From: Corallococcus terminator
Lineage (GTDB): Bacteria; Myxococcota; Myxococcia; Myxococcales; Myxococcaceae
Assembly: GCF_003611635.1 (NCBI RefSeq)
Contig: NZ_RAVZ01000007.1
Span: 1 to 64,000 of the forward strand
Reading direction: 5' to 3'
Length of the DNA stretch: 64,000 nucleotides
The position numbers were made by a program, and so were the translations under genes. The notes under the pieces were generated by a model that was given only the letters and a program-made list of their open reading frames with translations, was not told where the DNA came from and searched no databases. This document shows positions 1 through 64,000 of this stretch, in pieces; the stretch's first letter is position 1; each line of letters opens with the position of its first letter.

Positions 1-1501
1 GGGTGGGTGCCGGGTCCGAGGCCGCGTCGGGCGTGTGGGCGGCGGCCGTGCTCGCGTCCTGTTCAGGGGTCGGGGTGCGCGTCGGGTCCGGGGCCGCGGC
101 GGCGACGGCCGTGCCCGCGTCCTGTGTCCGGGAAGCTTCGGGGGCCATGCCCGCGCTCCGCCTCGGATCCACTCCGAACGCCGTGGACTCCTCCACGCCG
201 GAGCCCGGCGTCCACGCCACGTGGGGTGGCTGGGCGGGCGCGGTGGACTCCTCCGCGCCCACGCCCGGCACCCAGGCATCCTTGGTGACTTCCTGGTTGT
301 GAATCCGCACCGGGGGCGCCTTGCGCGCACCGGGCTCCTCCCAGGGCTTCAGCTCCCGGGAGGCCTTGTCCGCGGCCTGGCGCAACCTCGCCGCGTCCAG
401 GGCCTCCGTCGCGATGTCCTCCTGCGCTCGGAGCACTTCCGCCTCCTCCGACACCGACGCGCCCGGCGGCGCGAGCACGGATGGGAACTCCTGCCGCGTG
501 CTCGCGCGCTCCGGCTGTTCGCGCAGCAGGTCGTCCACCATCTGCTGCTCGACGGCCTTCTCGCGCGGGAAGGCCGCCGACATCAGCCGCACCAGGTCCT
601 GGTCCGTCACGCCCGGCGCCAGCTTCTCCTTCAGCGCCGCCAGCGCCTCGCCCATCGCCGCGGCGGTGGGGAAGCGGTCATTCGGTTCGGGCGCCAGCGC
701 GCGCACCAGGAACGCATCCACCGCGCGCGGCAGGTCCGGCCGGTGGCGCCCCGCCGGCTCCCACTGCGGATAGGCCGCGCGCCGCCAGCGCTCCAGCGGG
801 TCTCCGCGCTGGGACAGCGGCTTCCACGCGAACAACTCCCACAGCACCACGCCCGCCGCGTACACGTCCGCCCTGCGGTCCACGGTGCGCTTGCGGGCCT
901 GCTCCGGCGCCATGTACGTGAGGTTTCCAATCACCACGCGCGGCGCCGTCTGCTGCTCCTTCAGCGTGGACTGCGCCGCGCCGAAGTCGATGATCTTCAC
1001 CTCGCCCGCGTAGCTCACGCACACGTTCGCGGGCGACAGGTCGCGGTGCACCAGGTGCAATGGGTGCCCGTCCTCGTCCGTCGCGTCGTGCGCGTACGCC
1101 AGGCCTTCGCACAGCCGCTGTCCCATCTGGAGCAGCGCGCCCAGGGGCATCATCCGCTGGCGCTGCCGCAGCCGGTACGCCAGCCGGCTGAGCGTCTTGC
1201 CCTGCACGTACTCCATGGCGAGGTAGAGCTGACCGTCCACCTCGCCCATCGCGTACACGCGCGCGATGTTCTGGTGCGCAAGCCGCACCACCACGCGCGC
1301 CTCATCGCGGAAGCGCCCCACGAACTGCCGGTTCTCCAGGAGCCCCGGCAGCACCTTCTTCACCACCACCGCGCGGCGCACGCCCTCCTCGCGCGCGAGG
1401 AAGACCTCCCCCATGCCGCCCGCGCCAATGCGGCGCACGAGGGTGTAGGGACCGAAGCGCAGCGGCCCCTTCAGGGGCTCCGGTTCAACGGGCGTCGCCA
1501 A
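1..1501 (-). CDS. Serine/threonine protein kinase, C-terminus cut by window edge
   Basis: Eukaryotic-like Ser/Thr kinase; about 500 codons are visible and the frame stays open to the window edge. The kinase domain covers roughly residues 15-290: glycine loop [13 protein letters not shown]-binding Lys at 48/49 in VVVKK, catalytic loop HRDLSPAN at 152-159, and DFG at 172-174. Ser in place of the usual Lys in HRDLKPxN is common in myxobacterial kinases. The rest is an Ala/Pro/Thr-rich tail, probably a linker to a C-terminal domain outside the window; no membrane segment is seen in the part present. No ATG lies at the right place, so I chose a TTG at 1501 that overlaps the 3' end of hemL by 17 bases, which suggests translational coupling. 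The substrate cannot be inferred. The kinase identity is secure and the start is moderately supported. Confidence 0.85.
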
Positions 1502-2780
1502 GCGAGCGGAACGCCTTGCGGGCCGCGGCGAGCACGTGCGCCACCTCCGGCTCGCCGATGGCCAGCGACACGAACGCCGCCTCGAACTGGCTGGGCGGCA
1601 GGTACACCCCTTCGTGCAGCATCGCGTGGAAGAAGCGCCCGAACTTCGCCGTGTCCGCCTTCTTCGCGGACGCGTAGTCGAACACCGGCTCCGCCGTGAA
1701 GAACACCGTGAGCATGCTGCCCACGCGGTTCACCGTCACCGGCACCCCCACCGCCTTCGCCTCCGCGCGGAAGCCCTCCTCCAAGAGCAACCCCAACTGC
1801 TCCAGCCGCGCGTACGTCCCCGGGGCCGCCAGCGCCTTCACGCACGCCAGGCCCGCCGCCACCGCCACGGGGTTTCCGGACAGCGTGCCGGACTGGTACA
1901 CGGGCCCCTCCGGCGCCACCTTGGACATGATGTCGCGCCGGCCGCCGTACGCGCCCAGCGGCATGCCGCCGCCCACCACCTTCGCCAGCGTGGTCAGGTC
2001 CGGCTTGAGCTTGTACAGCTCCTGCGCCCCGCCGCGCGCCAGCCGGAAGCCCGTCATCACCTCATCCAGCACGAAGAGCACGCCGTGCTTCTGGCAGAGC
2101 GCCTGCAATCCCTCCAGGTAGCCCGGGCGCGGCACCAGCACGCCCATGTTGCCCACCACCGGCTCGATGATGGCGCAGGCGATGTCCTTGCCCTTCTCAT
2201 TGAAGATGCGCTCCACCGCCTCCAAGTCATTGAAGGGCGCGGTGAGCGTCAGCGCCGCCAGCGCCGCGGGCACGCCCGGCGAGTCCGGCAGGCCCAGCGT
2301 CTCCACGCCGCTGCCCGCCTTCACGAGGAACGGGTCGCCCGCGCCGTGGAAGCAGCCTTCGAACTTGAGGATGTGCTCGCGGCCGGTGAAGCCACGCGCC
2401 ACGCGGATGGCGGCCACCGTGGCCTCCGTGCCGCTGGACACCAGGCGCACCTTCTCCATCGACGGCATCGTGGCGCAGAGCAGCTCCGCGAACTCAACCT
2501 CCGCCGCGACAGGCGCGCCGAACGTGGTGCCGCGACGGGCGGCCTCCAGGATGGCCTCGATGATGGGCGGATACGCGTGCCCGAGGATGAGCGGGCCCCA
2601 GCTTCCCACCAGGTCCACGTAGCGGTTGCCGTCCACGTCGGTGAGCCACGCGCCGGCGCCCTCCCGGAAGAAGACGGGGTCACCCCCCACGCCACGGAAG
2701 GCGCGCACCGGGGAGTTCACGCCACCCGGGATGCGCGCCTGCGCACGGGCGAAGAGGGCCTGGCTTTGAGCGTGTTTCAT
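1485..2780 (-). CDS. hemL: Glutamate-1-semialdehyde 2,1-aminomutase
   Basis: PLP-dependent class III aminotransferase-fold enzyme that isomerises glutamate-1-semialdehyde to 5-aminolevulinate in the C5 route to tetrapyrroles; cytoplasmic. The 431-residue product has the usual length. Recognisable segments are [12 protein letters not shown] near the N-terminus, [12 protein letters not shown], the LDEVMTGFR stretch, and the PLP-binding Lys267 in [22 protein letters not shown] follows. I chose the ATG at 2780; an in-frame ATG four codons upstream (2792) is possible. The 3' end overlaps the downstream kinase start. The lactoylglutathione lyase is divergent on the other side. Confidence 0.97.
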
Positions 2781-2972
2781 GCGGGGTTGCATAGCACGCG
2801 CCGGGCGCCGCTCCCCGCCTCGCGTGGGGCTCCGGTGTCGGCTTTCCACCCCCATGCGGATGCCTGCCCGCACGGCGACGGACCGCACTCCCGGGCAGGA
2901 GGTCCCGCCCTCCCCCAGGGGCAGCGCACTCGCGGCTTCACCCTGACGGTCCCGGCGGTTATGACCGCTCGC

Positions 2973-3359
2973 ATGCGAATCCTCCACACCATGCTCCGCG
3001 TCGGCGACCTGGAGAAGTCGCTCGACTTCTACACCCGCGTCGTCGGCATGACGCTGCTGCGCCGCCACGACTATCCCGAAGGCCGCTTCACGCTCGCCTT
3101 CGTCGGCTTCGGCCCGGAGGACACCCACCCCGCGCTGGAGCTCACCCACAACTGGGACACGGCGAAGTACGAGCTGGGCACCGCCTACGGCCACATCGCC
3201 CTGGGCGTCAGCGACATCCACGCCACCGCCAACGCCATCCGCGCGGCCGGAGGCAAGGTCGTCCGTGAGCCCGGCCCCATGAAGCATGGCACCACCGTCA
3301 TCGCCTTCGTCGAAGACCCGGACGGCTACAAGGTCGAGCTCATCCAGCAGAAGAGCTGA
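2973..3359 (+). CDS. gloA: Lactoylglutathione lyase (glyoxalase I)
   Basis: Converts the methylglyoxal-glutathione hemithioacetal to S-lactoylglutathione; cytoplasmic, metal-dependent VOC-fold enzyme. The 128-residue protein starts [20 protein letters not shown], the classic N-terminal motif with a metal-ligand His at residue 5. It also has LELTHNWD with a Glu ligand, YGHIALGV with a His ligand, and [14 protein letters not shown] near the C-terminus with the final Glu. Together these are the expected metal-site residues of the bacterial enzyme. An in-frame ATG lies four codons upstream, but family length favours 2973. It is divergent from hemL and not in an obvious operon. Confidence 0.95.
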
Positions 3360-3745
3360 TCCACCCCATCGGGTCGCCTGGACGGTGGACGCCGCGCCCC
3401 CGCGCACGCGGGCCTCCACCAGCATTGAGCGGGCTTGAATCGTGGTGCCCCAAGGAACCGGGCGCCGCATCGGCATCTGCGGGGACAGCGTGTTCGACCC
3501 GGACGCGCTGGCCCCTGGCCGGACGCTCCGAACCTCCACGAAACGGGGAAGACAGGCCGCGAAGGCAGACATGACCCCCGGGGCCATGAGTCCGCGGCCC
3601 GGGGGGCGATGGACGGACCAGGCAGGCGGGCGAAGTTTCAGGGCGATGTTTCGCGCCTTCCACTCGCCGTGCCCTCCCCAGGGGTGTAGAGAGGCCGGCG
3701 CGCCGCGCATCGGAGCGCGCGCACCCTCCCCTTCCGAGGCACTTC
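3360..3745. other. Intergenic region between gloA and mgtE
   Basis: 386 bases without a convincing gene. Open frames exist on both strands but have no domain-like content and run into flanking genes out of frame. A GC-rich inverted repeat lies around 3570-3605 (cccccgggg ... cccgggggg). I see no recognisable Mg2+-sensing leader (M-box) before mgtE, although without a covariance search this is only a visual judgement. The promoter of mgtE should lie in the last 100 bases. Confidence 0.5.
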
Positions 3746-5074
3746 ATGGTGGAGAGTCCCCAGAGCCAGAACGCGTTGTCCCCCGACGAGCTCCACGAGG
3801 CCTGGGCCGTGCTGTCCCTGGACGAGCGCCTGGAAGGCTTCCGCCTGCTGCCCCCGGCGGTGGCGGACGACTTCTTCCTGGGGCTGTCCGCGCGAGAACA
3901 GGCCGAGCTCATCCTCAGCCTGCCGCAGGGCGAGCGCCGCACCTGGGTACGCCTGCTGCCCCCGGACGACCTGGCCGACCTGGTCCAGGCGGTGGAGCCC
4001 GACCAGGTGAACACCATCCTGTCGCAGCTCGACGACGCCAGCCGCCGCGAGGTGAACGTCCTCTTGGCCTACGCGGAGGACGACGCCGGCGGTCTGATGA
4101 ATCCGCGCTTCGCCCGCGTGCGCCCGGACATGAGCATCGACGAGGCCATCGGTTACCTGCGCAAGCAGGCGCGTGAGCGGGTGGAGACCGTCTATTACGC
4201 CTACGTGCTGGACGCCGAACAGCGGCTCCAGGGCGTGCTGTCCCTGCGCCAGCTCTTCCAGGCCGCGCCGGACAAGCGCGTGGCGGACGTCATGCAGCGC
4301 GACGTCATCACCGTGGCGGAGAACACCGACCAGGAGGCCGTGAGCCGCACCTTCTCCGAACACAGCTTCATGGCCATGCCCGTGGTGGACGAGGCCCAGC
4401 GCATGAAGGGCATCGTCACGGTGGACGACATCGTGGACGTGGTCCAGGAAGAGGCCACGGAGGACATCCAGAAGGTCGGCGGTATGGAGGCCCTGGACGC
4501 GCCGTACTTCGACGTGGGTTTCCTGGCGATGCTCAAGAAGCGCGCCGGCTGGCTGATGGTGCTCTTCCTGGGCGAGATGCTCACCGCCACGGCGATGGGC
4601 TACTTCGAGCATGAGATCGCACGCGCCGTGGTGTTGAGCCTCTTCATCCCGCTCATCATCAGCTCGGGCGGCAACTCCGGCAGCCAGGCCACTACGCTCA
4701 TCATCCGCGCGCTGGCGCTGTCGGAGATGAAGCTGAAGGACTGGTGGCGCGTGGCCCGGCGGGAGCTGGGCACGGGGCTGGCGCTGGGTTCGGTGCTGGG
4801 CCTCGTGGGCTTCATCCGCGTCATGGTGTGGCAGGCGCTGTTCCACAGCTATGGGGACCATGCGGTGGTCATCGGCCTCACCGTGGGCGTGTCGCTGGTG
4901 GGCGTGGTGCTGTTCGGCACGCTGTCCGGCTCCATGCTGCCGTTCATCCTGAGGCGCGTGGGCTTCGACCCCGCGAGCGCGTCCGCGCCCTTCGTGGCCA
5001 CGCTGGTGGACGTGACGGGACTCGTCATCTACTTCACGGCGGCGAGCCTCTTCCTGCGCGGCAGCCTGCTGTAA
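3746..5074 (+). CDS. mgtE: Magnesium transporter MgtE
   Basis: Inner-membrane Mg2+ channel/transporter of the MgtE/SLC41 family, 442 residues. The layout is canonical: an acidic N-terminal helical domain (about 1-130), a CBS-domain pair (about 135-255, including VADVMQRDVITV and MPVVDEAQRMKGIVTVDDIVDV), then a C-terminal membrane domain with about five helices. The signature IISSGGNSGSQATTLIIRAL and the GFDPASASAPFVATLVDVTG segment lining the pore are intact. The cytosolic N and CBS domains are known in this family to bind Mg2+ and close the channel when internal Mg2+ is high. The start follows a cttccgagg stretch. The next gene begins 31 bases after the stop and may be co-transcribed. Confidence 0.96.
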   Translation: MVESPQSQNALSPDELHEAWAVLSLDERLEGFRLLPPAVADDFFLGLSAREQAELILSLPQGERRTWVRLLPPDDLADLVQAVEPDQVNTILSQLDDASRREVNVLLAYAEDDAGGLMNPRFARVRPDMSIDEAIGYLRKQARERVETVYYAYVLDAEQRLQGVLSLRQLFQAAPDKRVADVMQRDVITVAENTDQEAVSRTFSEHSFMAMPVVDEAQRMKGIVTVDDIVDVVQEEATEDIQKVGGMEALDAPYFDVGFLAMLKKRAGWLMVLFLGEMLTATAMGYFEHEIARAVVLSLFIPLIISSGGNSGSQATTLIIRALALSEMKLKDWWRVARRELGTGLALGSVLGLVGFIRVMVWQALFHSYGDHAVVIGLTVGVSLVGVVLFGTLSGSMLPFILRRVGFDPASASAPFVATLVDVTGLVIYFTAASLFLRGSLL

Positions 5075-5105
5075 TCCGCGACGCCAGGCCCTGGAGGGCA
5101 CTGCC

Positions 5106-6014
5106 ATGATCGTCACCACTTCGCGGCGCACGCTGAACCTGTCGGGCACACAGGGCTTCGTCTCCGCCGCCAGCGGGCTGGTGCGCGCGGGGGACTGGCT
5201 CTACGTGGTCGCGGACGACGCGCTCCACCTGGCCGTGTTCCCCGTCACCGGGGACGCGCCGGGCCACACCGTGCGCCTCTTTCCGGGGGAGCTTCCGGAC
5301 GGGCATGTGGAGCGCAAGGCCGCGAAGCCGGACCTGGAGGCGCTGTGCAGGCTGGGTCCTTCCGCGGCGTTCGCACATGGCGCGCTGCTGGCGCTGCCCT
5401 CGGGTTCGACGCCCGCGCGAAGACGGGCGTCGGTGCTGCCCTTGAACGCGGACGGGACGCTCGCGGGGCCGCCTCGCACGGTGGACTGCACGGGGCTGTA
5501 CGTGCAGTTGGAGCGCGAGCTGGTGGCGCTCAATGTGGAGGGCGCGGCGGTGACGGGCCGGTTCCTGCGGCTGCTCAACCGGGGCAACGGTGTGGGCGGC
5601 GTGGACGCGCTGGTGGACCTGGACCTGGACCGCGTGCTGGGCGGCGTGGACTCGGGAGCGCTGGGGCCGGCGGCGGTGCGCAGCGTGCGCCGGTGGGAGC
5701 TGGGCGAGGCGAATGGCGTCCGGCTGTCCTTCACGGATGCGTCGGCGCTGCCGGACGGGCGCGTGGTGTTCACCGCCACGGCGGAGGATTCACGCGACCG
5801 CGTGGCGGATGGCCCGGTGAAGGGCTCCGCGGTGGGCGTGCTCGCACCGGATGGGACGCCGGTGTACCTGGACGCGGTGGACGCCGGCCTGAAGCTGGAG
5901 GGCGTGGACGCACGCGTGGAGGGTGGGCGCATCCACCTGCTGCTGGTGGCGGACGCGGACGACCCGTCGGTGCCCGCGCCGCTTCTGGAAGCCGTGCTGC
6001 CCGTGCCGGGCTGA
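5106..6014 (+). CDS. DUF6929-like protein, probable beta-propeller
   Basis: 302-residue protein with no signal peptide. The recurring pattern of short strand-like blocks (DWLYVVADDALHLAVFPV, KPDLEALCRLG, LLALPSGSTPARRRASVLPL) resembles the family I know as DUF6929, a predicted propeller-like fold with no assigned activity. A GGAGGG ribosome-binding site lies about 8 bases before the ATG, 31 bases after mgtE, so the two may share a transcript. No catalytic motif is evident. The family name is from memory, and the function is unknown. Confidence 0.7.
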   Translation: MIVTTSRRTLNLSGTQGFVSAASGLVRAGDWLYVVADDALHLAVFPVTGDAPGHTVRLFPGELPDGHVERKAAKPDLEALCRLGPSAAFAHGALLALPSGSTPARRRASVLPLNADGTLAGPPRTVDCTGLYVQLERELVALNVEGAAVTGRFLRLLNRGNGVGGVDALVDLDLDRVLGGVDSGALGPAAVRSVRRWELGEANGVRLSFTDASALPDGRVVFTATAEDSRDRVADGPVKGSAVGVLAPDGTPVYLDAVDAGLKLEGVDARVEGGRIHLLLVADADDPSVPAPLLEAVLPVPG

Positions 6015-6023
6015 GAAGAAGCC

Positions 6024-6773
6024 TCAGGCCTGGCGCTTCACCGGCAGCGGGCCGAACGCCTGCGCCACCGGCATCATCGAGATGACGTTGATGTTCACGT
6101 GCGCGGGCCTTGAGGCCACCCAGTACACCGTGTCCGCGATGTCTTCCGGCGTGAGCGGCTGCGTGTTCGCGTACAGCGACGCGGCGCGGGCGTCATCGCC
6201 CTTGAAGCGCACGTTGGAGAACTCCGTGCCGCCCAGGAGCCCCGGCTCGATGTCCGTCACGCGCACCGCCGTGCCGTGCAGGTCCGCGCGCAGGTTCAGG
6301 CTGAACTGGTGCACGAACGCCTTCGTCGCGCCGTACACGTTGCCCCCCGGATAGGGGAACTCCCCCGCGATGGAGCCGATGTTGATGACGTGGCCCCGGT
6401 CCCGCGCCACCATGCCCGTCAGCGCCGCGCGCGTGCAGTACAGGAGTCCCTTGACGTTGGTGTCCACCATCACGTCCCAGTCCTCCAGCCGCGCCGTCTG
6501 CGCGGGGTCCAACCCCAGCGCGAGCCCCGCGTTGTTGACCAGCACGTCCACCTGCGCGAAGTCCGCGGGCAGCGAATCGAACACCTTCTGCACGGCCGCC
6601 CGGTCCGTCACGTCCAGCGTCACCGGCAGGAGCTTGTCCCCCAGCTCCGCTTTCAACGCATCCAACCGCTCGCCCCGGCGTCCGGTGGCGATGACGCGCG
6701 CGCCTTCCTTCACGAAGCGGCGCGCGACGGCCAGCCCCACGCCCGCGGTGGCCCCTGTCACCAGCACGTTCAT
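6024..6773 (-). CDS. ydfG: YdfG-like NADP-dependent 3-hydroxy acid dehydrogenase
   Basis: Classical short-chain dehydrogenase/reductase of 249 residues, very close to E. coli YdfG, which oxidises serine, allo-threonine and related 3-hydroxy acids and also reduces malonic semialdehyde. Visible motifs are the cofactor loop TGATAGVG at 7-14, ATGRR (an Arg pair favouring NADP), NNAGLALG, the catalytic Ser region INIGSIAGEFPY, and YGATK with the catalytic Tyr and Lys. The stretch TDIEPGLLGGTEFSNVRFKG nearly matches the E. coli protein. Its stop lies 9 bases from the convergent DUF6929-like gene. The likely function is strongly supported by sequence. Confidence 0.92.
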   Translation of the reverse strand: MNVLVTGATAGVGLAVARRFVKEGARVIATGRRGERLDALKAELGDKLLPVTLDVTDRAAVQKVFDSLPADFAQVDVLVNNAGLALGLDPAQTARLEDWDVMVDTNVKGLLYCTRAALTGMVARDRGHVINIGSIAGEFPYPGGNVYGATKAFVHQFSLNLRADLHGTAVRVTDIEPGLLGGTEFSNVRFKGDDARAASLYANTQPLTPEDIADTVYWVASRPAHVNINVISMMPVAQAFGPLPVKRQA

Positions 6774-6876
6774 GTGATTCCTCCCACGAAGAGATGCCCG
6801 GCCCGACAGGGCCAGGCCTCACCGTTACATCGCATGCGTGGGAGGACGGCGCACGCGAATGCGCCGCACGGAGGGC

Positions 6877-7797
6877 TCAGTCCCCGCGGTCGCGGGCGGC
6901 TTCCTCGGCGGTGCCCCCCATGGCTTCCACGGAGGTGCGGGCCTGCTTGGCGCGGTCGAACGCCACTTCCTTCTTGCCGATGCCCTCGACCGTGAGGTTC
7001 GCCAGCCGGCGGCGCGCCCGCACGATGGCATCCTGCACGAGCGTCGGATCCGGGTGCGTCTTGAGCGTCTCCACCCAGGTCTCGATGGCCTTCTCGTTGT
7101 CGCCCGCGTCCGCGCGCAGCTTGCCCATCTCGAAGAGGGCGTGCGGCGCCAGCTCCGACTCCGGGAAGCGCGAGCGCAGGTCCGCGAAGGTGCGCAGCGC
7201 TTCCTGCCGCTTGCCCTCCAGCATGGCCAGCGCCTGCGCCTGGAGGTAGATGGAGTCATCCACGTACGCGCTGGTGGCGAAGCGCTCCGGCAGCTTGCGC
7301 GCCTCCAGTTCGCACTGCGGATAGTCCGCCAGCTCGAAGTAGAGCTTGGCCACCTGGTACTGGAGCTCCGCGCCCTGCGGCGGGTTGCGGTGCAGCGCGG
7401 CGGTGAGCTGGTCGATGGAGCCGCGCAGGTCGCGGTAGTGCACCCGCAGCAGCTCCGCCAGGATGATGCGCGCGTCCAGCGCCTCCGGGGACTCCGGGCA
7501 CTGCTGGATGAGCTGGCGGTAGACGGACACCGCCTCCTTCACCTTGCGCTGCTCCAGCCAGTACACGTCCGCGGCGCCCTTGAGGGCCCGGGCGCGCATC
7601 ACCAGCGCCTCCGGCGTCTCGTCGCGCAGCAACATGTCGTACGCCTTGCGGTACTCCACCAGCGCTTCATCCGGACGCTTCTCGAAGATGGCGTCCCGCG
7701 CGCGCTGCATGTGGTCCACCGGCTTGTCGCGGCAGCCCGTGACGGCCAGCGTCCCCACCGCCAACGTGAACATCCAGCGCCGGGCTGCCTGCTTCAT
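6877..7797 (-). CDS. TPR-repeat lipoprotein
   Basis: 306-residue predicted lipoprotein: MKQAARRWMFTLAVGTLAVTGC is a type II signal peptide with lipobox VTGC. The mature part is a run of tetratricopeptide-like helical hairpins (for example EALVEYRKAYDML, AVSVYRQLIQQCPES, ALRTFADLRSRFPES, AIETWVETLKTHPDP), similar in build to BamD/YbgF-like outer-membrane scaffolds. I chose the ATG at 7797 because it overlaps the stop of the preceding gene as ATGA, a coupling arrangement, and because it gives a proper signal peptide. Its role is probably periplasmic protein-protein contact; the partner is unknown. Confidence 0.85.
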   Translation of the reverse strand: MKQAARRWMFTLAVGTLAVTGCRDKPVDHMQRARDAIFEKRPDEALVEYRKAYDMLLRDETPEALVMRARALKGAADVYWLEQRKVKEAVSVYRQLIQQCPESPEALDARIILAELLRVHYRDLRGSIDQLTAALHRNPPQGAELQYQVAKLYFELADYPQCELEARKLPERFATSAYVDDSIYLQAQALAMLEGKRQEALRTFADLRSRFPESELAPHALFEMGKLRADAGDNEKAIETWVETLKTHPDPTLVQDAIVRARRRLANLTVEGIGKKEVAFDRAKQARTSVEAMGGTAEEAARDRGD

Positions 7798-8048
7798 TCG
7801 CACGACTCCGGGATGAGGCGCACGCAGTGCGTCTGGTCGCAGCGCACGCATTCACGCTCCGAGGACACATCCGTGACGCACACGGAGACGCGCGAGGTCC
7901 GGGGACAGTCCTCGGACGTGACGCAACGGTAGAGACTCCCGTCCGTCCGGGTGATGTCCACCGACGTGGAGCCGCAGGACTCCAGGTTGTTGCATCCCAG
8001 GAGCATGGCCGACACCACCGCCACTGCTCCGAACCAGGCGCATTGCAC
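7794..8048 (-). CDS. Small Cys-rich lipoprotein
   Basis: 84-residue protein starting with GTG: (V/M)QCAWFGAVAVVSAMLLGCNN has a hydrophobic stretch ending in lipobox LLGC. The mature part is Cys-rich (SCGSTSVD, RCVTSEDCP, VCVTDV, ECVRCDQTHC, ESCE), suggesting disulfides after export. Its stop codon overlaps the ATG of the TPR lipoprotein (ATGA), so the pair is almost certainly one transcript. A longer frame extends upstream to 8237, but that part has no signal-like character and overlaps the divergent promoter region. Function unknown. Confidence 0.65.
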   Translation of the reverse strand: MQCAWFGAVAVVSAMLLGCNNLESCGSTSVDITRTDGSLYRCVTSEDCPRTSRVSVCVTDVSSERECVRCDQTHCVRLIPESCE

Positions 8049-8235
8049 GGTCCAGGTTCTAGCCAACTTCCGCCCCCGGGTCACGAATCGTGCGCCCGCC
8101 TGCCCGCCCGTCGGAAAACGTGGACTCCCCGGAGGAACCGCGCCGGTGCATGGCCACCCCCTCTCCAGGCGTGCTAGCCCTGTCGCGTCACGACGTTCCA
8201 CGCGCCCCGCCGCCCCTGCCAGGAGCCCTGAAACC

Positions 8236-9063
8236 ATGAGCCTTCCCTCACGTCCTCGCGCGGTGGTGACTGGCGCCGGAAGCGGCCTGGGCCGCGCGCT
8301 GTGTGAAGCCCTGGCGGCCCGTCAGGCCCGGGTGCTGGTGTCGGACGTGGACCCGACCACGGCCGAGGAGACCGCCCGCCGCGTCACCGAACGCGGCGGC
8401 GAAGCGCGCGTGTTCCCGTGCGACGTCACGAATCCCGAAGCGGTGGAGGCCCTGGCGCGCGCCGCGGAGGATGCGTTCGGCGGCGTGGACCTGCTCGTCA
8501 ACAACGCGGGCGTGGGCGCGGTGGGAGACGTGGGCGACCTGCCGCTCGTGGAGTGGCGGCGCGTGCTGGACGTGAACCTGTGGGGCGTCATCCACGGCTG
8601 CCACACCTTCGTGCCGCGCATGCGCAAGCAGGGCACGGGGCACGTGCTCAACATCGCGTCCGCCGCAGGGCTCATCTTCGCGCCGCACCTGGCGGCCTAC
8701 AACGCGTCCAAGGCCGCCGTGGTCGCGCTGTCGGAGACGCTGTACGCAGAGCTCCAGCCGCTGGGCCTGGGCGTCACGGTGGCGTGCCCCACGTTCTTCC
8801 GGACGAACATCGCCGCGTCAGCGCGCTATTCGGATGCCACGCTGAAGGGCATGGGCGCGAGGCTGGTGGATGGTTCGAAGATAGGACCGGAGTGGGTCGC
8901 CGCGCGGTTGCTCACGGCCGTGGACCGGAACGCACCGCACGTGCTGCCCATGATGGATGCGCGCTGGTTCTGGCGCATGCGCCGGTGGATGCCCGGGCTG
9001 TTCCTCCACGGCGTCATCGCCGTGGACAAGCACTTCCGCGCGCGCCTGGCCCGCGGAGGCTGA
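8236..9063 (+). CDS. Short-chain dehydrogenase/reductase
   Basis: 275-residue classical SDR. Cofactor loop TGAGSGLG near residue 12, VSDVD (an Asp after beta-2, favouring NAD(H)), NNAGVGAVGD, NIASAAG with the catalytic Ser, and YNASK with the catalytic Tyr and Lys. The ATG at 8236 has CAGGAG about 11 bases upstream and gives the usual SDR N-terminus; the frame is open further upstream without meaningful sequence. Substrate unknown: SDRs of this size act on many alcohols, fatty acyl chains and sugars. It is divergent from the small lipoprotein and convergent with the coiled-coil lipoprotein (8-base gap). Confidence 0.88.
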   Translation: MSLPSRPRAVVTGAGSGLGRALCEALAARQARVLVSDVDPTTAEETARRVTERGGEARVFPCDVTNPEAVEALARAAEDAFGGVDLLVNNAGVGAVGDVGDLPLVEWRRVLDVNLWGVIHGCHTFVPRMRKQGTGHVLNIASAAGLIFAPHLAAYNASKAAVVALSETLYAELQPLGLGVTVACPTFFRTNIAASARYSDATLKGMGARLVDGSKIGPEWVAARLLTAVDRNAPHVLPMMDARWFWRMRRWMPGLFLHGVIAVDKHFRARLARGG

Positions 9064-9070
9064 AGCCACG

Positions 9071-9457
9071 TCAGTTGCGGCCCTGCATCGCGGGCGCCTT
9101 GCCGGAGGTGAGCACGGCGGTGTCCGCGGACGCCATCGAGTTGCGCTGCTTCACCATCCGCGCCTTCTGGTCCTGCTTGTCGTAGTGCTTCATGATGGCG
9201 GCGACGTGCGCGTCCGCGACCTTGCACTGCACGACGCTGATTTCCTGGTGACGCCGGCCCAGCTCGCTCCACATCGCCAGACGGCCCTGGCTGCCCATCA
9301 GCCGGTCCTCGACCGCGTCCAGGGCCTGGTCCATCTGCTTGCCCTCGGCCTCCAGCACCGCGAGCCGCGCTTCGGCGTCCTCCGGGGTCGGTCCCCCGCA
9401 TCCAGTGGAGACGGCGAGCCCCACGACCGCTGTCAGTCCGAGCCACATCCGCCGCAT
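9071..9457 (-). CDS. Small coiled-coil lipoprotein
   Basis: 128 residues. MRRMWLGLTAVVGLAVSTGCGG is a lipoprotein signal with lipobox STGC. The mature part is helical and charged (EDAEARLAVLEAEGKQMDQALDAVEDRL, then HQEISVVQCKVADAHVAAIMKHYDKQ), consistent with a short periplasmic coiled coil. A GTG two codons upstream (9463) sits at a better distance from a GGGAGG sequence and is an alternative start. Function unknown; reported mainly from signal peptide and codon use. Confidence 0.75.
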   Translation of the reverse strand: MRRMWLGLTAVVGLAVSTGCGGPTPEDAEARLAVLEAEGKQMDQALDAVEDRLMGSQGRLAMWSELGRRHQEISVVQCKVADAHVAAIMKHYDKQDQKARMVKQRNSMASADTAVLTSGKAPAMQGRN

Positions 9458-9717
9458 CCCCACCGTCGCCTCCCAGGTGTCTCGGGTCGTCCACCGACCG
9501 TCAGGCAGCGCAAGGTAGGAACGGCCTCCGGGAGCGACAACCCGGACTCACGACGGGGGAGCAGGCGTTTTCAGGAACGAACGTTTGGGCCATTTCCCCC
9601 TCCCCCCGGTTTGACGATGAGTCAGAAGGGCCCCCGTTCCAGTGTTGCGCGGCCCCCAGACCCTTCACAGGTTGGCCCTGTCACGTTCGCGGTCCGACGC
9701 CGCGAGGAAGGAACGCG

Positions 9718-10323
9718 ATGAAGGACTCCCACAAGCCGGGCGCCACGCGGTGGATGTCCGTGGGTGCGGTCGCGGGTGCGGCGCTGTCGCTCGCCTCCGC
9801 CGGTGCGCACGCGGAAGCAGCCCCGGAGCCCACGCGGCTGACGTTCAAGGACGACGGCCAGGTGCCCAACAGCCGCTTCCCGGTGCTGGTGTACCGCGCG
9901 GTGGTCGCGAAGGAAGGCGACGTGGCGGCGGCGTTCGAGCAGCGCTTCGCCGCCAACGGCTGGCCGCCGCAGTGGCGCTCCAGCGTCTACGACTTCCACC
10001 ACTACCACTCCACCGCGCACGAGGTGCTGGGCGTGGCGAAGGGCTCGGCGAAGCTGATGCTCGGCGGTGAAGCGGGACAGGTGGTCAGCGTGCAGGCGGG
10101 GGACGTGGTGGTGCTGCCCGCGGGCACCGGCCACAAGCGCGTGGAGTCGAGCGGCGACTTCCTCGTCGTGGGTGCGTATCCGCAGGGGCACGGCCAGTGG
10201 GACCTGCAACGCCCGGATGCGAAGACGCGCGACGCGTCGGTGAAGCGCATCGCCCAGGTGCCCGTGCCATCCAGCGACCCCGTCACCGGGAAGAGCGGCG
10301 CGGTGACACGTTCCTGGAAGTAG
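9718..10323 (+). CDS. Exported cupin-domain protein, YjlB-like
   Basis: 201 residues: an N-terminal signal-like region (about 1-34, ending ASAGAHAEA), then a single cupin barrel. The region YDFHHYHSTAHEVLGVAKGSA carries the HxH...E metal-site pattern of cupin motif 1, and DVVVLPAGTGHKRV carries the motif 2 His. The family resemblance is to Bacillus YjlB, whose activity is unassigned. Unlike YjlB, this protein appears exported. The C-terminal PVTGKSGAVTRSWK is probably disordered. It starts 7 bases after GGAAGG and is flanked by a convergent TonB-C-like lipoprotein. Confidence 0.8.
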   Translation: MKDSHKPGATRWMSVGAVAGAALSLASAGAHAEAAPEPTRLTFKDDGQVPNSRFPVLVYRAVVAKEGDVAAAFEQRFAANGWPPQWRSSVYDFHHYHSTAHEVLGVAKGSAKLMLGGEAGQVVSVQAGDVVVLPAGTGHKRVESSGDFLVVGAYPQGHGQWDLQRPDAKTRDASVKRIAQVPVPSSDPVTGKSGAVTRSWK

Positions 10324-10326
10324 CCG

Positions 10327-10668
10327 TCACGACTCCGGTGTGGAGAGCAGGCTTCCCCCGTCCTCGGGGAACAGGCGTCCTCCGTCGGCGGGAAGCATCG
10401 GATCCCGGAACTCGAAGCGGAAGGTGTAGGGCACATCCAGCGGCTTGCCGTTGTAGGTGACGGGCTTGTAGTCGCGGGACTGGATGTGGCGGATGAGTTC
10501 GCCGACCTGCTCGCTGGAGAGGGCTTCATCCCACTGGCGGGCCTGGCAGTTCTCCGCCCGCCCCTGCTTCGTGATGATGCACTGCACGACCGCGCGCGCC
10601 TTCACGGGCCGCGTGCTCGCGCAGCCCGCGAGCACCACGAACCCCGCCAACAACATCCCCCTCTTCAT
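10327..10668 (-). CDS. Lipoprotein with TonB C-terminal-like domain
   Basis: 113 residues: MKRGMLLAGFVVLAGCAS is a lipoprotein signal (lipobox LAGC). The mature part (VQCIITKQGRAENCQ, LIRHIQSRDYKPVTYNGKP, YTFRFEF) follows the pattern of the TonB C-terminal domain (strand, helix, then xPxxxxGxPv and a closing strand). It lacks the usual Pro-rich TonB linker and N-terminal anchor, so it is unlikely to be a working energy transducer and may instead bind an envelope partner. It is last in a same-strand run, 15 bases after kdsC. Confidence 0.7.
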   Translation of the reverse strand: MKRGMLLAGFVVLAGCASTRPVKARAVVQCIITKQGRAENCQARQWDEALSSEQVGELIRHIQSRDYKPVTYNGKPLDVPYTFRFEFRDPMLPADGGRLFPEDGGSLLSTPES

Positions 10669-10683
10669 GCGGTGCTTCCCTCT

Positions 10684-11205
10684 TCAGGGCACCGGAGCGA
10701 TGCGCGCCCGGTGCTTCAGGATGAACTCACACACCTCGCGCGCGGCGCCGAAGCCCGCGGCGCGCTGGGCCACGTAGTGCACCTTGGAGCGCACCTCGTC
10801 CGGGGCCTCGGGCACGGTGGCGGAGAAGCCCACCGCGTTGAGCAGCGGCAGGTCCACGACCTCGTCCCCCATGTAGCCGCAGTGCTCGGCGGACACATTG
10901 AGGATGCTCAGCAGCTTCTCGAAGTGCGCCACCTTGTCGCTGCTGCCGAAGTGCACGTGGCGCAAGCCCAGGGACTGCATGCGCATCTGCGCGGACAGGC
11001 TGTCGCCGCCGGAGATGGCGGCCACCTCGATGCCCACCTCCTGAAGACGCTTGATGCCCATGCCGTCGCGCACGCTGTACATCTGCGTCCAGCCGGAGTT
11101 GGGCACCCAGAAGATGCGTCCGTCGGTGAGCGTGCCGTCGATGTCGAAGATCATCACCGACAGGCGCGCCACCCGCGCCTTGAGCGATTCCAGGTCCTGG
11201 TTCAT
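10684..11205 (-). CDS. kdsC: 3-deoxy-D-manno-octulosonate 8-phosphate phosphatase (KdsC-type HAD)
   Basis: 173-residue cap-less HAD phosphatase that removes phosphate from Kdo-8-phosphate in LPS inner-core synthesis; cytoplasmic. HAD motif I is IFDIDGTLTDG with both Asp residues near 20-22; motif II is ISGGDS, the Lys-containing loop is GSSDKVAHF, and motif IV is YMGDEVVDLPLL. Length and the SVRDGMGIKRLQ segment are typical of KdsC. It sits 14 bases after the coiled-coil protein gene and 15 before the next, inside an envelope-biogenesis run. Confidence 0.9.
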   Translation of the reverse strand: MNQDLESLKARVARLSVMIFDIDGTLTDGRIFWVPNSGWTQMYSVRDGMGIKRLQEVGIEVAAISGGDSLSAQMRMQSLGLRHVHFGSSDKVAHFEKLLSILNVSAEHCGYMGDEVVDLPLLNAVGFSATVPEAPDEVRSKVHYVAQRAAGFGAAREVCEFILKHRARIAPVP

Positions 11206-11219
11206 CGCAAACCGCCCCT

Positions 11220-12278
11220 CTACTTGGGCACGGCCTTGAGCGAGGCCTTGCCGTCCTTGATGACGACCTTGAACTCCACGGCCTTCGCATTGTGCTGTTT
11301 GAGCAGCTCCGGCACCTGCTTGCGCAGCGTGGCCGCCACCGACTCGTAGGACAGCTTGGACGTGTCCTCCTGGCAGCGGCGCTTCGCGGTGACATAGGCG
11401 TCGTACACCGCGCGCAGCTTGTCGTCGGACATGCCGCCACCGGGGCCGGCCGCCGCGGGCCGGGGAGCCGCGAGGGGCGCCGTTACCGCAGGACGCGCGG
11501 GCGCACCCGCCGCCGGTGCCGCGGTCCTCGCGGCCATGCCCGGAGGCACCGCGGGACGTCCCGCCGCGGGCGTGCCCCCTGCCACCGAGGGCACCGCGGG
11601 CGTCAGCGAAGGCAGCTTCGCGGCCCCCGCCACCGCCGGAACACCCGGCACGGCGGGCGTCCCCCGGAACGGCGTGCCACCAGCGGGCGCCACTGGGGCC
11701 ACGGCGGGCGTGCCCCGGAACGGCGTGCCGGGTGCCGGAGCCGCAACCGCGGGCTCGTTCACCGGACGGCCGGGGACCTTGGGCTCGTTGATGGGCCGGC
11801 GGCCCGTCAGCTCTTCAATCTCCTCGATCTCCATGTCGGAGATCTCCTCCGGCAGCTCCACCACGTCCTTGCGGCGCTCACCGGCGGCGGCGGGCTTCTT
11901 CGCGGCCTCGGAGCGACGGCGGGCCTTGGCCAGGTCGCGGTGGTAGGTGCCGGCTTCAATCTCCTGGATGGTGCGCACCCACAAGCGTTCGTAGGTGAGG
12001 AACTTGTTGTGGATGGTCTGCACGCGGAACTTCACCGACGTGCTGCGCACGAAGGCGCCCTTGAGACGGACCATCCGCTTCTTCAAATCTTCGTGCGCGC
12101 GGATGGGCGCCTGCCGCTCCATGCCCAGGAAGTACTGCTCGTAGGTGTGGCGCAGCTCCGCGAGCTCCGCCTCCAGCGCCTCGCACTCCTGAAGGGCGGC
12201 TTCACTGGAGGAGCTGGCGTCCTGCGCGGACCGGGCTCCACCTTTGTTGGCGGACCGGGCGTTATCGGGCGGCGGCAT
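11220..12278 (-). CDS. Hypothetical protein: coiled coil, Ala/Pro linker, C-terminal helical domain
   Basis: 352 residues, no signal peptide. An N-terminal helical/coiled-coil domain (about 25-150; ALEAELAELRHTYEQYFLG, then RTIQEIEAGTYHRDLAKARRR) is followed by a short acidic helix (EEISDMEIEEIEELTGR). Next comes a long Ala/Pro/Gly linker with repeated TPFRGTPA and RPxNEP units (about 175-285), and then a C-terminal alpha/beta domain of about 65 residues (KLRAVYDAYVTAKRRC ... FKVVIKDGKASLKAV). I do not recognise it. The architecture suggests a scaffold joining two folded ends. It lies between lgt (39 bases) and kdsC (14 bases), so it is probably co-transcribed with them. Confidence 0.75.
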   Translation of the reverse strand: MPPPDNARSANKGGARSAQDASSSSEAALQECEALEAELAELRHTYEQYFLGMERQAPIRAHEDLKKRMVRLKGAFVRSTSVKFRVQTIHNKFLTYERLWVRTIQEIEAGTYHRDLAKARRRSEAAKKPAAAGERRKDVVELPEEISDMEIEEIEELTGRRPINEPKVPGRPVNEPAVAAPAPGTPFRGTPAVAPVAPAGGTPFRGTPAVPGVPAVAGAAKLPSLTPAVPSVAGGTPAAGRPAVPPGMAARTAAPAAGAPARPAVTAPLAAPRPAAAGPGGGMSDDKLRAVYDAYVTAKRRCQEDTSKLSYESVAATLRKQVPELLKQHNAKAVEFKVVIKDGKASLKAVPK

Positions 12279-12317
12279 GTATCGGGAGTGTCCTCAACCC
12301 GGGCGCGGCTCGCAACC

Positions 12318-13619
12318 TCAGGCCGCCGACGGTGTCGGTCCCAGGCCAGCGACCTCACCCGCCGGTCGGTGGCGCCCCAGGAGGATGGCGCCAAAGGTGA
12401 ACATGCACAGGGAGATGAACTGGCTGGTGGACACGTTGTACCAGGCCTCCAGGGGCACCGCCGCCGCCAGCCCCTGGGCCCCCAGCGACTCCAACAGGCC
12501 GTGCAGGGTGCCGCGCTCCACATCGCCCCGGAACAGCTCCACCGTGGTGCGCAGGACGGCGTAGGCCATCAGCCAGAGGGCGAAGATGTGCCCGTGGAAG
12601 CGGCGGAAGCGGCGCGCGTACAGGAGCGCCACGAAGAGCCCCAGTTGCCCCACCGACTCGAAGAGCTGCGTGGGGTACACCGGCAGCGTGGTGCCGTGCT
12701 GGGCCACCCAGTCGGAGATGCGCACCGCGCCCGGCGCCGCCTGGTGGAGCACCTGCCCGGTGGCCTCCACGACGAAGCGGTCATCCCCCGCCTGGGAGCC
12801 GTAGGCCAGGCTGGACGCGTGCCCCAGCCGGCCGAACAGGTCCTGGGCCACCCCGGCGCCGGGGAAGGTCACCCCGGTGTGGGAGTGGCTGCCCGCCATG
12901 TCCCCCCAGCAGCAGCCAGCGGAGAAGCACCCCAGGCGCCCCAGGCACTGGCCCAGCGACACGGTGGGGATGCACACATCCGCCAACCGCAGGAAGTCCA
13001 GGTCGTACTTCCGGGCGAACAGGTACGCCGCCAGCCCCGCGCCAATGAGGCCGCCGTAGAACACCAGCCCGCCGCCCAGGGAGAAGGCCTGCGTCCAGTC
13101 CTTCGCGTAGTCCTGCCAGTTCACCATCACGAACAGCACGCGGCTGCCCACGAGCCCGCCAACGAGCACCCAGAACGCCATGTCCAGCACCTGCTCGCGC
13201 CGCCTGGGCCCTTCGGTGTCCACGAAGCCCTGGCCCTCCACGAACGTCACCCGGCGCCACTCGTCCTGCGCCAGCCGCCCCGCCACCGACACCGCGCAGA
13301 TGAACCCGGCGGCCAGCAGCACGCCGTAGGTGTGCAGCGGGATGCCTTCGCCCTTGCCTCCCGGGAAGGCGTCCGCGGGCAGCGCGTACTTCAGGCCGAA
13401 GTACGCCAGCGCCGCGCCAATGGCGGCGAAGCCCAGGGCGCGCAGCAGCTTGTCCTGGAGCGAGGCGGGACCCGCCTTGTCGCTCTTCGCATCCACCGGC
13501 CCCACCGCGCCCTGCCAGCCGTTGAAGGCGATGGAGGACACCACCCCCACCGCGACGGCGTACAGCAGGAGCTGCATCCAGAGGCTGGTGAAGGTGAGGC
13601 GCAGGAGGACGGGGAGCAT
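12318..13619 (-). CDS. lgt: Prolipoprotein diacylglyceryl transferase, extended
   Basis: Inner-membrane enzyme that moves diacylglycerol from phosphatidylglycerol onto the lipobox Cys, the first step of lipoprotein maturation. Multi-pass; the Lgt core is seen in HTYGVLLAAGF, FWVLVGGLVGSRVLFV, SLGGGLVFYGGLIGA and LADVCIPTVSLGQCLGRLGC. At 433 residues it is much longer than the usual 260-300. Extra length lies in the N-terminal membrane region (about 1-90) and in a periplasmic loop (about 270-350). The usual GNFxNGE segment is replaced by GCFSAGCCWG, a variant I associate with delta-proteobacterial homologues. The ATG at 13619 starts a hydrophobic helix. It lies downstream of two lspA genes. 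Confidence 0.88.
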   Translation of the reverse strand: MLPVLLRLTFTSLWMQLLLYAVAVGVVSSIAFNGWQGAVGPVDAKSDKAGPASLQDKLLRALGFAAIGAALAYFGLKYALPADAFPGGKGEGIPLHTYGVLLAAGFICAVSVAGRLAQDEWRRVTFVEGQGFVDTEGPRRREQVLDMAFWVLVGGLVGSRVLFVMVNWQDYAKDWTQAFSLGGGLVFYGGLIGAGLAAYLFARKYDLDFLRLADVCIPTVSLGQCLGRLGCFSAGCCWGDMAGSHSHTGVTFPGAGVAQDLFGRLGHASSLAYGSQAGDDRFVVEATGQVLHQAAPGAVRISDWVAQHGTTLPVYPTQLFESVGQLGLFVALLYARRFRRFHGHIFALWLMAYAVLRTTVELFRGDVERGTLHGLLESLGAQGLAAAVPLEAWYNVSTSQFISLCMFTFGAILLGRHRPAGEVAGLGPTPSAA

Positions 13620-13742
13620 GGGGACCTCGGCCGGGCGGCAAGAAGGCGGAACGCGACGACGGACCGCACCCGGAAACGGCGGGGACAACCAGAGCGGCCG
13701 GGCGGGACATTCCCGCGCACCGGCCACGCACGACGACAGGCG

Positions 13743-14351
13743 TCAGGCCTTGGCGGGTTCGGAGGTGGGCTTCTCCTTGCGGACGAAGGCGTCCACCACG
13801 AGCATGCCCACGCCGATGCAGATGGCCGCGTCCGCGACATTGAACGACGGCCAGGCGGCCTTGTCGTACCAATGCGCTTCCAGGAAATCGATGACGAAGG
13901 CCCGGGCCACCCGGTCGACGTAGTTGCCCAGCGCGCCACCCAGCACCAGCGGCAGGCCCCACAGCGCCCACTTCTCCGCGGGGTCCGTCCCGGTGAGCTT
14001 CCGGAAGTAGAAGACGATGAGCAGCACCGCGCCCAGGCTCACCAGGTGGAAGAGCGGGCCGCGCACGTTGGGCGGCAGGTCGCGGAACATGCCCCACGCG
14101 GCGCCAGGGTTCTCCGCGTAGCGCAGGCGGAAGAAGTCATCGACCACCTCCACGTGCCTGCGAGGCTGGAAGTGCAGCCCGTAGCGGCCGGCCGCCTCCG
14201 CGGGCGTGTACATCGCGCCCAGGCGCTGCCCCAGCGTGGTGGCTCCGTCGAAGCGGGTGGTGAGGTCCCGCACGACCAGATACTTCGTCCACTGGTCCAG
14301 CACGATGACGCCCAGCGTGAGGGCGAGGAGGATGACGTATTTGCGCGGCAC
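13743..14351 (-). CDS. lspA: Signal peptidase II, first of two tandem copies
   Basis: Inner-membrane aspartyl protease that cleaves the signal peptide from diacylglyceryl-modified prolipoproteins. 202 residues, four hydrophobic segments. Conserved motifs: VLDQWTKYLVV, RYAENPGAAWGMF, and the two catalytic Asp regions GGALGNYVDRV and FNVADAAI. A periplasmic insert of about 35 residues after the first helix (GATTLGQRLGAMYTPAEAAG ...) makes it longer than the usual 160-170. The start is GTG. It lies 32 bases downstream of a second lspA, and 123 bases separate it from lgt. Confidence 0.94.
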   Translation of the reverse strand: MPRKYVILLALTLGVIVLDQWTKYLVVRDLTTRFDGATTLGQRLGAMYTPAEAAGRYGLHFQPRRHVEVVDDFFRLRYAENPGAAWGMFRDLPPNVRGPLFHLVSLGAVLLIVFYFRKLTGTDPAEKWALWGLPLVLGGALGNYVDRVARAFVIDFLEAHWYDKAAWPSFNVADAAICIGVGMLVVDAFVRKEKPTSEPAKA

Positions 14352-14383
14352 GGGGACGGCTTATACCAGCCCACCCCGGCCCG

Positions 14384-15019
14384 TCACGGCTGAGGGCTCT
14401 GGGGGGTGAGCGGCGAGGAGGTGGTGACGGGCTCCGGCCGGCGCGCCCACACGGAGTCCAGCAGCATCAGCGCCACGCCCACCACGATGGCCGCGTCCGC
14501 CACGTTGAACGTGGGCCAGCGCATGCCCGGCTGGTTGCGCCAGTGCCAGTCGATGAAGTCGATGACGTAGCCCCGGATGAGCCGGTCCACGAAGTTGCCC
14601 AGCGCGCCGCCAGTAATGAGCGCCAGCGCCAGCCGCACCGACTTCTGGGACGCGTCCGTGCGCCGGTACAGCACCAGGATGAACGTCAGCGCCGCCAGGC
14701 TCACCACGTGGAAGAACGCCTTGCGCGCCGTGTCCGGCAGGTTGGAGAACATGCCCCACGCCGCGCCCGGGTTCTCCACGTAGCGGAAGTGCCAGTAGTC
14801 CTCGATGAAGCGGTACGGCCGGGTGTTGCGCCGGAACTCGCCTTCCTTCGGAGGGTCGTTGTCCAGGTTCTGCTCGCTCAGGAAGCCGGACACGCGCGCC
14901 ATGCCTTCGCGGCCGTCCAATGCTTCCGTCAGCCGGGACACGGCCAGGTACTTGGTCACCTGATCCGCCGCGAGCACGGTGAGGACCACGACGAGGAGGA
15001 GGCGGAGGGAGGCTTTCAT
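14384..15019 (-). CDS. lspA: Signal peptidase II, second tandem copy
   Basis: 211-residue paralogue of the adjacent gene with all catalytic features: LAADQVTKYLAVSRL, RYVENPGAAWGMF, GGALGNFVDRLIRG and FNVADAAI. It has its own insert after helix 1 (REGMARVSGFLSEQNLDND ...), different in sequence from that of its neighbour, so the duplication is old. In Myxococcus xanthus four lspA genes are known, two of them tandem in the genome core; LspA is the target of the myxobacterial antibiotic TA (myxovirescin), and extra copies reduce sensitivity. That background fits this pair but is not shown here directly. Confidence 0.94.
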   Translation of the reverse strand: MKASLRLLLVVVLTVLAADQVTKYLAVSRLTEALDGREGMARVSGFLSEQNLDNDPPKEGEFRRNTRPYRFIEDYWHFRYVENPGAAWGMFSNLPDTARKAFFHVVSLAALTFILVLYRRTDASQKSVRLALALITGGALGNFVDRLIRGYVIDFIDWHWRNQPGMRWPTFNVADAAIVVGVALMLLDSVWARRPEPVTTSSPLTPQSPQP

Positions 15020-15138
15020 GCGGTGTCAGACCTCTATCGCGCCCCCGGGAGCCCTGACAACCCGGGGCACGCAAGGCGCCCGCCGGGCCGCCTGCCTCCG
15101 TACTCCCGGACGCCGCGTCTTTCGGGCATGGTGCGCCC

Positions 15139-15513
15139 ATGGCGCCTGTTGAGCCCGACGTGAAACCTTCCACTCCCGACATTGCCCCACCCGGAACCAC
15201 CACCGCCCCGGCGGCCAAGCCATCGCTGATGGCGCGCTTCAAGGCGCTGCTGGTGGACTACGGCCCGCTGGCCATCGCGGTGAACTACGTCATCTTCGGC
15301 CTGGTCATCGTGGGCTTCTGGGCGGCCATCCGCGCGGGCTTCCAGCCGGAGAGCACCGGGGCGCAAGCGGGCGCCTGGGGCGCTGCCTACATCGCGTCAC
15401 AGGCGGTGAAGCCGTTGCGGCTGGCGGCGGTGTTCGTGCTCACGCCGCTCATCGCCCGCATTCCGCCGGTGGCGCGCTTCCTGGCGAAGAACAAGCACAA
15501 GTGGAGCTTCTGA
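15139..15513 (+). CDS. DUF1279 (FAM210-like) membrane protein
   Basis: 124 residues. A Pro/Thr-rich N-terminus (1-27) is followed by a DUF1279 core: ARFKALLVDYGPLAIAVNYV with an amphipathic segment leading into a hydrophobic helix (VIFGLVIVGFWAAI), then a second hydrophobic helix (LAAVFVLTPLIARI) and a basic C-terminus. The family includes mitochondrial FAM210 proteins; no biochemical role is established in bacteria. Divergent from lspA. A strong hairpin follows the gene. Confidence 0.82.
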   Translation: MAPVEPDVKPSTPDIAPPGTTTAPAAKPSLMARFKALLVDYGPLAIAVNYVIFGLVIVGFWAAIRAGFQPESTGAQAGAWGAAYIASQAVKPLRLAAVFVLTPLIARIPPVARFLAKNKHKWSF

Positions 15514-15537
15514 AGCGCTTCTGAAGGCGAGGACTCC

Positions 15538-15570
15538 GGCCGGACACCGAAGGACTTCCGGTGCCCGGCC
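15538..15570. terminator. Hairpin between convergent genes, probable bidirectional terminator
   Basis: Arms ggccggacaccgaag and cttccggtgcccggcc pair over about 14 positions with one mismatch and one bulge, around a 2-4 base loop. There is no T-run on either strand, so intrinsic termination would be weak. Position between two convergent stop codons (15513 and 15587) supports a termination or transcript-end role. Confidence 0.5.
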
Positions 15571-15586
15571 GTGTCGCATCCGCCGG

Positions 15587-16924
15587 CTAGAAGTTGGGCG
15601 TGAGGAAGTCCTTCAACACGCCCATGTGCTGCATGTTGGAGGCGCCGCTGTCGCTGGACAGCGCCGGGTAGATCTCCGACAGCGGCGTGTAGACGCGGCT
15701 GTCCAGGACGAGCCCGTTGGCGAAGGAGCTGGCGCCAATCACGGTGGGCACGCGGTACTGGTACAGGTCGTTGTCCACGAGCACGTGGTCGTAGGGCTTG
15801 CTGCGGTTCGCGTTGGTGCCGTCCTTGTTGTTCTTGTCCACCGGGTGCGGCCCGACGGTCGTCACCACCTGCTTGAAGGTGGTGAGGCAGGACTCGGAGC
15901 GGCTGTCGGTGTTGAAGTCGCCGCCGATGGTCAGGTAGTCGGACTCCCGGACATTGTCCTTGATGAACTTCACCAGGTTGGTGGCCTCCGTGTTGCGGAC
16001 GCCGGAGCCGCTGGTGAGCAGGTGGACGCTGACGGCCCAGAGGTCGTGCGGCCCCGGGATGTCGATGCGCGCCCAGGCGAAGTCGCGGTTGGACACCTGC
16101 GTGTCCTTCCACTCACCGGACTCGATGATGGGGAAGCGGCTGATGATGCCGTTGGGGATCTGCGCGCCGGTCTCGCGGTAGTACGAGAAGCCCGGGCCGA
16201 AGGTCAGGTCGACCATCTCGCGGATCTCCGCCGCGGAGTTCGCCTTGTAGTTGAACTCCTGGATGAGCACGACGTCGGGCTTCACGCCCTGCATCAGCCG
16301 GATGCCGTGACCCTGGTCGTAGTCCTGGCCGTTACCGCTGGTGATGTTGGCCGCCATGATGCGGATCTTCGTGTAGCCACCATCCGTGTCGGAGCCACCG
16401 TCCGTGGTGCCCGCGTCGTCAGAGCCCGCGTCCGTGGTGCCCGCGTCACTCGTGGTGCCTGCATCACTCGTCGTGCCCGCGTCGACCGTCGTACCGGCAT
16501 CGACCGTCGTGCCCGCGTCGCTCGTCGTGCCCGCATCGACCGTGGTGCCCGCGTCGACCGTCGTACCGGCATCGACCGTCGTACCGGCATCGACCGTGGT
16601 GCCCGCGTCGGTCGTCGTGCCCGCGTCGGTCGCCGTGCCCGCATCGGTCGTCGTGCCCGCGTCGGTCGTCGTGCCCGCGTCATTCTCGGAGCCCGCATCG
16701 GCATCCGGGCCCGCGTCGATCGAACGACCGCCATCCTCCACGTCGCCAGCATCGACCGTGCTGCTGCCAGCATCCGTCCCGGTGCCCGCGTCGTTCCGGG
16801 TTCCGGCATCCGCCGAGGTTCCAGAGTCCGGAGGCGTGGTGGGCTCGGTACCCGGGCCGCAGGCGGTTGCCAGGGCCCCCATCGCCACGAGGGCGCGGAG
16901 AATCGGGGGGAGCTTCATGGACAT
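15587..16924 (-). CDS. Lipoprotein of the endonuclease/exonuclease/phosphatase family with repeat linker
   Basis: 445 residues. MSMKLPPILRALVAMGALATACG is a lipoprotein signal (lipobox ATAC). Residues about 24-150 are low-complexity, dominated by 6-residue TT(T/V/S)DAG units. The remaining ~290 residues form a DNase I-like fold: IRIMAANITSGNGQDYDQG, PDVVLIQEFNYKA (metal-binding Glu), WAVSVHLLTSGSG, YLTIGGDFNTDSRSESC (GDFN motif), and PYDHVLVDNDLY (catalytic Asp-His). It is probably a cell-surface nuclease or phosphodiesterase held away from the membrane by the repeat. Substrate unknown. An ATG two codons downstream (16918) is an alternative start. A near-consensus promoter lies upstream. Confidence 0.85.
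   Translation of the reverse strand: MSMKLPPILRALVAMGALATACGPGTEPTTPPDSGTSADAGTRNDAGTGTDAGSSTVDAGDVEDGGRSIDAGPDADAGSENDAGTTTDAGTTTDAGTATDAGTTTDAGTTVDAGTTVDAGTTVDAGTTVDAGTTSDAGTTVDAGTTVDAGTTSDAGTTSDAGTTDAGSDDAGTTDGGSDTDGGYTKIRIMAANITSGNGQDYDQGHGIRLMQGVKPDVVLIQEFNYKANSAAEIREMVDLTFGPGFSYYRETGAQIPNGIISRFPIIESGEWKDTQVSNRDFAWARIDIPGPHDLWAVSVHLLTSGSGVRNTEATNLVKFIKDNVRESDYLTIGGDFNTDSRSESCLTTFKQVVTTVGPHPVDKNNKDGTNANRSKPYDHVLVDNDLYQYRVPTVIGASSFANGLVLDSRVYTPLSEIYPALSSDSGASNMQHMGVLKDFLTPNF
16441..16682 (-). repeat. 18-bp tandem repeat encoding (TT[TVS]DAG)n linker
   Basis: About 13 units of 18 bases encode TT(T/V/S/A)DAG hexapeptides, flanked by looser SxDAG copies on both sides. Units differ mainly at the third residue (Val, Thr, Ser). 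The tract gives an extended acidic, threonine-rich linker between lipid anchor and enzyme domain. Being an exact multiple of three it can change length without breaking the frame. Confidence 0.9.
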
Positions 16925-16999
16925 GCGGGGACCTGAATCCTTGCTTCCGAGGGTGACGAGGGGCTGACCCGTCGGCTTCGGCACGCCGACTTGCGCGTG

Positions 17000-17028
17000 A
17001 TTATAGAAGTTTCCAGGTTGGCTGTCCT
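17000..17028 (-). promoter_or_regulatory. Sigma70-type promoter for the lipoprotein nuclease gene
   Basis: On the minus strand a perfect TATAAT (17005-17000) is preceded at 17 bases by AGGACA (17028-17023), four of six matches to TTGACA. Start of transcription would fall near 16993, about 70 bases before the ATG. This is one of the few consensus -10 boxes visible in such GC-rich DNA. The surrounding 16925-17192 also holds short direct repeats (cagcgatac near 17144 and 17157) of unknown meaning. Confidence 0.6.
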
Positions 17029-17192
17029 CTGACCGCCCGTGAGGTTTTTCTCTCTTCTTTCGCAGAATCCAAGAGCCTCCATCCGCCTGTATCTGCGGAA
17101 GACTTGAATTCAAAGAAAGGCATCGCCAGAACAGGCGACGACACAGCGATACAACGCAGCGATACGACGCAACAGGACGTGAGGAATCCACG

Positions 17193-17954
17193 ATGTCACC
17201 ACGGCAGCTCACGGTGCGTTTCCACGGCGCACTGAACGACTTCCTCGCGCCGGAGCGCCGGAACGTGGCGTTCACGCACGCCCTGCAGGGCAGCCCTTCG
17301 GTGAAGGATCTCATCGAGTCGTTGGGGCCACCGCACCCGGAGGTGGCCGTGGTGCTGGTGGATGGCGACCCGGTGGGCTTCGAGCACCGCGCGGAAGCGG
17401 ACACGAGCCTCGTCGTCTACCCCGCACTCCAGGCGCCCCGGGTTCCACCGGAGTCACGCGTGGGACCGCCGCTCCCGGAGATGCCGCGCTTCGTGCTGGA
17501 CGTGGGACTGGGGCGGCTGTCGGGCTTCCTGCGGATGCTCGGCTTCGACACCCTGTGGCGCAACGACTTCGCGGATGATCATCTGGCGCGCCTGTCCCGT
17601 CAGGAGTCGCGCGTGCTGCTCACGCGGGACCTGGGCGTGCTCAAGCGTTCGGAGGTGGTGCACGGCTACTTCCCGCGCGCCACCGACCCCGCGCACCAAC
17701 TGGTGGAGGTGGTGCGCCGCTACGAACTGACGTCGCGCATGCGCCCCTTCAGCCGCTGCATGGCCTGCAACGCGCCGCTGACCACCGCCACGCCGGACGA
17801 GGTGCAGGGCCGCGTCCCCGAAGGCGTGGCCGGACGCCACTCCCACTTCCGCCAGTGTCCCGGCTGCCAGCGCGTCTTCTGGCCCGGCACCCACCACGAC
17901 CGCATGCAGGCCCTGGTGGACACACTGCGCCGGCTGGAAGCCGTCGGCACCTGA
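17193..17954 (+). CDS. Mut7-C RNAse-domain protein with N-terminal ubiquitin-like domain
   Basis: 253 residues, cytoplasmic. Residues about 5-85 form a beta-grasp, ubiquitin-like (Mut7-C ubiquitin) domain: LTVRFHGALNDFL, SVKDLIESLGPPHPEV, VLVDGDPVGFEHR. Residues about 95-250 are a Mut7-C domain, a predicted PIN-like RNase: RFVLDVGLGRLSGFLRMLGFDT, DDHLARLSRQESRVLLTRDL, then a zinc ribbon with CMACNAPL and CPGCQRVFW. The Asp residues of the first and second blocks are the likely metal ligands. The combination is a known architecture. Its RNA substrate is not established. Confidence 0.88.
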   Translation: MSPRQLTVRFHGALNDFLAPERRNVAFTHALQGSPSVKDLIESLGPPHPEVAVVLVDGDPVGFEHRAEADTSLVVYPALQAPRVPPESRVGPPLPEMPRFVLDVGLGRLSGFLRMLGFDTLWRNDFADDHLARLSRQESRVLLTRDLGVLKRSEVVHGYFPRATDPAHQLVEVVRRYELTSRMRPFSRCMACNAPLTTATPDEVQGRVPEGVAGRHSHFRQCPGCQRVFWPGTHHDRMQALVDTLRRLEAVGT

Positions 17955-17965
17955 GGTCGCGGGCT

Positions 17966-19108
17966 TTAGCGGGTCCGGGGGACCGTGGCCCACACCTTCG
18001 GGCCCCGGGGTTCGTTCTTCTCCAGCACCAGGTCGAAGGTGATCTCCACCGTGCGCGCGAGCCGGAGGAAGAACTCCCTGGCGAACGAATCGACCGCGAA
18101 GCCCAGGTCCCGCATGTCGAGCGTCACCGGAGCGCGTGAGACGATGCGCAGGCTCGTGCCCTCCAGCACCGTCACCACCGCATCCGCCGTCACCGGCAGC
18201 CGGATGCCGAGCGCACCGACACGCCCCCGGATGTTCACCGGGATGGCCGTGCCGAAAGGCACCGCGTCCAACTGGTAGCGGCCGTCGAGCGTGTCCACCG
18301 AGTCCAGGGTGAAGTCCACGGACTCGACGGTCTTGAAGAAGAACTTCCCCAGATTGAAGTCGCGGACCGGCTCGCCCGTGCGCACGGAGCGCGTCCTGGC
18401 GCTCACCTGCGCGGTGCAGGTGTCCAGCCGGAGCCACTCCTCGAACCGGATGGTCGCTTCCACCTCGTCCAGGAAGCCCACGAGCGCCTTCTCCTCCAGG
18501 TCGTTCGAGGACTGCTTGCGCACCCGGAAGGAGACCACCGAGCGCTGCGGCTCCGCCGGCCCCGGCGTCTCCCAGGTGAGCCGGGGGTCCGCGAGGATTG
18601 TCTTCTTGATGGCCTCCGCGTACTTCACGTACCCCGTGCAACGACAGACGTTCCCGGAGATGGCCTGACGGATGCGGTTGTCCAACTGGGCCACGGGGAT
18701 GGGCCCGCGGGCGAGCTGATCCATGAGCACGTCGGCCGCCATCAGGAAGCCAGGGGTGGAGAACCCGCACTGGAAGGAGTAGCACTCCAGGAACTCGCGC
18801 TGGAGCGGATGGAGTTCCCCGTCCGGTCCCGCCAGGCCTTCCACCGTCGTGAAGTGCAGCCCTTCGATGGAGTCCATGCGCGCGTAGCACGCCAGCATGG
18901 CCATCTTGGGACTGCCGGGCGCCTTCTGCGCCACGACCTTGCAGGCCCCGCACGAACCGATGCCGCAACTGAGCTTCGTGCCGGTGAGGTCGAGCTGTTC
19001 ATGCAGCACGTCGACGAGCAGGTCCTCCCCCGCCGCGACGACGGTCCTCGGGATGCCGTTGACGTGGAGGGTGTATTCGCGCTCGGTGCGCTTGGGAGTC
19101 TGGGTCAT
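17966..19108 (-). CDS. Molybdenum hydroxylase [2Fe-2S] subunit fused to a YceI-like domain
   Basis: 380 residues. N-terminal plant-type ferredoxin domain (CGIGSCGACKVV, then C in MAMLACYARM), followed by the helical [2Fe-2S]-binding domain (QCGFSTPGF, ISGNVCRCTGYVKYAEAIKK); together about 1-170. Residues about 185-375 are extra and resemble YceI, a lipocalin-like barrel: EEKALVGFLDEVEATIRF, VRDFNLGKFFFKTVESVDFTL, LPVTADAVVTVLEG. YceI proteins bind isoprenoids or amphiphiles. The Fe-S part passes electrons from the molybdenum subunit. Its ATG overlaps the stop of that subunit's gene (ATGA). I see no twin-arginine signal. The fusion is unusual for this subunit, which is normally 150-170 residues. 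Confidence 0.85.
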   Translation of the reverse strand: MTQTPKRTEREYTLHVNGIPRTVVAAGEDLLVDVLHEQLDLTGTKLSCGIGSCGACKVVAQKAPGSPKMAMLACYARMDSIEGLHFTTVEGLAGPDGELHPLQREFLECYSFQCGFSTPGFLMAADVLMDQLARGPIPVAQLDNRIRQAISGNVCRCTGYVKYAEAIKKTILADPRLTWETPGPAEPQRSVVSFRVRKQSSNDLEEKALVGFLDEVEATIRFEEWLRLDTCTAQVSARTRSVRTGEPVRDFNLGKFFFKTVESVDFTLDSVDTLDGRYQLDAVPFGTAIPVNIRGRVGALGIRLPVTADAVVTVLEGTSLRIVSRAPVTLDMRDLGFAVDSFAREFFLRLARTVEITFDLVLEKNEPRGPKVWATVPRTR

Positions 19109-21927
19109 GGCTTCAGTGCCTCCAGCACGCGCGCGGGGGTGAAGGGCAGGATGCTCAGGCGCACGCCCGTGGCATGGGCGACCGCGTTCGCGACGGCCGG
19201 CATCACCGTCGTCATCACGGCCTCGGCGATCCCCTTCTTCCGGATGGGAGGGCCGGACCTCAAAATCTGCGCCCCTTCCGGAAGCGTCACCAGCCGCAAC
19301 TGCACTCCCGAGGCAGGCATGTGCGTCGCCCGGGGGACCGGATAGCGGTGCAGGTTGAGCAGGCCGTCCACACCGACGGGGGCCGGCGGGACGCTTTCGA
19401 ACAGCGTCATCCCCAGCCCCATCGCGAAGCCCCCCTCCACCTGCCCTTCGAGGATCTTCTGGTGGTGGACCTCGCCCGCGTCGAGCAGGGTGACGGCGTC
19501 CACGACATCAATCACCCCGGAGCGGGTGTTCACCGTGACCGCGACGAGGTGCCCGGCCGAAGCGTAGACGCTCCGGATGTGGTGCTTCGCGTCGTTCGCC
19601 GCGCCGTCATAGGGCACATCCACCCGGGTGACGTGCTGGTAGCCCGCCACGTCCTCGGCATCGCCTCCGTGGAGGACGGCGAGCCCGTCGATGTAGCGCA
19701 GCCGCGTCGTGCCCCCCAGGGTGTACTCCGAACAGGCGTACGCGTTGCGGTAGTAGGTGTGCACGATGGCGCCGGTGCACAGCCCGTCCTCCTTCGCCCG
19801 GGCGTGGGCCCTGGACGCGAGCTCCTCCATGGGAATGGGGCAGCGGCCCGGAGCCACCAGCTTCCCGTCCTCCCAGTGGGCGGTCTCCGGGACGTCGCCC
19901 CAGATGTCCGCCGCGCACGGCTTCAAGCCGTGATCGAAGACGACCCGCGCGGCCTCCTCGACCGCGTGGATGTGGAAGAACGCCGTCACCGAAGCACTCA
20001 TCGTGTTGTCGAGCTTCGGCGTGTTCCTCGGCTGCCCCGGGGCGTAGGGGGCCTTGTTCAACCGGATGGTGTCGTGGTCGAAGCGGCCCAGCACGCCCAG
20101 GACGACCCGGGACGCCTCGCGGCCCAGCAGCGGTCGGGTGGCGATGGCGAGCGAGGTCTCGCTGCCCTGGCCCATCTCGATGGCGGTGGAGCGCACCGTC
20201 ACCTCGCCCATCGGACCGATGCTGACCTCGGCGAAGACCGCGTCCTCGCTGGTGCCTATCGCCTGCATCGCGCAGGCGAACCCGACGCCATACTTCACCA
20301 GCCCGTTGCCCCGGGCGGCGTACTCGGCCCGCTTCGCTTCCCGCCCGGTCCAGAGCGGCTCCTTCGCGGCGAGGGCGCAGATGCGCTCGGTGTCCAGGTG
20401 GTGCCGCAGCTCGAAGCCCGTCACGTCGACGTCCTTCGGCTTGAGCAGCTTTTCATGCCGGAAGGCGATGGGATCCGCGCCGACCGCGCTCGCGACCTCG
20501 TCGATCATGGACTCGATGGCGAAGGCCGCCTGCGGAATCCCGAAGCCGCGCATGGAGCCGGAGGGAGCGCCGTCCGTGCTGATGCCGTAACCGCTGATGG
20601 CGTTGTGCGTGAAGCGGTACGGCCCGGCGGCATGGAGGGCGCACAACTGCACGACGGGCTTGGTGAGGTTCAGCACGCCGCCGCCATCCATGGAGATGGT
20701 CGAGTCGAGCGAGTGGAGGACGTAGTCCTCGGGGCCCTTGGGTGGGGGGCCCTGGGGGTCCCTGGGGCCATAGGCCAGCACGTTCTGGAGCACGGCGGCG
20801 TGCCGCTTGATGCCGCAGAGGAACTGCTCGTAGCGGTCGAAGGCCAGGCGCACGGGCCCGTCGCAGAAGAAGGCCGCCAGGGCCAGATACATCGGGAAGG
20901 TGGAGAGGTCCCGTCCCCCGAAGCCGCCGCCAATCGGATAGGTCGTCAGCTCGACCCTGGGGGACTCCGCCTCGGGCCACAGGGCGGTGAGCGTCTCCAC
21001 GCCCTCCCGGTCCTTGCGCGGAGACTGCGTCCCCGCCGCGACGCGCAGGACCTGCTTGCCTTCAGCATCCCGGGTGAGAAAGGCGAGGCCCGTCTCCAGC
21101 TCCATGAACATCGGATCGATGCTCTGGCTGAAGAAGGTCCGGCGCAACACGGTCATCCCCTCCTCGGAGACGGACCTGCGGATGGCTTCGCGTGCCTTGT
21201 TCGCCTGGAGGTTGATGGCCCGCTTCGCGGGGTCCACGTCCGGCCCCAGCGCGTCGGGGTCATGGTCCTTGTGGCCCTGGGCGGAGAACGCGTGGTCCTT
21301 CACCTGGCTGCGGATGAAGTGGGTGGCGCCGTAGATGGCCTCTTCCTTGGAGACCCTCGCGCCCAGCAACGGATTGACGAGCCGCTGGATGTCCTGCTGC
21401 CACTCCACCCGTGAGCTGGCATCGAAGCGCAGCAGGGGAGGACCTTCATGTCGGCTCGGCTCCCGGTTCCAGGTGGCGAACTTCCGCAGGTCGCGGCTCT
21501 TGCGGAACAGGAGGATGGCCACGGGCTGACCGATGTGGTCCGCGTAGCCGCCAGGCGGGGTCAGCCAGTACAGCCCGAAGAAATCCGGCACCACGCTCGT
21601 GTCATCCAGCGCGAGCCCCTGGGCCGGGTGCACGACCGTCTGGGCCCTGCTCCCACCGGGGAGCTTCTGCCTGTACGGCGCCGTGAACCCGCGCGCGTGG
21701 AGGTCCACGGCCTGGACGATGTCTGGCGGCTCAATCCCCAGCAGCGCGAAGACCTCCACCAGCCGCGCGTCATCCAGGCCCAGATACTTGCGGTCCGCGG
21801 AGGTGACGCGAAGCAGGTAGGCGTGACGGCACGCCCCCTCCCAGCCCAGGTCCCGCGTGTTGAGGTCGCGTCCGTAGACCTTCTTGCCGCGGACCTTGTC
21901 TTCACGGTCACCGAGGAATGGAGGCAT
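19105..21927 (-). CDS. Molybdenum hydroxylase large subunit (xanthine dehydrogenase/aldehyde oxidase family)
   Basis: 940 residues. Molybdopterin-binding subunit that hydroxylates a heteroaromatic or aldehyde substrate using water. Motifs: TTYPIGGGFGGRD (Moco site 1; Arg replaces the common Lys), GSMRGFGIPQAAFAIE, the VRSTAIEMGQGSETSL segment (GQG), and near the C-terminus RKKGIAEAVMTTVMPAVANA, where the Glu of KGxxE is the expected catalytic base. Several inserts (about 90-230) set it apart from typical 700-780-residue enzymes. No FAD subunit is adjacent, so electrons probably go to a carrier other than NAD. Transcribed before, and coupled to, the Fe-S subunit. Substrate unknown. Confidence 0.88.
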   Translation of the reverse strand: MPPFLGDREDKVRGKKVYGRDLNTRDLGWEGACRHAYLLRVTSADRKYLGLDDARLVEVFALLGIEPPDIVQAVDLHARGFTAPYRQKLPGGSRAQTVVHPAQGLALDDTSVVPDFFGLYWLTPPGGYADHIGQPVAILLFRKSRDLRKFATWNREPSRHEGPPLLRFDASSRVEWQQDIQRLVNPLLGARVSKEEAIYGATHFIRSQVKDHAFSAQGHKDHDPDALGPDVDPAKRAINLQANKAREAIRRSVSEEGMTVLRRTFFSQSIDPMFMELETGLAFLTRDAEGKQVLRVAAGTQSPRKDREGVETLTALWPEAESPRVELTTYPIGGGFGGRDLSTFPMYLALAAFFCDGPVRLAFDRYEQFLCGIKRHAAVLQNVLAYGPRDPQGPPPKGPEDYVLHSLDSTISMDGGGVLNLTKPVVQLCALHAAGPYRFTHNAISGYGISTDGAPSGSMRGFGIPQAAFAIESMIDEVASAVGADPIAFRHEKLLKPKDVDVTGFELRHHLDTERICALAAKEPLWTGREAKRAEYAARGNGLVKYGVGFACAMQAIGTSEDAVFAEVSIGPMGEVTVRSTAIEMGQGSETSLAIATRPLLGREASRVVLGVLGRFDHDTIRLNKAPYAPGQPRNTPKLDNTMSASVTAFFHIHAVEEAARVVFDHGLKPCAADIWGDVPETAHWEDGKLVAPGRCPIPMEELASRAHARAKEDGLCTGAIVHTYYRNAYACSEYTLGGTTRLRYIDGLAVLHGGDAEDVAGYQHVTRVDVPYDGAANDAKHHIRSVYASAGHLVAVTVNTRSGVIDVVDAVTLLDAGEVHHQKILEGQVEGGFAMGLGMTLFESVPPAPVGVDGLLNLHRYPVPRATHMPASGVQLRLVTLPEGAQILRSGPPIRKKGIAEAVMTTVMPAVANAVAHATGVRLSILPFTPARVLEALKP

Positions 21928-21992
21928 GTGCCCCCATCACCTAACACCCCCAGGGAATAAGCATACATCCCCTCAGGAGGAGACGTCTGTCT

Positions 21993-24887
21993 TCAGGACA
22001 ACGCCTCGCGACATTTGGGGCAGACCTCGTCGCCCTGCCCCACCGCTTCCGAATACACCCAGCAGCGCGGGCACTTCGTCCCCTTCGCCGGCAACACCTC
22101 CACGGACAGGGACGCGCCGTCGCCAAACGCCTGCGACACCTCCAGCGCCGTCGCCGCGTCGGAGGCCGTGTCCGCCCATTCCACCTGGCTCACGATGAAC
22201 AGCCCGGGCAGCTCCGCCAGATGCGCCTGGAGCAAGGCCTTCACCGCACCGTCAGCCGACAGCACCACGCGCGCCTCCAGGGACGCGCCAATGCGCTTGT
22301 CCCGCCGCGCCACCTCCAGCACGCCCTGCACCGCGCCGCGCACCGCGAAGAGCTTCGCGTACCGCTCCGCGATGCCCGGCGCCATCGCGCCCTTCGGCTC
22401 CGGGAAGCCCGCCAGGAACACGCTCTCGGTGTGTTCGCCCGGCAGGTGCTGCCACGCCTCTTCCGCCGTGAAGCTCATCACCGGCGCGAGCAGCGGCAGC
22501 AGCACGGTGACGACCTCGTGCAGCACCGTCTGCGCCCCCCGGCGCGCGGGCCCGTCCGCCTTCGCCGTGTAGAGCCGATCCTTCAGGATGTCGAAGTACA
22601 CGGCGGACAGGTCATTGGCGCAGAAGTCCACCACCGTCGCGTAGACGAGGTGGAACTCATAGTCCTCGTACGCCTGCCGCACCCGGGACACCACCTGCGA
22701 CAGCCGTCCGCGCGCCCACTGGTCCAGCGGCGACAGCGCCTCCGCCGGCACCGCGTCCTTCGCCGGGTCGAAGTCGTGCAGGTTGCCCAGCGCGTAGCGC
22801 AAGGTGTTGCGGATCTTCCGGTAGCCCTCCGACAGCCCCTTGAGGATGGCGTCCGACAGGCGCACGTCGTTGCGGTAGTCGCTGGCCGCCACCCACAGCC
22901 GCAGCACCTCAGCTCCGTATTGCTGGATGACCTTCTCCGGCGCCACCGTGTTGCCCCGGCTCTTGGACATCTTCTCGCCGTGGCCATCCACCACGAAGCC
23001 GTGCGTGAGGCACGCCTTGTAGGGCGCCACGTCGCGCGCGCCCACCGACACCAGCAGCGAGGAATGGAACCAGCCCCGGTGCTGGTCGCTCCCTTCCAGG
23101 AACAGGTCCGCCGGCACACGCTGCCGCTTCGCCAGCACCGCGGAGGCCATGCACGCCGAGTCGAACCACACGTCCAGGATGTCCGTCTCGCGGTGGAACT
23201 CACCCTTGCCGCAGCGCGGACACCGGAAGTCCTCCCCGAGGAAGTCCTTCACCGGCGTGCGGTACCACACGCCCGCGCCTTCCTTCTCCACCGCCGCCGC
23301 CACGCGCTCCATCACCTCTGGAGACACCACCGCGTCGTCGCACCCGTCGCAGTACGCGATGGGGATGGGCACGCCCCAGCTTCGCTGCCGGCTGATGCAC
23401 CAGTCCGGACGGCCCTCCAGCATGCCCCGGATGCGCGACTGGCCCCACGACGGCACCCAGCGCACCTGGTCCACCTGCTCCAGCACCGCCTCACGGAACG
23501 TCTGCGCGCCGTGGAAGGCCGCGTCCATGGGGATGAACCACTGGTAGGTGGCGCTCTGGATGACGGGCTGGTGGCAGCGCCAGCAGTGCGGATAGCTGTG
23601 CGTGAGGGTGTCTGATTTGTCATTGAGCAGCGCGCCCCGCTGCACCAGCAGGTCCAACACGACAGGGTTGGCCTCGAAGACGCGCCGGCCCGCCAGCACC
23701 TCGCCCACCGTGTCGTCGTAGCGGCCGTCCGCGCGCACCGGGTTGTAGATGTCCAGCCCGTACGCGAGCCCCACCTCGTAGTCCTCCTGCCCGTGGCCCG
23801 GCGCCGTGTGCACCAGCCCCGTGCCCGCATCCAGGGTGACGTGCCCGCCCAGCACCACGCGCCCCTGCCGCTCCAGGAACGGGTGTTGATACGTCACGTG
23901 CTCCAGGTCCTCGCCCGTCGCGTACGCGAGGATGCGCGAGGGGTCCACCAGCGCCGGGGACGACACCTCTCCGGTGGGAAGCTGCACGTGCTTCACCGCC
24001 AGCTCGTCCGCCTTCACCTCCGCCAGCACCTTGGCGAGCAGGTCCTTGGCCACGCACAGGACGCGGTCCTCCAGCCGGTAGAAGACGTATTCGAACGTGG
24101 GGTTCACCGCGATGGCCAGGTTCGCCGGCAGCGTCCAGGGTGTGGTGGTCCAGATGACGAAGGACACGCGCTGGCCGCGCAACTGCGGCAGCTTCTCACC
24201 CAGCGAGGCCCCCGCGTCGAAGGCCACGTACACGGACGGCGAGGTGTGCTCCGCGTACTCCACCTCCGCCTCGGCGAGCGCCGTCTGGTCCTGGAGGCAC
24301 CACGCCACCGGCTTCTTGCGGCGGTACAGCATGCCCCGGCGCGCGAACGTGGCCAGCTCGCGCAGCTCCTGCGCCTCGTAGGTGAAGTCGAGCGTCTTGT
24401 AGGGCGCGTCCCACGTGCCGAAGACGCCCAGCCGCTGGAACTCCGCCTTCTGGATGTCCACGAACTCCAGCGCGTATTCGCGGCAGCGCTCCAGCAGCGC
24501 GTCGCGCGACAGCGTGCGCTTGTCGAGCTTCTGTTCCTTCAGCCGCTTCTCCACCGCCTGCTCGATGGGGAGGCCGTGCGTGTCCCAGCCGGGGATGAAG
24601 TCACACGGGCGTCCGGAGAGGTTGCGGTACTTCACCACGATGTCCTTCAGCACCTTGTTGAGCGCGTGCCCGGCGTGCAGGTGGCCGTTGGCGTACGGGG
24701 GCCCGTCCGCCAGCACGAAGGGCTCCCGGCCGGCGTTCTTCTCCAGCAGCTTCTTCCACACCCCGCGCTCCGCCCACCACGCCAGGAGGCGCGGTTCGAG
24801 CTGCGACAGGTTCCCCTTCATGGGGAACTCCGTGCGCGGCAGGTGGACGGTGGCGTCGAGGTCCTTGCGGGAGGGGGCGTCGCTCAT
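21993..24887 (-). CDS. ileS: Isoleucine-tRNA ligase
   Basis: 964-residue class I aminoacyl-tRNA synthetase charging tRNA-Ile, with an editing domain. Signature PYANGHLHAGHALN (HIGH box) near residue 65, FVIWTTTPWTLPANLAI of the CP1 editing domain, GWFHSSLL, and GEKMSKSRGNTV (KMSKS). The C-terminal zinc ribbon CPRCWVYSE ... CPKCREAL is intact. It starts MSDAPSRKDLDATVHLPRTE, a usual bacterial type 1 N-terminus. It stands alone between the molybdenum hydroxylase genes (65-base gap) and a small secreted protein. Confidence 0.98.
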   Translation of the reverse strand: MSDAPSRKDLDATVHLPRTEFPMKGNLSQLEPRLLAWWAERGVWKKLLEKNAGREPFVLADGPPYANGHLHAGHALNKVLKDIVVKYRNLSGRPCDFIPGWDTHGLPIEQAVEKRLKEQKLDKRTLSRDALLERCREYALEFVDIQKAEFQRLGVFGTWDAPYKTLDFTYEAQELRELATFARRGMLYRRKKPVAWCLQDQTALAEAEVEYAEHTSPSVYVAFDAGASLGEKLPQLRGQRVSFVIWTTTPWTLPANLAIAVNPTFEYVFYRLEDRVLCVAKDLLAKVLAEVKADELAVKHVQLPTGEVSSPALVDPSRILAYATGEDLEHVTYQHPFLERQGRVVLGGHVTLDAGTGLVHTAPGHGQEDYEVGLAYGLDIYNPVRADGRYDDTVGEVLAGRRVFEANPVVLDLLVQRGALLNDKSDTLTHSYPHCWRCHQPVIQSATYQWFIPMDAAFHGAQTFREAVLEQVDQVRWVPSWGQSRIRGMLEGRPDWCISRQRSWGVPIPIAYCDGCDDAVVSPEVMERVAAAVEKEGAGVWYRTPVKDFLGEDFRCPRCGKGEFHRETDILDVWFDSACMASAVLAKRQRVPADLFLEGSDQHRGWFHSSLLVSVGARDVAPYKACLTHGFVVDGHGEKMSKSRGNTVAPEKVIQQYGAEVLRLWVAASDYRNDVRLSDAILKGLSEGYRKIRNTLRYALGNLHDFDPAKDAVPAEALSPLDQWARGRLSQVVSRVRQAYEDYEFHLVYATVVDFCANDLSAVYFDILKDRLYTAKADGPARRGAQTVLHEVVTVLLPLLAPVMSFTAEEAWQHLPGEHTESVFLAGFPEPKGAMAPGIAERYAKLFAVRGAVQGVLEVARRDKRIGASLEARVVLSADGAVKALLQAHLAELPGLFIVSQVEWADTASDAATALEVSQAFGDGASLSVEVLPAKGTKCPRCWVYSEAVGQGDEVCPKCREALS

Positions 24888-24975
24888 GGCTCAGCGGCCG
24901 TAACACCCTCGCGCCAGGGCTTCAATCCGGACGGCCCGGGGCCAGACGCTCGCGGCGCCCCGGCCCCACATGCCG

Positions 24976-25305
24976 TCACTCGTCGTGACCGTCCTCGTCG
25001 TCGTGGCCCGTGTGCTGCGGCTTGGCCTTGGGGCCGCCCTTGGGGCACTTCTTGTTGCACTTGGCCATCGCGGTCTTCATCTTCACGGCGCAGCGCTGCA
25101 TGCAGGCCTGGCTGTCCTTCGCGGCCGTACTGCCCGGCTTGGGACAGGAGAGGGTGCACGACTGCATCTGCCCCCCCACCTTCTGGTTGCAGTTCGTCTG
25201 GCACTGATTGGGCGCGCCAGCGAACGCCGGCGGGGCCAGCAAGGCGACGCCCAGGGTCAGTGCTCCCATCCAGCCACGCACAGCGGTTCGGGTCTTCATG
25301 GTCAT
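24976..25305 (-). CDS. Small secreted Cys/Lys-rich protein with His/Asp tail
   Basis: 109 residues. MTMKTRTAVRGWMGALTLGVALLAPPAFAGA is a type I signal peptide. The mature chain has about nine cysteines in spaced pairs (CQTNCNQ, CTLSCPKP, CMQRCAVK, CNKKCPKG), arranged like CxxxC helical hairpins, and ends KPQHTGHDDEDGHDE, a likely metal-binding tail. An ATG two codons in (25299) is an alternative start. It lies 32 bases downstream of the FHA-sigma54 activator on the same strand, so they may be co-transcribed. I do not recognise the family; metal binding is inference. Confidence 0.7.
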   Translation of the reverse strand: MTMKTRTAVRGWMGALTLGVALLAPPAFAGAPNQCQTNCNQKVGGQMQSCTLSCPKPGSTAAKDSQACMQRCAVKMKTAMAKCNKKCPKGGPKAKPQHTGHDDEDGHDE

Positions 25306-25337
25306 GATGATGTCCGACGCAGGGCGAGAACTCTACT

Positions 25338-26771
25338 TCACCGCGGTTTCAGGCCCTTGGCGTCCAGTTGGTACTTCTTCACCAGCCGCTCGATGGACTT
25401 GCGGTGCAGCCCGCTCTCCCGGGCCGCGCGGGACAGGTTGCCCTCGCAGCGGGTGAGGACGCTGGTGACGTACTCGCGCTCGAAGTTCTCCAACAACTGC
25501 TCCTTGGCATCCTTGAAGGCCAGGTGTTCGTTGAAGGGCAGCGGGCCCTCACGGGCCTGGCCCCGGACGCGCGGGGGCAGGTGGGAGGGCAGGATCTCCT
25601 CCCCTTCGGAGAAGGTCAGCACGTGCGACAGGACGTTCATCAATTCGCGCACGTTGCCGGGCCACGCATAGGCCATGAGCAACCCCAGGGCCTCCGCGGA
25701 GAAGCGCTTGCGGCCGTGCTTGTCCACCACCTCCGGCTCCGCCAGGGCCTGCTTCAGGATGAGCGGGATGTCGTCGCGGCGCTGGCGCAGGGGCGGGAGC
25801 TGGATGTTGATGACGGACAGGCGGAAGTAGAGGTCCTCGCGGAAGTTGCCCGCGGCGATCTCCTTCACGAGGTCGCGGTGGGTCGCGGCGATGACCCGGA
25901 CATCCACCTCGATGACGTCGTTGCCGCCCACCCGGCGCACCTCGCGGTTCTCCAGCACGCGCAACAGCTTGGGTTGCAGGTCCAGGCGCAGCTCGCCCAG
26001 CTCGTCCAGGAAGATGGTGCCGCCCTGCGCGCGCTCGAAGGCGCCGGGGCGGCCGGACACCGCGCCGGTGAAGGCGCCCTTCTCATGGCCGAACAGCTCG
26101 CTTTCGATGAGGTTGGGCGGGATGGCGCCGCAGTCCAGCACCACCATGGGGCCCTTCTTGCGGCCGGACAGCTCATGGATGGCGCTGGAGACCAGCTCCT
26201 TCCCGGTGCCCGTCTCCCCCTGGATGATGACGGACACGTCCATGGGCGCGATGCGTTTGATGAGCCCGAACACCTGCCGCATCTTCACGCTCTGGCCCAC
26301 CATGCCGCACAGTTCGCCCTCGCGGTCGGGCTCCACCGCCACCTCCTCCTCCAGCGGGGCGAAGGTGATGACGGAGGAGCCGGCGCGGATCTGCGAACCC
26401 GGGGACAGGTAGGCCCGTTCGATGCGGCGGCCGTCCAGGAAGGTGCCGTTGGTGGAGTTCAGGTCCACCAGCAGGTAGCCGCGCTCGGTGTACTGGACCT
26501 CGAAGTGGTGGCGGCTGGCGGTGCGGTCCTCCACCAGCACCAGGTCGTTGCCCGGGTGGGCGCCGCACCTCAGCCGCTCCTTGTCGCTGGCCATGGAGCG
26601 CCCGGTGTCCGGCCCCGCCGTCACCAAGAGCCGGCACTTGTGCAGCTTCACGCTGGTGCGCGGATCCACCACCTGCGTCTCCCCGAGCAGGGAGGACTGG
26701 GACGCCAGTTCGAGTCCGACGTCGCCGGGATTCGTGTGGATGTCGTCGGGATGCGGGTTGGAGGCGGTCAT
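25338..26771 (-). CDS. FHA-domain sigma54-dependent transcriptional activator
   Basis: 477 residues. N-terminal FHA phosphothreonine-binding domain (about 45-140; [38 protein letters not shown]) in place of a receiver domain, central AAA+ domain (about 155-390) with Walker A GETGTGKE, the sigma54-contacting loop GAFTGA, and Walker [13 protein letters not shown], then a Fis-type helix-turn-helix ([25 protein letters not shown]). FHA-linked enhancer-binding proteins are a myxobacterial speciality and respond to Ser/Thr kinase signalling. The GAFTGA loop is intact, so it should activate sigma54 RNA polymerase. Target genes are not evident. Divergent from the RimK-like gene (77-base gap). Confidence 0.93.
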
Positions 26772-26848
26772 CAGTGAACGCGAGGATAGCAAAGGGAGCC
26801 CACGCACCATGCCTGACGGCCCGTGCGTGCTAGTGTCCCGCGCCCCGC

Positions 26849-27868
26849 ATGCCCCCCCGAAAAGTGAAGCCGAAGAAAGCGCCCGTCCCGCCTGGAGCGC
26901 AGGCACCCGAGCGTGGCGACGCACCGCGCCCACGCCGGCCCCGCGCCAAGAAGACCGTGGCCATCCTGTCCCGCAAGCGCTCCCTGTACTCGACGCGGCG
27001 GCTGGTGGAGGCCATCAAGGCACGCGGACACCGGGCGCTCGTCTTCGACACGCTGCGCTGCTGCCTGATGCTGGCCCAGGGCCGGCCGCGCATGACGTAT
27101 CGCGGTGCGGAGGTGAAGGGCGTGGACGTGGTGATTCCGCGCATTGGCGCGTCCATCACCGCCTACGGCCTGGCCGTGGTGAACCACTTCGAGATGATGG
27201 ACGTGCCGGTGCTCAACCCCCCCACTGCCATCGCGCGCAGCCGGGACAAGCTGCGGGCGCTCCAGTTCCTGGCCCGCGCGGGCCTGGACATGCCCAGGAC
27301 GGTGATGGCGCATGACCGCGGCAACGTGCGCAAGCTGGTGCAGGAGGTGGGGGGCCTGCCCGTCATCATCAAGCTGATCAAGGGCACCCAGGGCGTGGGC
27401 GTGATGATCGCCCACACGCTGCCGGAGGTGCAGACCATCCTCGACACCTTCTGGGACCTGGGCCAGGAGATTGTCTTGCAGGAGTTCGTCGCGGAGAGCG
27501 AAGGCCGCGACGTGCGCGCGCTGGTGGTGGGCGACACGGTGGTGGGCGCCATGCGCCGCAAGGCGAAGAAGGGCGAGTTCCGCTCCAACATCCACCGGGG
27601 CGGCGAGGGCCGCGCCATCGTGCTGCCCCCGGCCTATGTGGAGGCCGCGGTGAAGGCCGCGCGCATCATCGGGCTGGAGGTCGCGGGCGTGGACATGCTG
27701 GAGGGCCGCAACGGGCCGCGCCTGATGGAGATCAACTCCAGCCCCGGCTTCGAGGGCCTGGAGGGCGCCACGAACCAGGACATCGCCGGGAAGATCGTGG
27801 AGCACGCGTTGGTGTACGCGGGGACCCGGGGCAGCGCGCTCGTCGCGCGCGCGGGACGTGCTCCCTAG
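26849..27868 (+). CDS. rimK: RimK-family ATP-grasp ligase
   Basis: 339 residues. ATP-grasp carboxylate-amine ligase of the RimK group; the E. coli enzyme adds glutamates to the C-terminus of ribosomal protein S6. N-terminal 35 residues are basic and Pro-rich (PPRKVKPKKAPVPPG), an extension absent from E. coli. The core shows VAILSRKRSLYSTRRLVEAI, VVIPRIGASITAYGLAVV, KLIKGTQGVGVMIAH, LQEFVAESEGRDVRALVVGD, and GVDMLEGRNGPRLMEINSSPG with the Mg2+-binding Glu/Asn. The substrate could be S6 or another protein or small molecule. Confidence 0.88.
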   Translation: MPPRKVKPKKAPVPPGAQAPERGDAPRPRRPRAKKTVAILSRKRSLYSTRRLVEAIKARGHRALVFDTLRCCLMLAQGRPRMTYRGAEVKGVDVVIPRIGASITAYGLAVVNHFEMMDVPVLNPPTAIARSRDKLRALQFLARAGLDMPRTVMAHDRGNVRKLVQEVGGLPVIIKLIKGTQGVGVMIAHTLPEVQTILDTFWDLGQEIVLQEFVAESEGRDVRALVVGDTVVGAMRRKAKKGEFRSNIHRGGEGRAIVLPPAYVEAAVKAARIIGLEVAGVDMLEGRNGPRLMEINSSPGFEGLEGATNQDIAGKIVEHALVYAGTRGSALVARAGRAP

Positions 27869-28070
27869 CGGAGCGTGCCGCCTAATGGTGTGACAGCAGG
27901 CACACGAGCAGCGTTTGGAGCCTGCCCGCCTGCTTCATGGCATGCGTGCGAAGGCTCACGGTGCGCACGGTGCCTTGCATGCTCCACAGGAATACGGGAA
28001 TGCCAACCGACGTGGTTTGTCAGGGGGTGTTGGCAGCGACGGGGATGCGCCTCTAATCTGGCAACCCCCG

Positions 28071-28742
28071 ATGAAAACGCTGCACAAGCCGCTGCAGATC
28101 ACCGTCTACCAGGATGTGTTGTGTTCCTGGTGCTACCTCGCCGACCTGCGGTTGGACGTGCTTCGCCAGGAGTTTGGCGAAGCCGTCCGCTGGAGTGTGC
28201 GGCCCTACCCGCTGCGGCTGCACGACGTGCTGCCCACGGAGCGCGAAGTGCGCGGACTGGTGGAGGAGGTGAAGCGCGCACAGCGCGAATCCGAACCCAC
28301 CGCCGCGCTGCTCTCCACGGACCTGTGGCTGGGGGGAGACCCTCCCCGCTCCAGCGTGCCGGCCCTGGCGGCGCTGGAAGCCGCGCGATTGCAGGGTCCG
28401 CAAGCGCGGGCCTTCCTCGCGCGGGCCATGCAACGCGCGGCGCTGGAACAGGGCGTCAACGTGTCGCGCTCGGACGTGGTGTTCGAGCTGGCATCGCGCG
28501 TGGGCCTGTCCATGAACCAGTTCTCCGCGGCCTTCCGTTCGGAAGAGACGCGCCGGCTCATCCACGACGAGCACCGGCTGGCCAACAGCCGCGGCGTGAG
28601 GGGCGTCCCCACGCTCGTCATTGGCGGCCGGTGGATGCTGTGCGGCCTGCGGGAGCTCACCGAATACCGTGAGCACATCCTCGCGTGCCTGGGCAAGGTG
28701 ACCCTGCCGCGCTCCGGTTCCGCCGAGCGGCTGGTTCACTGA
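28071..28742 (+). CDS. DsbA-family thioredoxin-fold oxidoreductase
   Basis: 223 residues, no signal peptide, so cytoplasmic. YQDVLCSWCYLADLRLDVL has the CSWC active site of the FrnE/2-hydroxychromene-isomerase branch of DsbA-like proteins, and RGVRGVPTLVIGGRW supplies the cis-Pro loop. The intervening helical domain is present. Likely a dithiol oxidoreductase or polyketide-type isomerase; the real substrate is unknown. The ATG at 28071 gives the expected start close to the first strand; the frame is open upstream to 27915 without family-like sequence. A strong hairpin follows. Confidence 0.87.
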   Translation: MKTLHKPLQITVYQDVLCSWCYLADLRLDVLRQEFGEAVRWSVRPYPLRLHDVLPTEREVRGLVEEVKRAQRESEPTAALLSTDLWLGGDPPRSSVPALAALEAARLQGPQARAFLARAMQRAALEQGVNVSRSDVVFELASRVGLSMNQFSAAFRSEETRRLIHDEHRLANSRGVRGVPTLVIGGRWMLCGLRELTEYREHILACLGKVTLPRSGSAERLVH

Positions 28743-28750
28743 TCCGCATC

Positions 28751-28795
28751 CCCGCGCGGCGCGCCTTCGTTCCTGGACGAAGGCGCGCACGCGGG
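28751..28795. terminator. Strong hairpin between convergent genes
   Basis: A perfect 12-bp stem, gcgcgccttcgt (28759-28770) with acgaaggcgcgc (28777-28788), closes a 6-base loop. The outer arms cccgcg and cgcggg extend it. It lies between the stops of the DsbA-family gene and the membrane protein gene and reads equally in both directions. There is no T-tract. Confidence 0.6.
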
Positions 28796-28811
28796 AAGGA
28801 ACTGGAGGACT

Positions 28812-29597
28812 TCAGCCCGGCAGCGGGCCCGCGACCTCGTCCGAACGGGGGCGCAGCGCCAGGTACATGCCCGCGATGAGCAACTGGGACAGTGCCGAAG
28901 CGGGAATCAGGCCCACGCAGCACGCGACGAGGCCCGCGATGGCGATGCAGCCCACGATGAAGCCCATGCCCACCATGGCCAGGCGCTGGCCCCGGGCGTA
29001 CTCCCAGCAGCGCCGCAGCACCTGGAGGGGCCCCGGCGGCACGTCCTCGTACGCGAGCTCCGGCTGGATGAAGTACAGCGGGAGCACCACGTAGATGAAC
29101 GGAACGAACAGCACCGCGGCCACCCCGCCCATCACCGCCAGCACGGGCGCCACGGCGTCCCAGCGCTCGGCGGACGACATGTCCGCGCCCGTGTTCCACG
29201 GCATGGCATCCGCGAAGCCCGCGCCCATGGCCACCAGGAACCCCAGGGCGCCCAGGATGAGCAGCGGCACCACGATGATGGCGATGACGACGAGCATCGT
29301 GAGCAGGTAGGGCCCCACCTTGTGCATCTGGCTGAAGAGGCGCGCCACGTCCGCGCGCCCGCCTTGCAGCACGTCGAAGCACATGCGCAGCAGGCCCAAC
29401 TGCACCAGCCCCTGCACCACCAACTGCGCCGCGAAGCCCACGAGGCTCAACAGGACGGCCAGCGCGGTGCTGTCCAGCGCGCTGCCGATGCCCTGGCCCA
29501 GGGACACCAGCAACTGCGCGCCAAAGGACACGCCGATGGTGATCAACACCCCCAGCGACAACATGCCCCATTCGCGCTGGAAGACCGGCCAGCACAC
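28812..29597 (-). CDS. Multi-pass membrane protein, probably the C-terminal part of a split gene
   Basis: About 261 residues with five or six hydrophobic helices (LGVLITIGVSFGAQLLV, LAVLLSLVGFAAQLVV, YLLTMLVVIAIIVVPLLIL, VLAVMGGVAAVLFVPFIYVV, FIVGCIAIAGLVACCVGLI). It is in the same frame as the upstream zinc-finger ORF, separated by a single TGA at 29621-29619. No good start exists: the GTG at 29597 touches its purine-rich GGGAG with no spacing, and the first ATG is twelve codons further in. The peptide between the TGA and the GTG (SIGGLWE, leading into VCWPVFQREW) looks like normal coding sequence. Probably a nonsense mutation, sequencing error or readthrough of one longer gene. Function unknown. 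Confidence 0.7.
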   Translation of the reverse strand: MCWPVFQREWGMLSLGVLITIGVSFGAQLLVSLGQGIGSALDSTALAVLLSLVGFAAQLVVQGLVQLGLLRMCFDVLQGGRADVARLFSQMHKVGPYLLTMLVVIAIIVVPLLILGALGFLVAMGAGFADAMPWNTGADMSSAERWDAVAPVLAVMGGVAAVLFVPFIYVVLPLYFIQPELAYEDVPPGPLQVLRRCWEYARGQRLAMVGMGFIVGCIAIAGLVACCVGLIPASALSQLLIAGMYLALRPRSDEVAGPLPG

Positions 29598-29618
29598 CTC
29601 CCACAGCCCGCCGATGCT

Positions 29619-29810
29619 TCAGTTGTCCCGGTTCAGGGGGAACTCCACGCCGAAGCGCGCGCGACACGTGGGGCAGCGCGGGGAGGTTCCGCCCTCGCTG
29701 CACGAGCCGCACATGAAGTTGCCGCACCGCGCGCAGGTGCCCGTGGCGACCTGTTCGGGGTGCAGCGCGCAGGACGCCTCCGCCCCCCGTCCGAAATCCA
29801 TGTCCGACAT
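29619..29810 (-). CDS. Short zinc-binding (B-box-like) ORF, probably the N-terminal part of a split gene
   Basis: 63 residues: CALHPEQVATGTCARCGNFMCGSCS is a B-box-type zinc finger, followed by CPTCRARFG, which continues the Cys pairs. It ends FPLNRDN then TGA. A Trp codon (TGG) in place of TGA would join it in frame to the membrane protein downstream, a layout (short zinc finger plus multi-pass membrane domain) that I associate with myxobacterial proteins. As it stands it could be a small cytoplasmic zinc protein coupled to the next ORF. Confidence 0.65.
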   Translation of the reverse strand: MSDMDFGRGAEASCALHPEQVATGTCARCGNFMCGSCSEGGTSPRCPTCRARFGVEFPLNRDN

Positions 29811-30027
29811 CCGTGTATCTCCCAGGCGCGGGCCCCGGCCCCAGGCCCTGGGGCTCCAGGGCCTCCGGGGAGCCCGCGCCCGTGCGTCATATCAGCGGGC
29901 GCCCTTCCCCTCCTCCCTGGCAGGCAGGCTCCCCGGATGAATTAAAAGCGCCACCGGCCGTCATGAGGGCACAGAGGTTGCGGAGCGGGACGCTTTGGGG
30001 GTCCACTTCCGCGCCAGGAGACTCTTC

Positions 30028-31026
30028 ATGAACCGCTTGCTCACCCTGGTCGTCCCCTTCGCCCTGCTGATGGGAACCGGCTGTGTCGTGGACGGCCACT
30101 ATCACCGCCCCACCCGCGCGGCCTACGTCGCTCCCGTGGTGCAGTACCGCTTCGCCGGCGCGCACCCGGTCCCCGACGACTACGGCAGCGGGTGGTGCCC
30201 GGAGGACTACAGCCACGTCCACGACTACCAGCCGCCCCAGGCGTCCTACGTCTACACGGACGACGTCTACTACTACCGGGGCCCGACGCTGGTCTGGTAC
30301 TGGGACTACCACCCCATCCCGAGCGGCGGTTACTGCAGCTTCCACGGGCGCCACTCGCACGACTTCTACCCGCACGGCTCCTGGGGCCACGGGTACTCGT
30401 ATGACCGCGGCACCCGCGGCTACCGCTGGGACCGGACCCACGCGGCCTCCGCCGGGAACATCCGCTACAACACCGGCCCGTCGCGTCAGCCGGCTCCGTA
30501 CAACGGCAACTCCAACGTAGGCCGCCGCGGCCCCCCGGGTGGCACCGGCACCGGCGCCCGTCCGCCCAGTGGTTCCTCCAACAGTGGCTGGGGCCGCAGC
30601 AACGCCGCCCCCGCCGCCAACAGCCGGCGTGACAACGACGACGACAACAAGGGCAGCGGCTGGAGCAGCCCCGGCAACAGCAGCAAGAGCCGCGACGACG
30701 ACAAGGACAACGACAGCCCCCGTAGCAGCGGCAACAGCGGCAGCAGCGGTGGCGGCTGGAGCAGCCCCGGCAGCAGCAGCGGCAGCAGCGGGAGCAGCAA
30801 CAGCGGGAGCAGCGGCAGCAGCGGCAGTGGCCGGAGCAACAGCGGCGGCAGCAGTGGGAGCAGCGGTGGCGGCTGGGGCAGCCCCGGCAGCAGCGGCCGA
30901 AGCAGCAGCGGGAGTAGCGGGAGCAGCAGCGGCAGCAGCGGCAGCAGCGGCGGCCGGAGCAGCGGCAGCAGCGGCCGGAGCAGCGGCAGCAGCAGCGGCG
31001 GCGGCGGCTGGAACACGGGCAGGTAG
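30028..31026 (+). CDS. Repeat-rich lipoprotein: Tyr/His-rich head, Ser/Gly tail
   Basis: 332 residues. MNRLLTLVVPFALLMGTGC is a lipoprotein signal (lipobox GTGC) with CAGGAG upstream. Residues about 20-150 are rich in Tyr, His, Trp and Pro (YVYTDDVYYYRGPTLVWYWD, HGRHSHDFYPHGSWGHGYSYD). The rest is low-complexity Ser/Gly/Asn (SSGSSGSSNSGSSGSSG ...) with interspersed GGGW and SPG units and a charged Asp/Lys patch (RDDDKDNDS). Looks like a flexible surface or spore-coat type protein; no enzyme motif. No homologue is recognised beyond this composition. Confidence 0.8.
   Translation: MNRLLTLVVPFALLMGTGCVVDGHYHRPTRAAYVAPVVQYRFAGAHPVPDDYGSGWCPEDYSHVHDYQPPQASYVYTDDVYYYRGPTLVWYWDYHPIPSGGYCSFHGRHSHDFYPHGSWGHGYSYDRGTRGYRWDRTHAASAGNIRYNTGPSRQPAPYNGNSNVGRRGPPGGTGTGARPPSGSSNSGWGRSNAAPAANSRRDNDDDNKGSGWSSPGNSSKSRDDDKDNDSPRSSGNSGSSGGGWSSPGSSSGSSGSSNSGSSGSSGSGRSNSGGSSGSSGGGWGSPGSSGRSSSGSSGSSSGSSGSSGGRSSGSSGRSSGSSSGGGGWNTGR
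30570..31020 (+). repeat. Imperfect agc/ggc repeat encoding Ser-Gly tail
   Basis: Degenerate tandem runs of agcggcagc and ggcagcagcggc, interrupted by ctggagcagcccc units (Trp-Ser-Ser-Pro), over about 450 bases. The opposite strand reads as Ala/Pro/Leu-rich open frames that are artefacts of this composition. Such tracts are prone to slippage in units of three. Confidence 0.85.
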
Positions 31027-31281
31027 CTCCGGCTCCAACGAGCGGGGCGCGCGGTCAGGCGCTCCGTCCGCTCCTCGCAATCCCATGCAGGCCCCCGGCA
31101 CCGGGCGCGGCCTTCCGTCACTGGCGGAAGGCAGGCTCCCGGTGCCGACGTGTTTTCAACATCCGGAAGCCTCGCCGTCCCAGGCATCCCTCCCTCGCGC
31201 GCACCGGGGCGTCCTGAAGGGGACGGACGGAGCCCGGGAACGGATTGCGATCGCGACGGACCGTGAAGATGTTGCGGCGCG

Positions 31282-32124
31282 ATGAGACAACTAATTCGGG
31301 CGGCGGGTGGTGCCGTGCTCGGGCTGATGGCAATGGCCTGTGGCGACGGCGGCTTCACACCGGACCCCGGCGTGCGGACCGAGGACGCCGAGGCCGTGGA
31401 CCTGGAGAACCTTCGCATCCTCGTGAGCGGACAGGCCGCCGTGTTCCCGGAGGCCGTGCGCGCGGACGCGCCTTCGCTGGCCGGGATGACGCTGACGGTC
31501 GAGGAGCCCCTGCGCGTGGCCGTCAACGACGCGGCCGCCACCTTCGCCACCGGCGAGGTGTCCGAGGACGGCACGTTCCGCGTCACCGACGTGCCCGTGC
31601 GCGACATCCATCAGGGGCTGGGGATGGGCCTTGCGCACGACGGCCTCGTGCGCAGCACCACGCTCGTCTACGACACCGCCTTCACCGGCACCCGTCCACG
31701 AACGGACATCATCGACGCGCGGGCATGGGCCCTGCCCATCGCCTTCGTCGACCAATTGGGCGCCGCCGTGGGAGCGCCCCGCCTCGCGGGCCACACCGGC
31801 GACCCGGCGGCCACATTGGCCACCGCGGGCTTCGTGCTCGGCCGCGTGGTGGACCTGAACGGCCAGCCCGTGAGCGGCGTGCGCGTGGCGCTCGACCGGA
31901 GCGAGCTTTCGGACCGGCTCTACTACCCGTCCGAGGACCTCGCCTCCGTGAGCCAGGCGGGCACCGCGTCCCACGGACTGTTCCTCTATGTGCACTCCGC
32001 GGGCGTCGTGGAATCCTTCAAGGTGTCCGTGGAAGGACAGGACGCCTACGTCGCGCGCAACGTGGACGTCGGCCCCGGCCTGGGCGTGGTCCTCTCCGTG
32101 TACCCGGGACGCTACGCGCCATGA
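31282..32124 (+). CDS. Lipoprotein with carboxypeptidase-regulatory-like domain
   Basis: 280 residues. MRQLIRAAGGAVLGLMAMACGDGG is a lipoprotein signal (lipobox AMAC). The mature part has two Ig-like/transthyretin-like segments: residues about 45-115 (EEPLRVAVNDAAATFATGEVSEDGTFRVTDV) and about 190-275 (GFVLGRVVDLNGQPVSGVRVALD ... GLFLYVHSAG), the second matching the carboxypeptidase-regulatory pattern. No catalytic residues. Probably an extracytoplasmic binding or structural lipoprotein. About 255 bases without features separate it from the upstream gene. Confidence 0.8.
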   Translation: MRQLIRAAGGAVLGLMAMACGDGGFTPDPGVRTEDAEAVDLENLRILVSGQAAVFPEAVRADAPSLAGMTLTVEEPLRVAVNDAAATFATGEVSEDGTFRVTDVPVRDIHQGLGMGLAHDGLVRSTTLVYDTAFTGTRPRTDIIDARAWALPIAFVDQLGAAVGAPRLAGHTGDPAATLATAGFVLGRVVDLNGQPVSGVRVALDRSELSDRLYYPSEDLASVSQAGTASHGLFLYVHSAGVVESFKVSVEGQDAYVARNVDVGPGLGVVLSVYPGRYAP

Positions 32125-32344
32125 CCCACCCTCGACGGCTCCGTGGCGGGCCGTCTTCGAGGGAGTCCGGGCCCGACCTCCGCCTCCGCGCGGTGTCCAC
32201 CTGTTGTCGCATCTCACCCCGACAGGTCGGATATCCCTGCCTTCGGCGGACATGCGGCGGCCCTGGCGTCGTATTGCCGGAGCCCCCCTGAAAGCGTGAT
32301 GTTCGGGCAGATGCGATGCTGGCGTTCCAGGGGGGACGCGGACA

Positions 32345-34354
32345 ATGAGCGGCCGATCCATGCCACGAAGCACGGCGTTGGTCCGTGCCCTTGCGCGCAG
32401 TTCCGCGGCCGCAGCCTGCCTGGTGGGCCTGTTGGTGCTGGTGGGGTGGGCACTGGACGTCATGGTGCTCAAGTCCATGGGCGCCGCGCTGCCGGCGATG
32501 CGCCCCAGCGCCGCGCTCGGCTTGATGTTCGCGGGCGGCGCCCTGGGCATGCGCCTGAGGTGCCTCGCGAGCGCGAAGCATCGCCAGTTGGGCACCGTGT
32601 TGGCCTGGGCCACCGCCGTCCTGGGCGCGGCGAGCCTCCTGGACAGCTTCATCACCGGCGGCACCGGAGGACTGGATGCGCTGCTGCTGCGCCTCTTCGG
32701 TGAGGACGGCTTCGCGTCCCCCGGCATCAAGCCCTCGCCCCTGACGTCACTGTGCCTGCTGCTGCTGGGCCCGGCGCTGGCGCTGTTGGACAAGGGCGCG
32801 CCCCAGCGGCTGTGGTGGTCGGACGCGCTGGTGGCGCTGGCGTTGATGGCGGCGCTGATGGGCCTCAACGGCTTCCTGCTGGGCCCGCTGGTGACGCCCG
32901 CCGCCGTGCCGTTCTTCCAGGAGCGCAGCATGGGGCTGCACACCACCTGCATGCTCATCCTCCTGGCGGTGGGCACGCTGTGCGCGCGCCCGGACCTGGG
33001 GCTGATGGCGCGGCTCACGCAGGACACGCTGGGCGGCTTCGTGGCGCGGCGGCTGGTGCCGGTGACGCTGCTGGGGCCCCCGGTGCTGGGGCTGACGCTG
33101 GTGGTGCTGCACCTGTCGGGCGCGCTGGGCCACGACGCGAAGTTCCCCCTCTTCGCCACCGTGGTGGCCGCTGGCGGCGCCACGCTGGTGTTGATGGCCG
33201 CGCGCGCGCTGGACCTGCTGGACACCGAACGCAGGCGGGCCACCACCGCGCTGGCGGCCTCCGAGGTGAGATTCCGCACCTTCCTGGACACCGCTCCCGA
33301 CCCCATGGTCGTGCTGGATGCCACCGGCCGGGTGCGCTTCGCCAACGCGGAGGCGGAGCGCGTGTTCGGCTATCGGCGCGAAGCCCTGCTGGACCGGAGC
33401 GTGGAGCTGCTGGTGCCTGAAGGGCTCCACGGCCCGTCCAACCCCAGCGCCACGCCGCGCCCCACCGGAGGCGGGCGGATGGTGTCCGGTCGGCGCCAGG
33501 ACGGCACCAGCGTGCCGCTGGAGGTGCGGCTGTCCCCGCTGGAGGGTGAGGACGACGCCACGACCATCGCCATCCTGCGCGACGTCACCGAACGCCGCGA
33601 CCTGGAGAAGCTGCGCGAGGAGTACGTGGGCCTCATCTCCCACGACCTGCGCAACCCCCTGCACACCATCAACCTGCGCGCCCACCTGCTCCAGCGCGCG
33701 CTGCACGAGCGGAAGCTGGAGCGCGAAGGCCACATGGCCCAGGCCATCATCCACAACGTGGAGTGGATGAACACGATGATTGAAGAGCTGCTGGAGGGCT
33801 CACGCCTGGAGTCCGGCAGCGTGACCCTGCGCCGCTCCCCGCGCGACCTGGGCCGCTTCCTGGAGGAGGTGCTGGAGCGCGACGTGGCCCCCGACGCGCG
33901 CGAGCGCTTCCGGCTGCACCTGGGGACCTCCATTCCCCCCGTGCCCATGGACGCCGCGCGGCTGGAGCGCGTGGTGACCAACCTGCTCACCAACGCCATC
34001 AAGTACAGCCCCAAGGGCACGCCGGTGGACGTGCGCCTCTCCGCCGTGCACGACCAGGCCGTGGTGTCGGTGAGCAACCTGGGCGCGGGCCTGGCCGCCC
34101 AGGACGCCGCGCGCCTGTTCGACAAGTACTACCGCACCGAGGACGGACGCTCCGCGGACGGCAAGGGGCTGGGCCTGGGGCTCTACATCAGCCGGCTCAT
34201 CGTGGAGGCGCACGGCGGCCACATCTGGGTGGAGAGCGAACCGGACCAGGGCGCCACCTTCTTCTTCAGCGTGCCGCTGGCGGTCGCCTCGGAGACCGAA
34301 GCCAGCGAGACCGAAGCCAGTGAGACCGAAACCGTGAGGCAGCGCGCCGGCTAG
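32345..34354 (+). CDS. Membrane-bound PAS sensor histidine kinase
   Basis: 669 residues. Residues 1-300 hold seven or eight hydrophobic helices, an integral membrane sensor. A PAS domain follows (about 303-420; FLDTAPDPMVVLDATGRVRFANAEAE, AILRDVTERRDLE). Then HisKA with H433 in LISHDLRNPLHT, and HATPase with N-box NLLTNAIKYSP and G2 box GKGLGLGLYISRLIVEAHGG. In the G1 box the usual DxGxG reads NLGAG, an Asp-to-Asn change at the adenine-contacting position that could lower activity. The C-terminus repeats SETEA. No response regulator is adjacent. The stop overlaps that of the convergent TolB-like gene by 4 bases. Confidence 0.9.
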   Translation: MSGRSMPRSTALVRALARSSAAAACLVGLLVLVGWALDVMVLKSMGAALPAMRPSAALGLMFAGGALGMRLRCLASAKHRQLGTVLAWATAVLGAASLLDSFITGGTGGLDALLLRLFGEDGFASPGIKPSPLTSLCLLLLGPALALLDKGAPQRLWWSDALVALALMAALMGLNGFLLGPLVTPAAVPFFQERSMGLHTTCMLILLAVGTLCARPDLGLMARLTQDTLGGFVARRLVPVTLLGPPVLGLTLVVLHLSGALGHDAKFPLFATVVAAGGATLVLMAARALDLLDTERRRATTALAASEVRFRTFLDTAPDPMVVLDATGRVRFANAEAERVFGYRREALLDRSVELLVPEGLHGPSNPSATPRPTGGGRMVSGRRQDGTSVPLEVRLSPLEGEDDATTIAILRDVTERRDLEKLREEYVGLISHDLRNPLHTINLRAHLLQRALHERKLEREGHMAQAIIHNVEWMNTMIEELLEGSRLESGSVTLRRSPRDLGRFLEEVLERDVAPDARERFRLHLGTSIPPVPMDAARLERVVTNLLTNAIKYSPKGTPVDVRLSAVHDQAVVSVSNLGAGLAAQDAARLFDKYYRTEDGRSADGKGLGLGLYISRLIVEAHGGHIWVESEPDQGATFFFSVPLAVASETEASETEASETETVRQRAG

Positions 34355-35478
34355 CGGGACACGAACCAGCGGGGCAGCCAGTCCGCGCCCTTCGCGGTGG
34401 TCAGCCGCGTCTGGCCCGTGCCGTCCGCGCGCATCAGGTACAGGTCGGTGTCGCCGTCGCGCTCCGAGACGAACACCAGCGCCTTGCCGTCCGGGCTCCA
34501 CGCCGGCATGTCGTCGCGGTGGGTGCCGTCCGTGAGCGCCACCGGCGCGCCGCCCGCCACCTTCGCCAGCCAGATGCGGCTCTTGCCGTCCGGAGACCGC
34601 GCCACGTACGCCACGCGCTGGCTGTCCGGGCTGAACACGGCCTCTCGCTCGTCGCCCGCGTAGCCTTCACCCGACAGCACGCGCAGGTCGGAGCCATCCG
34701 GCCGCACCAGGTACATCCGCTCCCGGCGCTCGCGGTTGCTCACGAACAGGAGCCACTGGCCATCCGGGCTCCACTGCGGTGAGCGGTCCTCCATGTAGAA
34801 CGTGGTGATGCGGCGAGGCTCGCCCGTGCCGTCCGCGCGGTAGACGTAGACTTCCGGGTCCCCGTCGCCGCTGCACACGCACGCCACCTGCGTGCCGTCC
34901 GGGGACACCGACGGCTCGAAGCAGCCCTGCTTCACGTGCGTCAGTTGCGTGTCCACGGCGTTCGCGGTGGGCAGCGCGCGCACCACGTCGCTGAAGCCCT
35001 GCGCGTCCGACTCCGTCACCAGCCACGTGCCGTCCGGGCCCCAGCTCGCGTTGCGCGCGCGGGTCCGGGGCGGATGCAGCGCCACCGTCGCGCCGCCGGC
35101 CAGGGGCTGCACGCGAAGCTGCTGGAACACGCGCCCGTTCGCCTCGCCCGACGCCACCACCAGCAGTTGCTTGCCGTCCGGCGACGGCGGGCCGGGGTAC
35201 TCATCCTCCGGCGCGGAGGTGACCTGCGTCTCCTTCCCATCCGGCGTCACCCGCCAGACGTCCTTCTGTCCCGCCCGTTCGGAGAGGAAGACGATGGTGC
35301 CCGGCAGGGTCCGCCGCTCCGCTTCCGACAACCGCGACGGGGTGCCAGGGGCCGGGGTGGAAGCACCGCCACAGCGGCCCTCGCACCCCACGGCACCCAG
35401 CAACCCGAGCACGGCGAACCACGTCCGTGCCCGGTGGGGCCCCAAACGCGCCTTCCGTTCAAGGCCCCGTGCCTTCAC
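34351..35478 (-). CDS. TolB-like beta-propeller lipoprotein
   Basis: 375 residues. FAVLGLLGAVGCEGRCGG marks a lipoprotein signal after a basic 18-residue N-terminus. The mature part is six or so WD40-like PD40 blades, each with the xSPDGxxLxFxS pattern (PPSPDGKQLLVVAS, PSVSPDGTQVACVC, PQWSPDGQWLLFVSN, AVFSPDSQRVAYVA, PAWSPDGKALVFVS), as in TolB and DPP-IV-type propellers. No peptidase domain. The GTG start lies one base after the stop of the amidase gene, so translation is probably coupled. It may be a periplasmic partner for that enzyme. Confidence 0.87.
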   Translation of the reverse strand: MKARGLERKARLGPHRARTWFAVLGLLGAVGCEGRCGGASTPAPGTPSRLSEAERRTLPGTIVFLSERAGQKDVWRVTPDGKETQVTSAPEDEYPGPPSPDGKQLLVVASGEANGRVFQQLRVQPLAGGATVALHPPRTRARNASWGPDGTWLVTESDAQGFSDVVRALPTANAVDTQLTHVKQGCFEPSVSPDGTQVACVCSGDGDPEVYVYRADGTGEPRRITTFYMEDRSPQWSPDGQWLLFVSNRERRERMYLVRPDGSDLRVLSGEGYAGDEREAVFSPDSQRVAYVARSPDGKSRIWLAKVAGGAPVALTDGTHRDDMPAWSPDGKALVFVSERDGDTDLYLMRADGTGQTRLTTAKGADWLPRWFVSR

Positions 35479-35479
35479 T

Positions 35480-37096
35480 TCAGCGCACCCGGACGGCGTC
35501 GGCGATGACCACCGAGCCCGCCGTCGTCCAGCGGCTCAACTGCACCTTGTTCCAGCCAGCGGTGAAGCTGTACGTGCCCAACTGCACCCACTTGCCGCCG
35601 TTGGCCTGCTGGTTCACGGTCGCCGTGCCCAGGTTGGTGCCAGCCGCGTTGAAGGAGATGAACGCCGCGGCGGAGGCGCGGTTCGTGCCCTCCACCCACC
35701 AGGCATCCACCGTGCGCGTCTGCGCGGTGGGCAGGTAGAACCAGAACGTCGCCGGCGCGGAGACGGCCTCCGTGTTCGCGAAGTAGTAGCCGCTGCCGTA
35801 GTAGCCGGCGCTGCTGCCCGCCGTCCACGCGCCCGTCAGCTCGAAGCGCGCCTTGGTGGCGTCGTTGTTGGCGGTGTTGCTGTCGATGATGATGTCGCTC
35901 GACGTCGGCGTGCCGCAGTAGCCGTTGATCTTGCTCAGGTAGGACGCCCACGGCCAGTTGGGACCCGGGTCCGTGCGCGTCGCCGGCTGAAGCTTGCCGT
36001 GCGCCACGATGTGGTAGCTGTCCTTCAGGATGGCGTTGTCACGCGCGATGTCGCACGACAGCTTCGCGGACGTCTCGATGAGGCCCGCCGTGAACGTCCC
36101 GCTGGCGAAGCCACCGTGCTCGATGCCGATGGTGAAGTGGTTGGACTGCGTGCCGTTGAGCCAGCACTCCTTGCTGCTGTTGAGCGAGCAGTCGTACGTC
36201 GCGCCGATGTGGAAGGCGCGGTTGGCCTCGTTCACCAACTGGGACACTTCGCTGCCGCTCTCGTTCACCACGTAGTGCGCGCTCACGCCCGACGCGCTGT
36301 TGGTGAGCCAGCTCCAGCACGACGAGTAGGCGCCTTCACAGGTGTGGATGATGATCATCGACGGGTCGCCCGTCGAACCCGACGCGCGCGCGCCGTAGTT
36401 GCTGCTGGGCGACGGACGCCAGATGGACGCCGCGTAGTTCGGCCCCGCCGCCATCGCGCGGACCTGGGGACGCGCGAACTTCGCCTCCACCTGCACGGGC
36501 TCCAGCGTGGCGGCCACCGAGCCGTCCGTGTTGAGCGCCACCGCGCCCTCGTTGATGACCGCGTACACGCCCTTGTGCACGTGCTCCGCCTGCGCGTCCG
36601 CGTTGCTGATGCCGCTCAGCCGCGCGACCACCGACGCCCACGCGCCCAGGTCCCCGCGCTCCACCGACGCCTCGGTGGCGAACTGGGAGAGCAGCGCCGC
36701 GCCCGCGCGGATGTTCGCCGCCGCGTCCGTGCGCACCGCGTCCGCCGACACGCCGGCCAGCGCCGCGCCCTGCTCCAGGTCCGCGCCGCGCAGGGCCATC
36801 AGGCCGAACGCGGGCTGCTGGCCCGGGAACTCCTCCGTGCCGCGCACCATCTGCCACCGCGTCTCCGTGTAGGAGACCGCCTTGAGCAGCTCCGCCGGGA
36901 CGTTGAACTCCTGCGCGGCCTGCGCGAACAGCGGATCCAGCTCACGCGGCGTCGCGCTGCCGGTCGTCTCCGTGGGCTGCGACGGGGTCTCGGTCTCGGT
37001 GGGGGCGGGCTCCGAGGGCTGCTGCGCCTGGGGACCACACGCGGACAGCACCAGGGCGGCGGCGGCCGCCGCGAACGGATTGCGGAACGTTGACAT
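35480..37096 (-). CDS. N-acetylmuramoyl-L-alanine amidase lipoprotein with transglycosylase-like and golvesin-type domains
   Basis: 538 residues. Lipobox in AALVLSACGPQ, Thr/Glu/Pro linker, then a lytic-transglycosylase-like helical segment (about 48-170; DPLFAQAAQEFNVPAELLKAVSYTETRWQ, with the Glu). Next an Amidase_2 domain (about 240-400): MIIIHTCEGAYSS, FTIGIEHGGF, and AHGKLQPATRTDPGPNWPW supply the zinc His residues. Residues about 405-538 form a golvesin/xly-type beta-sandwich (FELTGAWTAGSSAGYYGSGYYF ... VVIADAVRVR), likely a carbohydrate- or surface-binding module. It should cut stem peptides from peptidoglycan outside the cell. Coupled to the TolB-like gene. Confidence 0.88.
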   Translation of the reverse strand: MSTFRNPFAAAAAALVLSACGPQAQQPSEPAPTETETPSQPTETTGSATPRELDPLFAQAAQEFNVPAELLKAVSYTETRWQMVRGTEEFPGQQPAFGLMALRGADLEQGAALAGVSADAVRTDAAANIRAGAALLSQFATEASVERGDLGAWASVVARLSGISNADAQAEHVHKGVYAVINEGAVALNTDGSVAATLEPVQVEAKFARPQVRAMAAGPNYAASIWRPSPSSNYGARASGSTGDPSMIIIHTCEGAYSSCWSWLTNSASGVSAHYVVNESGSEVSQLVNEANRAFHIGATYDCSLNSSKECWLNGTQSNHFTIGIEHGGFASGTFTAGLIETSAKLSCDIARDNAILKDSYHIVAHGKLQPATRTDPGPNWPWASYLSKINGYCGTPTSSDIIIDSNTANNDATKARFELTGAWTAGSSAGYYGSGYYFANTEAVSAPATFWFYLPTAQTRTVDAWWVEGTNRASAAAFISFNAAGTNLGTATVNQQANGGKWVQLGTYSFTAGWNKVQLSRWTTAGSVVIADAVRVR

Positions 37097-37537
37097 GAGG
37101 GAACTCCAAAGTCGGGGGAGGACTCCATGGCCCGCCCCCGCATTTCCACGGGAGAGGCCCACGTCCTTTCTACAGCACCATGCGTGCCAGCCCCTCCAGC
37201 CCGTCACCTTCGTCCAGTTTTCTTCCGCGATCGGTACATCCATGCACCACCCTCGCGAACCCCCTCCAACACCGCTTGACTCCAAACACCTGAAATCATG
37301 GAATTGCCTACATCCCAGGACCCGAGGATGCGGACCCGCGGTGAGGGTGGTGCATGTTTGTCGCACTGACGTGTTTCAGGACATCCGTGACGTAACGTTT
37401 TGTTACATCTTTTCCTGTATCAGGCGGGATTTCGGACATGGGCGGACCGGAGGGGCCGCCGGCCCGGGGCCGGAGCGGGTGCGAGCGGGTGCGAAGGGCC
37501 GACACGGGGGCGGGCCATCCGCTATGACGCCAGCATC
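37097..37537. other. Intergenic region between divergent amidase and metallophosphoesterase genes
   Basis: 441 bases with no convincing gene; it is more AT-rich than its surroundings between about 37260 and 37440. It holds a short perfect inverted repeat gtaac-gtttt-gttac (37392-37406). A possible plus-strand promoter, TTGACT near 37275 with TGGAAT 17 bases on, lies about 240 bases before the metallophosphoesterase. Both promoters of the divergent genes must lie here. I cannot assign a regulator. Confidence 0.45.
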
Positions 37538-38275
37538 ATGCGGCTCTTCGGCATTGGCGACACACACCTGCCCTCCACGCGGCAGAAGGACATGCACCGC
37601 TTCGGTTGGACGGACCATCCGCTCCCGCTGCAACGCGCGTGGGACGAACGGGTGCGGCCGGAGGACGTGGTCATCGTCGCGGGCGACATCTCCTGGGCCA
37701 CGCGGGCGCATGAGGTGATGGACGACCTGGCGTGGCTGGACGCGCGGCCCGGGCGCAAGGTGCTGGTGCGCGGCAACCACGACTACTGGTGGGGCGACTC
37801 CGCGTCCAAGCTGCGCAAGCTGCTGGAGCCGTTCCGCACGCTGGAGGGCTTCCTCCACAACAACGCGGTGGTGATGGGCCCGTGGGTCATCGCCGGCACC
37901 CGGCTGTGGACCGCGCCGGAAGCGCCGCCCATGCCCGGCGGGGAGATGGGCGACGAGCCGTCCGACGCGGGCTACGTGGAGCGCGAGACGCGAAGGCTGG
38001 CCACGTCGCTGGAGGACGCGCGCAAGAAGGAGCAGGCCAGTCCCACGCCGCTCACGCGCATCGTCGCCGTGCACTTCCCGCCGGTGTACGCCAACGAGCG
38101 GAGCACCGCGTTCAGCGCCCCCATCGAAGCGTTCGCACCCAAGGTCTGCGTCTACGGCCACCTGCACGCGGGCGGCATCAGCGCGGGCTTCACCGGGGAC
38201 CGGGGCGGCGTGAAGTACGTGCTCGCCTCGTGCGACGCCGCCGGATTCACGCCCCTGCTGCTCGACGAGCAGTGA
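37538..38275 (+). CDS. Calcineurin-like metallophosphoesterase
   Basis: 245 residues, cytoplasmic. Complete metal site: GIGDTHLP (Asp, His), VVIVAGDISW (Asp), VRGNHDYWW (Asn, His), VAVHFPP (His) and VYGHLHAGG (two His). These bind two metal ions for phosphoester hydrolysis. The family includes YkuE-like and nucleotide or protein phosphoesterases; the substrate is unknown. It starts at an ATG after cagcatc with no strong ribosome-binding site. Confidence 0.88.
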   Translation: MRLFGIGDTHLPSTRQKDMHRFGWTDHPLPLQRAWDERVRPEDVVIVAGDISWATRAHEVMDDLAWLDARPGRKVLVRGNHDYWWGDSASKLRKLLEPFRTLEGFLHNNAVVMGPWVIAGTRLWTAPEAPPMPGGEMGDEPSDAGYVERETRRLATSLEDARKKEQASPTPLTRIVAVHFPPVYANERSTAFSAPIEAFAPKVCVYGHLHAGGISAGFTGDRGGVKYVLASCDAAGFTPLLLDEQ

Positions 38276-38479
38276 CGGAGTGGGGGCGTCCCCTCCCCGC
38301 GCCCGGCGGGCTGGGATGCACCCGACCCACCACGTTGGCCTGGGAGCCCGACACGGGGCGTTGTGCCTGGGAATCCCGCCGGGTGTGCGAAGCGTTGCGT
38401 GTGCTTTGTCGACAGACGGGAGTGTCCCGTTAAGCTGGGGTTGGCTTCCTCACTACCGGGAAGCAAGGAGTTGGAAGTC

Positions 38480-39061
38480 ATGCCGTCGGACAAGACCGAG
38501 CTCGCCGCCAGGATCGCCATCCTCCAGTCAGGGGATTCCGTCCGAGGGCTCATCTTCAAATCCGTGTTCAGCCTGGTGCAGCAGCACGCGGGCGCGAACG
38601 GGATGGAGAAGATTCGCGTAGGGGAGCTGGACCACGACTACGCGGAGCTGCGCTCGTATCCGGCGAAGGAGCTGCTCACGCTGCTCTACACCGTGGCCGA
38701 CCTGCTGGAGGGCCAGTTGGGTTCCGCCGAGGCCGTGTTCCAGGCGTGCGGCGAGGTGAGCATCACGCGCTACTCCACCGGGCCGGGGATGCTCATCTTC
38801 GGCATCATCTCCCGCGGAGACCCGCAGAAGCTCTTCGCTGGCGCGCAGATGGCCTACAGCGCGGCGGTGTCCTACGGCAACCGCGAGTACCTCACCACGG
38901 GGACCAAGTCCGGCACCCTGCGCATGCGCCGGGACATGATGCCGCCCGCGTACCACGTGGGCATCCTCACCGGTTCGCTCAAGGTCCTGGGGCTCACGGG
39001 CTATGTCACCTCGAAGCAGCAGGGCCTGGACCGCGTGGACTACGACATCCAGTGGAGCTGA
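38480..39061 (+). CDS. DUF2378 (TIGR02265) family protein
   Basis: 193-residue member of a family expanded in Myxococcales. AAGGAG lies about 9 bases before the ATG. Conserved-looking blocks are DSVRGLIFKSVFSLVQQHAG, DYAELRSYPAKELLTLLYTVADLLE and VSITRYSTGPGMLIFGIIS, consistent with the heme-NO-binding-like (HNOBA-type) alpha fold proposed for related sequences, though I cannot confirm that here. No signal peptide. Function unknown. The presence of this gene is one of the better taxonomic markers in the window. Confidence 0.82.
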   Translation: MPSDKTELAARIAILQSGDSVRGLIFKSVFSLVQQHAGANGMEKIRVGELDHDYAELRSYPAKELLTLLYTVADLLEGQLGSAEAVFQACGEVSITRYSTGPGMLIFGIISRGDPQKLFAGAQMAYSAAVSYGNREYLTTGTKSGTLRMRRDMMPPAYHVGILTGSLKVLGLTGYVTSKQQGLDRVDYDIQWS

Positions 39062-39112
39062 AGGCCGCGGTCCTCCCGCGCCCGTCGCTCCCCGCACCGC
39101 GTCGCCGTCACT

Positions 39113-40126
39113 TCAGTCGACGCGGGTGAAGGTCACATCCAACTGCGCGACGACGCGCTCGCCGACGGACGCGAAGCAGGCGAACGTGTGGTCCGCGCCG
39201 CGCACCTTGGTGCGCTGGGCCCCGAACACCACCGTCTGACCCGAGTAGGCCAGGCTGTCCGCGGACAGCTTCACGTCCTTCGCCACGAAGCGGGCGGTGT
39301 CGCTCTGCTCCAGCGAACGGCCCAGCGTGGTCGCCATGCGCGTCATGCCGCCCGCGACGACGGCCACCGGCATCACCGGGTGCATCGCGAAGTGGCCCTT
39401 GCACAGCTCCGGGGTGACGACCAGCGACGAGCGCAGGGTGCCGTCCTCGTGCTTCCAGTCCGTCAGCTCCAGCGGCTTGCTGTACGGGTTCTGCCGCAGC
39501 TTCGCCCACTCTTCCGGCGTGCGCTGCACGTTGTCCGCGGGGCGGGGGGCGGCGCGCATCTCCAGCTTCGCCTGACCGAACAGGCGGGTGAAGGCGGCGG
39601 CGGACAGCACGTTGTAGTCCACCTCCAGGCGGAACAGCGGCGTGCCGTCCGACGCGGAGAGCAGCGTACGGGCCGTGCAGGTGCGCTTGCCCGTGTACTC
39701 CGCCTGCGCCAGGGCCCACAGCAGGTCCGTGGTGCGCTCCTGCGCCTGGGGTGCCAGCCACTGACCGCGCGCGGCGCTCGCCAGGTAGAAGTGCTGCCCG
39801 TCCTTGGGCGCCACCAGCGCGGAGGCACAGGAGCCCAGGATGGCCAGGTGACGGCCCGCCTCGCCCAGGCCAATGGGCATCGCCTGCGCGTCGGGGTCCA
39901 TCTGCACCGGCACCCGAGCGACCACCTCACCCGGCAGCACCGTCACGTCCTTGAGCGCGAAGTACGGATCACGCACGCAGATTCGCGGGTACAGTTCCTG
40001 CGCGCTCAGCACCGTGTAGGGCGCCGCCTCCGACAGAGGCATCAGCGGCCGGTCCATCCACGGGGTGACGGACTTCACGGCGGAAACCGAGGAGGACATG
40101 GAGGCGGGGGCAATGGCCTGGAGCAT
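39113..40126 (-). CDS. Hotdog-fold (FabA/FabZ-like) protein, probably double hotdog
   Basis: 337 residues. Two halves resemble hotdog thioester dehydratases. The second half carries CKGHFAMHPVMPVAVVAGGM around His245, matching the HFPGxPVMPG signature of FabZ/FabA, but the helix that follows lacks the catalytic Glu/Asp. The first half (VTVLPGEVVARVPVQMDPD, GEAGRHLAILGSCASALVAP) has strand-helix spacing like a second hotdog. It may bind or process acyl-thioesters, or be a non-catalytic member. The ATG at 40126 follows GAGGT. Convergent with the DUF2378 gene. Family assignment is moderate. Confidence 0.65.
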   Translation of the reverse strand: MLQAIAPASMSSSVSAVKSVTPWMDRPLMPLSEAAPYTVLSAQELYPRICVRDPYFALKDVTVLPGEVVARVPVQMDPDAQAMPIGLGEAGRHLAILGSCASALVAPKDGQHFYLASAARGQWLAPQAQERTTDLLWALAQAEYTGKRTCTARTLLSASDGTPLFRLEVDYNVLSAAAFTRLFGQAKLEMRAAPRPADNVQRTPEEWAKLRQNPYSKPLELTDWKHEDGTLRSSLVVTPELCKGHFAMHPVMPVAVVAGGMTRMATTLGRSLEQSDTARFVAKDVKLSADSLAYSGQTVVFGAQRTKVRGADHTFACFASVGERVVAQLDVTFTRVD

Positions 40127-40559
40127 GGAAGGCTGACCTCGTTTCAGACGCCGGGTGTCGGGGGACACCTGGCCGCAGGGTAACCAAGTTCTCGTACGCC
40201 GGGACAGGATTATTTCTGCCCCGCGAAAAGATTCTCGATTGATCGGCCAAAGTGTTGCTGCCCTACCGTATTTTTTTATCCAAGCCGGAATTCAGGGGCG
40301 TCGGCGGTGCAAGATGAAGCAGCCGAGCGCTCGCGTAAAGCCCCTGTTTAGACCCACTGTCGACCACTGAAGGGTCATCAAGACCCCAGGGCAGGCCCTG
40401 GTTTCCCAATGATTCCGGGGGCTTGTACGCCGAAAGGTGTCCGGTTGGAAGAAATGACCCTGCGTGAAGTGCGAAAAGATTCTCTTTTCGCAGGGTGAAG
40501 TCCTTGTGCGTCAGGTTCCGGGGCGCCGGAATTTCCAGAAGCCGGGCCCCGGAGCCGGC
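40127..40559. other. 433-base intergenic region with a repeated 14-mer and palindrome
   Basis: Lies between the 3' end of kup and the 5' end of the hotdog gene, both on the minus strand, so it is the leader of the latter. No ORF is convincing. It contains two copies of GCGAAAAGATTCTC (40223-40236 and 40471-40484), the second inside a perfect palindrome, and an AT-rich stretch (tatttttttatcc near 40268). It is markedly less GC-rich than flanking DNA in places. Confidence 0.7.
40470..40492. promoter_or_regulatory. Perfect 10-bp inverted repeat, candidate operator or RNA hairpin
   Basis: tgcgaaaaga and tcttttcgca flank a 3-base ttc spacer with no mismatches. The left arm plus spacer is repeated at 40223-40236 as a direct copy of 14 bases. 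No T-run follows on either strand, which argues against a simple terminator for kup. The role is unproven: a protein-binding site upstream of the hotdog gene or a 3' hairpin for the kup transcript are both possible. Confidence 0.55.
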
Positions 40560-42473
40560 CTACAGCTCCACCTGGCTTCCCAGCTCCACCACGCGGTTGG
40601 GGGGAATCCGGAAGTAGGCGGTGGCGCTGCGGGCGTTGCGGCTCATCCAGGAGAAGAGGGCCTCGCGCCAGCCGGCCATGGAGCGCTTCTTGGTGGGGAT
40701 GAGGGTTTCGCGGCCCAGGAAGAAGCTGGTGCCCATGAGCTGGAACTGGAGGCCCTTCTCCCGGCAGCGCTTGAGGATGTCCGGGATGCTGGGGTTCTCC
40801 ATGAAGCCGTAGCGGGCGATGACGCGCACGAAGCCCTGCTCCAGGGGCTCCACCTCCACGCGCTCGGTGCCCACCACGTGGGGAATCTCCTCGGAGATGA
40901 TGGTGAGCAGCACCACCTGCTCGTGCAGCACCTTGTTGTGCTTCAGGTTGTGCAGGAGCGCCGGGGGGGTGCCTTCCGGGTTGCCCGTCATGAAGATGGC
41001 GGTGCCGGGCACGCGCACCGGCGGGTGGTCCCCGAAGCTGTCCAGCAGGTCCTTGAGGCTGATGCTCGCCGCGCGCAGCTTGGCCGCCAGGATGTCGCGC
41101 CCCCGCTTCCACGTGGTCATCAGGGTGAAGACGCAGACGGCGAGCAGCAGGGGGAACCAGCCGCCGTCGGCGATCTTCGTGGCGTTGGCGCCGAAGAAGG
41201 CCAGGTCCACCAGCATGAACAGCCCCGCGATGGGCAGCGCCACGGCGCGGCGGACGCCCCAGCGCTCGCGGGCCACCACGTAGGCGAGCATCGTGGTGAT
41301 GCCCATGGTCGTCGTCACCGCGATGCCGTACGCGGCCGCCAGCCGGCTGGAGGAGCCGAAGCCCAGCACCAGCGCGATGACGCCCACCAGCAGCGCGCTG
41401 TTGAGGCCGGGCAGGTAGATCTGCCCCATCTCCTCCGCGGACGTGTGCACCACCTCCATGCGCGGGCAATAGCCCAACTGCATCGCCTGCCGGGTGGTGG
41501 AGAAGGAGCCGGAGATGAGCGCCTGCGACGCAATCACGGCGGCGGCGGTGGACAGGGCGACGAGCGGGTACAGCGCCCACTCGGGGGCCAGGAGGAAGAA
41601 GGGGTTTCGGGCGGCCTCCGCGTGGCGCAAGAGCAGCGCGCCCTGCCCCAGGTAGTTGAGCACCAGCGACGGCAGCACGAGCATGAACCAGGCGCGCCGG
41701 ATGGGCCCCGCGCCGAAGTGGCCCATGTCCGCGTAGAGCGCCTCGCCCCCCGTCACCACCAGGATGACCGCGCCCAGCACCAGGAAGCCATGCCACCCGT
41801 TGTCCATGAAGAAGGTCACGCCGTGCACGGGCGACAGCGACCAGAGCACCGCGGGGTTGTGCACCAGCTCCTTCACGCCCAGCACCGCCAGCACCAGGAA
41901 CCACACGCACATCAGGGGTCCGAACACCGCGCCGATGCCGGCCGTGCCCTTTCGCTGCACGAGGAACAGCAGCACCAGGATGACGAGCGAGATGGGAATC
42001 ACGTACGGCTTGAAGACGGGGGTGGCCACGCTCAGGCCCTCCACCGCGCTCAGCACGGAGATGGCCGGGGTGATGACCCCGTCGCCGTAGATGAGCGCCG
42101 CGCCGAACAGGCCCAGGGTGATGAGCAGGGGCCGCGCGCGGTGCGACTGGCCCCGGGGGCGCTGCATGGCCAGCGCCATCAGCGCCAGGATGCCGCCCTC
42201 GCCCCGGTTGTCCGCGCGCATCACGAAGATGAGGTACTTCACCGACACGACGATGATGAGCGACCAGACGATGAGCGACAGCACGCCCAGCACGTTGGCC
42301 GGCGTCGGGGTGACGCCGTGCGTGCCGGTGAAGCACTCGCGCAGCGCGTACAGCGGGCTGGTTCCAATGTCTCCGTAGACGATGCCCACCGCGCCCAGCG
42401 CCAGCGTCGCGATGCGTTTGGGGGAGTCCGGCCCCTCCGAAGAAGGGGCCGTTGAGTCCGAGGGTGCGTTCAC
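40560..42473 (-). CDS. kup: Potassium uptake protein Kup
   Basis: 637-residue proton-coupled K+ symporter of the KUP/HAK/KT family, inner membrane. Twelve hydrophobic helices in the first ~460 residues; signatures ATLALGAVGIVYGDIGTSPLYALRE at the N-terminus, DNRGEGGILAL, IYGDGVITPAISVLSAVEG, and ALYADMGHFG are intact. The C-terminal cytoplasmic domain (about 460-637) ends FRIPPNRVVELGSQVEL, as in the family. I chose the GTG at 42473, giving family-typical length; the frame is open further upstream without family resemblance. Divergent from a sensor kinase 240 bases away. Confidence 0.95.
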   Translation of the reverse strand: MNAPSDSTAPSSEGPDSPKRIATLALGAVGIVYGDIGTSPLYALRECFTGTHGVTPTPANVLGVLSLIVWSLIIVVSVKYLIFVMRADNRGEGGILALMALAMQRPRGQSHRARPLLITLGLFGAALIYGDGVITPAISVLSAVEGLSVATPVFKPYVIPISLVILVLLFLVQRKGTAGIGAVFGPLMCVWFLVLAVLGVKELVHNPAVLWSLSPVHGVTFFMDNGWHGFLVLGAVILVVTGGEALYADMGHFGAGPIRRAWFMLVLPSLVLNYLGQGALLLRHAEAARNPFFLLAPEWALYPLVALSTAAAVIASQALISGSFSTTRQAMQLGYCPRMEVVHTSAEEMGQIYLPGLNSALLVGVIALVLGFGSSSRLAAAYGIAVTTTMGITTMLAYVVARERWGVRRAVALPIAGLFMLVDLAFFGANATKIADGGWFPLLLAVCVFTLMTTWKRGRDILAAKLRAASISLKDLLDSFGDHPPVRVPGTAIFMTGNPEGTPPALLHNLKHNKVLHEQVVLLTIISEEIPHVVGTERVEVEPLEQGFVRVIARYGFMENPSIPDILKRCREKGLQFQLMGTSFFLGRETLIPTKKRSMAGWREALFSWMSRNARSATAYFRIPPNRVVELGSQVEL

Positions 42474-42713
42474 GGCCCCCGCTTTAGCCGAACCCCGGGC
42501 CGCCGCAACCGTGGCCGCTCCGCGCCTTTGATTTCCAAGCGCTGCCGGGTGTTCCCATGTGCGCACCCTGGCCCCCTGCCCCTCGGGGCGCCGCTCCCGG
42601 GAACGAGGCGCGTGCGGTCCACCAACGGTTCCAGTGTTTGGGTGTCCTGCATCCGTGAAAACGGGGATGGCGGGACCTGGGACGCACTGCGTGCCGGAGG
42701 CGGTCGTGTTTCC

Positions 42714-45323
42714 ATGGAGAGGCAGCGGGGGGATGGCATGACGATGGTGGCGACCAGCAGGCTGGGCGAGGCGCGGCATTTCGGGGCGCATGCTCCGGAG
42801 ATCGAGGAGCGGCTGGCGCTTCTGGCCGAGGCCTCGAGGGTGTTGGCGGATGCATCACTGGAGCCCCCCGCGGTGATGGAGCGGCTGTGCGGGCTGGTGG
42901 TGCCGCTCCTGGGGACCGCGTGCGCGCTGCGGCTGCTCTCGGAGGATGGGCTGTGGCTGCGCACGGTGGCGTCGGCGTCGTCCGCGCCGGAGTCGCGGGC
43001 GCGCTTCCAGGCGCTCATCTCCCAGCGGATGCGCGCGGACGAGGGCCTGGCGGCGGAGGTGCTGGACACGGGCGAGGCGCAGGGGGTGGAGGCGGTGCTG
43101 GTGCTGCCCCTGCGGGCGCGCGGGCACGCGATGGGGACGCTGACGGTGTGGCGGGACGCGCCGGAGCCCGGGGACAGCGAACCGTTCGACCCGGGGGAAC
43201 ACCTGTTGCTCCAGGAGCTGGCGGACCGGGCGGCCATGGCGCTGGACGTGGCGCGGGCGTACGCGGCGGAGCGGCAGGCCCGTCAGGCGGCGGAGGTGGC
43301 GGCGGGGAGGCTCGCGCGGCTGCAGCACGTCACCGCGGAGCTGTCGGAGGCGCTCACCGCCACGCGCGTGGCGGAGGTGGTGCTGGAGCAGGGGCTGGCG
43401 GTGGCGGACGCGACGGGCGGGGGGCTGTGGCTGGTGGATCCAGACACGGCGCGCGTCACCCTGCTGCGCTGCGCGGGCTGCACCCCGGACGCGGAGGAGC
43501 GACTGCGGCGGGTGCCCCTCACCGAAGAGGCGCCCGCGGCCCGCTGTCTGCGGGAGTTGCGGCCCGTGTGGCTGGAGCGGGGGGACGCGCTGGAGGGAAT
43601 GCGCAAGCCCGCCCTGTCGTCGGCGTGTCTGCCCCTGGTGGTGGACGGCCGCGCGCTGGGGGCGCTGGTGTTCGCGTTCAGCATGCCGCACGGGTTCGAC
43701 GAGGACGAGCGGGCCTTCCTCCAGTTGGTGGCGCACCACGCGGCGCAGGCGCTGTCGCGCGCTCGGCTCCTGGAGGGGGAGCAGCGGGCGCGGGCGGCGC
43801 TGCGCGAGGCGCACCAGACGCTGGAGGCCATCATCCAGGCGAGCCCCGCGGCCATCATGCTGTTGGATCCGGACGGTACGGTGCGGCTGTGGAATCCGGC
43901 CGCGGAGCGGATGCTGGGGTGGACGGCGGAGGAGGTGATGGGGAAGGTGTTGCCGGCGGTGCCGCCGGAGCACTGGGACGCGTTCCGGCACAGCCTGGAG
44001 CGGGCCACGCGGGGCACGGTGCTGGACGGCGCCCCCCTGGCGGGGCGCAGGCGGGACGGCAGCGCGGTGCAGATGGCGGTGTGGACGGGCCGGGTGCACC
44101 CTGCGAACGGGCCACCGCAGTGCCTGAGCATGATGGTGGACATCACCGAGCGTCAGCGGGGCGAAGCGGCGCAGCGCTTCCTCGCGGAGGCCGGCGGGGT
44201 GCTGGCGGGGAGCCTGGAGGAGGAGGAGACGCTGGAGCGCGTGGCGCACCTGGCGGTGCCCGCGTACGCGGAGACGTGCGGCGTGTTCCTGGAGGACGAA
44301 TCCGGCGCGGTGCGGTGCGTGGCCACGGCGGGCGCCAGCGAGGCCTCCGAGGTGCCTCCTCCGGGGCTGTTGGTGGTGACGCGGGTCATCCAGTCGGGGC
44401 GGCCGGAGACGCGCTCGGGGCTGTCGGACGCGGACCCGACGAGCGCTTGCGCGGGCGGGACGTTCGCGTACCTGTGCGTGCCCTTGCAGGTGCGGGGGCA
44501 CACGCTGGGAGCGCTGACGTTCGTCACGTCGAAGCGGGCGTACGACGCGCAGGACCTGTCGCTGGCGCAGGAGCTGGCGCGGCGGGCGGCGCTGGCGTTG
44601 GACAACGCGAGCCTCTACCGGGACGCCCGGCAGGCCATCCGGCTGCGCGAGGAGTTCCTGTCCATCGCGAGCCATGAGCTGAAGACGCCCATCAGCGCGC
44701 TGGTGCTCCAGGTGCAGAGCCTGATGGCGGGGCTTGCGCGTTCGGGAGCGCAGTTCGACCCGGAGCGCCTGCGGCGGGGCCTGGAGCGGGTGGACCGGCA
44801 GGTGAAGCGGCAGACGCTGCTGGTGAACGACCTGTTGGACGTGTCGCGCCTGAGCGCGGGGAAGCTGGAGCTGGTGCTGGTGCCGCTGGAGCTGGGCGCG
44901 CTGGTGCGGGAGGTGGCGGAGCGCTTCGAGCCGGAGTTCGCGCGCTCGGGCACGCCGCTGGAGTTGTCCCTGGCGCCGGAGGTGCGGGGGCAGTGGGACC
45001 GGCTGCGGTTGGACCAGGTGCTCACGAATTTGATGTCCAACGCGCTGAAGTACGGGCGGGGCAACCCGGTGCGCGTGGAGCTGGAGGTGACCGAAGGCAG
45101 GGCGCGGCTGCGGGTGAAGGACGGCGGCATCGGCATCGCGAGGGAGCACCTGCCGCGCCTGTTCCACCGCTTCGAGCGCGCGGTGTCCGAGCGCAACTAC
45201 GGCGGCTTCGGGCTGGGCCTGTGGATCGCCCGGCAGATCGTGGAGGCGATGGGCGGCTTCATCGAGGTGGACAGCGTCCTGGGCGAAGGCTCCACGTTCC
45301 GCGTGGACCTGCCGCGCGGCTGA
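42714..45323 (+). CDS. Soluble GAF/PAS multi-domain sensor histidine kinase
   Basis: 869 residues, no membrane segment. Order: GAF (about 30-180), GAF (about 195-350), PAS (about 370-490; ASPAAIMLLDPDGTVRLWNPAAERM), GAF (about 495-640), HisKA with H654 in IASHELKTPISAL, and HATPase with NLMSNALKYGRG, VKDGGIGIA and GGFGLGLWIARQIVEAMGG. The kinase core is complete. Three GAF domains suggest sensing of small ligands or redox in the cytoplasm. An alternative start at 42738 has a purine run at better spacing. No response regulator is adjacent. Divergent from kup, with a 240-base shared upstream region in which I see no clear promoter. Confidence 0.92.
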   Translation: MERQRGDGMTMVATSRLGEARHFGAHAPEIEERLALLAEASRVLADASLEPPAVMERLCGLVVPLLGTACALRLLSEDGLWLRTVASASSAPESRARFQALISQRMRADEGLAAEVLDTGEAQGVEAVLVLPLRARGHAMGTLTVWRDAPEPGDSEPFDPGEHLLLQELADRAAMALDVARAYAAERQARQAAEVAAGRLARLQHVTAELSEALTATRVAEVVLEQGLAVADATGGGLWLVDPDTARVTLLRCAGCTPDAEERLRRVPLTEEAPAARCLRELRPVWLERGDALEGMRKPALSSACLPLVVDGRALGALVFAFSMPHGFDEDERAFLQLVAHHAAQALSRARLLEGEQRARAALREAHQTLEAIIQASPAAIMLLDPDGTVRLWNPAAERMLGWTAEEVMGKVLPAVPPEHWDAFRHSLERATRGTVLDGAPLAGRRRDGSAVQMAVWTGRVHPANGPPQCLSMMVDITERQRGEAAQRFLAEAGGVLAGSLEEEETLERVAHLAVPAYAETCGVFLEDESGAVRCVATAGASEASEVPPPGLLVVTRVIQSGRPETRSGLSDADPTSACAGGTFAYLCVPLQVRGHTLGALTFVTSKRAYDAQDLSLAQELARRAALALDNASLYRDARQAIRLREEFLSIASHELKTPISALVLQVQSLMAGLARSGAQFDPERLRRGLERVDRQVKRQTLLVNDLLDVSRLSAGKLELVLVPLELGALVREVAERFEPEFARSGTPLELSLAPEVRGQWDRLRLDQVLTNLMSNALKYGRGNPVRVELEVTEGRARLRVKDGGIGIAREHLPRLFHRFERAVSERNYGGFGLGLWIARQIVEAMGGFIEVDSVLGEGSTFRVDLPRG

Positions 45324-45326
45324 GCG

Positions 45327-46358
45327 TCAGCGGCGGATGATGGTGGGGAGGCCCTCGGCGATGACGCCACAGCCGCGCTCGGGGGAGCGGGGGTGCAGGA
45401 CGTGGCAGCGTTCGGGGCCAGTGCAGTCCGTGTCCTGGGCGCAGGCCTGGACGCAGTAGCCACTGGCCGCGTCGCAGGTAAGGCCCCGGGCGCAGGGAGC
45501 CGTCTTCGAGCAACGCGCGCGGCATTCGAAGGCCTGGGTTTCGAGGCTGGGCTCCGCGAAGCCGCGCAGGCAGTCCTGGTTGGCGGCGCAGGGCGCGTCG
45601 TCCTGGCAGGCTTGTCCCACGAAGGGCTGGCAGACAGGCACTTCGCCTTCGTAGCCCTTGTCGCAGCGCTGGCCCTGGGCACAGGGGCGGTCGCGGCAGC
45701 TTGGGATGCAGGCGCCCCGGACGCGGAAGACGTTCGTCGCGCACTCCGTCCCGAGGGTGCAGGTGTCGGGGGCGTGCACGTCGCACGGCGTGCCGCAGCG
45801 CTCCTGGACGCAGAGCAACCCGGGGACACAGGTGTCCTCCGGCTCCGGACCGGAGGCCGAGCACTTCTCACCGGCGACGCGGAGGCCCACGCGGGTGCAG
45901 CGGCGGAGGCTCAGACCGGACGCGGAGGTGTCCGCGGGGTGGCAGGTCTCCACGGAGGTGCATTCGGACGTGTCGTCGCAGAAGCCGCGCAGCAGGCGGC
46001 ACTCGCGGAAACCGAAGTCCCGGTTGTGCGCGCACACCTTGCCTGGGGGACACGCATCGTCCGAGGCGCAGAGGTCCGTACAGGCGAGCGAGGCCTGGGT
46101 GTCGGCGCGGCAGTTGGAGGGGACTTCAAAGGGGAGCTGGACGCCGTTGCTCAGGACGACGACGCCGGGAGGAAGGGCCCCGCCGGAGGCGCTGTCGTCG
46201 GGTGCGTCGCTGTCCTCCAGGTCCAGTTGGACGGGCCGTTGGGTCAGGTCGGCCTGGGAGGTGAGGTCCGGCCCTGGCCACGCGAGCCACACCGCCGTGC
46301 CCACCGCGAACACACCCGCGAGCAGGGCGATGAGGAGGGAAAGGGTGCGCGGGTTCAC
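45327..46358 (-). CDS. Membrane-anchored Cys-rich extracytoplasmic protein
   Basis: 343 residues. One N-terminal hydrophobic segment (SLLIALLAGVFAVGTAVWLAW) acts as signal anchor. The remainder contains about 36 cysteines in EGF/Dickkopf-like blocks typical of myxobacterial secreted proteins (CASDDACPPGKVCAHN, CDDTSECTSVETC, CSASGPEPEDTC, CAQGQRCDKG, CAANQDCLRG, CAQDTDCTGPERC). Disulfide-rich; no enzymatic motif. GTG start 16 bases after the SUKH-type gene, same strand, so probably part of the toxin/immunity transcript. Its function and any link to the toxin are unknown. Confidence 0.8.
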   Translation of the reverse strand: MNPRTLSLLIALLAGVFAVGTAVWLAWPGPDLTSQADLTQRPVQLDLEDSDAPDDSASGGALPPGVVVLSNGVQLPFEVPSNCRADTQASLACTDLCASDDACPPGKVCAHNRDFGFRECRLLRGFCDDTSECTSVETCHPADTSASGLSLRRCTRVGLRVAGEKCSASGPEPEDTCVPGLLCVQERCGTPCDVHAPDTCTLGTECATNVFRVRGACIPSCRDRPCAQGQRCDKGYEGEVPVCQPFVGQACQDDAPCAANQDCLRGFAEPSLETQAFECRARCSKTAPCARGLTCDAASGYCVQACAQDTDCTGPERCHVLHPRSPERGCGVIAEGLPTIIRR

Positions 46359-46374
46359 CGAAGGCCCCTGGGGT

Positions 46375-47022
46375 TCATCGGCCGGGGCTCGCCGCGAGCA
46401 CCTGCTGCATCCACCGCTGACTCTCCTCGTCCCGGGTCACGAGCCTGTCGAAGCGGCCCGCGCGCATCATGTCCACGAGGGGGCGGTCCTGCGCGATGAG
46501 TTCGGCAGCCGCGAAGGGAAACATCACGGTGGAGCACCGACCTGGGACGAAGTCGGGCTGCTCCGGCAGCAGGTCCATGAAACCCGCGAGTTGGCGGAAC
46601 AACGCCTCCACGCTGGAAGCTACCGGAACCACGAGCAGCTCCTCCTGCACATCGACGTAGAGCACGGGCTGCACACCGTGAGCATCCGCCAGTCCCGGCG
46701 CGACGCCGTAGTAGTACTCGAGGTTCGCGACCTGCCCGAAGAGGACACAGGAAGCGAACGGAGCCTGCCCCTGACCGCGCATCCAGGCGTTCACGTCCAG
46801 GGCGCCATCCGCACCGGCCCCCGGGCGATACAGCACGAAGTCGCCCAATGTGGCACGCCCCGTCCGCCCATAGAGGCTGGCGAGCATCGGGTCTAGCGGA
46901 GCACCGAGCCACTGCGTTCCCGGGTGGGGAGCATCGGGAGCGGGCGGATCCATCCTCACCGGGAAACCATGTCGGCGGCAGGTCTCCACCAGTCGTGTCC
47001 ATCCCACTTCGAGCCCGGCCAC
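46375..47022 (-). CDS. SMI1/KNR4 (SUKH)-like protein, probable immunity protein
   Basis: 215 residues, cytoplasmic. The pattern LGDFVLYRPGAGAD, CVLFGQVANLEYYYGVAPG, VLYVDVQEELLVVPVASSVEALF is that of SUKH-superfamily immunity proteins, which bind and neutralise nuclease toxins. The GTG start has an excellent GAGGAGGA ribosome-binding site about 7 bases upstream, implying strong translation, as expected for an antitoxin-like partner. It directly follows the HNH toxin gene (30-base gap) on the same strand. Assigned from fold-like pattern plus context; not proven by a search. Confidence 0.78.
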   Translation of the reverse strand: MAGLEVGWTRLVETCRRHGFPVRMDPPAPDAPHPGTQWLGAPLDPMLASLYGRTGRATLGDFVLYRPGAGADGALDVNAWMRGQGQAPFASCVLFGQVANLEYYYGVAPGLADAHGVQPVLYVDVQEELLVVPVASSVEALFRQLAGFMDLLPEQPDFVPGRCSTVMFPFAAAELIAQDRPLVDMMRAGRFDRLVTRDEESQRWMQQVLAASPGR

Positions 47023-47052
47023 GTGAATTCCTCCTCTCGAAACGCAGGCGCC

Positions 47053-48804
47053 TCAAAGGCCCAGCAGGGCTTCGGCTTCCCGCAGCGCGGCCTTCTGCGC
47101 GGAGGACAGGGCCACCGCGGATTTCGACGGATCGTACACGACGTGAAACCACTGTCCGAAGTGCTTGCGGGTGATGCGCGCGACTTCATCCACTTCGCTC
47201 GCGGAAACGCTTCTCGGACTCCTTCGCACCAAGTTCCAGACCGAGTTGATGCCCATATGGACTTCGCGGGACACGCCCACCAGGTTTCCCGAGGCATTGA
47301 TGTTCCGGAGGGGGAACAGGTGCGCGTATTCGAGGGGAACAAGATGGTGCACGGGATACGTCGCCATGAGATCCGGCCCCAGGGTTCGCGCCAGTCGGGG
47401 TTGGAGCACCTGGAAGTACTCCTGCCGTGCCCATTCCCGGAGCTTGTCCTTCTCGTATTTGCTCTGGAGGGGCTTCCGCAGCCGCTGCTCCATGTCCCGT
47501 AGCAGGGATTGGAGTTCTGCCTTCTCCCCCACCCCGAGCGCGGCCACGCCCTCCGCCTCCGCCTTCATCCAGATGCGCTGAAGGGCTTCGCGCTCTCCAG
47601 GCGGCGTGCGGATCAACACCGTGCGGAACCACTGCGCCGCCTTCGCCCCGCCCCTCCCCAGCACCGCCACCACCGTGGGCGCCACGGCTTCGAACATCCC
47701 GAGCGTGCCCCTCGCGATGAATCCCCCCACGTACCAGTACGCGAGCTGTTCGAAGGACCACGCCCCCGCGAGCCGTGCGTCCTCCCGCACCTCCTGCCGC
47801 CAGTGGCGCAGGATGTCCTCGTGCATCGCGCGGTACTCCTTCGCGATGTCCTCCATCGCCTCCTGCGGCGCCGGGGACTCCAGCATCCTCGCCGCCACCA
47901 CCCGCCACCGTGCTCCGGCCTCGCCGCGCACGTGCAGTCCCTCCAGCTCCACTTCCACCGTGCGGCGCCCCACCGCGTGCCCGAAGGGCAGCACCGCCTG
48001 GACCAGCGGCATGCGCGGATCCCCGCTCGCGGGAACCTCCTGGCGCCCCAACCCCTCCTGGACCTCGAAGACCCCCGGTTCGCTCTCCTGGAGCAGGCGC
48101 ATGCCCTCGAAGTGGAGCCGCGCCTGCTGACGCACCCTCCCCTCCCTCGGAACTCCCGAGGCGGGCAGCAACTGCCGGGCCACCACCAACGCATCGGACA
48201 GCAGGGGCTGGGACACGCCGGGCAACGACTCCGGCACCGTACGCGCCTGCTCGGCCAGCCGTCCTGACACCGTCTCCAGGTTGAAGCGCCAGCGCTCCGG
48301 GCCCCGCTCCAGCGTGAAGCGCAGGCGCCGGCTCTTCGTGCCCACCAGCGTGGACAGACTCCGCGTCAGCTCCCGGGAGAACCCATTCCAGTCCCCGGTA
48401 GCGCTCGCCTCCCGTCCCGCCGCCATGCGGCGAAAGGACAGCAGCGTCAGCGCGCCGCCGTGCGCCTGGTAGTCGAAGGTCCATGCCTCGCCCGGAACAC
48501 CACGCTCACCCGCGACCGCCCAGAACTCGCGCACCACCCGGTCCGCTTCGGCTCGCGAAGCACGCTCACCGCCCACGGGGCCGGCACGCTCCAACAGCCC
48601 TGCCGACGTGAACCCCAGGCCCGCGCGCTCGGCCGGGGCCTCATCCCCCATCAACCTGTCCGACTGTCCGACAGGTTCCGCGCCCACGTCCCCGTCGAAG
48701 GCACCATCGCTCGCGCACGCCCACAGCCCGAACACCCACGACAGCCCCAGCACCGGCGGCATCCGGTGCCAGGACCTCGCCACCACCCCTGCGGGAAGCC
48801 TCAT
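47053..48804 (-). CDS. SitA-like polymorphic lipoprotein toxin with C-terminal HNH nuclease domain
   Basis: 583 residues. MRLPAGVVARSWHRMPPVLGLSWVFGLWACASD fits a lipoprotein signal (lipobox LWAC). A large alpha/beta N-terminal region (about 60-330) is followed by a Gly-rich hydrophobic stretch (WYVGGFIARGTLGMFEAVAPTVVAVLG) and a Lys/Arg-rich helical segment. The last ~100 residues carry an HNH/EndoVII-like treble-clef pattern: HH at 486-487 in YPVHHLVPLEYAHLFP, NL at 507-508, and REVHMGIN with His516. Anchor, membrane-like hinge and C-terminal nuclease match SitA toxins of Myxococcus, which pass between kin by TraAB outer-membrane exchange. Predicted target is nucleic acid in recipient cells. 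The SUKH gene next door is the likely immunity. Confidence 0.75.
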   Translation of the reverse strand: MRLPAGVVARSWHRMPPVLGLSWVFGLWACASDGAFDGDVGAEPVGQSDRLMGDEAPAERAGLGFTSAGLLERAGPVGGERASRAEADRVVREFWAVAGERGVPGEAWTFDYQAHGGALTLLSFRRMAAGREASATGDWNGFSRELTRSLSTLVGTKSRRLRFTLERGPERWRFNLETVSGRLAEQARTVPESLPGVSQPLLSDALVVARQLLPASGVPREGRVRQQARLHFEGMRLLQESEPGVFEVQEGLGRQEVPASGDPRMPLVQAVLPFGHAVGRRTVEVELEGLHVRGEAGARWRVVAARMLESPAPQEAMEDIAKEYRAMHEDILRHWRQEVREDARLAGAWSFEQLAYWYVGGFIARGTLGMFEAVAPTVVAVLGRGGAKAAQWFRTVLIRTPPGEREALQRIWMKAEAEGVAALGVGEKAELQSLLRDMEQRLRKPLQSKYEKDKLREWARQEYFQVLQPRLARTLGPDLMATYPVHHLVPLEYAHLFPLRNINASGNLVGVSREVHMGINSVWNLVRRSPRSVSASEVDEVARITRKHFGQWFHVVYDPSKSAVALSSAQKAALREAEALLGL

Positions 48805-48825
48805 CGCCTCCCGACCCTATGGGAA

Positions 48826-49371
48826 CTACAGCGCCAGGAGCAGCAGGGACACCTGCTCCTCGGGCGAGGCCACGATGAACGTGTCCGGCAATGACACGAC
48901 CGAGGGCGGCATCAGGGAGCCGTCACAGCTACGCCGGCCTTCGTAGACCTTCTTCGGCTCCGTCGCCTTCAGCCGGTACGTGCAGTCGTTCACGTACACC
49001 GTCAACTCCTGCGGCGACAGCGTCAGCGTGACGGGGCGACCTCCGAAGCCTCCCTTGGCCTTCACCACGTCGCCTTCCTTCTTCACCTCCAGGTTCGCCA
49101 CCGACGTGCCGATGTTGCCCTTCACCTGCTGGTCCTTGAGCTGCAACGACACCGGGGTCTCCCCCACCCGGCCGCGCAGCACTCCCGGCTGCCGGGAAAG
49201 CTGGAACGCCTGCCCCGTGACGTTGTCCTCCGTCATGAGCAGGTCGTAGCTCGCCCGCGGAAGGCGCACGGAGATGGCCTCCCGGGGCTCCGCGGCCACG
49301 GCTCCTCCCAGGCCCGCGAGCACCCCCAGGACCCCAGCCGCCCGACGCAATGATTGACCCTGGCGTTTCAT
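48826..49371 (-). CDS. Exported hypothetical protein upstream of the toxin gene
   Basis: 181 residues. MKRQGQSLRRAAGVLGVLAGLGGAVAAEP is a type I signal peptide. The mature part is beta-rich (REAISVRLPRASYDLLMTED, VSLQLKDQQVKGNIGTSVANLEVKK, VTLTLSPQELTVYVNDCTYRLK), with one Cys pair, and ends PEEQVSLLLLAL. Its stop lies 21 bases before the toxin start on the same strand, so it may be co-transcribed. In the known sitBAI loci a small accessory gene precedes the toxin, but I see no specific resemblance to SitB here. Function unknown. The ATG at 49371 is chosen for the signal peptide. Confidence 0.72.
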   Translation of the reverse strand: MKRQGQSLRRAAGVLGVLAGLGGAVAAEPREAISVRLPRASYDLLMTEDNVTGQAFQLSRQPGVLRGRVGETPVSLQLKDQQVKGNIGTSVANLEVKKEGDVVKAKGGFGGRPVTLTLSPQELTVYVNDCTYRLKATEPKKVYEGRRSCDGSLMPPSVVSLPDTFIVASPEEQVSLLLLAL

Positions 49372-49483
49372 GGACACCGTCCTCCCGGCCCACGTGGGGC
49401 CCACGTCGTCATTCCCCGACAAGGTGTAACGCCCTCCCCGCGCTGACATGCCGGCCGCGCGAAATTTCGTTGCGCGGTGATGG

Positions 49484-51508
49484 TTATTTCCCACCCGCCC
49501 CGGGGCCCTGCCCGCTCACCGGTCCCAGCAGGTGCTTCTCGAAGAACATCAGCGCCGTCGTCTGGGCCAGGTCCCGGTTGCTCTTCTTCTGGAACCCGTG
49601 GCCCTCGTCCGTGGCGAGCAGGTACCAGACGTCCGAGCCCTTCCTCGTCACCGCCTGGACCACCTGCTCCGCCTCCGACTGCGGCACGCGCGGGTCGTTC
49701 GCCCCCTGCTGCACGAAGAGCGCCGCCTGGATGCGCCCCACCGACCCCAGGGGCGAGATGCGCTCCTGCACCTGGAGCACCGCCGGGTCCCGTTCATCGC
49801 CGTATTCCGCGCGCCGCAGGTCCCTGCGGTACGCCTGCGTGTTGCGCAGGAACGACGGCAGCGACGAGATGCCCACCACGTCCACCGCCGCCTTGATGCG
49901 CTCCGGGAAGAACGTCGCCGTGGCCAGCGTCAGATAGCCCCCGTACGAACCGCCGTACACGCCCACCCGCGACGCATCCAGCTCCGGCCGTGACGCGATG
50001 AAGTCCAGCGTGGCCCCGATGTCCGCCAGGCTCTTCTCCCGCTTCACGCCGTCATCCATCGCCCGGTACGCCTTGCCGTAGCCTTCCGAACCGCGCACGT
50101 TGGGCAACAGCACCGCCAGCCCCAGCTCCGTCACCATCAACTGCGTCTGCGAGCTGAAGCTGGGGACGCTCTGCCCTTCCGGGCCGCCGTGGAACACCAC
50201 CACCACCGGCACCTTCCCCTTCGCGTTCTTCGGCCGGTACAGGAACGCCGGCACCGTCACCCCGTCCGTGGACGGGTAGCGCACCAGCTCCGGCTCCACG
50301 AAGGTCTCCGGATCCAACCCACCCACCTCCGAACGCGTCCAGCGCGTCGTCTTCTTCGTGGGCAGATCCACCATGAAGACATCCAGCGGAACGCGCGCCG
50401 ACGTCAGCGAGAACGCCACCCGGTCCGAACGCTTCCCGGCGAAGCGCAGCTCGCCCATCGCCCCCTTCGGCGTCTCCACCGCGGACAGCGCCTGCGTGCG
50501 CGCGTCCAGCAGGTACAGCCGGCCGTAGCCCTCCTCGTTGACGGTCATCGCCAGCTTCCGCCCGTCCGACGACAGCTCCAGCCGCTCCACGTTCCAGCGC
50601 ACCGACTTCGTGAGCGACACGGGCGTGGCCGGGGGCGTCCCGGTGAGGGGCAGCCGGTACACCTCCGCGAAGTCGCTGTAGCGGTCCGTCGCCAGGTACA
50701 CGCCCTGCCCGTCATGCGTGAAGACCGCGGCCCCCACGCTGCCCTTGCCCTCCTTCGGCGTGAGCTGCGTGCGCGTGTTCGTCTTCAGGTCCACCACGCT
50801 CAGGTCCGCGTCGTCCGCCGCGCGGTATTGCCGCACCAGCAGCTTCGAGCCGTCACGCGAGAAGTCCTCGGGACTCCAGCTCCCTTCGGCCTCCGTCACC
50901 CGCTTCGCCTGCCGGGGGTCCGCCGTGGGCGCGACGTACACGTCCGTGTCCTTGCCGTTGCGCCCCGTGCCCGCGTACGCGAGCCAGCGCCCGTCCTTCG
51001 ACACCACCAGGTCCTGATGCCGGCTCTTGCCGTCCGTCAGCAGCTCCGAGCGCCCCGTGCCCCGGTCCAGCTTGAGCACCTGGAAGAACTCTCCGCCGCC
51101 CTTGTCCTGCAGGTAGAAGATGACGCGCGGATTGCCCGGCAGGAAGCGCGCCCGGTTGATGGGCTCCTTCGTGAAGGTGAGCTGCGTGCGAGCCCCCAGC
51201 GGCATCTCCACCAGGTGGAGCTGGTTGACGTCCGCGAAGCGCGTCGCGATGAGCACCTGCTGCCCGTCGTCGCTCACGTCCAGCAACTGCGCGGAGCGCG
51301 ACTCCAGGTACTGCTGGACGCGCTGGGACAGGGCGGGCGGCACCGCCGGCACACCGCTCGCCCACAGGTTGGGCAGGCCGGGCAGCGGCGCGATGCCGGC
51401 GACGGCGGACGGCGACTTCGCGGCGGCGGGCGCGGGGGCGGGCTTCGTCGGCGCGGGCGTCTGCGCCGTGAGCAGGGTCACGAGGAGCGGAAGGGACGCG
51501 AAGGTCAT
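49484..51508 (-). CDS. Secreted prolyl oligopeptidase-family (S9) peptidase
   Basis: 674 residues. Short signal peptide (MTFASLPLLVTLLTAQTPAP), then an Ala/Pro linker. An N-terminal beta-propeller (about 70-400) with YLQDKGGGEFFQVLKL, SPEDFSRDGSKLLV and LSSDGRKLAMTVN is followed by an alpha/beta-hydrolase domain (about 420-674). Catalytic triad: Ser521 in VYGGSYGGYLTL, Asp in QQGANDPRVP, His in TDEGHGF. VVVFHGGPEGQS supplies the oxyanion region. S9 enzymes cut short peptides after proline or alanyl residues; the exact specificity here is unknown. Acts in the periplasm or outside. No operon partner. Confidence 0.93.
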   Translation of the reverse strand: MTFASLPLLVTLLTAQTPAPTKPAPAPAAAKSPSAVAGIAPLPGLPNLWASGVPAVPPALSQRVQQYLESRSAQLLDVSDDGQQVLIATRFADVNQLHLVEMPLGARTQLTFTKEPINRARFLPGNPRVIFYLQDKGGGEFFQVLKLDRGTGRSELLTDGKSRHQDLVVSKDGRWLAYAGTGRNGKDTDVYVAPTADPRQAKRVTEAEGSWSPEDFSRDGSKLLVRQYRAADDADLSVVDLKTNTRTQLTPKEGKGSVGAAVFTHDGQGVYLATDRYSDFAEVYRLPLTGTPPATPVSLTKSVRWNVERLELSSDGRKLAMTVNEEGYGRLYLLDARTQALSAVETPKGAMGELRFAGKRSDRVAFSLTSARVPLDVFMVDLPTKKTTRWTRSEVGGLDPETFVEPELVRYPSTDGVTVPAFLYRPKNAKGKVPVVVVFHGGPEGQSVPSFSSQTQLMVTELGLAVLLPNVRGSEGYGKAYRAMDDGVKREKSLADIGATLDFIASRPELDASRVGVYGGSYGGYLTLATATFFPERIKAAVDVVGISSLPSFLRNTQAYRRDLRRAEYGDERDPAVLQVQERISPLGSVGRIQAALFVQQGANDPRVPQSEAEQVVQAVTRKGSDVWYLLATDEGHGFQKKSNRDLAQTTALMFFEKHLLGPVSGQGPGAGGK

Positions 51509-51853
51509 GGTGCCTCCGACCCTACCAGCGCCGCCACCTCCCCCTGCATGGACCCATGACGTTCCCGGCCGTGCCCCATGACGCCTGCTGAACACGTCGC
51601 GGCCGGCCGCCGTGCGGCGACCGGGCAGCCGTGACGGTCCGATTCCGGCGACGGACCGCCAGGCCGCGATCCACCTCCTCCGGCCCGAAGTCCCCGGATG
51701 CCCGGGGGTTGCGACGTGCTCCGGCGGACAACGTCGGGGAGCGACAGTCAAAGCTTCGCGGGGGGTAGCCTCTGTGCGGCAGGGGTCCCACCCTACCGTC
51801 GTCGATATCGGTGCCGAGCCGCGTCCGCGGCCCGCCGAGGAGGGGACTTCGAC

Positions 51854-53347
51854 ATGACCTGGATGCGGAGGAAGACACTGCTGGCCGTCGCGCTCACGTC
51901 GCTGGGCCTGCTCGCGCCCGCGTGCGGCGGAGGCAGCGGGGCGGACTCCGACCCGCCGCCCGACCAGGACGGCCCGGTCATCGTCCCGCCCACCACGGCA
52001 CAGCTTCGCATCGTGCAGGCCGCTCCGGGCGCGCCCGCGATGGACATCTACCTTGCAGGAAGCTCCACGCCCCTGGCCCGCGCCGTGGCCTATGGCACCA
52101 CCACGCCGTACCTCACGCGGGAGCCAGCCAGTGTGACGGTGGAGCTGCGTCCCACGGGCGCGTCCCCGGACTCACAGCCTGTCGCCTCCACGCCGGTGCG
52201 CCTGGAAGCAGGGACGCGCTGGACGGTGGTGACCGCCGGCCAGTTCCAGTCGTCGGATTCGGAGGCGGCGCTGCGCGCGGTGCTGCTGCGTGACAACCCC
52301 GTGCCCGCGGACCAGGGCCTGTCCCGCGTGCGCATCGTGCACGCGGGTTCGGACATCCGGGACGTGGGCGTCGACCTGGGCCAGGACGGCTCCGTGGAGG
52401 TGGCGTCCCTGTCGCGCTTCCAGACCTCGGGCGACGAAGCGCTGGTGGTGCCCTCCGGCGCCGCGCTCCAGGTGGGGCTCGTCACCGGTGGCACCGACCA
52501 GGTGCTGACGTCCTTCACCGTGCCCGCGCTCGGCTCGGGCACCGACACGCTGCTCGTGCTCACCGGCCTCTGGGCCGAACCCGCGCGCGCGGGTGACAGC
52601 TTCTCGCTGCTCACCGCCGGCCGCGACGGCACCCTGGCCATCCTCCGTCAGAACCCGACGCTGTACGTGCTGAACGCGTCCCCGGACGCGCCGCCGCTGG
52701 ACCTCTTCTCCAGCGGCCACGAGCTGACCGACGCCCTGCCCTACGGCGCGCTGTCCGCGTCGCTCCAGGTGCCGCCGGGCACCTACGTGCTCGACTTCTT
52801 CACCAACACGCCGGGCGACGCGCGGCCCGAGGCGGCTCCGGTGGCGTCGGCCACCACGCCCGTCCTCGTCCCGGGCGAGCGCTACCTGATGGTCGCCTCC
52901 GGATACGTCACGCCGCCCGGGCCTTCCGCGCCCGCGTTCACCCTGCTGCCGCTCACGGAGCGCTTCGCGAACGACCCCACCAACCTGCGGCTGCGCTGGG
53001 TGCACGCGGCGTCGGACACGCCCACCGTGGACGTGGGCCCGCTGGGCTCGGAGCGCCGCGTGCTGCCCGACGCGCCCTTCCTCGGCGTGCCCTTCGCCGG
53101 CGCCACCGCGCAGGACGGCCTGCCCCTGCCGTCCGGTGGCACCGTCACGCTGGGCGTGGTGCCCTCGAACGATGCCAACCGTTCGCCGCGCGCGACCTTC
53201 AAGGTGACGCCCCAGCCGGACACGCGCGTCTTCGCCGTCTCCACCGACCTGCCCGGGGCCTCACCGGGCGCCTGGGACCTCCAGTTGCTGCTGGTGGACA
53301 CCACGCGCACGCCGTGGACCGTGAGCGCTCAGCCCCGCGAGCCCTAG
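51854..53347 (+). CDS. DUF4397-repeat lipoprotein
   Basis: 497 residues. RRKTLLAVALTSLGLLAPACGGG is a lipoprotein signal (lipobox APAC), with GAGGAGGGGA upstream. The mature chain contains three or four DUF4397-like beta-sandwich units, each starting near (L/V)RIVxAxxxAPxxDxxL: AQLRIVQAAPGAPAMDIYLA, SRVRIVHAGSDIRDVGVDL, LYVLNASPDAPPLDLFSSG, LRLRWVHAASDTPTVDVGP. DUF4397 is common in secreted adhesin-like proteins; the role is unknown. Its stop codon shares a CTAG palindrome with the stop of the convergent beta-barrel gene. Confidence 0.87.
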   Translation: MTWMRRKTLLAVALTSLGLLAPACGGGSGADSDPPPDQDGPVIVPPTTAQLRIVQAAPGAPAMDIYLAGSSTPLARAVAYGTTTPYLTREPASVTVELRPTGASPDSQPVASTPVRLEAGTRWTVVTAGQFQSSDSEAALRAVLLRDNPVPADQGLSRVRIVHAGSDIRDVGVDLGQDGSVEVASLSRFQTSGDEALVVPSGAALQVGLVTGGTDQVLTSFTVPALGSGTDTLLVLTGLWAEPARAGDSFSLLTAGRDGTLAILRQNPTLYVLNASPDAPPLDLFSSGHELTDALPYGALSASLQVPPGTYVLDFFTNTPGDARPEAAPVASATTPVLVPGERYLMVASGYVTPPGPSAPAFTLLPLTERFANDPTNLRLRWVHAASDTPTVDVGPLGSERRVLPDAPFLGVPFAGATAQDGLPLPSGGTVTLGVVPSNDANRSPRATFKVTPQPDTRVFAVSTDLPGASPGAWDLQLLLVDTTRTPWTVSAQPREP

Positions 53348-54009
53348 AAGGCCCAGCCCAGGTTGACGAGGACGCGCTGGGTGAAGACCCAGGTCGTCTG
53401 ATGACCTTTTTCGACGGGCGCCTCACCATTCGAAATCAGCCCCGCCTTGTCGTAGGTCAGTGCATCGCGCCGCGCGCCCAGCCCCACGCCGGCCTGCACG
53501 GTGAAGCCAGGCTCCAGCACCACGCTGTAGCCCACGAGCGCCAAGGCGCCCACGGACCAGATCTCCGACTCGCCTGACAGCAGGGAGAAGCCACCCGAGG
53601 GAAGGTTTCCCACCGGCCTGGAGGACTCCCGCCAGTAGCTCACCTCCAGGCGCGGTGACACCCACAGGCCCTGGGGCGCGGTGCCCGACAGGTAGAAGCG
53701 CACCGCCGGGGCCAGGCCCACCCGGAACTGAGTGCCGTCCAGCCCCTCGTACCCGGTGTCCGGCGGATCATCCAACCGCGACCGGGCGTGCTCGAAGGAC
53801 GCGAACACCCCCAGGCTCAAGGAGACGTGCTCGCCCAGCACGCGCTCCCCCTCCAGGGCCAGTTGGGGATACACCCCCTCCAGCGGCAGCGACAACGACA
53901 CCACGTTGCGCCGCGCCACGGGAAACGACCCCGTCGTGATGCCTTCCTGCGCGAACACCGTCGTCGACACCAACGACAGCAACAGCCCCCACTTCCGCAT
54001 CGCCACCAT
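53344..54009 (-). CDS. Outer-membrane beta-barrel protein, tandem paralogue 1
   Basis: 221 residues. Signal peptide MVAMRKWGLLLSLVSTTVFAQE, then alternating beta-strand pattern (VVSLSLPLEG, VGLAPAVRFYLSGTA, LWVSPRLEVSYWRE, VGYSVVLEPGFTVQAGVGLGARRD) and a terminal Phe in VNLGWAF, the BAM-recognition type C-terminus. About eight strands are expected. Shares APQGLWVSPRLEV, GYSVVLEPG and GLGARRD with the two paralogues. I start at the second Met because an AGGGG-type ribosome-binding site sits 8 bases before it in this copy and a true AGGAG in copy 2; a six-residue longer form (54027) is possible. Confidence 0.82.
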   Translation of the reverse strand: MVAMRKWGLLLSLVSTTVFAQEGITTGSFPVARRNVVSLSLPLEGVYPQLALEGERVLGEHVSLSLGVFASFEHARSRLDDPPDTGYEGLDGTQFRVGLAPAVRFYLSGTAPQGLWVSPRLEVSYWRESSRPVGNLPSGGFSLLSGESEIWSVGALALVGYSVVLEPGFTVQAGVGLGARRDALTYDKAGLISNGEAPVEKGHQTTWVFTQRVLVNLGWAF

Positions 54010-54169
54010 GTGCTGAACCCCTGTCATGACTCCGGACCCTCGCGGCCCATCGTGCGAGGCTCCTTGCGCAAGGGATGTGCCAGCCCACTCCAGGGGAAGC
54101 AACCCCCGGACCGTCCGGTGCCGTGACACGGGGCGTGATGCCTTTGGACGGTGCCACGCACCGCGAACC

Positions 54170-54832
54170 CTAGAAGGCCCAGCCCACGTTGAAGAGGAGC
54201 CGCTGGGTGAAGTTCCAGTTCGTCTCGCGGACCCGGAAGGAGGCCGTCCCGTCATTGGGGCCCAGCGTGACCACATCGTAGGAATGGGCATCATGACGGG
54301 CGCCCAGCCCCACTCCTGCCTGGAGTGAGAGGCCAGGCTCCAGCACCACGCTGTAGCCCACGACCGCCATGCCCCCCAGGGACACGGTCTCCGAAAAGCT
54401 GTCGGCGGGCGTGATGGCGCCCACCGGCACCGGCACCGTCGTGGAGTCGCTTCGCGCATAGCCCACCTCCACGCGCGGCGACACCCACAGCCCCTGCGGT
54501 GCCGTGCCCGTCAGGTAGAAGCGCACCGCGGGCGACAGGCCCAGTTGGTATTGCGTGCTGTTCCTTCCCACCACCACGACGTTCGCCGGCGGCTCATCCG
54601 TCCGCGCCCGCTGGTGCCGGAGGGACGTGAACACCCCCAGCCCCAGCGAGATGCGTTCCCCCACCACGCGCTCGCCTTCGAGCGCCACCTGGGAATCCGA
54701 ACCAACAGGCACCGACACCGTCACCACATTGCGCCGCGCCACGGGCGCCGACCCCGTCGTGATGCCCTCCTGAGCGAACACCGACGTCGACGCCAATGAC
54801 AGCAACAGCCCCCACTTCCGCGTCGTCACCAT
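54170..54832 (-). CDS. Outer-membrane beta-barrel protein, tandem paralogue 2
   Basis: 220 residues. MVTTRKWGLLLSLASTSVFAQE is a signal peptide. The strand pattern (VVTVSVPVGSDSQVALEGERV, LGLSPAVRFYLTGTAPQGLW, VGYSVVLEPGLSLQAGVGLGA) ends with VGWAF. AGGAG lies 8 bases before this ATG. It differs from copies 1 and 3 mainly in predicted surface loops (for example RHQRARTDEPPANVVVVG and the region around ARSDSTTVPVPV), as expected for barrels under loop diversification. Ligand or cargo unknown. Copy 1 starts 160 bases downstream. Confidence 0.82.
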   Translation of the reverse strand: MVTTRKWGLLLSLASTSVFAQEGITTGSAPVARRNVVTVSVPVGSDSQVALEGERVVGERISLGLGVFTSLRHQRARTDEPPANVVVVGRNSTQYQLGLSPAVRFYLTGTAPQGLWVSPRVEVGYARSDSTTVPVPVGAITPADSFSETVSLGGMAVVGYSVVLEPGLSLQAGVGLGARHDAHSYDVVTLGPNDGTASFRVRETNWNFTQRLLFNVGWAF

Positions 54833-54921
54833 GTGATGAACTCCTGTCATGCAATTGGACCTTCGTGGACAATGCCAACCACGCGCGAATGCGCGCCCCT
54901 CGACGTCACGCCCCGTGAGCC

Positions 54922-55578
54922 CTAGAAGGCCCAGCCCAGGCTGAACAGGAGCTGCTGCGTGAGGCTCCAACTGCTATCCTTGGACTTGTCGAGAGAAGTA
55001 CGGCCTTGCGAGTCCTGAGAAAAGTACTCGTGGGAGGCGAATTCACGCCGGACGCCCAACCCCAACCCTGCTCGGGCGGTAAAACCAGACTCCAACACCA
55101 TGCTGTATCCCAGGACCCCCGAGCCCCCCAGGGACAAGGTCTCATGCTGGCTCTCGTCGAAGGCCTGGTTGACCACCTCGGTGCCCGTCCTCTTGATGGA
55201 GTCACGCCCGTAGCCCACCTCCAGGCGAGGGGACACCCACAGGCCCTGGGGCGCGGTGCCCGTCAGGAAGAAGCGCACCGCCGGAGACAGGCCCGCCTGC
55301 CAGGAACCGTGGTTCTGCCCCTCCAGTTCCTCGACGGGCACGTTCTCCCACCGCCGCTGGTACTCATACACGGATACGAACACCCCCAGCCCCACGGAGA
55401 CACGTTCGCTCAGCACGTGCTCCCCTTCGAGCGACAACTGGGATTGCCCGACAGGCACCGACACAGACAACACGTTGCGCCGCGCCACGGGCACCGCCCC
55501 CGTCGCGATGGCTTCCTGCGCGAACACCGACGTCGACACCAACGACAGCAACAGCCCCAGCTTCTGGATTGAAACCAT
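54922..55578 (-). CDS. Outer-membrane beta-barrel protein, tandem paralogue 3
   Basis: 218 residues. Signal peptide MVSIQKLGLLLSLVSTSVFAQE; strands VLSVSVPVGQSQLSLEGEHV, AGLSPAVRFFLTGTAPQGLW, LGYSMVLESGFTARAGLGLGVRRE; terminal FSLGWAF. Loops are the most charged of the three (YEYQRRWENVPVEELEGQ, SIKRTGTEVVNQAFDESQ). Upstream in this copy the alternative start is a GTG, not ATG, which supports the shorter start used for all three. Upstream bases 55597-55660 resemble the leader of copy 1, so the duplication included regulatory DNA. Confidence 0.82.
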   Translation of the reverse strand: MVSIQKLGLLLSLVSTSVFAQEAIATGAVPVARRNVLSVSVPVGQSQLSLEGEHVLSERVSVGLGVFVSVYEYQRRWENVPVEELEGQNHGSWQAGLSPAVRFFLTGTAPQGLWVSPRLEVGYGRDSIKRTGTEVVNQAFDESQHETLSLGGSGVLGYSMVLESGFTARAGLGLGVRREFASHEYFSQDSQGRTSLDKSKDSSWSLTQQLLFSLGWAF

Positions 55579-55752
55579 GTGCTGAACCCCCGTCACGAGT
55601 CCGGACCCTCACGGTCCGCCTGTGCATGGGAGCCCTTCGCAAGCCATGTGCCAGCGCGCGCGCAGAGGGAGCGACCAGGCGTGGAGCCCGGCACCGTGAC
55701 AGCGTGTCAAACGCGCGCGAACGCGCCCTTGTCAGCGTGTCATGTCATCGCG

Positions 55753-58700
55753 TCACGGCGCGGTGAGCGGGGCCAGGGCCTGCTCACGACGGAGCTGGAG
55801 CACGCGCACGTCGGGATCCACCACCAGCCGCTCCGGCGCGAAGTCCGAGCGCACCGTCACCCGCGCCCCTGCGCCCGCGACCGGCTCCACGCGCACCCGC
55901 GCCTCGTGGAAGTCCGCGGCCGGCGCCGTCTGTGTCGGAAGGGACACCGGGCGCTCGCCCTTCATCACCGCCACCTCCACCGGCATGCGGCCCGTGCCCG
56001 CGTTCGTCACCGTCGCCGTGGTCACCCACTGCGCCCCCTCCTTCGTCACCCGGGCCTCGGTGACGCGGTACTCGGGCACCACCACCTCGAAGAAGGCCTG
56101 TCGGGTGAACGCGTCGAAGGCCGCCGCATCCGGCGCGAAGGGGCGCATCACGGCGAGGAAGTCCTGGAGCACCGGATGGTCCGCGTCGTTCATGTACCGC
56201 TTCAGGAAGGCCTGGATGCCCGCGTGCATCGCGGGCCGGCCCATCAGGTCCTCCAGCATCCAGAACGTCCAGCCGCCCTTCTCATAGACGACCGACGTGT
56301 CGCCCTCGCGCGAGCCGTCCAGCTTCACCAGCGGCCGTTCACCATCCACCCGCCGGTCCTTCGCGTAGCGCGTCTCCATCCCCCGCGCGGCCTGCCGGCG
56401 CGCCTCCGGCCCGTCGAGCTGTTCGATGAGCTTGAGCGACGCGTAGTGCGACATGCCTTCCGACAGCACGTCCCCGCCCGGCCCCTTGCCGGGGATGAGC
56501 AGGTTGCCCCACCACTGGTGCGCGGCCTCGTGCGCGGTGACGAGCAGCACCGCGTTCACCTCCGGCGACGCACGCGTGAGGAACCCGATGGACTCCGAGA
56601 ACGTGATGTTCGTGGGGAAGCCCTGCGCGTAGTTGTCCAGGCCGGCGAACTCCGACAGCTTCAATTCCGCCCACGGAAACGGGTGGAACCATTCCGAGTA
56701 GTACCGGCGCGCGCCCTCCAGCCCCCGCGACATCTCCTTCACGTTGTAGCCGTGCGCCGGATGGTGGAACACCTCCGTGCCTTCGCCCGCCACCCGGTCC
56801 CACTTCCCCGCGACGATGTTGAAGAGGCTCACCGGATGGTCGCTGCGCCAGACGGTGGTGCGCCGTCCGTCCTTCACCGTGTCGCTCTCCCGCACGCCCA
56901 CGGAGTTGAGCGTGTAGGCCTCCGAAGCGGACAGGCGGATCCGCGTGGTGAACGGCGTGCCGCTACCCCAGGCGGCCTCCGTGGGGCCCACGTAGAAGTC
57001 GTCTGGATACACGCGCGGCTCGTAGCGGTTCTCCTTCGGATCCACGCCGCGCTCCTCCTGGTAGCCCACCACCGGCGCGAACGTGGCCTCGAAGCTCGTG
57101 AGCACCACGCCCGAGGGCAGGATGAACTCCTTGAGCAGGCCCCCCTCGCGCGACACCCCGTCCGGCACGTGGCCCTGGAATTCGAAGCCCACCTTCAGCG
57201 TGGCCCCGGGCTCGAGCGGCGGTGACGCGGTAAAGACATACAGCCCCGAGCGATCCTCCGGCGCCGCGTCCTTCCCGTCCACCGTCCAGCGCACGTCCTT
57301 CCAGGCATCCCCGCCCGAGAGGGCGAAGCGCGCAAGCGGCGTGGCCTGACGGTTCACCAGCGTGTACGTGCCGCGCGTGCGAAAGGCGCTCGCCTCCGGC
57401 TCCAGGTCCACGTCCAGATCCACGTCCACCAGCGCGGGCTGGGGCGCGTCCTTCCACGTCGCCAGGTTCTTCTGCCAGTACTGCTTCGCGCGCAGTTTCG
57501 CCGCCGCGCCCTGGTAGCCCTGCCCCACGAGCACGCCCAGGCTCACGAGCGCCACCCCCGGGACGACGAGGTACGGCGCCAGTCGCCACGCGCCACGCGC
57601 CAGTCCCGACGGATTCAGCGCCTCCAGCGTCGTCACCGCGTCGTGCGCGCGCCGCCCGTCCAGCCGCACCGCCAGCGCGGTGAAGAAGACGGCCAGCCCC
57701 AGTACCGCCACGCGGTTGAGCACCAGCGCGGACCGGTCCACCTGGAACGCGCCCAGGTCGGTCCACCTCACCGCGCCCCACAGCGGCCAGTTCGTCACCC
57801 AGGTGAGGTCCCCGCGCACGGCGAGGAAGCCCGTGAGGGCCAGCGCGCCCAGCGCCAGCGCGTACGTGCCGAAGCGCCCTCCCGTCACCGCGCGTGCGGC
57901 CAGGATGAAGCCCATCCACAGGAAGAAGGTGGGCATCAGCAGCAGGCCCCACACGAGCAGGTACGGCGTCAGCGACAGCGGCACCGTGCCCTGGGACACC
58001 TGCACCAGCGTGCCCGCGATCGCCATGGCCGAAAGCAGCACCACCGCGACCAGGCTGTTCGCCAGCGCCTTGCCCAGGAGCACCGACAGCGTGCGCACCG
58101 GCGTCGCGTCGTGGAGGGGCGCGAAGCCACACGCCTGCTCCCGTTCCAGCGACTCCACCCCGTAGAACATCAACAACAGACACACGAGCACGGACGCCTG
58201 GTTCATCGAGCGCACCGCGAAGCGCCCCGGCACCAACAACAGCTCCGTGTCGAAGGGGCCCGTCGCCGTGGCGGCCTGGGACACCATCTGGAACATCAGG
58301 AGCGGCAGGAACAGGTAGAGCCCCGGCTGCGACAGCAGACCCCGCGCCTCGGCCCGGGTCACCGTCCACAGTCCGGCCCAGAACCCCGGCGGCTTCACGC
58401 CCATGCCCAGCGCGGACAGCGGCGCCTCCGCGTGGGACAGCGCCACCTGCGCGGGCGGCGCTTCCATGCGGTCGCGGCTCGCGCGCGAGGACTTCGCACC
58501 CGCATCCCCCCGGAGCATGCGGCGGAAGTGGCGCTCGCTCCAGGCCACCGCGCCCAGGCCCAGGCCCATGAGCACGAACCGGCTGATGACGAAGAGCGCG
58601 TCCAGCCCCACCGGCTGCGTGTTGTAGAAGTCCACGCCCCGGTCCACCTTGATCCACGTCTCCGTGAGCCAGCGGAAGCCGCCTGGATCCACGGCCATCA

Positions 58701-59358
58701 GGAACCGGTTCACGCGCGGGTCCAACCAGCCGGGCGACCAGTCCCACAGGAAGAAGGCGCAGAGAAAGAGCAGGCCCACCGGCAGGAAGTACACCGGCAC
58801 CGCGCGGCGCGTGCGCTCGCCCACGCAGAAGGCGGCCCCCGCCATGAAGACAATCAATGGCAGACCGAACCACACGGCCGCGCGCACGTAGTGCTCCAGG
58901 ACGAAGGGCCCCCGGAACTCCGCCGCGGCCCCTGACGGCACGACGTGATGGAAGAAGACGAGCAATCCCATCATCACCGCGAGCGCCGTCACGTACGCGC
59001 CCAGCACCGCCAGGAACTTGCCCCACACGTACTCCGCGGGCGTCAGCGGCGTGGTGTGCAGCAGTGGCTGCACGCGCGCCTCGTCGTCGGAGATGATGGC
59101 CATGCCCGCGCCCACCGACACGAAGAAGGTGAACAGCAGGAAGGTGAGGAGCAGGACCGTCTGCGCGACGGCGAAGCCGCTCGTCGCCCACGCCTTCTTG
59201 CCGCCCACCTCCGTGCTGCCCGACTCGATGGTGACGTTGCCCGACGACACGCCCCACGTGACGAACACCAGCAGCACGAGCAACACCCAGAACAGCGGAC
59301 GGCGCACCTGGTGGCGCCACTCCGTGCGCGCCACGTGAAGCAGTCTCGACAGGTTCAT
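55753..59358 (-). CDS. ABC-2 permease fused to an M1-type aminopeptidase domain
   Basis: 1201 residues. Residues 1-~600 contain about twelve hydrophobic helices in two ABC-2 permease halves (MNLSRLLHVARTEWRHQVRR; WTVTRAEARGLLSQPGLYLF begins the second). Residues ~650-1201 are a gluzincin peptidase-like domain: a substrate-loop-like LDNYAQGFPTNITFSES, zinc site HEAAHQWWGN at 943-952 (His943, Glu944, His947), and the downstream Glu967 in SEGMSHYAS. A C-terminal beta-rich segment follows. The spacing to the third ligand is one residue longer than in typical M1 enzymes. ATGA overlap with the ATPase gene links them. Probably exports or processes peptides at the membrane; the cargo is unknown. Confidence 0.9.
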   Translation of the reverse strand: MNLSRLLHVARTEWRHQVRRPLFWVLLVLLVFVTWGVSSGNVTIESGSTEVGGKKAWATSGFAVAQTVLLLTFLLFTFFVSVGAGMAIISDDEARVQPLLHTTPLTPAEYVWGKFLAVLGAYVTALAVMMGLLVFFHHVVPSGAAAEFRGPFVLEHYVRAAVWFGLPLIVFMAGAAFCVGERTRRAVPVYFLPVGLLFLCAFFLWDWSPGWLDPRVNRFLMAVDPGGFRWLTETWIKVDRGVDFYNTQPVGLDALFVISRFVLMGLGLGAVAWSERHFRRMLRGDAGAKSSRASRDRMEAPPAQVALSHAEAPLSALGMGVKPPGFWAGLWTVTRAEARGLLSQPGLYLFLPLLMFQMVSQAATATGPFDTELLLVPGRFAVRSMNQASVLVCLLLMFYGVESLEREQACGFAPLHDATPVRTLSVLLGKALANSLVAVVLLSAMAIAGTLVQVSQGTVPLSLTPYLLVWGLLLMPTFFLWMGFILAARAVTGGRFGTYALALGALALTGFLAVRGDLTWVTNWPLWGAVRWTDLGAFQVDRSALVLNRVAVLGLAVFFTALAVRLDGRRAHDAVTTLEALNPSGLARGAWRLAPYLVVPGVALVSLGVLVGQGYQGAAAKLRAKQYWQKNLATWKDAPQPALVDVDLDVDLEPEASAFRTRGTYTLVNRQATPLARFALSGGDAWKDVRWTVDGKDAAPEDRSGLYVFTASPPLEPGATLKVGFEFQGHVPDGVSREGGLLKEFILPSGVVLTSFEATFAPVVGYQEERGVDPKENRYEPRVYPDDFYVGPTEAAWGSGTPFTTRIRLSASEAYTLNSVGVRESDTVKDGRRTTVWRSDHPVSLFNIVAGKWDRVAGEGTEVFHHPAHGYNVKEMSRGLEGARRYYSEWFHPFPWAELKLSEFAGLDNYAQGFPTNITFSESIGFLTRASPEVNAVLLVTAHEAAHQWWGNLLIPGKGPGGDVLSEGMSHYASLKLIEQLDGPEARRQAARGMETRYAKDRRVDGERPLVKLDGSREGDTSVVYEKGGWTFWMLEDLMGRPAMHAGIQAFLKRYMNDADHPVLQDFLAVMRPFAPDAAAFDAFTRQAFFEVVVPEYRVTEARVTKEGAQWVTTATVTNAGTGRMPVEVAVMKGERPVSLPTQTAPAADFHEARVRVEPVAGAGARVTVRSDFAPERLVVDPDVRVLQLRREQALAPLTAP

Positions 59359-60275
59359 GCGCCCACCGCCGGAGCCGAGGGCGGAACCGGCGCCGAGGGC
59401 CCGGGCGCGTCCTTCATCAAGAGCAGGTACGCATCCTCCAGCGTGGGCGGGGTGCGCTCGAAGCCCGGCGGGACGGGCACGCCGGGGGGCGCGTGGATGC
59501 GCACGCGGTTCCTGCCCTCGAAGAGCACGGCCTGGGTGACGCGGTGGGCCTGCTGGAAGCTGTCCATGTCGGCCGGGGGGACGGTGCCTTCGTAGAGGGT
59601 GTCGAGGAGGGCGGCCTTCGCCTCGCTGGGGCTGGTGATGGCGACGACGCGGCCCTGGCGGATGACGGCGAAGCGCGGGCAGAGCATGGCCACGTCCTCC
59701 ACGATGTGCGTGGACAGGAGCACCGTGCGCTCGTGCGCGATTTCGGCCAGCAGCCGGTAGAAGCGCTGGCGCTCCTCCGGGTCCAGGCCCGCGGTGGGCT
59801 CGTCCACGATGATGAGCTTGGGATTGCCCGCCAGGGCCTGGGCGATGCCCAGCCGCTGCCGCATGCCGCCCGAGTACTCCTTCACCTTGCGCTTCGCCGC
59901 GAACGTGAGGTTCACGCGCTCCAGCAACTGCGCGCACAGCGCCTTCAGGCCCTGGGGCGCGGTGACACCCTTGAGCTCCAGCAGGTAGCGCAGCATGTCC
60001 TGGCCGGAGAGGTACGGGTAGAAGCCGAACTCCTGGGGCAGGTAGCCCAGGTGGGGGCGCAGGGCCTCCGGGTGGCGCACCAGGTCCAGGCCGTCCAGCG
60101 TCACCTCGCCGGAGGTGGGCTCCAGCAGGCCGGAGAGGATCTTCATCAGCGTGGACTTGCCCGCGCCGTTGGGGCCCAGCAGGCCGAACATTCCCCGGGG
60201 CACTTCCAGGTCCACGCCGCGAAGGGCCGTCACCGGCCCCGGGTACACCTTCACCAGATTGCGCAGGCTGAGCAT
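59355..60275 (-). CDS. ABC transporter ATP-binding protein
   Basis: 306 residues, cytoplasmic ATPase partner of the fused permease/peptidase. Walker A GLLGPNGAGKST, Q-loop YLPQEFGFYPYLSG, signature YSGGMRQRLGIAQAL, Walker B KLIIVDEPTAGLD, H-loop STHIVED. The C-terminal ~80 residues (EGTVPPADMDSFQQAHRVTQ ... PPTLEDAYLLLM) are the accessory tail typical of ABC-2 ATPases, ending in a Pro/Ala-rich stretch. The ATG at 60275 gives the usual MLSLRNLVKVYPG start. Stop overlaps the permease start. Confidence 0.94.
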   Translation of the reverse strand: MLSLRNLVKVYPGPVTALRGVDLEVPRGMFGLLGPNGAGKSTLMKILSGLLEPTSGEVTLDGLDLVRHPEALRPHLGYLPQEFGFYPYLSGQDMLRYLLELKGVTAPQGLKALCAQLLERVNLTFAAKRKVKEYSGGMRQRLGIAQALAGNPKLIIVDEPTAGLDPEERQRFYRLLAEIAHERTVLLSTHIVEDVAMLCPRFAVIRQGRVVAITSPSEAKAALLDTLYEGTVPPADMDSFQQAHRVTQAVLFEGRNRVRIHAPPGVPVPPGFERTPPTLEDAYLLLMKDAPGPSAPVPPSAPAVGA

Positions 60276-60393
60276 GAGGCCCCTTCTACGCCAAAGGGGG
60301 GCCTCCCATTTCCACCCTCGCTCGAACGGGGCAGGCAGGCGACGCCCTGGGTGATTGAGACATGAAAACAGGGCTGCCAGACTCACAGGACCC

Positions 60394-61566
60394 ATGGCTT
60401 CTTCCCGGCGGTACCTGGATGTCCTCACCGGGCTGCGATTCCTCGCGGCCGCGCACATTGGCGCGTACCACCTGTACCACATGGTCTTCACCGGCACGGA
60501 GGCGCCGCCGGGGCTGCACGGGTTGCTCGACAGCGGCTACGTGAGCGTCGGGTTCTTCTTCGTGCTGTCGGGTTTCATCCTGGGCTACCACCACCTGGAG
60601 CGCCCGCCCGACACGCGCGAGGTGCGCAAGGCGTTCTGGGTGGCCCGCTTCGCGCGCGTGTATCCCCTCTACGCGCTGGGGCTCGTGCTCGCCGCGCCCG
60701 CGTTCTTCAAGGGACTGCATGCGGCGTGGGTGGAGGCACCGGGGGAGTTGTGGCGGCTGGACGGGGCGCTCGTGCTCGCGCCGCTGTTGATGCAGAGCTG
60801 GGTGCCGTGGACGGCGCTCGCGTGGAACGGCGCGGGGTGGTCGCTGGCGGTGGAGGCGGTCTTCTACGCGGTGTTCCCCTTCCTCGCGGTGCGCCTGGGC
60901 CAGACAGGTCCCCGGGCGCTCATGCTGGGTGCAGGGGTGGCGTATGCGCTCGCGCTGGTGTTGCCGGTGCTCTACCTGCTGGTGGATCCGGACCACACCA
61001 CGGCGTCGTCGTACCACTCCGGCCCGTGGATGCGGGCGCTGCGCTTCAATCCCGTGGCGCGGCTGCCGGAGTTCATCCTGGGCCTCTTCGCGGGCCGCTA
61101 CTTCCTGCTGCGCGCGGACACCGCTCCACGCCCGCGGCCTGTCGTGCTGATGGCGCTGGGGGTGGTCATCCTCGCGGCGCTGATGGCCAGCACGTCCCTG
61201 CCCTTCCCGCTGATGCACAATGGATTGCTGGCGCCGGTGTTCGCGGCGCTGCTCGTGCTGCTGCCCCGGAGCCAGGGATTCGTGGCGCGAGTGCTCGCCT
61301 CACGTCCGTTCTGCTTCCTGGGGGAGGCAAGCTATTCGCTCTACATCCTGCACATGCCGCTGCTGTTCACGTGGAAGTCCGTGATGAAGCGGCTGGAGGT
61401 TTCGACCACGTCCGTGGGGGCGGTGGTGGTGCTGACGGTGGGCGTCCTGGTCCTGTGCGTGCTCGCGCACCAGTGGGTGGAGAAGCCCGCGCGCAGGTGG
61501 ATTCGCGCCTGGTGGGCGAGACGTGGCGCGAGGCAGGCGGAGCCAGCAATCCAGCCCCAGGCGTGA
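60394..61566 (+). CDS. Acyltransferase 3-family membrane protein
   Basis: 390 residues, about ten hydrophobic helices. N-terminal YLDVLTGLRFLAAAHIGAYHLYH holds the family RxxAxxxVxxxH-like pattern with His, and YVSVGFFFVLSGFILGY matches the second conserved segment; LGEASYSLYILHMPLL is the C-terminal motif. Such proteins O-acylate surface sugars or peptidoglycan using periplasmic acyl donors. The substrate is unknown. The ATG at 60394 is chosen over an upstream TTG (60355). Divergent from the ABC genes. Confidence 0.88.
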   Translation: MASSRRYLDVLTGLRFLAAAHIGAYHLYHMVFTGTEAPPGLHGLLDSGYVSVGFFFVLSGFILGYHHLERPPDTREVRKAFWVARFARVYPLYALGLVLAAPAFFKGLHAAWVEAPGELWRLDGALVLAPLLMQSWVPWTALAWNGAGWSLAVEAVFYAVFPFLAVRLGQTGPRALMLGAGVAYALALVLPVLYLLVDPDHTTASSYHSGPWMRALRFNPVARLPEFILGLFAGRYFLLRADTAPRPRPVVLMALGVVILAALMASTSLPFPLMHNGLLAPVFAALLVLLPRSQGFVARVLASRPFCFLGEASYSLYILHMPLLFTWKSVMKRLEVSTTSVGAVVVLTVGVLVLCVLAHQWVEKPARRWIRAWWARRGARQAEPAIQPQA

Positions 61567-61599
61567 GCCGAGCCTCACGGCGGAGCCCCCATCCGCTAC

Positions 61600-61814
61600 G
61601 TGGTGCTCCACGACACCTTCACCGCGATCACACCAGGGCTGGTCCACGACTTCCAACGGGCGTCCTGCCTGAACCCGGCATGACAGCCCAGGGAATCTTC
61701 GGTCCGCGCACCTACCTCGTGGTCACCGAACGCTTCGTCCATGCTGCCCGTCGGCTCGGGCCTGGCGACCTGGTGTTCCGTGAACTGCCCGTGACACCGC
61801 TGACGCGGCACTGA
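61600..61814 (+). pseudogene. Remnant of a double-CXXCG/SitI6-like immunity gene (tentative)
   Basis: Two short overlapping frames. The second (ATG at 61680) reads YLVVTERFVHAARRLGPGDLVFRELPV and stops at 61814; this resembles the C-terminal end of myxobacterial double-CXXCG immunity proteins, which usually finish with a (V/S)TERF...LGL.G..FxELP-type strand. The first frame (about 61583-61682) reads IRYVVLHDTFTAITPGLVHDF and ends in a TGA overlapping that ATG. No start or CXXCG motif is present, so it looks like a truncated, frameshifted remnant. It lies in the 423 bases between the acyltransferase and the repeat lipoprotein; the remainder of that gap shows nothing else. Confidence 0.4.
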
Positions 61815-61989
61815 GGGAAGACCGTCGAGGTAGGGCACGCCATTACAGCCACCCGGGAACATGCGTCCTGCGGTGAATAATGGGAGACTGTCTTACGTCG
61901 ACCGGGCGCCCAGTGCGTCCAATCCGCGCGTGTTCCGGTCCCCGCCGGAGCAAGCCCTGCTCCCTGCTGTCCATTCCAGGAATTCCCCG

Positions 61990-64000
61990 ATGCGCCTGTC
62001 GCCGTCTGTCTTGTTGTTGGGTCTCATGCTCACCCTCGCGGCCTGCCAGGAGCCGGGGGTGTCGCCCGCGCCGCCGCCCCTGCCCACGCCGGTCGACCCG
62101 ACCGACCCCACCGACCCGAGCGATCTGGCCCGGGTCGTGGGCACCGTCTCCCTGGAGAGCACGACGAACGCCGCGGGTGTCCAGGTGTCCCTCACCGGCA
62201 CGGACTTGCGCGCCACCACGAACGCGGCGGGCGCCTTCGTCCTGGAGAAGGTCCCCGCGGGAACCCATGAGCTCACCGCCACGCGCACCGGCTACACGCA
62301 GGCGCGCCAGTCCCTGTCCGTGGCCGCGGATGACTCCGTCGAGGTGTCGCTCGCACTGCTGCGCGCCCGCGGTCGGGTGAGCGGCGTCCTCACGCTGGAA
62401 GGCGCCACAGAGGTCGCGGGCGTCACGGTGACCCTGGAAGGCGCGAACCTTACGGCCACCCCGGACGCGCAAGGGCGCTTCGCGCTGGAGGGCGTGCCCA
62501 CGGGCAGCTACGTCCTGAAGGCTTCGCGGACCGGCTACGCGACCGTGAGCCAGTCGGTGGAGGTGACAGAGGGCAACGACACGCTCCTCACGCTCCTGCT
62601 CGGCCGGTACCGGGGCCGCATCGAAGGCCAGGTGCGCCTGAGTGACTCCGCCCCCTCGCAGGGCATCACCGTGGCCCTGGAGGGCACGGACACGGCCACC
62701 ACCACGGACGGCCAGGGTCGCTTCGCGCTGGAGAGCGTGCCCACGGGGACCTACTCGCTGGTCGCCTCGAAGGAGGGCTACACGGCCGTGCGCCAGTCGT
62801 TGGAGGTGAAGGCGACCGGGTCCTCGTCCGTCACGCTCTCGCTCACCCGGCACCGGGGCAACCTCCAGGGACAGGTGACACTGGATGGCGCCACCCAGGC
62901 CCCGGGCGTCACGGTGATGCTGGAAGGAACGAGCGCGGTCACCACGTCGACCTCGCAAGGCCGCTTCACGCTGGGCGGTGTCCCCACGGGCACCTACGTG
63001 CTGGTGGCCACGAAGGCCGGCTACACGACCGTGCGCCAGTCGGTGGAGGTGACGCAGGACGCGACCACCACCGTCACGCTCCCGCTCGTCCTGAGCCGGG
63101 GAGACCTCGTGGGCCAGGTGCTGCTGGAAGGCGGCGTCAGCCCCGCGGGCATCGCCCTCCAGTTGGAGGGCACGGCCACGTCCACCACCACGAACGCGGA
63201 GGGCCGCTTCACGCTTCCGGGCGTGCTCTCGGGAAGCTACGTGCTGGTGGCCACGAAGACCGGCTACACGACCGCCCGCCAGACGGTGGAGGTGAAGGAG
63301 GCCGCCTCCACGTCCGTGACGCTCACCCTGGCGCGCAGCCGGGGCCGCGTGGAGGGCGTGGCGCTGCTGGATGACGCCCAGGACCCCGCGGGCACCCAGG
63401 TGTCGCTGCGAGGATTGACCGGGGTGACCACCACCACGGACGCGCAAGGGCGCTTCGTGCTGGAGGGCGTGCCCACGGGCTCCTATCTCGTGGACACGGT
63501 CCGGGCCGGCTACACGTCGCCCCAACCGCTGGTGCTGGTGCAGGCGGATGCGACGGCGTCCGTGTCCATGACCCTGGAGCGGCGCTACGGCTCCATCCAG
63601 GGCCGCGTGACGCTGGAGGGCCGCACGAACCACTCGGGCGTGCGGATCGACCTCGTCGGGCGGACCGACTCCGTCACGACCAACGCGTCGGGAAGCTTCC
63701 AGCTCACCCGCCTGCCGCCGGGGGACTACTCGCTCCAGGCGACCCTGAGCCCGTACGAGACCGTGAACGTGTCGGTGAAGGTGGCGCTGGATGACTCCCG
63801 CAACACCAACTTCACCATGAGCCTCCTCCGGGGCGACGTGACGGGCACCGTGCTCCTGGAGGAGTTCGCGGCCGGAAGCCTCGACGGCACCGAGGTGACG
63901 CTGACGGGCACCTCCCTGCGCACCACCACCCAGGCGGACGGCACCTTCACCCTCACGGGCGTGCCGGTGGGGACGTACGAGGTGCGCGCGAGCCGGTCCA
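61990..64000 (+). CDS. Lipoprotein of tandem carboxypeptidase-regulatory-like repeats, C-terminus cut by window edge
   Basis: 670 codons visible, open to the window edge. MRLSPSVLLLGLMLTLAACQEP is a lipoprotein signal (lipobox LAAC), followed by a Pro/Asp linker (PVDPTDPTDPSD). The rest is eight copies of an 81-residue beta-sandwich unit with pattern VxGxVxLEG...GVxVxLEGT...TTxxxGxFxLxGVPxGTYxLxAxxxGYxxxxQxVxV. Each unit is a transthyretin/CarboxypepD_reg-like domain; no catalytic residues are present. Probably a long rod-like surface or adhesive lipoprotein. It may carry a functional C-terminal domain beyond 64000. Confidence 0.88.
   Translation, partial: MRLSPSVLLLGLMLTLAACQEPGVSPAPPPLPTPVDPTDPTDPSDLARVVGTVSLESTTNAAGVQVSLTGTDLRATTNAAGAFVLEKVPAGTHELTATRTGYTQARQSLSVAADDSVEVSLALLRARGRVSGVLTLEGATEVAGVTVTLEGANLTATPDAQGRFALEGVPTGSYVLKASRTGYATVSQSVEVTEGNDTLLTLLLGRYRGRIEGQVRLSDSAPSQGITVALEGTDTATTTDGQGRFALESVPTGTYSLVASKEGYTAVRQSLEVKATGSSSVTLSLTRHRGNLQGQVTLDGATQAPGVTVMLEGTSAVTTSTSQGRFTLGGVPTGTYVLVATKAGYTTVRQSVEVTQDATTTVTLPLVLSRGDLVGQVLLEGGVSPAGIALQLEGTATSTTTNAEGRFTLPGVLSGSYVLVATKTGYTTARQTVEVKEAASTSVTLTLARSRGRVEGVALLDDAQDPAGTQVSLRGLTGVTTTTDAQGRFVLEGVPTGSYLVDTVRAGYTSPQPLVLVQADATASVSMTLERRYGSIQGRVTLEGRTNHSGVRIDLVGRTDSVTTNASGSFQLTRLPPGDYSLQATLSPYETVNVSVKVALDDSRNTNFTMSLLRGDVTGTVLLEEFAAGSLDGTEVTLTGTSLRTTTQADGTFTLTGVPVGTYEVRASRS
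62128..64000 (+). repeat. 243-bp tandem repeat (81-residue units)
   Basis: Seven complete units and a partial eighth, starting near 62128 at a period of 243 bases (with small length changes in units 6-8). Conserved points in each unit: a Gly-Tyr pair near residue 47 (AxxxGYxxxxQ, lost to a Pro-Tyr in unit 7), a VPxGxYxL turn, and a short Arg-Gly linker between units. Units 2-5 are the most alike, suggesting recent amplification in the middle of the array. Confidence 0.9.

Follow-up and report, generated by a model that had tools for sequence, protein, structure and literature searches.

In xanthine oxidoreductase, the chain of redox centers runs from Mo to Fe/S I, then to Fe/S II and finally to FAD, as described in passages of PMC3509653 and also of PMC3767608. 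The Fe/S I ligands listed in the former source include Cys115 of the rat enzyme, the counterpart of human Cys116, which was mutated to serine to assign the cluster (passages of PMC3509653). The small subunits of the xanthine oxidase superfamily (e.g., the gamma subunit of 4-hydroxybenzoyl-CoA reductase, the aldehyde oxidase 5y6q small subunit and the CO dehydrogenase small chain) typically comprise about 160-170 aa, contain four Fe/S I cysteines and usually function with an FAD subunit or an external acceptor. The YceI lipocalins are a distinct family. Published structures of these proteins often hold isoprenoids, ubiquinone-8 among them; the ligands are generally lipophilic and not always redox active (passages of PMC9113575). 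Cbp2D combines YceI domains with c-type cytochromes (passages of PMC10154616 and PMC8981238).

The gene at positions 17966..19108 (minus strand) of the window, i.e., the 64,000-nucleotide stretch of Corallococcus terminator DNA analyzed here, brings these two families together: in its product, a [2Fe-2S] Mo-hydroxylase subunit is joined to a YceI lipocalin-type barrel. The fusions share with the small subunits of the xanthine oxidase superfamily the Fer2 and Fer2_2 domains, the Fe/S II ligands and the Mo partner, but differ from them in length, in the Fe/S I ligand set and in the presence of the barrel. The small-subunit and YceI families themselves are known; a search of a library of open-access papers found no description of a YceI fusion on a Mo-hydroxylase Fe-S subunit. 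The barrel on the tail of the protein, together with a serine in place of a cluster cysteine in some Corallococcus, points to an unusual electron exit.

A fused small subunit with a YceI-type barrel

The fused protein (380 aa from an ATG start, delineated by the open reading frame, Pfam and structure matches) begins with a Fer2 domain (residues 15-77, positions 18878..19066, minus strand; 32.0 bits against a Pfam cut-off of 21) that corresponds to Fe/S II; the four ligands of this cluster, C48, C53, C56 and C74, are all present and are invariant among the fusions from four genomes. It is followed by a Fer2_2 domain (residues 88-168, positions 18605..18847, minus strand; 82.9 bits, cut-off 30.3) that corresponds to Fe/S I, with C114, S117, C155 and C157 at the ligand positions. 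Both domains are contained in the first 168 residues. The protein is indeed more than twice the usual length of a Mo-hydroxylase Fe-S subunit, as the initial annotation claimed. The PDB matches of the 380-aa protein are small subunits of Mo hydroxylases or their counterparts in fused enzymes, and all of these lie inside residues 5-180. The YceI-type lipocalin barrel, delineated by profiles, alignment and structure models, spans about residues 186-361 (positions 18026..18553, minus strand).

The assignment of the C-terminal region to the YceI family, initially proposed from a series of short motifs, each of which is found in the translation, holds at the level of the fold. The Pfam YceI profile (PF04264) matches the C-terminal segment of the fusions from three sister genomes with 37.7, 30.9 and 30.1 bits (gathering cut-off 23.7) but does not match the window copy, even when E values as high as 10 are allowed. 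A search of PDB sequences with a profile of the fused domain yields nothing significant, with 3q34 appearing only at E 0.48, behind chance matches, and hhalign comparison of this domain to 29 YceI proteins gives E 5.3e-4 with a probability of only 30.5%, so that the sequence evidence alone is modest. Structure prediction is more informative: when residues 180-380 are modeled with AlphaFold2 (AF2) from an alignment that includes 29 Myxococcota YceI proteins, the result is a lipocalin-type barrel with mean pLDDT 83 and pTM 0.78. All 21 Foldseek matches (chains) of this model at E<=0.001 are YceI or polyisoprenoid-binding entries, and VIA-align superimposes the model on 3q34 with Z 17.5 (164 aligned residues, 2.5 A), on E. 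coli YceI with Z 15.7 and on TT1927b with Z 15.3, the next unrelated barrels scoring 9.5. A full-length model obtained from the fusion family alone, without YceI sequences, is poor (pLDDT 47.5), but YceI proteins (3q34 at E 8.4e-8) still head its structure matches, and small subunits of Mo hydroxylases appear among the matches that follow. Thus, the fold assignment does not depend on the YceI proteins in the alignment. The fusions retain four of the five residues that are invariant among the 29 Myxococcota YceI proteins (G, R, D, H, G), including the RD pair and the glycines, whereas the histidine of the RDxHL motif is replaced by asparagine.

The second peculiarity of the fused protein is Ser117 (codon TCC, positions 18758..18760, minus strand). 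In all five alignments with PDB small subunits shown, this residue takes the place of the second cysteine of the Fe/S I CxxC motif, and, judging from the shared motif, it appears to match human Cys116 and rat Cys115 exactly. Serine occupies this position in all four fusion genomes, so that the fusions possess seven cysteine ligands instead of the eight of two [2Fe-2S] clusters. A search of 195 Myxococcota genomes at the DNA level for the pattern QCG[FY]S with G two residues on, limited to the QCG[FY] motif and to serine codons of the non-AGY type, gives 8 matches. Only four of these, all from the fusions, lie in a Fer2_2 context; within the reach of this pattern, the serine variant was not found in a true small subunit of any other of these genomes. 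The matches in G028, G030, G099 and G109 were dropped as short frames without Fer2_2 context. The cysteine form of the pattern occurs in 156 of the 195 genomes, as counted from pattern matches alone, irrespective of context.

The gene pair, its distribution and its relatives

The molybdopterin-binding large subunit (940 aa, positions 19105..21927, minus strand, identified from the open reading frame and Pfam) overlaps the start of the small-subunit gene by 4 bases (ATGA), and the Mo subunit is adjacent to the fused gene in all four genomes. It contains the MoCoBD_1 and MoCoBD_2 domains and retains the Mo-cofactor motifs, MGQG being found in the large subunits of the fusions and of Mycolicibacterium arabiense. 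Glu902 (window numbering), which we take to be the catalytic Glu of the superfamily, is kept in all 25 aligned large subunits of the clade. The best NCBIfam equivalog is pucD, with 189 bits against the 784 required, so that the large subunit has no close equivalog. As stated in the initial annotation, an FAD subunit is missing: there is no match to PF00941 (FAD_binding_5) on the contig, and the 2 matches in the genome are both on other contigs.

The fusion is rare. An in-frame search detects the fused domain in 4 of the 16 Corallococcus genomes and nothing convincing in the other 179 Myxococcota genomes, where a single marginal match (G194, E 0.0019, 60 positions) is taken as chance; L008, L012 and G023 are one genome and were counted once. 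No relative of the domain was found in the plasmid collection or in viral contigs, and a scan of 84,980 genomes, which reaches close relatives only, returned only C. praedator. In the window, ileS (positions 21993..24887, minus strand) is located directly upstream of the two-gene module, with a 65-base gap, and the insertion site is flanked on the other side by the gene of a Ub-Mut7C/Mut7-C protein (positions 17193..17954, plus strand), which is present in all 16 Corallococcus genomes. The module lies between these two genes in G000, G023 and G025, whereas in G018, where the small subunit is 73% identical, it is found elsewhere, between genes for a NosD-like protein and a VIT/vWA protein. The same neighbors without the module are found in G018, G026, G027, G028 and G029, the gap between them being longer in G028 (about 0.6 kb) and G029 (about 2.6 kb). 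In a one-gene tree of Mut7-C, G027, with its intact ileS-Mut7-C junction, groups with G000 inside the clade of three carriers (84/87), so that, as far as a single gene can tell, loss of the module in G027 is likelier than repeated gain. Given that the pair is kept together at two sites and is missing at intact ileS-Mut7-C junctions, the Mo subunit and the fused small subunit appear to come and go together in evolution. The dN/dS ratio ranges from 0.10 to 0.23 in the Fe-S part, from 0.20 to 0.41 in the YceI part and from 0.23 to 0.37 in the large subunit, indicating that the fused small subunit is under purifying selection. Downstream of the insertion site, the window also contains two tandem lspA genes, both scoring over TIGR00077, followed by an lgt-like gene (positions 13743-15019); positions 15587-16936 encode an Exo_endo_phos family protein with a long N-terminal stretch of DAGTT(V/T)DAGT repeats.

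The nearest relatives of the large subunit are found at 19 plasmid loci (29-35% identity; 29-34% across the full length by BLAST) and in two Myxococcota genomes, G005 and G007 (41-42% over parts of the sequence). The clade sample consists of 25 loci, namely, 24 examined (21 relatives and 3 fetched fusion loci) plus the window, and several of the plasmid loci are near-duplicates. In 20 of the 25 loci, the small subunit is short and ends 25-40 residues after the CxCxGY motif, compared with 226-227 in the YceI fusions and 435 in M. arabiense. A Tat-like motif is present in all 20 unfused loci: a script detected it in 18, and in the two near-identical Methylocella loci it appears only if the gene begins further upstream, as read for one of the two; the motif was identified by pattern, not by a signal-peptide predictor, and B. 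multivorans gives only RRYIV. A CxxCH protein, i.e., a c-type cytochrome, is encoded just downstream in 18 of the 20. Neither a Tat-like motif nor a CxxCH heme protein is found in the five fused loci (the four YceI fusions, including the window, and M. arabiense). In an unrooted tree of large subunits, which includes 18 of the 24 fetched relative loci and the window, with near-duplicates left out, the four YceI fusions and M. arabiense are on one side (100/99, with a long-branch warning).

Other loci of the clade show further arrangements. On the M. arabiense plasmid pJCM18538 (L037:8571-10328), Fer2 and Fer2_2 are fused to a PF12902 ferritin-like domain, and the Mo subunit lacks a Tat-like motif; the plasmid collection contains no other full-length copy of this protein. 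In Methylocella tundrae (L042:1588-4758), a large multicopper oxidase gene is directly upstream of the Mo hydroxylase pair, with no cytochrome downstream, and may represent another acceptor type in the clade. Four Methylobacterium plasmid loci (L139, L140, L141 and L148) contain an operon of the Mo hydroxylase, the 2Fe-2S subunit and the cytochrome. The genes beside it, which encode an 8-oxoguanine deaminase and a nucleobase:cation symporter, hint that this branch may act on a purine.

A possible electron exit at the barrel

The initial annotation suggested that the domain could bind the substrate or a quinone that accepts electrons directly, and binding of such a quinone is consistent with the results; the serine at Fe/S I, the loss of the Tat signal and the parallel ferritin-like fusion are additions to that annotation. 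The fused pair can be tentatively interpreted, with a probability of about 0.4, as a cytosolic, flavin-free, two-subunit Mo hydroxylase of the xanthine oxidase superfamily, from which electrons leave through the serine-modified Fe/S I and Fe/S II to a lipophilic redox ligand at the barrel. Under this scheme, the complex would stay in the cytosol, the substrate would be hydroxylated at Mo, and electrons would pass from Mo to Fe/S I and on to Fe/S II, to exit via a ligand held in or delivered by the barrel, which would replace the c-type cytochrome outlet of the periplasmic relatives. Myxobacteria use menaquinone, and this would then be the most likely ligand. Counted in favor of such an outlet are the YceI fold in two models, the fusion and the adjacency of the Mo subunit at two unrelated sites, purifying selection, the conserved Glu902 column, the lack of an FAD subunit on the contig, and the presence of Tat motifs and cytochromes in the unfused relatives but not in the fused loci, along with the ubiquinone-8 seen in YceI structures and the combination of YceI with a cytochrome in Cbp2D, as given in passages of PMC9113575, PMC10154616 and PMC8981238. 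Several observations count against it: the invariant YceI histidine is changed to asparagine, lipids without redox activity are ligands of YceI proteins as well, the serine at Fe/S I could impair the cluster, and the cytochrome/Tat contrast, being confined to a single split in the tree, is one evolutionary contrast, not five. Furthermore, most of the YceI proteins examined to date are located in the periplasm or secreted, whereas no export signal is seen in the fused proteins.

The main rival explanation, possible but ranked below a quinone outlet, is that the barrel carries a substrate or product: a lipophilic compound (isoprenoid, fatty amide or polyketide-like) would be presented to the Mo site, and the electrons would be taken up by something soluble, such as ferredoxin, O2 or an unlinked partner. 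The ligands of YceI proteins are compatible with this role, not always being redox active (passages of PMC9113575), and the other C-terminal fusion in the clade brings in the ferritin-like PF12902 domain, so that an attached domain does not have to accept electrons; the distance of the Mo subunit from any equivalog also leaves a wide choice of substrates. However, a carrier role explains neither the joint loss of Tat and cytochrome with the gain of the domain nor the changed ligand set of Fe/S I.

A degraded Fe/S I is rather improbable. In this scenario, Ser117 would fail to sustain a normal [2Fe-2S] cluster, and electrons would travel over long range slowly or not at all; the complex would then work differently (e.g., through internal redox chemistry involving a bound ligand) or would serve solely for binding. 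The matching residue of rat xanthine oxidoreductase, an Fe/S I ligand mutated to serine (passages of PMC3509653), agrees with this possibility. The strong purifying selection on the Fe-S part, the invariance of the remaining seven cluster ligands, and the intact catalytic Glu and cofactor motifs of the large subunit argue against it. In addition, Cys-to-Ser changes in [2Fe-2S] proteins often retain the cluster. The chance that two adjacent genes were merged by an assembly or annotation error is negligible: no supporting point was found, the unbroken frame of 378-380 aa is common to four separate assemblies at two loci, and the other three fused proteins are 73 to 94% identical to that of the window.

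If electrons do exit to a quinone at the barrel, Mo would be connected to quinone by a soluble route that involves neither flavin nor cytochrome. A Mo hydroxylase could then do without both by bringing along a lipophilic acceptor of its own, and the YceI lipocalins, the role of which is debated, would gain a defined redox partner within one polypeptide. The Fe/S I serine mirrors in nature the laboratory mutation made in rat xanthine oxidoreductase and offers a direct test of how cluster ligands set electron flow. The full combination, in which a Mo hydroxylase with a three-Cys-one-Ser Fe/S I cluster would have as its terminal acceptor a menaquinone inside the lipocalin barrel that extends its Fe-S subunit, as one case of a modular acceptor swap (cytochrome, YceI, ferritin-like) in one clade, seems unlikely to hold in every part.

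Comparison with known systems

The operons of proteobacterial plasmids and of G005 and G007, which encode a Tat-exported Mo hydroxylase, a 2Fe-2S subunit and a c-type cytochrome, have the same order of large and small subunit genes as the fusions. Unlike the fusions, these systems are periplasmic by their Tat-like signal and have a short small subunit with cysteine at Fe/S I and, in 18 of 20 cases, a CxxCH protein downstream. The M. arabiense plasmid locus resembles the YceI fusions in lacking both the Tat-like motif and the downstream cytochrome and in bearing a C-terminal domain on the Fe-S subunit, but this domain is ferritin-like instead of YceI, and the cysteine at Fe/S I is kept. The barrel fold is shared with the YceI/BcnA/X158 lipocalins, including Cbp2D with its YceI and c-type cytochrome domains; these proteins, however, are mostly exported and are not joined to a molybdenum enzyme, and the fusions have asparagine where the lipocalins have an invariant histidine. 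The lipocalins of the Cbp2D type set a precedent: a quinone-binding YceI module can form part of a redox protein.
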